Shown piece by piece: positions 1 through 32,350 of a DNA stretch of 32,350 nt. The notes beneath the pieces were generated by a model. The model had not been told where the DNA came from and ran no database searches. It was given only the letters and a program-made list of their open reading frames with translations. The translations under genes and the position numbers were made by a program. Source of the stretch: Gemmatimonadota bacterium (GTDB lineage: Bacteria; Gemmatimonadota; Gemmatimonadetes; Longimicrobiales; Gaopeijiaceae); the NCBI GenBank assembly GCA_022827345.1, contig JAJDTB010000016.1:1-32350 (forward strand). The letters are read 5' to 3'. Position 1 is the stretch's first letter, and each line of letters starts with the position of its first letter.

Positions 1-147
1 GCGACCGACCTCATGGACCAGCCGCTGAAGGTGCTGTGCGAACTCGGCGGTTGGAAAACGGCCAAGACGGTCCTACGTTGCTATCAGCGAGCCGACGAGG
101 GACAGCTTCGGAAGGCACTGGACGCCCGCCGCCGGGCGCACAGCTGA
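1..147 (+). CDS. C-terminal end of a tyrosine site-specific recombinase (integrase), 5' part outside the window
   Basis: Reading frame 1 is open from the first base to a TGA at 145-147 and encodes 48 residues. The peptide contains LGGWKTAKTVLRCYQRAD followed by a basic, Ala/Arg-rich tail. This matches the end of phage-type integrases, where the Tyr of the CYQ segment (bases 82-84) is the nucleophile that cleaves DNA. The catalytic Arg/His residues would lie upstream, outside the window. The gene points toward the fused DAK2-DegV gene and converges with it. An integrase at the edge suggests that an integrated element ends here or extends to the left. I cannot tell whether the full gene is intact. 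Confidence 0.8.
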   Translation, partial: ATDLMDQPLKVLCELGGWKTAKTVLRCYQRADEGQLRKALDARRRAHS

Positions 148-268
148 AGCCTCAAGTAGCGGGAACCATCCAGAGGGAATCAGACCCCGCCACGCATGCA
201 ACCACAACCACCACAACGAGATGCGATACTGTCGGCCTCTGCCGGGCTGGCAAGGCGCGACGAGAGGG

Positions 269-285
269 GAATAGCAGCGCTATTC
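269..285. terminator. Small hairpin between convergent genes, possible bidirectional terminator
   Basis: Within the 220-base gene-free stretch 148-367 there is a perfect inverted repeat: GAATAGC at 269-275, a 3-base loop, and GCTATTC at 279-285. It lies between the integrase end (plus) and the DAK2-DegV stop (minus), where a terminator is expected. There is no clear T-run on either side, so termination is a guess. I recognise nothing else in this stretch: no tRNA and no obvious attachment-site repeat. Confidence 0.3.
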
Positions 286-367
286 GCCCGAGGAGCAACG
301 CAGAGCGAAGCGGTCCAGTCCGGATGCATCGCCGCTCGAATGCCGGGAGGATTCGTCCGCGGGCTGC

Positions 368-2227
368 CTAATCCTCCACCATGTAGCCGATTCCCCAGGC
401 GCCCAATCCCAGGTGGGTGGCGATGACCGGCGTGATCGGCGAGACGAGGATATCCGCGCCGGGGTGACGTGCATGCAGCTTCGCCTTCAGAGGCTCGACG
501 ACCTCGGGCGCCCCCGCGTGAACGATGCCGAACCGCACCTTCTTCGCCCCACGCGGGATGTCGGCGAAGATCCCCTCCAGCAGCAGCTTTCGAACCCGTC
601 GCGCGCCCCGGGTCTTCCCCAGCGCCCGGATCCGGCCGTCGGATCCCAGTGCCAGTACCGGCTTGAGGTCCAGAAGGCCGCCCAGCCAGCCGGCGAAGTT
701 GCCGAGACGGCCCGATGCGATAAGGCGGTCCAGGTTGCGGACGGTAAAGGCAATGCCGGACTGGCCGCGCACCCGCTCCACTTCCGCGATGATCTCCTCG
801 GGTGCCATCCCCGTCTCTCCCAACTCGGCCGCCTTGAGGGCCAGCAGCCCCACGAGGATCGAGGCCGCGCCGGAGTCGACCAGCCGGATGTCGAGATCGG
901 GCACCAGGCCCGTCCCGTGTTCGGCCGACTTGAAGATCCCCGACAGCGACGCCGCCAGCAGCACTCCGATCACCACCTCCGAGTCGGCGGCGGCCCTCTC
1001 GAAGGCCTGGGCGAACTGTCCCGGCGGGGGCTGGGAGGTCGTGGGCAGCGGTCCTCCGCTCTTCAGCCGCTGCAGAAACCCTTCGGCCGTGATGTCGACC
1101 CTGTCCCTCAGCGTCGTTTCGCCGTCCACCATGAGCAGCGGCACCATGTGGATTCCGTGTGCCCTGACTACCGCGTCGGGCAGGTCGCACCCGGAGTCCA
1201 CCAGGACCCCCACCGGGCGGCGCACCGTGTCCGCGCCCGCTCCCCGCGCAGCCTCGAACTGGGCGAACATGTCCTCCGCCTTGTGCGCGGTGACGGTGCC
1301 GAGCGTGGCGCAGTAGTCGATGGCCGCGGCCGGATGATCCGTGTGCAGGTGGACCTTGAGGATGTCCTCGCTGCGGATGACCAGCAGCTCCTCCGAGCCT
1401 TCGGACAGCTGGGCGCGAACGGTCTTCTCGTCGGGCAGGCCCGGCCCCTCCACGAGGATCTCGGTGCAGTACCGCCTGGTGCCTTCGCCGAGCGGGTGAT
1501 CCATGGCGCCGATGGGAGACCAGTCGGGCCGGGTGGAGCCTTCGTCGCCGGCCGCGGTGTGTCCAACATCCGCGTCCTCGCCGTGCGTGATCAGACCCAC
1601 CACTCCTTCGATCATGTGCACGAACCCCTTCGCGCCCGCGTCCACGACGCCGGCTTCGGCGAGAACGGGCAGCAGGTCGGGAGTTCGCTCCAGCGAGTCG
1701 TTCGCGGCTGCCAGGACATGCTCCATGAGAGTGGTGAAGTCGCCCGCCGCGGCGTCCTCCGCTCCCGCGTCAGGCACCTGTCCCGCGGCGGACGCCGAAT
1801 CCCGCACGACCGTGAGAATCGTCCCCTCGACCGGGTTCTCCACGGCCCGGTCCAGCGACCGCGAGCCCGCGAGGAGCGCCTCGCCGAATTCAACCGACGA
1901 CACCCGTGCGCGCCCCTCGAGTCCGTGGGCGAAGCCCAGGAGGAACTGCGACAGCATCATCCCGCAGTTGCCCCTCGCACCCAGCACCGCCGACCTGGCC
2001 ACGGATGCCGCCTGGCGGCCTACCTCGCGTTCGCGCGAGCCGGAGAGGTCCGCCGCGATGGCATCGAGAGTCAAAGCCAGGTTGGTGCCCGTGTCGCCGT
2101 CGGGCACGGGAAAGACGTTGATGCGGTTGAGTTCAGCCTTGCCCTTCCGGCCGTGCGCGCACGCCGCCAGCAACGCGCGCCGCAGCCGCGGGCCGTCCAC
2201 ATATGCGATTCCACGCCTGTCGGACAT
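368..2227 (-). CDS. Fused fatty-acid kinase-like protein: DAK2 (FakA-like) plus DegV (FakB-like)
   Basis: About 620 residues. Residues 1-225 form a DAK2/DhaL-type ATP-binding kinase domain with PVPDGDTGTN (43-52) and GARGNCGMMLSQ (87-98). Residues 245-330 resemble the FakA middle domain. Residues 341-622 form a DegV lipid-binding domain with TTSQPP (399-404), SLSGIF (430-435) and SGRLG (508-512). In Firmicutes, FakA phosphorylates a fatty acid held by a separate DegV protein, FakB, feeding exogenous fatty acids into phospholipid synthesis; here both halves are on one chain. Numbering is from a GTG at 2236. I prefer the ATG at 2227 as start because the GAGAG element sits too close to the GTG. 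The gene begins 10-20 bases after the radical SAM stop, so the two are probably co-transcribed. Substrate specificity is inferred. Confidence 0.85.
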   Translation of the reverse strand: MSDRRGIAYVDGPRLRRALLAACAHGRKGKAELNRINVFPVPDGDTGTNLALTLDAIAADLSGSREREVGRQAASVARSAVLGARGNCGMMLSQFLLGFAHGLEGRARVSSVEFGEALLAGSRSLDRAVENPVEGTILTVVRDSASAAGQVPDAGAEDAAAGDFTTLMEHVLAAANDSLERTPDLLPVLAEAGVVDAGAKGFVHMIEGVVGLITHGEDADVGHTAAGDEGSTRPDWSPIGAMDHPLGEGTRRYCTEILVEGPGLPDEKTVRAQLSEGSEELLVIRSEDILKVHLHTDHPAAAIDYCATLGTVTAHKAEDMFAQFEAARGAGADTVRRPVGVLVDSGCDLPDAVVRAHGIHMVPLLMVDGETTLRDRVDITAEGFLQRLKSGGPLPTTSQPPPGQFAQAFERAAADSEVVIGVLLAASLSGIFKSAEHGTGLVPDLDIRLVDSGAASILVGLLALKAAELGETGMAPEEIIAEVERVRGQSGIAFTVRNLDRLIASGRLGNFAGWLGGLLDLKPVLALGSDGRIRALGKTRGARRVRKLLLEGIFADIPRGAKKVRFGIVHAGAPEVVEPLKAKLHARHPGADILVSPITPVIATHLGLGAWGIGYMVED

Positions 2228-2246
2228 CGCGCTCACGCTCTCTCAC

Positions 2247-3215
2247 TCAGATGGCGGGCTCGCCCGCACAGGCCGCGGCAGCCGGCGCGCCCGCACAGGC
2301 CGCGGGTTCCGCGTCACGGGCCGCCTCTCCCACCCCCGTCGTCGCGTTGGAGCAGATCGCCCCGTTCGTGTAGCAGGTGTAGCAGGCGGATTCGGCGAGC
2401 GAAGCCGGGAGCGCGGCCGCTTCGGTCAGGGTATCGGCCAGGCGGGCGCTGGGGTAGTCCAGCAGAATCGGGCACGCGTATACCCCTGCGGCCGTGACGA
2501 GTCGGGCGCGGGTGCAGAGGAGCTGGTCGAGGTCGTAGCCGTGCATCATCTCGTGTGTGACGCGCTCGCAGTCCGTGTAGCCCCGGTTGCGGTCGGCTTC
2601 CGCGCCGATCAGCAGGGGCGGCAGGATCTTCAGGCGCGGCTCGGAGTACCCCACCTTCCCCAGCGCGTCGCGGAACGCCTGCAGCGTGCACGCCATCTCC
2701 TCGCAGGGCCAGCTCTGCATGGCCGTGATGATCGGCCGGAATCCCTCGGCCACCAGGTTGCCGACCCCCTCCATCGCTCGCTCGAAGGTCCCCTCGCCCC
2801 GGATCGGGTCGTTCGTCTCCGGCGAGTAGCCGTCCAGGCTGACCCGAAACTCCAGCGGATGCCGGCTGCGGTCCTGAATTGCCCGCAGTGCCTCGACGCG
2901 CCGCGGCGGAAAGAGGGTCGCATTGGTGAGGACCGTCGCCGGGCCGTACCGCAGCGTATCCTCGATGATGCTCTCCATTTCGTTGTTCATGAAGGGCTCG
3001 CCGCCGGTGAAGTAGTACTCCTTCACACCCATGCCGGCGGATTCCTCCAGCGCCGAGCGCACCTGCTCCCGCGTCATGAACCAGAAGGAGTGATTGTCAG
3101 GGGAGCAGGAGATGAAGCAGTGGCGGCAGCGCAGGTTGCACACCGTCCCGCTCACCTGGAACCAGAGCTGATCGAGAGCCGTGAGAGGGACTGTGGGAAA
3201 CTGTGGAGCGATCAT
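2247..3215 (-). CDS. Radical SAM protein with SPASM-like C-terminal cysteines
   Basis: 322 residues from the ATG at 3215, preceded by GGGGTG at suitable spacing. The frame stays open upstream, but that extension looks non-coding. The N-terminus carries CNLRCRHC (Cys26, 30, 33), the CX3CX2C motif that binds the 4Fe-4S cluster used to cleave SAM, followed by GGEP (71-74). The C-terminal part has Cys234 and Cys248 (a CX9GX3C pattern) and Cys278, 281 and 288, as in SPASM/twitch domains that bind auxiliary clusters and often modify peptides or act in cofactor maturation. No precursor peptide gene was seen nearby, so the substrate is unknown. The last ~20 residues are an Ala/Cys-rich near-repeat. 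Downstream, in the same direction, is the FakA-FakB fusion. Confidence 0.85.
   Translation of the reverse strand: MIAPQFPTVPLTALDQLWFQVSGTVCNLRCRHCFISCSPDNHSFWFMTREQVRSALEESAGMGVKEYYFTGGEPFMNNEMESIIEDTLRYGPATVLTNATLFPPRRVEALRAIQDRSRHPLEFRVSLDGYSPETNDPIRGEGTFERAMEGVGNLVAEGFRPIITAMQSWPCEEMACTLQAFRDALGKVGYSEPRLKILPPLLIGAEADRNRGYTDCERVTHEMMHGYDLDQLLCTRARLVTAAGVYACPILLDYPSARLADTLTEAAALPASLAESACYTCYTNGAICSNATTGVGEAARDAEPAACAGAPAAAACAGEPAI
2261..2305. repeat. 18-bp direct repeat with 27-bp period at the 3' end of the radical SAM gene
   Basis: The same 18 bases, beginning CGCCCGCACAGG, occur at 2261-2278 and 2288-2305. The period of 27 bases keeps the frame and gives a repeated Ala-Ala-Cys-Ala-Gly unit in the protein tail (around residues 305-320). 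It looks like a small tandem duplication. Confidence 0.8.
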
Positions 3216-3390
3216 CGCGGCACCCCGAAGCGGCTGCGGTCGTTGGATGAACCCGGTTGCTGGCGGACTACAGCGGCTGCATCGGAAGGTTCCGGTTTGT
3301 TCAGGGCACGCTGTATGATGATGCTCCATATACTGGTGTTGGCCCCTGCCCTCTCGCCAGTACCGATTCCAACCTAACCCGGGAGAACCA

Positions 3391-4761
3391 GTGGGATTCG
3401 CCACGATCAACCCGGCCGACGGCACCGTGCTGCGTCGGTTTCCCTTCATGTCCCCCGAGGCGCTGGACGCGGCAGTTGGCGACGCCCGAAGCGCGCAGCG
3501 GGCCTGGTCCCGGCTCCCCGCCGAGGACCGCGCCGACCGCGTTGCCGCCTTGGCCGAGCAGTTCCGCTCACGCCGGCGCCACCTCGCCGAGGTCGTGACC
3601 ATGGAGATGGGCAAGCCGCTCCGCGAGGCCGCCGCCGAGGTGGAGAAGTGCGCGCTCGGATGCGACTACTACAGCCGGCACGGTCCCTCCCACCTTCGAG
3701 ACCAGGCGGTGGAGACCGAGGCCCACCGCAGCTACGTCACCTTTCAGCCGCTGGGCCTGGTGCTCGCGATCATGCCCTGGAACTTCCCGCTCTGGCAGGT
3801 CGTGCGCGCCTCCGTGCCTGCCCTGATCGCCGGCAACGGCATCCTCCTCAAACACGCCCCCAGCGTTCCCTGCTGCGCGCTCGAATTGGCCGCTCTCTTC
3901 AAGGCGGCCGGCTTCCCCGAAGGCATCTTCACCAATCTCTTCATCGACGTGCCTGCCGCGGGCGACCTTGTTCGCGACGCGCGGGTTCAGGCCGTCACCC
4001 TGACGGGGAGCACGCGGGCCGGACGCCAGGTCGCGGGAATCGCCGGGGCGCAGATCAAGACCTGCGTGCTGGAGCTGGGGGGGAGCGACCCGTACGTCGT
4101 GCTCGAGGACCCGGACCTCCCGCGCACCGTCGAGGCCTGCGTGACCGGCCGGCTGATCAACGCCGGCCAGAGCTGCATCGCCGCCAAGCGCATGATCGTG
4201 CACGAGGACGTCGCGGACGCCTTTACGGAAGCGGTGGTGCAGCGGATGGGTGGGGTGCGCGTGGGCGACCCGATGGCGGAGGCGACCGACGTGGGGCCCC
4301 TGGCGCGCAAGGACCTGCGCGACCATCTGGCGGACCAGGTCGCACGGAGCATCGACGCCGGGGCGCGCTGCCTGCTGGGGGGCAAGGTGCCGGACGCGCC
4401 GGGATGGTATTACCCCACCACCGTGCTGACCGATGTCCGCCCCGGGATGCCCGCCTACGACGAGGAGATGTTCGGTCCGGTGGCGTGCATCATCCGTGTG
4501 GATTCGGAGGAAGAGGCGATCCGGGTGGCGAACGACACCGCGTACGGGCTCGGCGCCGCCGTGTTCACGCAGGATCTGGAACGCGGCGAGCGGATCGCGC
4601 GCACCGGGATCGAGGCGGGGTCGTGCTTCGTCAACGACTTCGTGAAGTCGGACCCGCGCCTGCCCTTCGGCGGCGTCAAGTCGAGCGGCTTCGGGCGCGA
4701 GCTCTCCGACTACGGGACCCGCGAATTCGTGAACGTGAAGACCGTGCTGGTGGAGCGGTAG
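3391..4761 (+). CDS. NAD(P)-dependent aldehyde dehydrogenase, succinate-semialdehyde dehydrogenase type
   Basis: 456 residues from a GTG start preceded by GGGAGA. It carries the full aldehyde dehydrogenase set: PWNFP (129-133), the cofactor-binding LTGST (204-208), Glu228 in LELGG as general base, and the nucleophile Cys262 in NAGQSC. The length and motif spelling fit the shorter GabD/Sad-like group, which oxidises succinate semialdehyde to succinate at the end of the GABA shunt. Exact substrate cannot be read from sequence, so related semialdehydes remain possible. The protein is cytoplasmic. It is divergent from the radical SAM gene across a 175-base gap and ends 13 bases before the convergent deacylase stop. 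Confidence 0.9.
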   Translation: MGFATINPADGTVLRRFPFMSPEALDAAVGDARSAQRAWSRLPAEDRADRVAALAEQFRSRRRHLAEVVTMEMGKPLREAAAEVEKCALGCDYYSRHGPSHLRDQAVETEAHRSYVTFQPLGLVLAIMPWNFPLWQVVRASVPALIAGNGILLKHAPSVPCCALELAALFKAAGFPEGIFTNLFIDVPAAGDLVRDARVQAVTLTGSTRAGRQVAGIAGAQIKTCVLELGGSDPYVVLEDPDLPRTVEACVTGRLINAGQSCIAAKRMIVHEDVADAFTEAVVQRMGGVRVGDPMAEATDVGPLARKDLRDHLADQVARSIDAGARCLLGGKVPDAPGWYYPTTVLTDVRPGMPAYDEEMFGPVACIIRVDSEEEAIRVANDTAYGLGAAVFTQDLERGERIARTGIEAGSCFVNDFVKSDPRLPFGGVKSSGFGRELSDYGTREFVNVKTVLVER

Positions 4762-4774
4762 CCGGAGGGCCGAC

Positions 4775-6400
4775 TTACCGCCTCAACACGCGGCCCGGCA
4801 GCGCGCCCGTCACCCCGCCATCCGCATAGACGACGGTCCCCGCCACCCACACCCGCTCGATCCCGGCCGCCGTCAGGTGAGGCTCGGAGGTGGTCGACCG
4901 GTCGATGACGGTGGCCGGGTCGAAGAGCACCAGGTCGGCGGGCGCTCCCGCGCGCAAAACGCCGAGGCCGGCCAGCCCCATGTGTGCGGCCGCGAGCCCG
5001 GTCATCTTGTGCATCGCCTCCTCGAGGCCGAGGCGGCCTTCCTCGCGCACGTACCGCCCCAGCACACGCGGGTAGGCCCCGAAACCGCGGGGGTGGGCGC
5101 CGCGCAGCCCCCCGTCCGACGAGACGTTGGTGTGCGGCCACGCCATCAGCGTCGCGATGTCGTCGAAGTTCATGCTCCGCGCCACGATGCTCTCGCCGCC
5201 GTCCTCCCCCGCCGCCTCCGCGGCCTCCGATTCGGCGATCAGGTCCAGGTAGGTCGTCACGGGGTCGGTGCCGCGCGCCGCCGAGATCTCCGCCAGCGTC
5301 ATCCCCTCCAGGGTCGGGTCGGGCCCGAAGCGGCCGATGATCATCCCCTCGGGCGCGACCAGCTCTTCCAGGGCGTAGCGTGCGGCTTCCCGATCGGTAA
5401 AATCGCGATCCGGGAACAGCACCGTCATGGTCGACTGCCAGTATTCGTACGGGTAGACGTCGGCGGTGATGTCGAGGCCGGCGGCGCGCGCCTCGTCGAG
5501 CCGCGCCAGGATCTCGCCCGCCTGACCCCAGAGCCCCCGCGCGGCGAGCTTGAAGTGCGAGATCTGCACGGGGAGGCGGGCGCGCTCCGCGATCTCGATC
5601 GTCTCCTCGATCGCTGCGTGCAGGGCGCGGTCCTCGCTGCGCATGTGCGAGATGTAGCGGCCTCCGCCGGCCGCCACCGTCATCGCGAGCGCGACGACCT
5701 CGTCGGTCGACGAGTAGATGCCCGGATCGTATTCGAGGCCCGTCGAGAGACCCAGGACGCCGGCGGCGAGTTCGGCTTCCAGCAGCGCCTGCATGGCGGC
5801 CACCTCCTCGTCGGTCGCCTCGCGGCGGAAGTCGTCGCCCATCACCTGCCGCCGCAGCGTCCCGTGGCCCGCGTACGACGCCACGTTGACGGCCGCGGGC
5901 GTCGCCTCGAGCGCCGCGAAGAAGTCGGCGATCGGGTAGCGCGAGCCACCGTCCTGCCCCGCGACGATGGTGGTGATGCCCTGGCTGACCGCGGCCAGCG
6001 CCGTGAGTTCGCCGAGCAGGCCGCCGTCGTGGTGGCTGTGCGTGTCGATAAAGCCGGGCGCGAGGACGAGGCCGGCGGCGTCGTGGACCGGCTCGCCGTC
6101 TGTGGGAGTGAGGGCGTCGTCCCCGTCGTCGGCGGCCAAGGCCGCGATCGTCCCGTCGGCCACACGCAGGGAGCCGATGAAGCCGGGGCTCCCCGTGCCG
6201 TCCACGATCGTCGCGCCCTGGATCAGGAAGGACTCGGCGGGGGTGACGGTGTCGCCGCAGCCGGACAGCGAGGAAAGCCAGGCGACCGCCAGCAGGGCCG
6301 TGAGGACGCGCTGGCTCATCCTCCCGCGGCGGCGTTCCGAACGGTGAACCAGCTTGCCCGCCAGGGAGGCCGCGCGGGATTCGACGCTCTTGTCAACCAT
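4775..6400 (-). CDS. N-acyl-D-amino-acid deacylase (D-aminoacylase family amidohydrolase), probable lipoprotein
   Basis: 541 residues from the ATG at 6400. Amidohydrolase signatures are THSHHDGG near residue 120 (first metal site), YISHMRSED, VQISHFKL, and the family hallmark SSDGGLRGAHPRGFGAYPRV with a final ADLVLFDP segment. These enzymes remove the acyl group from N-acyl-D-amino acids using zinc. A hydrophobic stretch ending in LSGC (Cys near residue 48) indicates a lipoprotein. The start is uncertain. ATG 6400 gives a long basic leader. ATG 6319 gives a normal signal peptide, but its GGGAGG touches the ATG with no spacing. The promoter side contains two palindromes described separately. 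Confidence 0.88.
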   Translation of the reverse strand: MVDKSVESRAASLAGKLVHRSERRRGRMSQRVLTALLAVAWLSSLSGCGDTVTPAESFLIQGATIVDGTGSPGFIGSLRVADGTIAALAADDGDDALTPTDGEPVHDAAGLVLAPGFIDTHSHHDGGLLGELTALAAVSQGITTIVAGQDGGSRYPIADFFAALEATPAAVNVASYAGHGTLRRQVMGDDFRREATDEEVAAMQALLEAELAAGVLGLSTGLEYDPGIYSSTDEVVALAMTVAAGGGRYISHMRSEDRALHAAIEETIEIAERARLPVQISHFKLAARGLWGQAGEILARLDEARAAGLDITADVYPYEYWQSTMTVLFPDRDFTDREAARYALEELVAPEGMIIGRFGPDPTLEGMTLAEISAARGTDPVTTYLDLIAESEAAEAAGEDGGESIVARSMNFDDIATLMAWPHTNVSSDGGLRGAHPRGFGAYPRVLGRYVREEGRLGLEEAMHKMTGLAAAHMGLAGLGVLRAGAPADLVLFDPATVIDRSTTSEPHLTAAGIERVWVAGTVVYADGGVTGALPGRVLRR

Positions 6401-6444
6401 CAATATGTCGCCTTTACCTTACATATTGTAAACTGTTGTTTACA
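6401..6444 (-). promoter_or_regulatory. AT-rich double palindrome, probable operator/promoter of the deacylase gene
   Basis: Two perfect inverted repeats lie between thyX and the deacylase gene. The first is CAATATGT (6401-6408) and ACATATTG (6421-6428) with a 12-base gap. The second is TGTAAAC (6427-6433) and GTTTACA (6438-6444) with a 4-base gap; they share two bases. The second has the form of an operator for a dimeric repressor such as a TetR-type regulator. On the minus strand, TACAAT (6430-6425) could serve as a -10 element, although no good -35 was found. In RNA, the first repeat would put AAGG/AAAGG, the likely ribosome site for ATG 6400, in a 12-base loop. The AT-richness stands out strongly from the surroundings. 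Confidence 0.6.
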
Positions 6445-6470
6445 CATGGATGCGCCAAACGCCGGTCTCG

Positions 6471-8051
6471 TCAGGCCCGATCCACCTTCGGCACGGCCTT
6501 CAACATTTCGGCGGCGACATCCTCCGGATCGCGCATGGCGGCCAGGTCCAGCTCGTAATCCGGCACCTCGCGCGGCTCCAGCTTGGCCTTGAACTCACGG
6601 ATCTCGCGGCCCGACAGGCCCAGCCCGGCGAGGTCGGCGTTGGTGAGCTCGGCCCCGTCGCGCGCGGCCACCCCGTCGCCGTCCGCCGACACCAGGCGGG
6701 AGAGCGCTGCGATCTCGCCGCCGGTGAGCTTGTCGCCCATCACCTGATAGTCGATCCAGGCCTCGTAGCTCAGCGGCGCGACCCGCTTGACCATCCCCGC
6801 CATGACGCGGCCGAACTCCTGGATCTCCCACTGGGCGTGATCGTCGACCCGCAGCGTGAGGAAGTGGAGCAGGTTGTGGAGGTCGATCTTCCAGTACCAC
6901 TGGGTGTAGGTCGACAGCGGCAGGTCGATGCGGGCCAGTTCGCGGGCCACGTTCTCGCCGACCAGCCAGCCGTAGTCGCCGGCAGCCCGGGTCCGCACGT
7001 CCTCCCAGCGGCGGATGGCCTCCCGGTAGAACTCGGGGCTGACCGAGCCGGGCGCGCGGCCCTGGTTGCTGGTGGCGCTCTGCAGCGAGAACTGGTCGTG
7101 TTCCGGGCTGTAGAAGAGGAGCGGCATGAGGCTGTAGCGACCGCTGTATTCGTTGACGGAGTTGTGGGTGACGATGCCGTTCGCGACGAAGTTGTGGTGC
7201 GGGCCCTCGACCTCGAGGTCGTAGGTTTCACGTTCGCCTGCGTATTCGAAGCGGGCGATGCGCACGAGCTTGGCCTGGTAGCTGACCCGGCCCCAATCCA
7301 GCCGCTCGGCCGCGCCATTCACATGCACGAAATAGTCACCGTGCCTCCAGACCGCGCGGCCGCCGGTCTCCCGAACCCCGGTTGCTCCCCGAAGCGTGTC
7401 CCAACCCCCGGCGAACAGAAACCGGTGATCGGCGGTCGCCTCGATCGACTTGCCGTCCTCCAGCACCATTCTGAAAACCGGCTTCACACCGTTTCGGTAA
7501 GCATCCACGATGCGGGCGTGCTGGAACGCCAGGGTGTCTTCGTTCACCTGCCGCAGCTTCATTTGCTTCACGCGGTCGCGGCGGGAGAACGGGTTGCCCT
7601 GCTTGTCCGGACGGGTCCTGTTTCGCGTAGGCTGGAAGCGTCGCCAGATCTCCTCGACAGGAAGCTTGTGCAGCTGGCGGCGGCGCCCTCTCGCTTCAGC
7701 ACCAGGCAGGTCGAAATAAACCTCCGTGCCCTCGGCCAGGCAGGCCGTCCTGTGCCGCACCCACTGCCGCGCCACGAACATCGGCATGGCGCAGTGGAAC
7801 TTGAACTCGACCATCTCGGACGGGGTCGTGTGGAGGTGGCGGCGCAGGTAGCGGATAAGCCCCCGGGTAGCCGAGACCTTGCGGGTCCCGTAGCCGTAGC
7901 TGACGCGGGCTGCGCGCTCCACTGAATCGTCGGTGCCCATGTAGTCGACGAGGGCGACGAAGCCGTGGTCGAGGACCGGGAAGTAGCCGCCCAGAATCTC
8001 TTCGGCGGCGGGGACGGTGGGGCGTCGGGTGGGGTGCGAGGTGGGTTCCAT
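6471..8051 (-). CDS. thyX: FAD-dependent thymidylate synthase ThyX, interrupted by an in-frame mini-intein
   Basis: 526 residues as translated; 332 remain after removal of the 194-residue intein. ThyX methylates dUMP to dTMP with methylenetetrahydrofolate, FAD and NADPH. The N-extein ends in RQWVRHRTA (residues 95-103) and the C-extein begins SVNEYSGRYS (298 onward). Joined, they restore the ThyX signature RHRX7S. Other recognisable ThyX segments are FKFHCAMPMFVARQW before the intein and STYTQWYWKIDLHNLLHFL after it. The start chosen is the ATG at 8051; no strong ribosome site is visible. No other thymidylate synthase is in the window, so splicing is probably needed for function here. It is divergent from the GGT-like gene, with 72 bases between. 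Confidence 0.93.
   Translation of the reverse strand: MEPTSHPTRRPTVPAAEEILGGYFPVLDHGFVALVDYMGTDDSVERAARVSYGYGTRKVSATRGLIRYLRRHLHTTPSEMVEFKFHCAMPMFVARQWVRHRTACLAEGTEVYFDLPGAEARGRRRQLHKLPVEEIWRRFQPTRNRTRPDKQGNPFSRRDRVKQMKLRQVNEDTLAFQHARIVDAYRNGVKPVFRMVLEDGKSIEATADHRFLFAGGWDTLRGATGVRETGGRAVWRHGDYFVHVNGAAERLDWGRVSYQAKLVRIARFEYAGERETYDLEVEGPHHNFVANGIVTHNSVNEYSGRYSLMPLLFYSPEHDQFSLQSATSNQGRAPGSVSPEFYREAIRRWEDVRTRAAGDYGWLVGENVARELARIDLPLSTYTQWYWKIDLHNLLHFLTLRVDDHAQWEIQEFGRVMAGMVKRVAPLSYEAWIDYQVMGDKLTGGEIAALSRLVSADGDGVAARDGAELTNADLAGLGLSGREIREFKAKLEPREVPDYELDLAAMRDPEDVAAEMLKAVPKVDRA
7161..7742 (-). other. Mini-intein (194 aa) inside ThyX, without homing endonuclease
   Basis: The insertion spans residues 104-297 of the precursor. 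It starts with Cys1 in CLAEGTEV (block A). It contains GKSIEATADHRFLF (block B, TxxH) near intein residue 100 and YDLEVEGPHHNFVANG (block F). It ends in VTHN (block G, penultimate His and terminal Asn), with Ser as the first C-extein residue. All residues needed for standard class 1 protein splicing are present. No LAGLIDADG or HNH endonuclease motif is seen, and the ~85 residues between blocks A and B are Arg/Lys-rich. It should self-excise and ligate RHRTA to SVNEY. Confidence 0.92.
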
Positions 8052-8123
8052 GGTGGAAGCTACGTTGCGCCCCACACCATCGGAAGGCAAGATCACGGAA
8101 TCCACCCCTCCAGGGGAGCTCGA

Positions 8124-9869
8124 ATGCTCGCATCGAAACCCAAACCGAGCGGCCCAATGCGTCAGGTTTTCACGCTGACGGCGACACTGGTCAGCGTGCT
8201 GGCGCTGTCGTCGTGCGGTCCTCGGGCCGAGCCGAACACCCCCCGCGGCATGGTCACCGGCACCACGGGCGCACAGGCCATCGAGGGCGGCGTCGAGATC
8301 CTCAAGGCCGGAGGCAGCGCCGCCGACGCCGCCATGTCGACCGCCCTCACCCAGATCTGCATGGCTGCGGGCTCCTGGGTCAGCTACGCCGGCCTCATGA
8401 CGATGGTCTACTACGACGCCGAGAGCGGCGAGGTCCACAACATGAACGCGGCCTACAACACCGTCGCCGCCGAGACCGACCCACTGACCATCCCCGGGAT
8501 CGACCTGACCGCCGGTTTCGGAGGCTTCGAGGCCGAGCCCAACGGCCGCACCGTCCTGGTCCCCGGCTTCATGAAGGACGTCGAAGCCGCGAACGAGCGC
8601 TTCGGCAAGCTGCCGTTCAGCGACCTGTTCACGTCGGCCATCGCGTGCGCCGAGGATGGCTTCGAGTATCAGGAAGGCAACGCGGGGCAGTATGCCTTCA
8701 GAGAACAAGTGTTGAGCCGTCTGCCCGAAACGAAGGCTGTCTTTACAAAAGCCGACGGATCACCCTACGAAGCGGGCGACATGTTCACCCAGCCCGCTCT
8801 GGCGGGAACACTGCGCCGGATCGCCGATCAGGGCACGGACTACATGTACAGGGGTCCGTGGGCCGAGAAACTCGTCGCGATGGTCGGCGACATCGGCGGC
8901 AGGATGACTGTCGAGGACCTCGCCAGCTATGAAGTCCTCTGGAGCGAGCCCGCGCGGGGCAGCTACCACGGCTACGACCTGTATGCGCACGGCAGCCCGG
9001 CCGAGGGCGGCATCGGCCTGATCGAGGCCATGAACCTCGCCGAGCTCGCCGGCGTCTCCGACCACGGCCACTACGGCGACTCGCCCGAGGCGCTCTTCTG
9101 GCTGACCCAGATCGCCAGGCCCGGCCTCACCTTCGCGATCGGCGGCAGGGAGGCTGCCGACGGGATCGCGGCGATGATCGGCGCGGACCTGACCCACGAG
9201 ACGCGCGTCGAAAAGGAGACCTCGGCGAAGCTCTGGGGCGCCATCCAGGACGGGTCCTTCCCGGGCGTGGTCGTGCCGGAGGCGGGCGCCGCTCCGCACT
9301 CGGACGCCGTCGTCGCCATCGACCAGTGGGGCAACATGGCCGCGGTCGTGCACTCCATCAACACGGTGAGCTGGGGCACGACCGGCATCTTCGTGGACGG
9401 CATCTCGATCCCCGACTCCGGGATCTTCCAGCAGGGTATGATGGCCCAGATCGAGCCCGGCAGCCGCCTTCCCGACCCCACCAACCCCGGTCTGGTCCTC
9501 AGGGACGGCAAGCCGTTCATGGCCTTCAGCTCGATCGGTTCGGGGCTCCACCAGCGCACCATCGGCGGCCTGATCAGCGTGTTGGACTTCGGTCTCACCC
9601 CGGGTGAGGCGGTCGACAAGCCCGCGCTCGGCTCGTTCTCGTTCGGCGCACTCGCGGAAGACGCGTCCGGTCCCGCCGCGCAGGGGGTGGGCGTCGGCGA
9701 CTATTCGCCCGATTTCATCGCCGAAGTCGAGGAGATGGGCCAGCCCATCGAGGAAGACGACGCAACGCGAGGCTACTGGATCGCGATCATGATCGACCCG
9801 GAGACCGGCGAACTGCACGGCGCGTCGATCCGGGGGCTTGCTCTCGGCGGCCGGGCGGTCGGGTATTGA
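8124..9869 (+). CDS. Gamma-glutamyltransferase-family lipoprotein, probably not a catalytic GGT
   Basis: 581 residues from the ATG at 8124, with AGGGGAG well placed upstream. A signal peptide ending LALSSC marks a lipoprotein. The fold is recognisable: GGSAADAAMSTAL near the N-terminus, YMYRGPWAEKL in the middle, the late segment WGNMAAVVHSINTVSWGTTG, and the ending GELHGASIRG. However, the position of the autoprocessing Thr nucleophile (TTH in E. coli GGT) reads Ala390-Pro391-His392. The serine pair and diglycine of the classical active site are also not matched (RLPDPTNP and SSIGSG), and the glutamate-binding Arg segment reads AAYNTVAAE. It may bind peptides or use another chemistry; the family assignment is firm, the activity is not. 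Confidence 0.82.
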   Translation: MLASKPKPSGPMRQVFTLTATLVSVLALSSCGPRAEPNTPRGMVTGTTGAQAIEGGVEILKAGGSAADAAMSTALTQICMAAGSWVSYAGLMTMVYYDAESGEVHNMNAAYNTVAAETDPLTIPGIDLTAGFGGFEAEPNGRTVLVPGFMKDVEAANERFGKLPFSDLFTSAIACAEDGFEYQEGNAGQYAFREQVLSRLPETKAVFTKADGSPYEAGDMFTQPALAGTLRRIADQGTDYMYRGPWAEKLVAMVGDIGGRMTVEDLASYEVLWSEPARGSYHGYDLYAHGSPAEGGIGLIEAMNLAELAGVSDHGHYGDSPEALFWLTQIARPGLTFAIGGREAADGIAAMIGADLTHETRVEKETSAKLWGAIQDGSFPGVVVPEAGAAPHSDAVVAIDQWGNMAAVVHSINTVSWGTTGIFVDGISIPDSGIFQQGMMAQIEPGSRLPDPTNPGLVLRDGKPFMAFSSIGSGLHQRTIGGLISVLDFGLTPGEAVDKPALGSFSFGALAEDASGPAAQGVGVGDYSPDFIAEVEEMGQPIEEDDATRGYWIAIMIDPETGELHGASIRGLALGGRAVGY

Positions 9870-9882
9870 GCGCTATGGGACC

Positions 9883-9902
9883 CTTGTGAACCGCTTCACA
9901 AG
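9883..9902. terminator. Hairpin between convergent GGT-like gene and typA
   Basis: CTTGTGAA (9883-9890), a CCGC loop, and TTCACAAG (9895-9902) form a perfect 8-bp stem in the 26-base gap between the two stop codons; its right arm includes the typA TGA. The position suits a bidirectional terminator, but neither side has a T-run. Confidence 0.35.
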
Positions 9903-11773
9903 CGCTTCGCCTTCGCGGCCTTGCGCCTGGCGCTTTTTTCGAGCTCCCGCTTCCGCAGCCGAATCGCATCCGGGGTGATCTCGATCAGTTCGTCGTCGTC
10001 GATGAAGTCGAGCGCCTGTTCCAGCGTCATGCGGAGCGGAGGCTCCAGGCGAACGTTCTCGTCGGCCGCGGTGGTGCGCATGTTGGTGAGCTTCTTGGAG
10101 CGGCTCACGTTGACGTCCATGTCTCCCGGTCGGGCGCACTTGCCCACGATCATGCCGCCGTAGCAATCCAGCCCCGGCTCCACGAACATGACGCCCCGCT
10201 CCTGCAGCCCGAAGATGGCGAACGCTACCGCCTTTCCCGGCCGGTCCGCGACCATCGCGCCCCGCCCACGGCCACGGATCTCGCCCGCCCACGAGTCCCA
10301 CCGGTCGAAGCGGTGGTGGAGGATGCCCTCGCCCTTCGTATCGGTGAGGAACTCGGTGCGGTAGCCGAAGAGCCCCCGCGCCGGGACGCTGAATTCGAGA
10401 CGGGTCGTGCCGGAATCGCCCATCGGCTTCATGGAGATCAGTTCGCCGCGCCGCCGCGCCAGCTTGTCGATCACCGTCCCGGCGAGCTCCGAGGGGACTT
10501 CCGCCACGACCTCCTCATAGGGCTCCAGGCGCGCGCCGTCGCCGTTCGTTCGCGTAATCACCCGCGGACGCGAGACCTGGAACTCGTAGCCCTCGCGCCG
10601 CATCGTCTCCATCAGGATCGTGAGGTGCAGCTCGCCCCGCCCGCTCACCGCGAAGGTATCGGGACGTGCGGTGGGCTTGACGCGCAACGCCACGTTCCGC
10701 TCGAGTTCCCGGCCAAGACGGTCCCGCAGCTGACGGGTGGTCACGTACTTCCCCGCCCTGCCCGAAAAGGGAGAGTCGTTCACGACGAAGTCCACCGAGA
10801 TCGTCGGCTCCTCGACCGTGATGCCGCGCAGGCGGTCGGGGTGGCGGGGGTTGGTGAGGGTGTCTCCGATCTCGACGCCATCGGTGCCCGCAAGACCGAT
10901 GATGTCGCCCGCGTGAGCCTCCTCGATGTCGATCCGGTCGAGGCCGTTGAAGGTATAGAGGCCGGTGACGCGGGAAGCCGGTTGCGGGGGTGGATCGCCC
11001 GGGGAAGCCTCGGTCCGGGCGTCTGCCGAGGACTGGGGGTGAGGCCCGGCCGGCGGCGCCAACCGCAAAACCCGCTGGCCCACGCTCACCGCACCGCGCT
11101 CCACCCGCCCGATGGCGATCCGTCCCACGTACGACGAGTGGTCCAGCGTGGAGACCAGCATCTGGAACGGTCCGTCCGCGTCGACACGCGGCGCCGGAAT
11201 GTGCGCGACCACCGCTTCGAAGAGCGGCGTGAGGTCCTCTCCGCGCACCCCGGGTTCCGCCGCGACCCATCCCTCCCGCCCCACCCCGTAGAGAAACGGC
11301 GCGTCGAGCTGCTCGTCGCCGGCCTCGAGGTCCATCAGCAACTCCAGCACCTCGTCGTGGACCTCTTCCGGGCGCGCGTCGGCGCGGTCCACCTTGTTGA
11401 TCACGATCACCGGCGCCAGCCCGAGCGCCAGCGCCTTGCGCGTGACGAAGCGCGTCTGCGGCATCGGCCCCTCGGCGGCATCGACCAGCAGGAGCACGCC
11501 ATCGACCATGCGCAGAATCCGCTCCACCTCGCCGCCGAAGTCCGCGTGGCCGGGCGTGTCGACGATGTTGATCTTGGTGCGTCCCCACTGCACCGCCGTG
11601 TTCTTGGCCAGGATCGTGATGCCGCGCTCGCGTTCCAACGGGTTCGAATCCAGCACCCTCTCCACCACCTCCTGCCCCGCCCGAAAGACCCCCGCCTGTC
11701 GGAACATCTGGTCCACGAGCGTCGTCTTGCCGTGATCCACGTGCGCGATGATCGCGATGTTGCGCAGCTGCAT
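9896..11773 (-). CDS. typA: Ribosome-associated translational GTPase TypA/BipA
   Basis: 625 residues from the ATG at 11773, which gives the usual N-terminus MQLRNIAIIAHVDHGKTT. GTPase motifs are AHVDHGKTT (10-18), DTPGH (72-76) and NKVD (126-129). The later EF-G-like domains and a C-terminal region with GRGRGAMV follow, ending in a Lys/Arg tail. TypA acts on the 70S ribosome and supports 50S assembly and stress adaptation. The chain is slightly longer than E. coli BipA because of a Pro/Ala-rich insertion at about residues 240-267, in domain II. It lies 31 bases downstream of the BIG2-Spondin gene on the same strand and may share its transcript. Confidence 0.95.
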   Translation of the reverse strand: MQLRNIAIIAHVDHGKTTLVDQMFRQAGVFRAGQEVVERVLDSNPLERERGITILAKNTAVQWGRTKINIVDTPGHADFGGEVERILRMVDGVLLLVDAAEGPMPQTRFVTRKALALGLAPVIVINKVDRADARPEEVHDEVLELLMDLEAGDEQLDAPFLYGVGREGWVAAEPGVRGEDLTPLFEAVVAHIPAPRVDADGPFQMLVSTLDHSSYVGRIAIGRVERGAVSVGQRVLRLAPPAGPHPQSSADARTEASPGDPPPQPASRVTGLYTFNGLDRIDIEEAHAGDIIGLAGTDGVEIGDTLTNPRHPDRLRGITVEEPTISVDFVVNDSPFSGRAGKYVTTRQLRDRLGRELERNVALRVKPTARPDTFAVSGRGELHLTILMETMRREGYEFQVSRPRVITRTNGDGARLEPYEEVVAEVPSELAGTVIDKLARRRGELISMKPMGDSGTTRLEFSVPARGLFGYRTEFLTDTKGEGILHHRFDRWDSWAGEIRGRGRGAMVADRPGKAVAFAIFGLQERGVMFVEPGLDCYGGMIVGKCARPGDMDVNVSRSKKLTNMRTTAADENVRLEPPLRMTLEQALDFIDDDELIEITPDAIRLRKRELEKSARRKAAKAKRL

Positions 11774-11804
11774 CAGTCCGTCGCCAGGCGTTCGCAGGGT
11801 CCGG

Positions 11805-13028
11805 TCACCGGCTCCCGCCGATGTCGATCCGCGTGAAGGTGTAGGTCCCGATCTGCTCATCCGAGAACGGACTCACGCCCCTGAGGCTCCTGATCGGCTG
11901 TTTGGGCGAAGAATCCGCGTTGGACGAGCGGTAGGACGAGCCGTCGTCGGTGCCGGAATCGTAGGGGTAGAGCACAACCGTCAGTTCGTCCATCCACTGT
12001 CCGAACTCGTTCTGCAGTGATTGGCCCGCGACCCCCACGAACCAGTCCGGACTGGGCGCGATCATCGTAACGAGCGTGATGAGTGGGTGATCGAGTGTGA
12101 CGACAATCTCACTGGTCGTCGTGCTCGCGGGGCTGCCGATCCCTCGCCCGTTGATGACGGAGAGGGCGTTGTCCGGTATTGCGGCCCGGATCTCACGCGT
12201 CAGCAACCCTGTGCCGCCCGTCTCGGCCATCTGCTCGATTCCCGGCGACGCGATCGCACTGTCCGCCCAGAAACTCACGCTCTCGTTGTGGACCGCGCCG
12301 ATCAGCGGCGAGAAATGGGCGCCGGACGGAAAGTCGGTGGGATGCGTCGTGGCGCTCCACGTCGCGTTGAAGGTGACGCGGTAGCGCGCGGTGTCGGACG
12401 CGGGCTCGATCTCGCCGACGGCGGCGTTGATGTCGGCGGTGACGCCATCGGCCACCGATGCGGTCAGGGTCTGGACGCCGGCCTCGCTCCCCAGCGTCCA
12501 CGACGTCGCCGCCAGCCCCTCGGAATCGGTCACGGCCATGCCCGGATCGGCCTCGCCATGGCCCTCGGCGGCCGAAAACGTCACCGTGACTCCCTCGACC
12601 GGCGAGCCGCCCGCGTCTTCCACCCGCACGACGACCGACTCTGCGAGCGCGTGGCCCGGCACGCCCTCCTGGCCCCCACCCGACGCTACGGCAACGGCCG
12701 CCGGCATCTGCTGCACCATCACCGAGGCGGTACCGCTGATGCTCTCGTACGACGCCGTCAGGGTTCCCGAGCCGTTCGCGACCGCGGTGACCACGCCCGA
12801 GGCGACCGTGAACACGGCCGGATCGCTGCTCGACCAGGTCACCGTCCCCGGAAACGACACCCCGTTCTGGTCGGTGATCTGCGCCCTGAAGGTCGCGGTC
12901 TCACCCAGGGACGAAAGCGTCGCGGAAGACGGCGTGACGGCGATCGCAGTGGCGCGCGACGGCTCGATCCCGGCGAGGACCTCTTCGTCGACGCAGGCGG
13001 GAAGTGCAGCCAGGACGAGGGCCCACAT
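11805..13028 (-). CDS. Lipoprotein with bacterial Ig-like domains and a C-terminal Spondin_N domain
   Basis: 407 residues from the ATG at 13028, which has GGAG just upstream. A GTG at 13070 would give a more basic signal region. Hydrophobic leader and LPAC lipobox are followed by a BIG2-like domain (about 28-105, with TWSSSDPAVFTVASGVVTAV), a second Ig-like domain (about 110-200, with VEGVTVTFSA and SEGLAATSWTLG), and a Spondin_N domain (about 215-395). The Spondin_N domain has YRVTFNATWSA, HFSPLIGAVHN, MIAPSPDWFVG and the acidic LYPYDSGTDDGSSY. In animals this fold occurs in F-spondin extracellular proteins; bacterial copies are usually surface-attached and of unknown ligand. Binding or adhesion at the cell surface is inferred. 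Confidence 0.85.
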   Translation of the reverse strand: MWALVLAALPACVDEEVLAGIEPSRATAIAVTPSSATLSSLGETATFRAQITDQNGVSFPGTVTWSSSDPAVFTVASGVVTAVANGSGTLTASYESISGTASVMVQQMPAAVAVASGGGQEGVPGHALAESVVVRVEDAGGSPVEGVTVTFSAAEGHGEADPGMAVTDSEGLAATSWTLGSEAGVQTLTASVADGVTADINAAVGEIEPASDTARYRVTFNATWSATTHPTDFPSGAHFSPLIGAVHNESVSFWADSAIASPGIEQMAETGGTGLLTREIRAAIPDNALSVINGRGIGSPASTTTSEIVVTLDHPLITLVTMIAPSPDWFVGVAGQSLQNEFGQWMDELTVVLYPYDSGTDDGSSYRSSNADSSPKQPIRSLRGVSPFSDEQIGTYTFTRIDIGGSR

Positions 13029-13181
13029 CCAGCTCCGCGATCGCGCTCCGGGCCTGGCGGTTCCTGCCACCGAGGGTCGATTCGCTCGAAACTCAGAGTT
13101 TGCGTTCACTTCCGGCCTGCTTGAGGAGGGAGTTCGCCAAATGCCCGACAATAGAGGGTTCGCAGCACCTTGAGCGAACTT

Positions 13182-13373
13182 CTAGTCTCCGACTGTCGCC
13201 GAGGTAATACCGTGGTTTTCCCGGATAAGGTCCCGAGCAAACTCCGCGACCACCTCACGACATTCCTCTTCGGTCGCGGCCTCCACGAACAGCCCGTCGA
13301 TGTTGGAGTCCACCATCCACCTCCCGGTTCCACGATCCCGGAATGGTCGGGCGTAGAATTGGTGACGAGTCAT
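13182..13373 (-). CDS. Small DUF1902/HicB-like protein
   Basis: 63 residues with ATG at 13373 and GGGAG about ten bases upstream. The segment GRWMVDSNIDGLFVEAATEEECREVV, written here only to describe the pattern of a Trp-containing strand, a Gly-Leu turn and an acidic helix, matches the small beta-beta-alpha fold of DUF1902 and HicB-type antitoxin domains. Such proteins often pair with a HicA toxin. No complete HicA is found; the 153 bases before the next gene contain only short frames. It is divergent from the M28 peptidase gene. Function unassigned. Confidence 0.55.
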   Translation of the reverse strand: MTRHQFYARPFRDRGTGRWMVDSNIDGLFVEAATEEECREVVAEFARDLIRENHGITSATVGD

Positions 13374-13486
13374 TTGGCGGGCTCCCGTCGATTCCTGGCG
13401 AGACGTTATCCTGTGCGAGAAGCGAGTACATTGTGAAACTAGCGAGAACAGCGATCCACGCCATCATCAAGGATATCATCTCCCCC

Positions 13487-15640
13487 ATGCCCGCCCACAC
13501 TACGAAGGCCCTCACCGGTTCCACCAAGTCTCTGACCGTCCTCGCCTCGCTGCTGGCGCTCGTGGCAGTCCTCGCCGCCCGGCCTCCCCAGGAGCCCGAC
13601 CTCACCGGGTTCACCGAGGATCGCGCCGCCACGCAGCTCGCCTGCGAGGCCCGCTTCCTCGAACTGCCCCGCAGCGAGTCCTTCCGCGAGCATCTCCGCA
13701 CCATCACCGCCAACCCCCACCCGGCAGGCTCGGCCGCCCAGGCCCGCGTCGGCGAGTATCTCGTGCGGGCGATGGAGAATGCCGGCCTCGAGGTCACCAA
13801 CTACCCCTACGACGTCTACCTGCCCGAGCTGACCGACGATGTCGAGGTGCACATCGTCACCCCCGTGGCCATGCAACTCTCCAACCGCGAGCCCGAGCTG
13901 GCGGAGGACCGGTTCTCGGGGCACGAGGACCTGCTCAACGGCTGGAACGCATTTTCCGGCTCCGGCGACGTCACCGGCGAAGTCGTGTACGCGAACTACG
14001 GGCGGCGCGAGGACTACCGTGCGCTGGACTCGATGGGCATCTCCGTTGCGGACAAGGTCGTGATCGCCCGCTACGGGGGGAACTTCCGGGGTTACAAGGT
14101 CAAGTTCGCCGAGGAGCGCGGCGCGGCGGGGGTCGTCATGTTCAACGACCCGGGTTTCTCGGGCCTCGACGCCTACCCGGAAGGCCCGATGATGAACGGG
14201 CAGACGATCCAGCGCGGCTCCGTCCTCACCCTGCCCTGGACCGGCGACCCGCTCACCCCCTTCGTCCCCGCCCTGCCCGTTGACGGCGACACCCAGGTCG
14301 AGCGCCTCGACCCCTCCGAGGTACCGCTCCACACGATCCCCGTGCTGCCCATCGGCTACGAGGCGGCGAGCGAGATCCTGACGCGGATGACCGGCGCCGA
14401 CGTTCCTCCCGGCTGGGATGCCTCGATGGAGCTGGACTACCGGCTGACCGGCGGCCCGGACCTCACCGTGCGCGTGCGCGTCAACCAGCCCAAGAAGCTC
14501 ACGCGGGCCACGAACGTGGTCGGCACCGTGCGCGGCAGCGAGTTCCCGGACGAGTGGTTCATCCTGGGCGCGCACTACGACCCGTGGGGCTTCGGCGCGA
14601 TCGACCCCAACGGCGGCACCGCCATGCTTCTCACCCTGGCCGAGGCGCTCGGCGAACTGGCCCGAGACGAGGACTGCCGTCCCCGCCGCTCGATCATGAT
14701 CGCCCACTGGGATGCCGAGGAGTACGGCATCATCGGCTCGACGGAATGGGTCGAGCAGCTCCGCGAAGAGCTGGAGGCGAACGCCATCGCCTACATAAAC
14801 GCGGACGGGGCCGTGTCGGGATCCAGCTTCGGCGGGTCCTCATCGCCGTCGCTCAAGGGGCAGATAATGGAGGCGACGAAAGCGGTCACCTACCCCGAGA
14901 CCGGGGAACGCCTCTACGACTGGTGGATGGATCGCGCACCCGAAGGCGCGGCGGAGCCCTCGCTCGGCAATCTCGGCGGCGGCTCCGACCACGTCGGCTT
15001 CTACACCCACGCCGGCATCCCGTCCGCCGGGCTCTCGTCCGGCAACCCGGGCGGCGTCTACCACTCCAACTACGACAACTTCGCCTGGTACGAGCGCTTC
15101 GGCGACACGGAGTTCGTGTACGGCCCCATGATCGCCCGCACCGACGGGATCCTCGCGCTGCGCTTCGCCAACGCCGACGTGCTGCCGTACGACCCGGTCC
15201 GCTATGCGACCGACACGCGCACGCACGTCGAGACCCTGTACCGGGTCGCCGAGTCGCGCCGCCTGCAGGTCGACTTCTCGGCGCTGGTCGCGTCCACGCA
15301 GGAGTTGGAGGAGGCGGCCAATGCCCTGGTCGCTGCGCGCGACCGCTGGACATCTTCCGGCAACGTCGACCCGGCCGCGGCGGAGGCCGTGAACCGGGCA
15401 CTCATCGGGCTCGAGAAGGCGTGGCTGAACGACCGCGGCCTGCAGGGACGTCCCTGGAGCCGCTCGATCTACGTCTCGCCCGATCCGTTCAGCGGGTACG
15501 CGTCATGGATGCTCCCGGGGCTGAGGTACGAGATCGAGACGGACGACCGTGCGGATCTGCCGGGATGGGAGCGTGTGTACGTAAACGCCGTGCGGGATCT
15601 CGCCGGGCGGATGCGGGCGGTGGCGGGGATGATGCGGTAG
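13487..15640 (+). CDS. Exported M28 zinc peptidase, glutamate carboxypeptidase II (PSMA)-like
   Basis: 717 residues from the ATG at 13487; a GTG at 13433 is an alternative, and neither has a strong ribosome site. A hydrophobic N-terminal signal precedes the PA-type insert (around GNFRGYKVKFAEERGAAGVV) and the M28 catalytic domain. By comparison with human PSMA the two-zinc ligands are all present: His363 (GAHYD), Asp373 (IDPNGG), Glu411/412 (DAEEYG), Asp440 (INADG) and His526 (YHSNYD). A transferrin-receptor-like dimerisation domain forms the C-terminus. Family members trim C-terminal, often acidic, residues from peptides. The likely role is extracytoplasmic peptide use. It converges with the HEPN gene, 14 bases away. 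Confidence 0.92.
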   Translation: MPAHTTKALTGSTKSLTVLASLLALVAVLAARPPQEPDLTGFTEDRAATQLACEARFLELPRSESFREHLRTITANPHPAGSAAQARVGEYLVRAMENAGLEVTNYPYDVYLPELTDDVEVHIVTPVAMQLSNREPELAEDRFSGHEDLLNGWNAFSGSGDVTGEVVYANYGRREDYRALDSMGISVADKVVIARYGGNFRGYKVKFAEERGAAGVVMFNDPGFSGLDAYPEGPMMNGQTIQRGSVLTLPWTGDPLTPFVPALPVDGDTQVERLDPSEVPLHTIPVLPIGYEAASEILTRMTGADVPPGWDASMELDYRLTGGPDLTVRVRVNQPKKLTRATNVVGTVRGSEFPDEWFILGAHYDPWGFGAIDPNGGTAMLLTLAEALGELARDEDCRPRRSIMIAHWDAEEYGIIGSTEWVEQLREELEANAIAYINADGAVSGSSFGGSSSPSLKGQIMEATKAVTYPETGERLYDWWMDRAPEGAAEPSLGNLGGGSDHVGFYTHAGIPSAGLSSGNPGGVYHSNYDNFAWYERFGDTEFVYGPMIARTDGILALRFANADVLPYDPVRYATDTRTHVETLYRVAESRRLQVDFSALVASTQELEEAANALVAARDRWTSSGNVDPAAAEAVNRALIGLEKAWLNDRGLQGRPWSRSIYVSPDPFSGYASWMLPGLRYEIETDDRADLPGWERVYVNAVRDLAGRMRAVAGMMR

Positions 15641-15654
15641 GAGGGACCGGCGAG

Positions 15655-16062
15655 TCACCCGGCGTGAGGATACACCAGTTCCACCACCCGGCGGGCGCTG
15701 TCGCGCGCGTGCACCGCGTCGGTTCGCGAGTAGAAGTCGGACGGGGTGAGGTCCTCGGCACCGTAGAATGCGAGTTCGCGATCCCGGCGAAGCTGCCGGG
15801 AAGTCTCGGCCAGCCAGCCGACATCGCACAACAGATCGGCCGGCAGCCGGTCCGTTTCGGCGAGCAGGATCCGCGATACATCATGGAACCGGGGCGGCTC
15901 GACTCCGCAGGAGCGCAGCAGGCCCTTCAACGTCAGTTCGACGATCTCCTGGGACTCGCGGACCACATCGGGCCAGCTCTCGGCATCGAACAGGACATCC
16001 ACGGCGGGCAGGCGCGCTCTCGCCCGGCGCAGATAGTCCCTGGCGAGCTCCCTGTTCCTCAC
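15655..16062 (-). CDS. HEPN-domain protein, probable toxin of a HEPN/MNT pair
   Basis: 135 residues from a GTG at 16062 that overlaps the TGA of the upstream gene (GTGA), implying translational coupling; a TTG at 16077 is an alternative. The helical pattern (RELARDYLRRA, then ESQEIVELTLKGLLRSCGVEPPRFHD, then a helix ending in DSARRVVELV) is that of COG2250-type HEPN proteins. A possible RX4H motif (RTDAVH, 113-118) lies near the end, though not in the usual HEPN ribonuclease setting. In known pairs the HEPN protein is an RNase-type toxin that the MNT partner inactivates by adding nucleotides. Role here inferred from the partner. Confidence 0.8.
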   Translation of the reverse strand: MRNRELARDYLRRARARLPAVDVLFDAESWPDVVRESQEIVELTLKGLLRSCGVEPPRFHDVSRILLAETDRLPADLLCDVGWLAETSRQLRRDRELAFYGAEDLTPSDFYSRTDAVHARDSARRVVELVYPHAG

Positions 16063-16643
16063 GGCTCGTGCACCCAATAGCGCTGTCCGCCCAATACCCG
16101 AACCGAGAGCTCTCCATCCAGGAGCCGCCGCCTGACGTTGGCAAGGTGCCGCGACACCACGAGCCGCCGCTCAAAGAGGATGAGGCCGTCCGTGGCCACC
16201 TCCGCCCACAGTCCTGAAACGGCCGCGGCCCTCGGCGGCAGATGAACGAAATGCGGCGTTACTTCATGACCGTCCCAGCTCAGGTCCGGCCCGGCATCCC
16301 ACCCTCGATACAATGCACGCGAGATCGGTACCGCCCGGTCGGCCACGAGTAGCACATCGAGATCCGAGGACGCAGTCTCTTCCCCCCGCGCCCAGGAGCC
16401 GAACGCCACCACGCCCAGCAGGGCGGCTTCAAGCACCTGTGTCGCCCGCCGCACGACCGCCGCCGGGTCCGGATCGAGGGGCGCGCCCGGCGCCGCCAGT
16501 CTTCGGGCGCAGTATTCGTTCAGAGACGTGTTCGCCGACCGGGCCGCGGCGCGCAGCGACGCGTGCAACTCCGGCTCGATCCGGAGATTGAACCGACCCG
16601 ATGGGAGAGATTGCACTGTGCCGGTATCATATTGGTTTTGCAT
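16059..16643 (-). CDS. MNT-type nucleotidyltransferase fused to an N-terminal HicB/Arc-like DNA-binding domain (antitoxin)
   Basis: 194 residues, ATG at 16643. Residues 15-50 (RFNLRIEPELHASLRAAARS, then NTSLNEYCARRLA) form a ribbon-helix-helix domain as in HicB-type antitoxins. Residues 82-100 hold the nucleotidyltransferase signature GSWARGEETASSDLDVLLV, with the paired Asp residues at 94 and 96. The usual third acidic residue is not clear; the corresponding strand reads VTPHFVHL. The protein probably both represses its own operon and neutralises the downstream HEPN protein, by nucleotide transfer in known MNT systems. The -10 element ends seven bases from the ATG, suggesting a leaderless transcript. 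Confidence 0.85.
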   Translation of the reverse strand: MQNQYDTGTVQSLPSGRFNLRIEPELHASLRAAARSANTSLNEYCARRLAAPGAPLDPDPAAVVRRATQVLEAALLGVVAFGSWARGEETASSDLDVLLVADRAVPISRALYRGWDAGPDLSWDGHEVTPHFVHLPPRAAAVSGLWAEVATDGLILFERRLVVSRHLANVRRRLLDGELSVRVLGGQRYWVHEP

Positions 16644-16645
16644 AT

Positions 16646-16683
16646 GGTACTATATAGCCATTTGTCGTAGTACCGCAAGGTAC
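16646..16683 (-). promoter_or_regulatory. Promoter and operator of the MNT/HEPN operon
   Basis: On the minus strand TTGCGG (16678-16673) and TATATA (16656-16651) are spaced by 16 bases and act as candidate -35 and -10. An inverted repeat GGTACTA (16646-16652) and TAGTACC (16668-16674), 15 bases apart, brackets this promoter, and a further GGTAC (16679-16683) follows. Repeated GGTAC half-sites are what a ribbon-helix-helix protein such as the antitoxin would bind. The local AT-richness contrasts with flanking genes. Confidence 0.6.
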
Positions 16684-16729
16684 GGGCAGGACGCAATCGG
16701 TCTGCGCGCGCCCGTCGGCGAACCTCGGC

Positions 16730-19700
16730 TCAGGTAATCGTCCGTCCCGTCCTCTCCCGCAGCAGCTGGTTGTAGCGCGCCAGGTCGTCTGACAGCACGG
16801 CCTCCAGCGCCCTCTCCACCTCCTCCAACTGCTCGCGCAGGATAACCGACACCTCCATGTGCTGATCCGGTGGCGCGAAGTCCGCGATCGAGACCACATC
16901 CTGCAGGTAGCGCAGGCGCCCCACGATCATGGATGGCCAGCGGACGCCGTCGCTGCCGGTGTCCTTGAGCTGGATCAGCTCGCTCTCGACCTCGATGAGC
17001 CGCGCGTCGAGCGTCTCGCCCGCCTCTATGACATCGGCCGCGTCGCCGCGCTCCTCAAGCACCGGCCGCAGGTCCTGGATCTGGCGGCGGAGCAGTTCGA
17101 TGCGGTTGACCATATCGGCGGCGAGATTGCGGTCGCCCATGATCTCCTGCACCATCGTGAACTGCGCGTCGATGTCGGCGAGGGTGCCCTCCGAGTTGGG
17201 GTCCTTCATGACGGTCAGCGGGTGGCTCCCCACCTCCGCTCCGTCCACCAGCAGCGTCACGGTGTAGTCGCCCGGCGGCTGCAACGGGCCCTGTACGCCA
17301 AAGAAACCGCCGCCTCCGACCCGGTATCCCTCGTCCGGCATGCGGAACCAGTCGGCGTACAGCGGCTTGGTGCGCAGCTTGATCTGGGTGGGAGGCTCGC
17401 CGGTCAGGTTCCACCACACCCGGTTGAAGCCCGCGTGGCTGGTGCCGTCCAGGGTGGCCACGGTCTCGCCGGCGGAGTTGTCGACGCGGATCTTGACCTC
17501 GCCGGGGCCCTCACCGCCGTCCCCGCCCAGCCAGTAGCTGATCGCCGCACCCGCCGGCGGATTCTCGCCATCCGACCAGTCGCCGAGCATCGTCGACGGC
17601 TCGGTGATCGGCAGCAGCCGGTAGGTGTCCCGGGGCCGGAACAGGTGCGCTTCCGACGCCGCGATCTCCTCGGTGAGCTGCTGGACCGGGCCGAGGTCGT
17701 CGAGGATCCAGTAGCCCCGGCCGTACGTCCCCGCGACGAGGTCGTTGAAGTGCTCCTGGATGAAGAGGCCGTAGTAGGGCGTCGGCGGCAGCTCCGGCAT
17801 GAACTCCTGCCAGCTGTCGCCGTCGTCGTAGCTCATGTAGAGGGAGCTCTCGGTGCCCAGGTACAGCAGGCCGGGCCGCACGGCATCTTCCAGCAGATAG
17901 CGGGTGTAGTCGAGGGGGTAGTTGTCGACCCCGGCGGTGATCTGCGTCCACGACTCGCCGAAATCATCGGTGCGGTAGGCGCGCGCCTCGAAGTCGCCCA
18001 CCTGGTGGTGCTCGATGGTGATGTACGCCTTCGCCACGTCCCAGCGCGAGGCGTCGACGCTGCGGACCACGCCGTCGGGTGGCAGGTCGGGGATGTTGGC
18101 GGTGACGTCCGTCCAGGTGGCGCCGTCGTTGCGGCTGACGTGCATGAGCCCGTCATTGGTCCCCGCCCAGAACACGCCCTCCTCGATCGGTGATTCGTCG
18201 AAGGCGTAGATCACGCAGCAGAACTCGACGCCGATGTTGTCGGGGGTGAGGCCGCCCGAAATGGTCTGCCGCGATTTGTCGTTGGTGGAGAGGTCGGGGC
18301 TGATCACCTCCCAGCTCTGCCCGCCGTTGCGCGTGCGGTGCACATGCTGGCTGGTCACGTAGATCGTGTTGTTGTCGTGCGGCGAGATCAGCAGCGGAAA
18401 CGTCCACTGGAAGCGGTAGCGCATGTCTTCCGCCGGCCAGCCCAGCGTCGACATCGGCCAGACCTCGACCTGGCGGAACTGCCCGCGCGCCACGTCGTGC
18501 CGCACCACGATGCCGCCCGCCGCCCCTGCCCCCGACGCGCTCGACCACACGATGTTGGGATCGGTCGGATCGGCGGTCGCGAAGCCGCTCTCCCCGCCGC
18601 CCACTCCGCGCCAGTCCCCGCGCGGGATCCGCCCGCTCGCGAACAGCCCCGACAGCCGCGAGTTCGACGGCCCCCGGAACGACGGGCCGTCCTGCCGGTT
18701 GCCGAGCACGTTGTACGGAATCGCGTTGTCGGCGGTCACGTGGTACATCTGCGCGATCGGCAGCTGCACCCGGTACCACGAACGGCCCCGGTTCTCGGTG
18801 ATCGAGAAGCCGCCGTCGTGCGCAACCGCCATCCGGTCGCCGTTGAGGGGGTCGTGCCAGATGTCGTGGTGGTCCCAGCCGGGTCCCTCGTTGCCGCCGA
18901 GCAGATACCGGACCGTCGTGTGGGACTCGCCGCCGTTGGTGCTCCAGCTGAAGGAGGAGGACAGGAAATAGATCTCGTCGCGGTCGTCGGGGGATACGCC
19001 GCAGCGGGTGTAGTAGGCCTGCCGTGTGGCCAGATCGTGGCTGTAGGAAGTGATCTGCCAGGTGTCGCCGCCGTCGTCGCTCCGCCACAGCTCGCCGTTG
19101 TCGGTCTCCTCGCCGTCGATCGGGACGCCGTCGCCCGTCTCGATCAGGGCGTAGATGCGATCCGAGTCGCCGGCGGACATGCAGACCGCGATCTTGCCGA
19201 GCCGCCGCGTCGGCAGGCCGTTCCCTTCGAGCCGCCGCCAGGTGTCGCCGCCGTCCATCGTGACGTGGATGCCGCTTCCCGGGCCGCCGCTGTCCCTCTT
19301 CCACGTCTTGAGGTCCAGATCCCAGGTGGTGGCCACGATCTTCCGCGCGTTCTGCGGGTCCATGACCATCTCGTAGGCGCCCGTGTGCTCGTCGACGAAG
19401 AGGACGCGCTCCCAGCTCGCGCCGCCGTCGTTCGTGCGGAAGACGCCGCGCTGCCCGGAGGGGCCGTATGCGTGCCCGATCGCCGCCACGTACACGACAT
19501 CGGGATCCCGCGGGTGCACGATGATCCTGCCCACTCGGCCCGTGCCCTCCAGCCCCATGTGGGTCCAGGAATCGCCGCCGTCGGTCGACTTCCAGACGCC
19601 GTTGCCGATGGAGACGTTGGAGCGGATCGAGCTCTCGCCCGTCCCGGCCCAGACGATCGCGGGGTCGGTGGGCGTGACCGCCAGCGCACCGATGGAATGC

Positions 19701-20020
19701 ACCGGCTGGTCGTCGAAGACCGGCTCCCAGTTGAGGCCGGCGTCGGTGGTGCGCCAGATCCCGCCGCTCGCCGCGCCCGCGTAGTAGGTCGTGCGGTCGC
19801 CGGGGACGCCCGCGACGGACGCCACCCGGTTGCCCACCGGACCGATGTGGCGGAAGCGGATGCCCTGGAGCTGGTCGGGGGCGAGTTGTTGGGCGTTGAG
19901 CTCGTTCGGAGCGAGGGCGGTGGCAGCGAGAACCGCAGTGAGGGCCGTCGCCCTTCCGAGGTCGACAGCGTTGCGGGCGGCCCGCGTCAGCACGTTGGCG
20001 AGGAGGCGATTGGCGGCCAT
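16730..20020 (-). CDS. Exported sortilin/VPS10-type Asp-box beta-propeller protein
   Basis: 1096 residues from the ATG at 20020, with AGGAGA upstream. A signal peptide ends near NELNAQ (about 44). The body is a large beta-propeller with many Asp-box repeats (STDGGDSW, TNDGGASW, TMDGGDTW, SDDGGDTW, TRNGGQSW, TDDFGESW, SYDDGDSW) typical of BNR/sortilin and xyloglucanase-like folds. It is followed by an Ig-like segment near FNRVWWNLTG and a C-terminal helical, coiled-coil-like region of about 100 residues (ELLRRQIQDLRPVLEERG, ESELIQLKD). The family is abundant in Gemmatimonadota and often annotated as glycosyl hydrolase without proof of activity. Binding or cleavage of an extracellular polymer is inferred. 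A paralogue lies divergently at 20643. Confidence 0.88.
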   Translation of the reverse strand: MAANRLLANVLTRAARNAVDLGRATALTAVLAATALAPNELNAQQLAPDQLQGIRFRHIGPVGNRVASVAGVPGDRTTYYAGAASGGIWRTTDAGLNWEPVFDDQPVHSIGALAVTPTDPAIVWAGTGESSIRSNVSIGNGVWKSTDGGDSWTHMGLEGTGRVGRIIVHPRDPDVVYVAAIGHAYGPSGQRGVFRTNDGGASWERVLFVDEHTGAYEMVMDPQNARKIVATTWDLDLKTWKRDSGGPGSGIHVTMDGGDTWRRLEGNGLPTRRLGKIAVCMSAGDSDRIYALIETGDGVPIDGEETDNGELWRSDDGGDTWQITSYSHDLATRQAYYTRCGVSPDDRDEIYFLSSSFSWSTNGGESHTTVRYLLGGNEGPGWDHHDIWHDPLNGDRMAVAHDGGFSITENRGRSWYRVQLPIAQMYHVTADNAIPYNVLGNRQDGPSFRGPSNSRLSGLFASGRIPRGDWRGVGGGESGFATADPTDPNIVWSSASGAGAAGGIVVRHDVARGQFRQVEVWPMSTLGWPAEDMRYRFQWTFPLLISPHDNNTIYVTSQHVHRTRNGGQSWEVISPDLSTNDKSRQTISGGLTPDNIGVEFCCVIYAFDESPIEEGVFWAGTNDGLMHVSRNDGATWTDVTANIPDLPPDGVVRSVDASRWDVAKAYITIEHHQVGDFEARAYRTDDFGESWTQITAGVDNYPLDYTRYLLEDAVRPGLLYLGTESSLYMSYDDGDSWQEFMPELPPTPYYGLFIQEHFNDLVAGTYGRGYWILDDLGPVQQLTEEIAASEAHLFRPRDTYRLLPITEPSTMLGDWSDGENPPAGAAISYWLGGDGGEGPGEVKIRVDNSAGETVATLDGTSHAGFNRVWWNLTGEPPTQIKLRTKPLYADWFRMPDEGYRVGGGGFFGVQGPLQPPGDYTVTLLVDGAEVGSHPLTVMKDPNSEGTLADIDAQFTMVQEIMGDRNLAADMVNRIELLRRQIQDLRPVLEERGDAADVIEAGETLDARLIEVESELIQLKDTGSDGVRWPSMIVGRLRYLQDVVSIADFAPPDQHMEVSVILREQLEEVERALEAVLSDDLARYNQLLRERTGRTIT

Positions 20021-20064
20021 TTCATTCTCCTGCGGAGTTGGGTGCTTGCGCGAAACCCGGCGCT

Positions 20065-20502
20065 TCAACTGAACAGTCGTTCATCCCACCACACCGGTGT
20101 TTCGGCATCCGGCGTCAATTGCGAGAACTCCGGGTGACTCGCGTTGATGACGATGTTCCGCTCCATCCGAACCACGACGGAGGGCACGATCAGGATAGCG
20201 CTGCGACTCTCGGCGTACCATCGACGGCCGAATCGCCGTGCCGACGGACTGTCGGGGAGGTGCCAGCCCTCCAGCTCCGGCGCATCGGGATTCGCGACTT
20301 CATGGCTCGTTCCCGCCGGTATCCGGATCCTGACGAAGTGCTGGTTCCCCGGGGGAGGACCGTTCCACCGAACAAGAGTCTCGATCATCGCGGTCGCGTA
20401 GCGCTCGGAAGCTTGGATGACCCGGTCGCCGACTTCGTGCCAGCGCCCTGAAACACGGCGGGCGCCAGGTCGATGACGCGTCCGGCGGGACCGGCCAAAT
20501 GC
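20065..20502 (-). pseudogene. 5'-truncated RES-domain toxin remnant
   Basis: The frame is open from 20502, after an in-frame TGA, to a TGA at 20065-20067, but has no start codon before the RES core. The first ATG, at 20388, would remove part of the fold. The peptide has RRVSGRWHEVGDRVIQASER, the conserved Glu in MIETLVRW, and the late block ESRSAILIVPSVVV with NIVINASHPEF, all typical of RES proteins. RES toxins of the Xre/MbcA-RES class break down NAD+. The N-terminal strand with the conserved Arg is missing, the usual Tyr position reads Gln, and no Xre/MbcA antitoxin gene is adjacent. It lies between two divergent sortilin-like genes. A decayed toxin is the simplest reading. Confidence 0.7.
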
Positions 20503-20642
20503 TCACCACCCGGCATCAGCAGCCTGTCATCACCGGACCGGAGAGACCCCGGGTCAAGGAATCTGGCGTGGCGGCGGGCCGAACCGTCGCCTACACTACC
20601 TCTCCGGATCCGCTGCTTGTCACTTCAATCGAGAGGTCTCCG

Positions 20643-23528
20643 ATGTCCGGCATCCGCGCTCGCTTCGCGCGCACCCACCCCCCGGCCGCGCCCTCCAGCC
20701 TCGCGCCGGCCCGGCTGGCTCCCACCGCACTCGCGCTCGCGCTTCTCACCGTCTCCACCCTCACGCCACGGGCCGCGTTCGCCCAGGAGGACGGAGAACC
20801 GTTGGTGAATCAGAGCGACCACCCCGTGCTGCGGGCGTTCTCGTGGCGGTCGGTGGGCCCCTACGGCCAGGGCGGCCGGGTGGACGACGTCGCCGTGCAC
20901 CCCGGCGATCCCCACACCTACCTGGTAGGCTTCGCGACGGGCGGACTCTGGAAGACCACCAACAACGGGACGACCTTCCGGTCCGTCTTCGACAGCTATG
21001 GCACCCACTCGATCGGCGCGCTCGCGTTCTCGCCGGCCGACCCGGACATCGTCTGGGTGGGAACGGGCGAGGCCAACAACCGGCAGAGCTCATCGTTCGG
21101 CGACGGGATCTACAAATCCACCGACGGCGGCGAGACCTTCACCCACATGGGGCTGCGCGAGACGCAGACGATCGCGCGCGTCATCGCCCATCCGACCGAC
21201 GCGGACGTCGCCTGGGTCGCGGCGAACGGCCACCTCTTCGGGGCCAACCCCGAGCGCGGCGTCTACAAGACCACCGACGGAGGCCGCAGCTGGGACCTGA
21301 CGCTGAGCGTGGACGAGGACACCGGCGCGACGGACCTCGTCCTTCATCCCACCAACCCCGGCGTCCTCTTCGCGGCCACCTATCAGCGCCGCCGCACCAG
21401 CTGCTGCTTCGTCGGCGGCGGGCCCGGCAGCGGCATCTGGCGCTCCGACGACGGCGGCGACACCTGGACGCGGCTGAGCGGCAGCGGGCTCCCGCGCGGG
21501 ACCATGGGACGCGTGGCGCTCGCGATGACGCCGGCCGATCCCGACGTGGTGTATGCGCAGATCGAGGTCGCCGCGGACCGCGAGGAGCCGATCACCGCCG
21601 AGGAGCGCGCCGAGCTGGAGCGGGCCCGGGATCTGGACGAGCCGGCGCCCCCCGATGACCAGTACAACGGGATCTGGCGGTCGAGGGACGGCGGTGCGAG
21701 CTGGGAGTTCCGCAGCAACGAGAACGGACGGCCGATGTACTTCAGCCAGATCCGCGTCGACCCCAACGATCCCGAGACGGTGTACGTGGTGGACCAGCGG
21801 GTGCACAAGTCGGTCGACGGCGCGGTGACGTTCGAGGTCCTCGACGGGTACGGGCACGTCGATCAGCACGCCATGTGGATCAATCCCGACAACAGCGACC
21901 ACATCCTCCTCGGCAACGACGGCGCGATCGACGTCAGCTACGACCAGGGCGAGACCTGGGAGGCGTTCCGGCGCTGGGCGGTCGGGCAGCCCTATCACGC
22001 CTCGGTGGACATGCGGCGGCCCTACTACGTCTGCACCGGCCTGCAGGACAACGGGAGCTGGTGCGGGCCAAGCGCGGTGCGGACCGGCGAAATCCTCAGC
22101 GAGGACTGGTACCGGGTCGGGGGCGGCGACGGCTTCTACACCGCCGTGGATCCGACCGACCACACGGTCGTCTACTCCGAGTCGCAGAACGGCAACCTGA
22201 GGCGGCTCGATCTGGCGACCGGCGAGCAGGGCAGCATCCGGCCGCGCGCGCCGACCGAGGACAGTCCGCGCACCAACATCGTGCCTGCGCCGGAGACGGG
22301 CACCGAGATCCGGTGGAACTGGAATACGCCGTTCATCCTGTCGCCGCACAACCCGGATGTGGTGTATGCCGGAGGCAACCGGCTGTTCCGGTCGCTGGAC
22401 CGGGGGGACACGTGGACGATGAGCCCGGATCTGACGCGCGACATCGATCGCGACCGCATCGAGCTCATGGGGCAGGCGAACGGCATTTCGCGGTGCAGCC
22501 GCACGAACCGCGGCAGCGAGTGCATCCTGTCACGCAACGACGGGGTGAGCCGCTTCAGCACGATCGTGTCGCTGACGGAGTCGCCGCTGGTGCCGGGCGT
22601 GCTGTGGGTCGGAACGGACGACGGCAATGTGCAGGTCAGCCGCGATGGCGGCGCGACCTGGACCGAGGTGGGCCGCAACATCCCCGGCGGGACGATGGGG
22701 TACTACGTCTCGCGCGTCGAGGCTTCGCACTTCGATGCCGCGACCGCCTATGTGTCGGTCGACGGTCACAAGAGCGACGACCTGCGGCCGTTCGTGTTCG
22801 TCACCCGGGACTTTGGACAGAACTGGAGCAACATCACCTCGAACCTGCCCGAATACGGCAACGTCAACACCGTCCGGCAGGATCCGAACAACGCGCGGCT
22901 GCTGTACGCCGGCACCGAATTCGGGTTCTTCGTGTCACTCGACGAGGGCGGCACCTGGCACGAGTTCATGAGCGGGCTCCCGGTCGTGCGGGTCGACGAC
23001 GTGCTTGTGCATCCGCGCGACAACGATCTGGTGCTCGCAACGCACGGGCGCAGCGTGATGATCATGGACGACATCACCTCGCTGCAGCAGCTCACCGATG
23101 ACGTGATGGCAGAGGACGCGTTCCTCTTCGAGCCGCGCGAGGCCGTGCGGTGGAAACAGGACCGCCGGCTCTCGCGTTCCGTCACCGGGGACAAGGTGCT
23201 GACGGGCGACAATGCGGCGCCGGGGACCGCGATCCAGTACTGGCTGCGGGAGGCGTCCGGCGACGTGCAGCTCAGCGTCATCGATGTCGCCACCGGCGAG
23301 GTCTTCCGCGACCTGGAGGCGATCGGCAACAGCGGGATCAACCGCGTGCAGTGGAACCTGCGCGGGAATCGGCGCGAGGGGCCGCCGGGGGGCGGGTTCC
23401 AGTTCGGCGGTGGCGGTCAGGGGCCGATGGCGCAACCGGGACTGTACCGCGTGACGCTGACGGTCGACGGGCGGGAGATGTCGCGCACGGTCACCGTGCT
23501 CGATGATGTGTGGATGGGGGTGGGGTAG
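20643..23528 (+). CDS. Exported sortilin/VPS10-type Asp-box protein, paralogue of the gene at 16730-20020
   Basis: 961 residues from the ATG at 20643, preceded by GAGAGG. The frame is open further upstream, but this start gives a signal peptide ending in AFAQ. Asp-box repeats include STDGGETF, TTDGGRSW, SDDGGDTW, SRDGGASW, SYDQGETW, SLDRGDTW, SRDGGATW and SLDEGGTW, forming a long beta-propeller. The Ig-like end contains INRVQWNLRG and a Gly-rich patch, and stops at DVWMGVG without the helical tail of its paralogue. Twin Cys residues (TSCCFVGGG, CSRTNRGSEC) may form disulfides. It shares layout and wording with the divergent paralogue, so a duplication is likely. Extracellular polymer or peptide binding is inferred. 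Confidence 0.88.
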   Translation: MSGIRARFARTHPPAAPSSLAPARLAPTALALALLTVSTLTPRAAFAQEDGEPLVNQSDHPVLRAFSWRSVGPYGQGGRVDDVAVHPGDPHTYLVGFATGGLWKTTNNGTTFRSVFDSYGTHSIGALAFSPADPDIVWVGTGEANNRQSSSFGDGIYKSTDGGETFTHMGLRETQTIARVIAHPTDADVAWVAANGHLFGANPERGVYKTTDGGRSWDLTLSVDEDTGATDLVLHPTNPGVLFAATYQRRRTSCCFVGGGPGSGIWRSDDGGDTWTRLSGSGLPRGTMGRVALAMTPADPDVVYAQIEVAADREEPITAEERAELERARDLDEPAPPDDQYNGIWRSRDGGASWEFRSNENGRPMYFSQIRVDPNDPETVYVVDQRVHKSVDGAVTFEVLDGYGHVDQHAMWINPDNSDHILLGNDGAIDVSYDQGETWEAFRRWAVGQPYHASVDMRRPYYVCTGLQDNGSWCGPSAVRTGEILSEDWYRVGGGDGFYTAVDPTDHTVVYSESQNGNLRRLDLATGEQGSIRPRAPTEDSPRTNIVPAPETGTEIRWNWNTPFILSPHNPDVVYAGGNRLFRSLDRGDTWTMSPDLTRDIDRDRIELMGQANGISRCSRTNRGSECILSRNDGVSRFSTIVSLTESPLVPGVLWVGTDDGNVQVSRDGGATWTEVGRNIPGGTMGYYVSRVEASHFDAATAYVSVDGHKSDDLRPFVFVTRDFGQNWSNITSNLPEYGNVNTVRQDPNNARLLYAGTEFGFFVSLDEGGTWHEFMSGLPVVRVDDVLVHPRDNDLVLATHGRSVMIMDDITSLQQLTDDVMAEDAFLFEPREAVRWKQDRRLSRSVTGDKVLTGDNAAPGTAIQYWLREASGDVQLSVIDVATGEVFRDLEAIGNSGINRVQWNLRGNRREGPPGGGFQFGGGGQGPMAQPGLYRVTLTVDGREMSRTVTVLDDVWMGVG

Positions 23529-23577
23529 CGCTCAGCGAGAGCGAGCCTGCGGCGAGATCCCGGCTGGATGCGGCGGG

Positions 23578-24810
23578 CTAGCGGTCGCGCGGCCGGAGTA
23601 GCGGCAAACGCCGAGCCGGCTGTGCGGACCGTGCCCCGCCGGCCGACGCCGAACTCGTGCCGGTCTCCAGCACGGTAATGACGGCCACGCCGATGTGATT
23701 GGCACCCGCCCGCGTCGCCTTCACCCGGATCTCGCCCGTCCCCGTACCCGCGGCGGTCACAAGCCCGGTCTCGTCGACCGTGACCACGGCCGGATGCGGC
23801 GCGGTCCACACATAGTCGGTGTCGTCCACCTCATTCCCGTTGGCGTCGAGTGCGACGGCGCCAAGTCGAACGGTGTCGCCGACCGCCGCCAGCGTATCGA
23901 CCGCCGGCGTCACCCGCACTTCGGCTGCCAACTGCGTCACCGTCACGCCGGCCGAGTCCCTGTACTCACCGGACTCGGCGAAGATGTCGGTGCCTCCGGT
24001 CCGCAGGGCGGTAACCAGCCCGTCCTCGTCAACGGAAGCGACTGCATCGTGTTCCGACATCCACGTCACACTCAGGCCGGTAGCGGTATGCCCGTTGGCG
24101 TCGACGCCGCTGGCGACCAGACGCAGAGTATCGCCGAGCGAGAAGAGGTTGGCCGCGGCAGGCATTACATCCAACGCCACGATGACCTGGGAGACCGTGA
24201 TCGCGGCCGCACCGCTGGCGGTTCCGGCCGAGGCGGTGATGTCCGCACTCCCGTTTCCGGCTGCGGTCACCAGGCCCTCCGCATCGACCGTTGCCACGGC
24301 GTCGTCTCCGGAAGCCCAGGTTAGCGAGAGGTCCGCCACCGCATTCCCGTTGGCGTCGACCGGCTCGGCTTCGAGCCGCACCGTGTCGCCAATGGACACG
24401 AACATGGCCGCGTCCGGCGTCAAGCTGATCTGCGCCGGCCGCTGGGCCACCGCGATCGATGCGGTCCCGGTCGCGCCGCCGGAGGTGGCGGTGACCGTTG
24501 CATCCCCGTTCTGGACCGAGGTCACGACCCCCCCGGCGTCGACCGTAGCGACGGAGTTGTCGCTGCTCGCCCAGTTGACGGCGGCACCGGCTATCGTCTG
24601 GCCGTTCCGGTCGAGTACGGTCGCGTTCAACTGCAGCGTCTCGCCGAACGAAGACATTTCCGCTGAGGACGGCGACACATTGACGGTCGCCGGAACCTGG
24701 GGCTCGGACGGTCCGTCATCGCCGCCGCAGGAGATGACAGCCGCCAGCGCCATACTCAGCAGCGACCCGATGGCGACGGACCTTGTCCGCCCTGGCGTTG
24801 GTCTACACAT
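23578..24810 (-). CDS. Lipoprotein with four BIG2 (bacterial Ig-like) repeats
   Basis: 410 residues from the ATG at 24810 with GGAGGAGG upstream. The basic N-terminus, hydrophobic core and VISC lipobox (Cys28) mark a lipoprotein. Four BIG2 domains follow at about 40-120, 125-205, 210-290 and 295-378. Each has the pattern S-x-GDT-x-RL, DANGN, TWxSxDxAVATVD and GLVTAxGxG. The last ~25 residues are Ser/Gly/Arg-rich with no further domain, unlike the BIG2-Spondin protein in this window. BIG2 proteins serve as surface stalks and adhesins. It is divergent from the regulator at 24943 and converges with the sortilin-like gene. No ligand can be named. Confidence 0.88.
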   Translation of the reverse strand: MCRPTPGRTRSVAIGSLLSMALAAVISCGGDDGPSEPQVPATVNVSPSSAEMSSFGETLQLNATVLDRNGQTIAGAAVNWASSDNSVATVDAGGVVTSVQNGDATVTATSGGATGTASIAVAQRPAQISLTPDAAMFVSIGDTVRLEAEPVDANGNAVADLSLTWASGDDAVATVDAEGLVTAAGNGSADITASAGTASGAAAITVSQVIVALDVMPAAANLFSLGDTLRLVASGVDANGHTATGLSVTWMSEHDAVASVDEDGLVTALRTGGTDIFAESGEYRDSAGVTVTQLAAEVRVTPAVDTLAAVGDTVRLGAVALDANGNEVDDTDYVWTAPHPAVVTVDETGLVTAAGTGTGEIRVKATRAGANHIGVAVITVLETGTSSASAGGARSAQPARRLPLLRPRDR

Positions 24811-24942
24811 GGGCCTCCTCCGTTCGACATGGTTTTGTGGAGGTCGCGCGTGGCTCCTTCTGAAGGATAACGCAGCGGCTGCATTCGGGATGCTTCGGTC
24901 TTGATCGCAATGGTCTGTTCGTGCTAGCATTAATGGTCGTGA

Positions 24943-25785
24943 ATGTGTGTTTTTATGCGACCATTCCCGCTCGCGGGCCCTGCCATGATAGCAATGTACT
25001 GCGACAACCAGGACATGCGGCAACGCATCGAAGGGTTGCTGACAGGTGTCGAACTGAGGTCGGCCGAGCGCCCCGACGGATTCAGGGATCTCCTGCAGGG
25101 TGCGGCCGTCGGCATCGCAGGAATGGAACGGTGTTCCGACGAGGACGTGCATTGGCTCCGGGGTTCTTTCGCGCTCGGTCCCTCCGGGCCGTCGTGCATT
25201 GTCGTCACGCCGCTGTCGCTGACCCGCCTGCAACGGCTTCGCGCGATCGAATCCAGTCGCCTGCACGTCGTCTGGGCGGAGGAAGTCAATGAGCGTCTGG
25301 GCATGATCCTGGACCGGATCGACCCGGCGCACCTCAACCCGCTCCAGCACCTCGGCCGCCACCTGGTGCGTGACTACTCGCTCCACGAGTCCCTGGCCAA
25401 GGCGATCCGACAGATCGCCAAGCTATCCGACGAGCCCGAGTTCGATCCTCCGAAGAACTCGGTGAGCGAGCTCGCCGCCTACGCGGGTGTGGCCCCGGAT
25501 GCCTTCCGGCGCTACTGGCGCGAACAGCTGCCGCTGCGCTGTCGTCCCAAGGAGTTGCTCAACTGGGCACTTCTCATTTGGGGGATACGCCGGCGCTCGG
25601 CAGTCTCGTGGGCGAAGATCGCCGATGCGGCGGGAGTGCGGCGACGTACGCTCGAGCGCGCCGCCGTGCGGTTGGCGGGATGCACCCTCGCCACGGCGGC
25701 GCGCCATCCCGACCTGGTTCGGCGGCGTTTCAACGAATGGGTCGCGACGGTGTCACTCCCACGCATGCCCCGCGTCCGGAGCTGA
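24943..25785 (+). CDS. Putative transcription regulator with C-terminal helix-turn-helix (AraC-like)
   Basis: Up to 280 residues. Start uncertain: ATGs at 24943, 24955 and 24985 are all possible, and none has a clear ribosome site. The N-terminal ~110 residues look like an alpha/beta receiver-like domain without clear phospho-Asp features. The C-terminal part has two helix-turn-helix-like segments, SVSELAAYAGVAPDAFRRYW and SWAKIADAAGVRRRTLERAA, spaced as in AraC-type DNA-binding domains. TTGATC and TAGCAT 18 bases apart, just upstream, may be its promoter. It is divergent from the BIG2 lipoprotein gene, a plausible target. The 3' end overlaps the convergent amidohydrolase by 33 bases. Confidence 0.7.
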   Translation: MCVFMRPFPLAGPAMIAMYCDNQDMRQRIEGLLTGVELRSAERPDGFRDLLQGAAVGIAGMERCSDEDVHWLRGSFALGPSGPSCIVVTPLSLTRLQRLRAIESSRLHVVWAEEVNERLGMILDRIDPAHLNPLQHLGRHLVRDYSLHESLAKAIRQIAKLSDEPEFDPPKNSVSELAAYAGVAPDAFRRYWREQLPLRCRPKELLNWALLIWGIRRRSAVSWAKIADAAGVRRRTLERAAVRLAGCTLATAARHPDLVRRRFNEWVATVSLPRMPRVRS

Positions 25786-27255
25786 GAAGATCCTCTCGTA
25801 GGGCAGCGCCTCCAGATCCACGATCCTGCCGTCGCGGATGACGGATCCGAGAGCGCGGATGTTGCTGATGTCATCCAACGGGTCGGCGTCGAGGACCAGC
25901 ACGTCGGCGAACTTGCCGACTTCCAGCGTCCCGAGGTCATCCAGCATCCCGCTCGCGATCGCCCCGTTCCGCGTGATCGCCACGATCGCCTCCATCGGAG
26001 TCATGCCGAGTTCGACGAGTCCCTCGGTCGCGATCACGCTGCCCACGCCGAAGGCCTGGTTCTCCGCCTTCTTCTCGCGGCGGAACTCGGGGGCCGCGCC
26101 GAGGTAGTTGTCCGTCCCGATCGTGCTGACGCAGCCCCCGGCGATCAACTTCTCCGCGTTGCGGCGGCGGATCTCCATGGACTCGCCGGCCGCACGGCGC
26201 TCGGCCCGCAACTCGACCGATGTCTTGGCGAGACCGTCCCGGCGATTGTCATCCTCCTCATCATCCCCCGCCAGCGCCTTTTCTCTCGCTTCGACGTGCT
26301 CTCGCCACACCTCGCCGGTGATCGTGTTGGTCAGCATGGCGCACACGATGCCGCGCTCCGCGATCTCGGCGACGAGGTCGTCGGGCATCTCAGCGGTGAG
26401 GACCTCGGGGTGCTGGATCAGATCGAGGCCCGCTTCCACGGACATCCTCAGGCCTTCGGGCGAGGTGGAATGCGTCTCAGCGATCAAGCCCCGCCTCTGC
26501 GTCTCCTCCACCAGCACGCGCTGGGCCGCCGGCGAGAAACCGATCATGACAGGATTCGAGAAGTGACCCGTGCCGCCGTACTTGAGGAAGTCGGACCCAA
26601 GGTCGAGGTATCTGTTGACTGCGATACGGAGGTCCTCGGGCTCCATTTCCATCCACTCCTCGCCCGACCCCTGCGTGATGAAGTCGTTGAACTGCTCCTG
26701 GAAGAGGGTCAGCCCCTGCTGCCGCACGAGTGAGAACGAAACCGAAAACGGACCTCCCCAGCCCACGATGTTCCCCGCCACCAGCATGCGTGGTCCGATG
26801 GTGTCGCCGCGCGCGATCGCGTCCCGGATCTCCATGAGCGGGAGGAGCGAGCCGTAGCTGTCTCGTACGGTGGTGAACCCGTGCTTGAGCTGCATCTGGG
26901 CAGCTTCGAGGGTGAGCGCGGCGTTCCTGTCCTGATAGCGCACCAGCGTTTCGTGCCCGGAGTAGAGAGACAGGTGAACGTTGCTGTCGATGAATCCGGG
27001 GGTGACGTACTTGCCGGTGCCGTCGATGACGTGTGCGCCATCGGGGACATCGACCGACCCGCGCGGGCCTACGGCGGTGATGCGGTTGCCCTCGATCGTG
27101 AGGGTGCCGTCCTCGAGCGGCGGGCCGCCGTTGCCGTCGATGATGGTTGCGCCGACGATGGCAATGGCGACGGCGGATTGGGTTGCCGCTGGCTGCGCGG
27201 CCGCAAGGGTGGCGGCGGACAGGACCAGGACGGCGGCTGTGGCTGTGTTTCGCAT
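25753..27255 (-). CDS. Secreted amidohydrolase, imidazolonepropionase-like group
   Basis: 500 residues from the ATG at 27255 with GGAGGA upstream and a cleavable signal peptide (AATLAAAQ). The amidohydrolase barrel is clear: TPGFIDSNVHLSLYSG at the first metal site, DFLKYGGTGH (Lys that may be carboxylated), AETHSTS, IQHPEV, GTDNYLG (catalytic Asp) and a final GKFADVLVLDADP segment. At the first metal site the usual HxH reads Asn92-Val-His94, so one His ligand is replaced. An acidic, charged insertion sits at about GDDEEDDNRRD. Substrate unknown; related proteins hydrolyse cyclic amides or dipeptides. It converges with the regulator gene, overlapping 33 bases. Confidence 0.87.
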   Translation of the reverse strand: MRNTATAAVLVLSAATLAAAQPAATQSAVAIAIVGATIIDGNGGPPLEDGTLTIEGNRITAVGPRGSVDVPDGAHVIDGTGKYVTPGFIDSNVHLSLYSGHETLVRYQDRNAALTLEAAQMQLKHGFTTVRDSYGSLLPLMEIRDAIARGDTIGPRMLVAGNIVGWGGPFSVSFSLVRQQGLTLFQEQFNDFITQGSGEEWMEMEPEDLRIAVNRYLDLGSDFLKYGGTGHFSNPVMIGFSPAAQRVLVEETQRRGLIAETHSTSPEGLRMSVEAGLDLIQHPEVLTAEMPDDLVAEIAERGIVCAMLTNTITGEVWREHVEAREKALAGDDEEDDNRRDGLAKTSVELRAERRAAGESMEIRRRNAEKLIAGGCVSTIGTDNYLGAAPEFRREKKAENQAFGVGSVIATEGLVELGMTPMEAIVAITRNGAIASGMLDDLGTLEVGKFADVLVLDADPLDDISNIRALGSVIRDGRIVDLEALPYERIFSAPDAGHAWE

Positions 27256-27371
27256 CGGAGTCCTCCAGCATGAGTGCGATTGAACAGCAGGATAGCCAGC
27301 GGGCGCGAAGCGAGCCACATTGCGGCAGGGCCGGTATTGCCGGCCTGCCCCGGGAACGGAGGAGATCGAGA

Positions 27372-28379
27372 ATGAGAAAGACGACCGTCGCCGCACTGTT
27401 GCTGTTGCCGCAATTCCCGGGACCGCCCGCCCTGGGCGCCCAGGAGGGGGCCGCGACCCCGACCATCCCCGACGACGACATCGTGGCCACCTTCTCGATC
27501 GTGGCGCGGGATCCCGCGACGGGCGAGCTGGGGGTGGCCGTGCAGTCTCGCGCCTTCCGCGCGGGGGCGATCGTCAGTTACGCGAAGGCGGGCGTGGGCG
27601 CGATCGCCACCCAGGCCGCGGCGAACCAGACCTATGGGCCGCGCGGCCTGGAGCTGCTCGAACTGGGCTTGTCGCCGGACGAGGTGGTGACGCATCTCAC
27701 CGGGTCGGACCCGGGGCGGGATCGGCGGCAGCTTGCCGTGATCGATGCGCAGGGCCGGGTGCGCGCCTATACGGGGTCGGGCACAAGCGCCTGGGCCGGC
27801 CATATCGAGGGCGACAACTACTCCGTGCAGGGCAACATCCTGGCCGGCGAGGCGGTGGTGAAGGCGATGGCGGCCGCGTTCGAGTCGGCGCGCGGGGCGC
27901 TGGCGCTGCGCCTCATGGATGCGCTCGACGCGGGGGAGGCGGCGGGGGGCGACGCGCGCGGCAAACAGGCCGGTGGGGTGCTGGTCGTGAAGCCGATCGG
28001 CGACTCGGGTCGCACGACGGACCGTTGGGTGGATGTGCGCGTCGACGACCACGCCGAGCCCTTCAAGGAGCTGCGGCGGCTCGTGAACATGTCCGTGTCG
28101 CGCATTCACTCGCGCGAGGCGCGCGAGCTGGCCGCCGACGGACGCTTCGATGAGGCAATCGAGAAACAGCAGGCGGCGATCGCCATCGTTCCGGGCGAAG
28201 ACCAGCTGATCTACGGGCTGGCAAGGCTGCACGCACGCGCGGGTGACGCCGCCAACGCCGTGGAGACGCTGCGGGACGCCATCGAGCGCAATGCGCGCTG
28301 GCGGGAACTGGCCGGGACCCAGGCCGACTTCGACGGAATCCGTGACGACCCGGAGTTCCAGCGGTTGGTCGGGAGCTGA
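27372..28379 (+). CDS. Exported DUF1028 (Ntn-hydrolase-like) protein with C-terminal TPR region
   Basis: 335 residues from the ATG at 27372, with GGAGGAG upstream. The signal peptide ends near ALGAQ. DUF1028 covers about residues 38-235, with ATFSIVARDPATGELGVAVQ, GVGAIATQA, YGPRGLELL, RQLAVID and VQGNIL. These proteins are related to Ntn hydrolases and are of unproven activity. The last ~85 residues form TPR-like helices (AADGRFDEAIEKQQAAIAI, then ARLHARAGDAANAVETLRDA). The gene lies 117 bases from the divergent amidohydrolase start and 40 bases from the convergent serine-hydrolase stop. A peptide-hydrolysing role is only a guess from neighbours. Confidence 0.85.
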   Translation: MRKTTVAALLLLPQFPGPPALGAQEGAATPTIPDDDIVATFSIVARDPATGELGVAVQSRAFRAGAIVSYAKAGVGAIATQAAANQTYGPRGLELLELGLSPDEVVTHLTGSDPGRDRRQLAVIDAQGRVRAYTGSGTSAWAGHIEGDNYSVQGNILAGEAVVKAMAAAFESARGALALRLMDALDAGEAAGGDARGKQAGGVLVVKPIGDSGRTTDRWVDVRVDDHAEPFKELRRLVNMSVSRIHSREARELAADGRFDEAIEKQQAAIAIVPGEDQLIYGLARLHARAGDAANAVETLRDAIERNARWRELAGTQADFDGIRDDPEFQRLVGS

Positions 28380-28419
28380 CTGGCCAATCGCCGCCAGCGG
28401 CAATCCGTAGACGTCTCCC

Positions 28420-29925
28420 CTACCAGCTCCACTCCGGATCCACCGCCTTGACGACCATCCCGAGCGCATCGTACTCCCGCTCCGTGCGATCCGGCGCGTG
28501 CGCGGCGGGGGAGCGGTGGCTCTGCACCACCATCACGAGGTCGCGAGACGGAATGATGTAGGTCCGCTGCTCCCCCGCCCCGGCGGCGTTGTAGGCATCG
28601 GGCGGCAGCGACGGCACGCGGATGCCACGCCCGTCGTCGCCGGCCGGATTCACCCAGAACTGCCCGCCGTAGACCGGAGGGTCCCACGCGGGCGCGGGTG
28701 AGCTCACGAAGTCGACGAACTCCTCGGGCAGCAGCCGCTCGCCGTTCCACATCCCGCGCTGCAGGTACAGCATCCCGACCCGCGCCCAGTTGCGGGGCGT
28801 GCCGTAGTTGTACCCGGTCAGGATGAAGTTGCCGTGCGCGTCGGTCTCCATGATGAAGCGGCGGATCCCGATCCTGTCAAAGAGCGCCCGCTGCGGCCAC
28901 GTCAGGTACTCCTCGCCGAGTTCGTTCTCGACCGTGCGCCGTACGATGTACCCCAGCGTCCACGGATCCGAGTTGCGGTAGCGGCCGACCGTGTTGGGCG
29001 GGAACTCGGGCTCGCGCGTCGTCGAGAAGCGGAACACGTCGATCGGCGCGCCGTACCCCAGCCAGTGGTCCCACTGCCCCGGAATGAACGCCTGCGCCAT
29101 CTGTTCCGGGGTGGCTCCCGAGTTGGTGAAGCGAAGGCCGGAGGACATGCGAAGCAGGTCGGCGATCCGGATCGCGGCGCGCGGATCGTCAGCGGAGTTC
29201 TGCCATTCGGGCACCGGCGCCGCCTGCCAGAGTTCGAGATGGCCCATCTGGATGAGACGGCCGATCAGGCTGGCGGTCATGCTCTTCCCCATCGACCAGC
29301 TCTCGAGCTGCGTGTCCTGGTGCACGCCGGGACCGTATTCCTCGGCGATGATCCGCCCTCGGTGCACCGCCACGAATGCGGCCCGGTTGTCGCCGGGCGT
29401 GAACATGAGCTGCACGGCTTCCGCGACCAGTTCGGCGTCCACGTCCTTCGCGACAGGCCCGTCCGGCAGCAGATCGCCCATGGGCCAGGGCGTCGTCGCC
29501 GCGTCGGGCAGGGCGCTCACCACCTGGCGCGGCGTGAAGAGCACCTTGTCGGTCCAGCGCGGCAGAATCACGCACCCCTGGTCGCCGAAGTGCCGCGCGC
29601 GCCCCGCTGCACCGTCATGCGACGCGGTAACGATGCGGCGCTCCTCGTCGACGTCGAAGGCCAGGCGGCCGCTCTCGTAGTCGCTTACGTCGTCTCCGGT
29701 GAGCAGGACGCTCTGGTACAGCGCGTCGTTGCGGTCGCGCTCCGAGACCCAGATCGCCGAGCAGAACCGCTTGGCCGAGCCGTTCAGCGCGATCTCGGGG
29801 GGCGGGGTGGCGGGCTCGGCGGACGGGCTGGTCGCGGCCCCACCGCCGGGCGCATCGGGTCCACCGCAGGCGATCGCCCAGATGGACGCCAACAGAAGCG
29901 CACCCAGGTTTGTGACCTTTCTCAC
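28420..29925 (-). CDS. Class C beta-lactamase-family serine hydrolase, lipoprotein
   Basis: 501 residues from a GTG at 29925 with GGAGGA five bases upstream. The frame continues upstream, but this start gives a signal with Cys20 (WAIAC), a slightly atypical lipobox. After an N-terminal region of ~160 residues, the serine-hydrolase domain shows SMGK (211-214, SxxK nucleophile) and YRN (316-318, YxN). The third motif is not clear. Such proteins include esterases, D-aminopeptidases and DD-peptidases; true antibiotic hydrolysis is not implied. Extra Cys55 and Cys118 may form a disulfide. It is divergent from the S9 peptidase. Confidence 0.87.
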   Translation of the reverse strand: MRKVTNLGALLLASIWAIACGGPDAPGGGAATSPSAEPATPPPEIALNGSAKRFCSAIWVSERDRNDALYQSVLLTGDDVSDYESGRLAFDVDEERRIVTASHDGAAGRARHFGDQGCVILPRWTDKVLFTPRQVVSALPDAATTPWPMGDLLPDGPVAKDVDAELVAEAVQLMFTPGDNRAAFVAVHRGRIIAEEYGPGVHQDTQLESWSMGKSMTASLIGRLIQMGHLELWQAAPVPEWQNSADDPRAAIRIADLLRMSSGLRFTNSGATPEQMAQAFIPGQWDHWLGYGAPIDVFRFSTTREPEFPPNTVGRYRNSDPWTLGYIVRRTVENELGEEYLTWPQRALFDRIGIRRFIMETDAHGNFILTGYNYGTPRNWARVGMLYLQRGMWNGERLLPEEFVDFVSSPAPAWDPPVYGGQFWVNPAGDDGRGIRVPSLPPDAYNAAGAGEQRTYIIPSRDLVMVVQSHRSPAAHAPDRTEREYDALGMVVKAVDPEWSW

Positions 29926-29971
29926 AATGTCCTCCTCGTGTTGCCGGCGCCTCGGCCGGAAGCTCCCCTGT

Positions 29972-30000
29972 TTGATTTCCCCGATGTTCGCGCTGATATT
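29972..30000 (+). promoter_or_regulatory. Candidate promoter of the S9 peptidase gene
   Basis: TTGATT (29972-29977) and GATATT (29995-30000) are 17 bases apart in the 135-base divergent gap, giving a leader of about 54 bases to the ATG at 30061. Each element matches the sigma-70 consensus at about four of six positions. Confidence 0.35.
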
Positions 30001-30060
30001 GGCGCAATCGCCCGCCAGACGCACGGTCAAGCGCGATTTGAAACACCCAAGGAGGTCCTC

Positions 30061-32088
30061 ATGAAGACGCGGTATTCCCTTCTCGCCGCACCCCTGCTCC
30101 TCGCTCTCGCCTCGGCGGCCCCGGCCGCCGCACAGGAACCCTCCGGCCTCCTCGACATGGATACCTACATGGAGATGGAGTCGGTGGGCAGTCCACGCAT
30201 CTCGCCCGACGGGAAGCACATCCTGTTCACACGGGGCAGCGTGGACAAGATGAACGACCGCAGCCGGAGCAACCTCATGATCATCGACCTCGCCACGCAG
30301 CGCGTCCGCGAGCTCGAGACAGGGAGCTTCGAGGTGTCGTCGCCGATCTGGTCGCCCGACGGCACGCGGATAGCGTTTCTCTCCGACAAGAGCGGGACGA
30401 ACCAGATCCACATGATGTGGCTCGACACGCGCGAGACCGTGCAGCTCACCAACCTCGACCGCGCGCCGGGCGGCATCCGCTGGTCGCCCGACGGCACGGA
30501 GATCTCGTTCACGATGTTCCTGCCCGAGACCGGATCGCCGCTGCCGATCAAGATGCCGGACTTCCCGCGCGGCGCGGAACTGGCCAGGCCCGCCGTGGTG
30601 GAGGATCGCATCGCGTGGGCGCGGGACGGGCGCGGATACACGCCGAAGGGCAACACGCAGATCTTCATCGTCGACGCGGAGCTGGGCGGGACACCGCGGC
30701 AGATCACCTCCGGCGAGAACTCGCACAACAACCCGCGCTGGGCGCCCGACGGCTCGAAGCTCTACTTCAGCGCCGATCTGACGCCCGAGGAGGGCTACGA
30801 GCGCGGCAACTCCGAGGTGCACGCCATCGATCTCGCCACCCTGGAGATCACCACGCTGACCGACCGCCTCGGCCCGGACAACGGACCGGTCCCGTCGCCC
30901 GACGGCAGCATGATCGCGTATTCCGGCTACGACCAGAACGAGAACTACAGCAACCTGTCGAACCTCTACCTGATGGACGCCGACGGCTCGGGCAGCCGCA
31001 TGATCGCGGGGAACCTCGCCAATTCTCCTGGCGGCGTGACCTGGGCGCCGGACGGCTCCGGCGTGTACTACACGCTCGGCAAGGAAGGCTCGTCGAACCT
31101 CTATTTCGTCTCGACGGGCGGCGACATCGAGCAGGTCACCGAGGGCGTGCACTACATCACCGGCGTCTCGATCGCGAACAACGGCACCGCCGCCGCCACC
31201 AACTCAACATTCTACCGACCCAACTACCTCGTCACTTTCGACGTCGACAACGCGAACGAGCTCGAAACCCTGGTCGACTACAACGAGGACATTCTGGCCG
31301 ACATCAAGCTGGGCGAGGTCGAGGAGATCTGGACCGAATCCTTCGACGGCTGGCCGGTGCAGGGGTGGCTCATGAAGCCCGCCAACTACGAGCCCGGCCA
31401 GAAGTACCCGCTGCTGCTCTGGATCCACGGCGGGCCCGTCTCGATGTACACGGTGCGCTGGAACTGGAACTGGCAGAACTTCGCGGCGGACGGATACGCG
31501 GTCCTGTGGATGAACCCGCGCGGCAGCACGGGGTACGGCCAGGACTTCGTCAACGGCATCAACTACCTGTACCCCGGCAACGACTTCCACGACCTCATGG
31601 CCAGCGTCGACGCGGCCATCGACCGCGGCTTCATCGACGAGGACAACATGTTCGTCACGGGGAGCAGCGGCGGCGGCGTCCTGACCGCCTGGATCGTCGG
31701 CCACACGGACCGCTTCCGCGCGGCGGTGTCGCAGCGGCCGGTCATCAACTGGCACTCCTTCGTCGGCACGACGGACGGGTCGGGCTGGTACCGCCGCTTC
31801 CGCTCCTTCCCGTGGGAAGACCCGATGGAGTACGCCGAGCGCTCGCCGCTTCATTACGTCGACAACGTGACCACCCCCACGATGCTGCTCTCCGGCGTCG
31901 AGGACCTTCGCACCCCGATGCCCCAGGCGGAGGAGTTCTACCGCGCGTTGAAGGTGCTCGGGCAGGAGACCATGCACGTCAAGATCCCGGACGAGTACCA
32001 CGGATCGCGCTCGGTGTCGCACCGGATCGCGACGCAGCTCTATCTCAAGGCCTGGTTCGACAAGTTCAGGGACAAGCCGATCGCCTAG
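30061..32088 (+). CDS. Exported S9 prolyl oligopeptidase-family serine peptidase
   Basis: 675 residues from the ATG at 30061 with AAGGAGG upstream; signal peptide ends in AAAQ (about 25). The N-terminal half is a beta-propeller of TolB/WD-like repeats (SPDGKHILFT, SPDGTRIAFLS, SPDGTEISFT, APDGSKLYFS, SPDGSMIAYS, APDGSGVYYT). The C-terminal alpha/beta hydrolase has HGGP, the nucleophile Ser536 in GSSGG, Asp615 (EDLRTP) and His647 (EYHGS), a complete triad. The layout is that of acylaminoacyl/dipeptidyl peptidases that cut short peptides. It fits the peptide-scavenging set with M28 and the amidohydrolases. It ends with a strong terminator. Confidence 0.93.
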   Translation: MKTRYSLLAAPLLLALASAAPAAAQEPSGLLDMDTYMEMESVGSPRISPDGKHILFTRGSVDKMNDRSRSNLMIIDLATQRVRELETGSFEVSSPIWSPDGTRIAFLSDKSGTNQIHMMWLDTRETVQLTNLDRAPGGIRWSPDGTEISFTMFLPETGSPLPIKMPDFPRGAELARPAVVEDRIAWARDGRGYTPKGNTQIFIVDAELGGTPRQITSGENSHNNPRWAPDGSKLYFSADLTPEEGYERGNSEVHAIDLATLEITTLTDRLGPDNGPVPSPDGSMIAYSGYDQNENYSNLSNLYLMDADGSGSRMIAGNLANSPGGVTWAPDGSGVYYTLGKEGSSNLYFVSTGGDIEQVTEGVHYITGVSIANNGTAAATNSTFYRPNYLVTFDVDNANELETLVDYNEDILADIKLGEVEEIWTESFDGWPVQGWLMKPANYEPGQKYPLLLWIHGGPVSMYTVRWNWNWQNFAADGYAVLWMNPRGSTGYGQDFVNGINYLYPGNDFHDLMASVDAAIDRGFIDEDNMFVTGSSGGGVLTAWIVGHTDRFRAAVSQRPVINWHSFVGTTDGSGWYRRFRSFPWEDPMEYAERSPLHYVDNVTTPTMLLSGVEDLRTPMPQAEEFYRALKVLGQETMHVKIPDEYHGSRSVSHRIATQLYLKAWFDKFRDKPIA

Positions 32089-32118
32089 AGGCAGGCTTCG
32101 CTCAACCCGGCATCGCAA

Positions 32119-32154
32119 AGGGCCCGGGGCGCTCCGACAAGCGCCCCGGGCCCT
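32119..32154. terminator. Strong intrinsic terminator after the S9 peptidase
   Basis: A 13-bp perfect GC-rich stem (GGGCCCGGGGCGC at 32120-32132 with its complement at 32141-32153) plus an outer A-T pair, an 8-base loop, and a T-rich run (TCTTGCTCTT) on the plus side. It lies 31 bases after the stop codon and faces a minus-strand gene, so it may stop both. Confidence 0.85.
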
Positions 32155-32204
32155 CTTGCTCTTGCATCAGAGCCCTGCCGGGCCCGACTCGAGCGCGGGT
32201 ACGA

Positions 32205-32350
32205 CTACCCCAGCACCCTCCTGATCCGCTCCATCCTGAACGGCGTCACCTCTGGACGGGCTGCCGTCGCCGTCGAAGCGACCAGCACGGGCGCCTCCAG
32301 GGTTGGCCGCGCCACCCGGTCCGCGTCGGCCGGCGCGAAGCCCATGTCGG
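32205..32350 (-). CDS. C-terminal end of an unidentified protein, 5' part outside the window
   Basis: On the minus strand a frame runs from the window edge to a TAG at 32205-32207 and gives about 48 residues, ending PEVTPFRMERIRRVLG. Composition (Ala, Val, Arg, Pro rich) and GC-ending codons look coding, and it faces the terminator at 32119-32154 as a real gene would. I do not recognise the family from this short piece. Confidence 0.5.
   Translation of the reverse strand, partial: DMGFAPADADRVARPTLEAPVLVASTATAARPEVTPFRMERIRRVLG

Follow-up and report, generated by a model that had tools for sequence, protein, structure and literature searches.

A 43-bp tandem-dyad element dispersed through one genus of Gemmatimonadota, probably the operator of an XRE-HTH regulator encoded beside a ModABC-type transporter

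The window analyzed here, that is, the whole stretch of 32,350 nucleotides from a Gemmatimonadota bacterium, carries on its minus strand an open frame with a thyX-type gene and an intein (6471 to 8708; Thy1, 1.2e-43; Intein_splicing, 1.3e-10), whose true start lies, as judged by eye, inside the frame near 8050. This gene runs into a second minus-strand gene, a D-aminoacylase-like amidohydrolase referred to below as the deacylase (4775 to 6400; Amidohydro_3, 3.5e-22), so that the gap between them is not divergent. It holds two palindromes that a first-pass annotation had described as overlapping by two bases, and both are real as written (CAATATGT at 6401 to 6408 with ACATATTG at 6421 to 6428, and TGTAAAC at 6427 to 6433 with GTTTACA at 6438 to 6444). 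The two palindromes are one object—a single copy of a 43-bp dispersed element made of four alternately inverted half-sites (6404 to 6446, no strand assigned), recognized by a weight matrix and bounded according to the alignment of 55 exact copies. The pair is better described as a tandem of 18-bp dyads that repeats every 21 bp, namely, a degenerate dyad defined by its TGT-N12-ACA anchors, TGTCGCCTTTACCTTACA (6406 to 6423), which forms the core of the first palindrome; a 3-bp spacer, TAT (6424 to 6426); and a strong dyad, TGTAAACTGTTGTTTACA (6427 to 6444), which is the second palindrome. Under the TGT-N12-ACA pattern, the two palindromes are twins, of which the first is the degenerate one. The arrangement TGT-N12-ACA, 3 bp, TGT-N12-ACA at 6406 to 6444 is the only occurrence in the window with up to one mismatch, compared to an average of 0.01 over 100 dinucleotide-shuffled versions, and the window copy reaches 42.3 bits with the weight matrix, whose 55 training copies include it, while the rest of the window stays at or below 8. 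The 39-bp core of the element lies 5 nt from the deacylase ATG at 6400 and 26 nt from the thyX-type stop at 6471, and a search of positions 6350 to 6560 returned no intrinsic terminator and no sigma-70 promoter.

The element is present in many copies. In the window's own genome, the dyad TGTAAAC-N4-GTTTACA occurs with up to two mismatches at 48 places, compared to 2 for the reversed control. The earlier impression that this dyad is operator-like was right. A neighboring dyad lies exactly 21 bp away at 45 of these 48 sites if at least four of the six anchor bases are required (38 if at least five are required), compared to 1 to 5 sites at eight other offsets. The tandem pattern as a whole has 61 exact copies in this genome and 130 with up to one mismatch (9 in the reversed control). 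Scanned with the weight matrix at a cutoff of 20 bits, 395 kb of the own genome contain 20 copies and 400 kb of a sister genome contain 18, a density that extrapolates to ∼240 copies per genome; a 255-kb contig has none after a single mononucleotide shuffle. Alignment of the 55 exact copies yields a consensus of roughly AA-TGTMAWG-N4-CATKACA-TWA-TGTMATG-N4-CWTKACA-TT, 43 bp long and sharp-ended, with flanks that carry no information and with the four half-sites spaced by about one helical turn. Related motifs occur in other systems: Ogr/Delta zinc-finger activators have TGT-N12-ACA as their site, and the TyrR box has the consensus TGTAAA-N6-TTTACA, which the strong dyad matches exactly, the element differing from TyrR boxes in its 21-bp tandem arrangement and its bias to gene 3′ ends.

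The first-pass annotation had proposed a dedicated D-amino-acid repressor acting at this site together with an RNA hairpin that would hide the ribosome site of the deacylase gene. The element does lie in the deacylase leader region, and, taken alone, a 33-nt segment of the window leader folds better than its shuffles (z = −3.6). The 61-nt leader, in contrast, does no better than shuffled sequences (z = −0.88; equaled or bettered by 37 of 200 shuffles), and at two other junctions, L120 and L117, most shuffles fold at least as well as the natural leader (199 of 200 and 170 of 200, respectively). Moreover, compensatory pairing among the 55 copies is not convincing, be it over the whole 39-mer or within either 18-bp dyad: two pairs reach nominal p values of 0.015 to 0.017 (13/27, with 36 compared to 29.4 expected, and 7/12 of the right dyad, with 38 compared to 32.3), and several facing position pairs covary below expectation. 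Whole-element and within-dyad hairpins of the attenuator or REP type are not supported by this pairing test, and a hairpin over the deacylase ribosome site is not supported either. When one half-site has the C/G variant, the facing half-site rarely has it too (1 of 110, compared to 6.9 expected), as would fit protein half-sites that share a total affinity. Because its facing bases show no convincing covariation, the element looks like a DNA site of the protein-binding type rather than an RNA hairpin.

Where the copies lie argues further against a gene-specific reading. They are found mainly behind genes, with convergent gaps over-used and divergent gaps avoided. Among 72 tandem sites—drawn, out of a genome count of 130, from loci fetched for having sites—66 fall between genes, 5 inside called genes, and 1 at a contig end, gene positions being those of a home-made gene caller. 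The 66 intergenic sites comprise 20 in convergent gaps (8.8 expected), 9 in divergent gaps (23.4 expected), and 37 in tandem gaps, and the median distances for the 72-site set are 31 bp to 3′ ends and 65 bp to 5′ ends, compared to 91 and 100 bp for random positions. A second set, comprising 795 kb on two own contigs and one sister contig, was not chosen gene by gene, although the sister contig was picked for having sites; it holds 38 elements, 4 inside genes and 34 intergenic, the latter with 12 in convergent gaps (4.5 expected) and 3 in divergent gaps (10.9 expected). As 11 of the 18 sister elements correspond to elements of the own genome, related sites are counted twice in the p values and are not all independent. 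With divergent gaps under-used in both site sets, the copies do not show the 5′-side preference of promoter operators. At six sites, the element shares five bases with the end of the upstream gene, whose stop codon is supplied by the TGTAA. REP and BIME repeats likewise form many short palindromic intergenic copies biased to 3′ ends and convergent gaps, and the element resembles them in being multicopy, palindromic, intergenic, and 3′-end/convergent biased; it differs from them in its lack of convincing hairpin covariation and in its protein-operator look with four half-sites.

Conservation of the dyads upstream of orthologous genes, which the first-pass annotation had proposed as a check, was borne out at the thyX-deacylase junction, where 8 of the 11 aligned sequences keep them with at most one anchor mismatch. 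One further junction has a decayed element (L136), and two have none (L119 and L121), which indicates that the element is conserved here, yet that the gene order does not require it. In the closest relative (L116), the anchors of the dyad corresponding to 6406 to 6423 are intact, and the other dyad has one anchor changed. By eye, the element extends into the deacylase start codon in L120 and L134, and its TAA doubles as the stop codon of the upstream gene in L123, L124, and L136. The closest relatives of the deacylase come from metagenome-assembled genomes titled mostly Gemmatimonadetes/Gemmatimonadota or Longimicrobiales, and from a source habitat that we take, on the basis of isolate names, to be sponges. 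Four metagenome-assembled genomes titled Gammaproteobacteria (L127, L130, L132, and L135) carry a deacylase 78 to 79% identical to that of the window; wrong titles or gene transfer are both possible.

One finding in favor of the D-amino-acid reading is that Amidohydro_3 occurs in 6 of the 55 genes flanked at the 5′ side by an element, against a base rate of ∼1.9% (p = 6e-4, post hoc), compared to 2 of the 74 genes with an element on their 3′ side (p = 0.4, also post hoc). The six genes lie in the own genome (G000) at C42:39170, C26:21852, C51:258716, C32:225903, C32:72524, and 4775 to 6400 of the window. A regulatory role at some amidohydrolase genes, the window deacylase included, may therefore be real. 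A repressor dedicated to D-amino-acid use is another matter: with 48 to 130 copies genome-wide, mostly at 3′ ends and beside unrelated genes of many kinds, with no convincing compensatory pairing, with the L120 and L117 leaders folding below most shuffles, and with L119 and L121 lacking the element at the very same junction, the repressor-plus-hairpin reading is largely refuted, and we consider it very unlikely.

The element is nearly restricted to one genus of Gemmatimonadota. In a search of 98 relatives, exact copies were found in 22 of the 23 own-genus genomes, at 11 to 189 each, and outside the genus in 5 of 75 genomes, at 1 to 3 each, the reversed control giving one match each in 5 of the 98. 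Within the genus, G010 has the most elements (260 with one mismatch, compared to 3 in the control) and G001 has only 11 exact copies, whereas G008 has no exact copy and, with one mismatch, 1 compared to 7 in the control. Among the 2.9 million viral contigs of IMG/VR, 97 carry a similar tandem pattern. Among the top-scoring matches are one site upstream of a HigBA-like pair and sites in prophages that separate divergent XRE genes (from translations, by eye); these matches pointed to XRE proteins but may be chance picks. Prophage-like contigs with a tandem TGT-N12-ACA pair include L284:2302–2344, where the pair lies between divergent XRE repressor-like and Cro-like genes, L300:11428, and L266:10751; at L307:904–946, a similar pair is located just upstream of what by eye is a HigBA-like toxin-antitoxin pair.

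When four genomes were scanned for XRE domains, orthologous genes with the element just upstream came up in G000, G010, and G014, and none of the five XRE hits of G008 was such a gene. The own-genome copy of this candidate regulator (G000 C32:211510–212616) encodes 369 amino acids, with an N-terminal HTH_3 (1.3e-13) and a C-terminal PBP_like domain (PF12727, 2.5e-43), which is a TaoR-like architecture, and its C-terminal half resembles, below the model cutoff, the end of the molybdopterin biosynthesis protein PRK14498. The regulator is thus probably encoded elsewhere than in the window, as had been supposed, with the candidate on contig C32; this candidate is an XRE protein, whereas the first-pass annotation had suggested looking near TetR-type genes. 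Candidate orthologues, at 61 to 95% identity, occur in 22 of the 23 genus genomes among the 98 relatives searched; none was found in G008, the only genus genome without exact elements. The G010 candidate has 48% identity and is truncated to 262 amino acids, ∼110 residues shorter (L424:3484–4269, minus strand), and in G005 the gene is split by contig ends. Inside the genus, this phyletic match is weak if taken alone, since it turns on a single absence (G008, 1 of 23). Independent support comes from the site itself, which is found upstream of the candidate gene at all 22 of 22 genus loci, at 30.9 to 63.2 bits; two of the genomes, G009 and G098, share contig number and coordinates and are probably one genome rather than independent cases. 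Outside the genus, proteins related over most of the length (36 to 60% identity) occur in genomes with 0 to 3 pattern matches, and the recognition-helix region GVSRQAI, nearly invariant in the genus, is similar there, so that the presence of the protein is not enough to explain why the element spread. An element above 20 bits precedes the candidate gene at two of eight outside loci (G047, 29.0 bits; G036, 25.8 bits), and the other six stay at or below 20 bits, among them G033 with a wider-spaced look-alike.

The dispersed sites could instead belong to another DNA-binding protein for which the site at the candidate's operon is just one target, given that the HTH families searched are a minority and that other XRE genes also lie near elements (L371 and L017). 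We regard this as improbable in view of the unbroken conservation of the element at the candidate gene in the 22 genomes, G001 with its few dispersed copies included, and of its presence above 20 bits at the candidate gene in two genera without any exact dispersed copy. Two other families were rejected: PadR (PF03551, 4 matches) and BlaI (PF03965, 5 matches) have no member beside any of the 48 sites, the nearest match being ∼2.3 kb away. For ArgR, the Escherichia coli operator consists of two 18-bp ARG boxes 3 bp apart (PMC6640053), the same geometry of boxes and spacer as in the element, from which the sites could be read as diverged ARG boxes. The element differs from that operator in half-site sequence and in its position at gene 3′ ends, and the distribution of ArgR does not fit: its C-terminal domain was found in G008, which has no elements, and gave no match in G010, which has the most. 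ArgR is therefore anticorrelated with the sites, and we give this reading practically no chance.

The genomic context of the candidate gene hints at its ligand. In 11 of 12 neighborhoods inspected by eye, it is followed by a ModABC-type substrate-binding protein, permease, and ATPase (the permease was not called in two), and Pfam matches in three neighborhoods comprise SBP_bac_11, BPD_transp_1, and ABC_tran; the Mod name is our reading from sequence and context. The site thus stands before the regulator's own operon, the position of an own-operon operator. The ModABC-type transporter in this operon, the only basis for a ligand, suggests that the candidate may bind molybdate or tungstate, and no molybdenum-enzyme theme appeared among 30 of the 55 5′-side and 10 of the 74 3′-side neighboring proteins. 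TaoR, the regulator of a tungsten enzyme, combines an HTH with a PBP-like domain (PMC11980592), and the candidate does likewise; its HTH is of the HTH_3 (XRE) family, compared to HTH_17 in TaoR-like proteins and HTH_9 in ModE. The candidate adjoins a ModABC-type transporter, as does the target of ModE, and differs from TaoR-like and ModE-type regulators in having no TOBE domain among its Pfam matches and in an operator dispersed over the genome. In the titles and abstract openings of the literature matches listed, there is no account of the element or of an XRE-PBP_like mod regulator.

Comparison with the sister genome shows how the copies turn over. Eighteen of the 20 elements on C32 and C67 of the own genome have some syntenic sister sequence, and of these the sister retains 11. 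Two others have lost one of their dyads through a half deletion, one has been deleted outright, one belongs to a MITE-like repeat missing from the sister, and three could not be aligned (two of the three were inspected). In the 11 kept pairs, anchors are identical at 128 of 132 positions (97%), other element positions at 276 of 341 (81%), and 30-bp flanks at 443 of 660 (67%, without gaps), figures that come from copies selected as kept, two of whose pairs are only 28/43 identical. The copy in front of the regulator gene itself shows no difference between the two genomes (43/43). The MITE-like repeats form a family of about 230 to 250 bp (C13:55484–55731 [L243], C15:6165–6391 [L244], and C8:85053–85300 [L242] of G000), with terminal inverted repeats, ends AGTGTCCTGTCCCGGAA...CTAG, and the element core in the middle, and no autonomous transposon with two such ends was seen in the 3-kb loci. 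At L039:3809–9865, several elements, some of them degenerate, lie within ∼6 kb beside what by eye are short toxin-antitoxin-like and transposase-like genes.

These repeats raise the question of whether the element is a selfish or neutral repeat, MITE- or REP-like and with no cellular role, that came to resemble the mod operator by capture. The central position of the core between terminal inverted repeats, the MITE-like copy absent from the sister, and the larger-repeat arms that surround the core at 8 of 14 G010 loci (two of them overlapping) all favor such a reading. Yet any similarity to the MITEs is confined to 17 of 72 sites, several of them through the core alone, so that a MITE origin for all copies is not supported: terminal inverted repeats frame a handful of copies, and most lack them. 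Further, the flanks carry no information, kept copies retain their anchors while their interiors drift, and, leaving aside the MITE-like copy, none of the three absences that can be aligned shows a clean 43-bp insertion. We therefore consider a purely selfish or neutral repeat unlikely.

Taken together, the element is probably a genus-wide 43-bp operator of the XRE-HTH and PBP_like regulator, multiplied from the mod operon and kept mainly at gene 3′ ends. This view builds on the anatomy of the element, its copy number, its near restriction to one genus, its 3′ bias, its retention in the sister, the phyletic match, and its presence at the regulator's own gene; from these we infer binding, oligomeric state, ligand, effect on transcription, and the role of the 3′-end copies. 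Four HTH units of the regulator would occupy the element, as a tetramer or as two dimers, with one half-site per helical turn. The ancestral site would be the operator in front of regulator-modA-modB-modC, the regulator's own operon, and would serve there as an autorepressor site of the molybdate/tungstate type; this site would then have multiplied within the genus and been maintained mainly at gene 3′ ends. The bound complex there would most likely form a block or insulator between transcription units, and copies in a 5′ position, such as that at the thyX-deacylase junction, would also lower read-through into, or initiation at, the next gene. The simplest account is thus that a molybdate-type uptake operon has long had an autoregulatory operator, which multiplied in one genus. 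Besides the read-through block or insulation that we prefer, the 3′-end copies may serve chromosome organization or titration of the regulator, or they may reflect tolerance of a spreading site. Some observations speak against the operator reading: operators are not usually placed at 3′ ends, and such a placement may be a matter of tolerance rather than function; G010 has the most elements yet a truncated regulator; and XRE genes other than the candidate also lie near elements. More tentatively, we speculate that the mod autorepressor became a chromosome-wide 3′-end binding protein that, at tens to hundreds of sites, blocks or insulates transcription between adjacent genes or organizes the chromosome, possibly under molybdate/tungstate control, with its operator also carried, and so spread, by MITEs; as a whole, we hold this fuller scenario to be possible but doubtful.

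The genus offers a natural series, from 11 to 189 exact dispersed copies per genome, together with outgroups in which the operator is confined to the regulator's operon and with one relative where the searches returned no regulator and no exact site. Such a series allows one to test how the regulator of one operon turns into a DNA-binding protein of global reach, and what leads bacteria to maintain protein-binding sites downstream of genes. A further lesson is that dyads of this kind, seen at a single locus, are readily misread as gene-specific regulation. As a minor observation, the tRNA and Rfam search of the MITE loci found tRNA-Sec near one only; a tRNA-Sec gene lies at L059:6024–6116 (minus strand), and this lineage thus probably uses selenocysteine.
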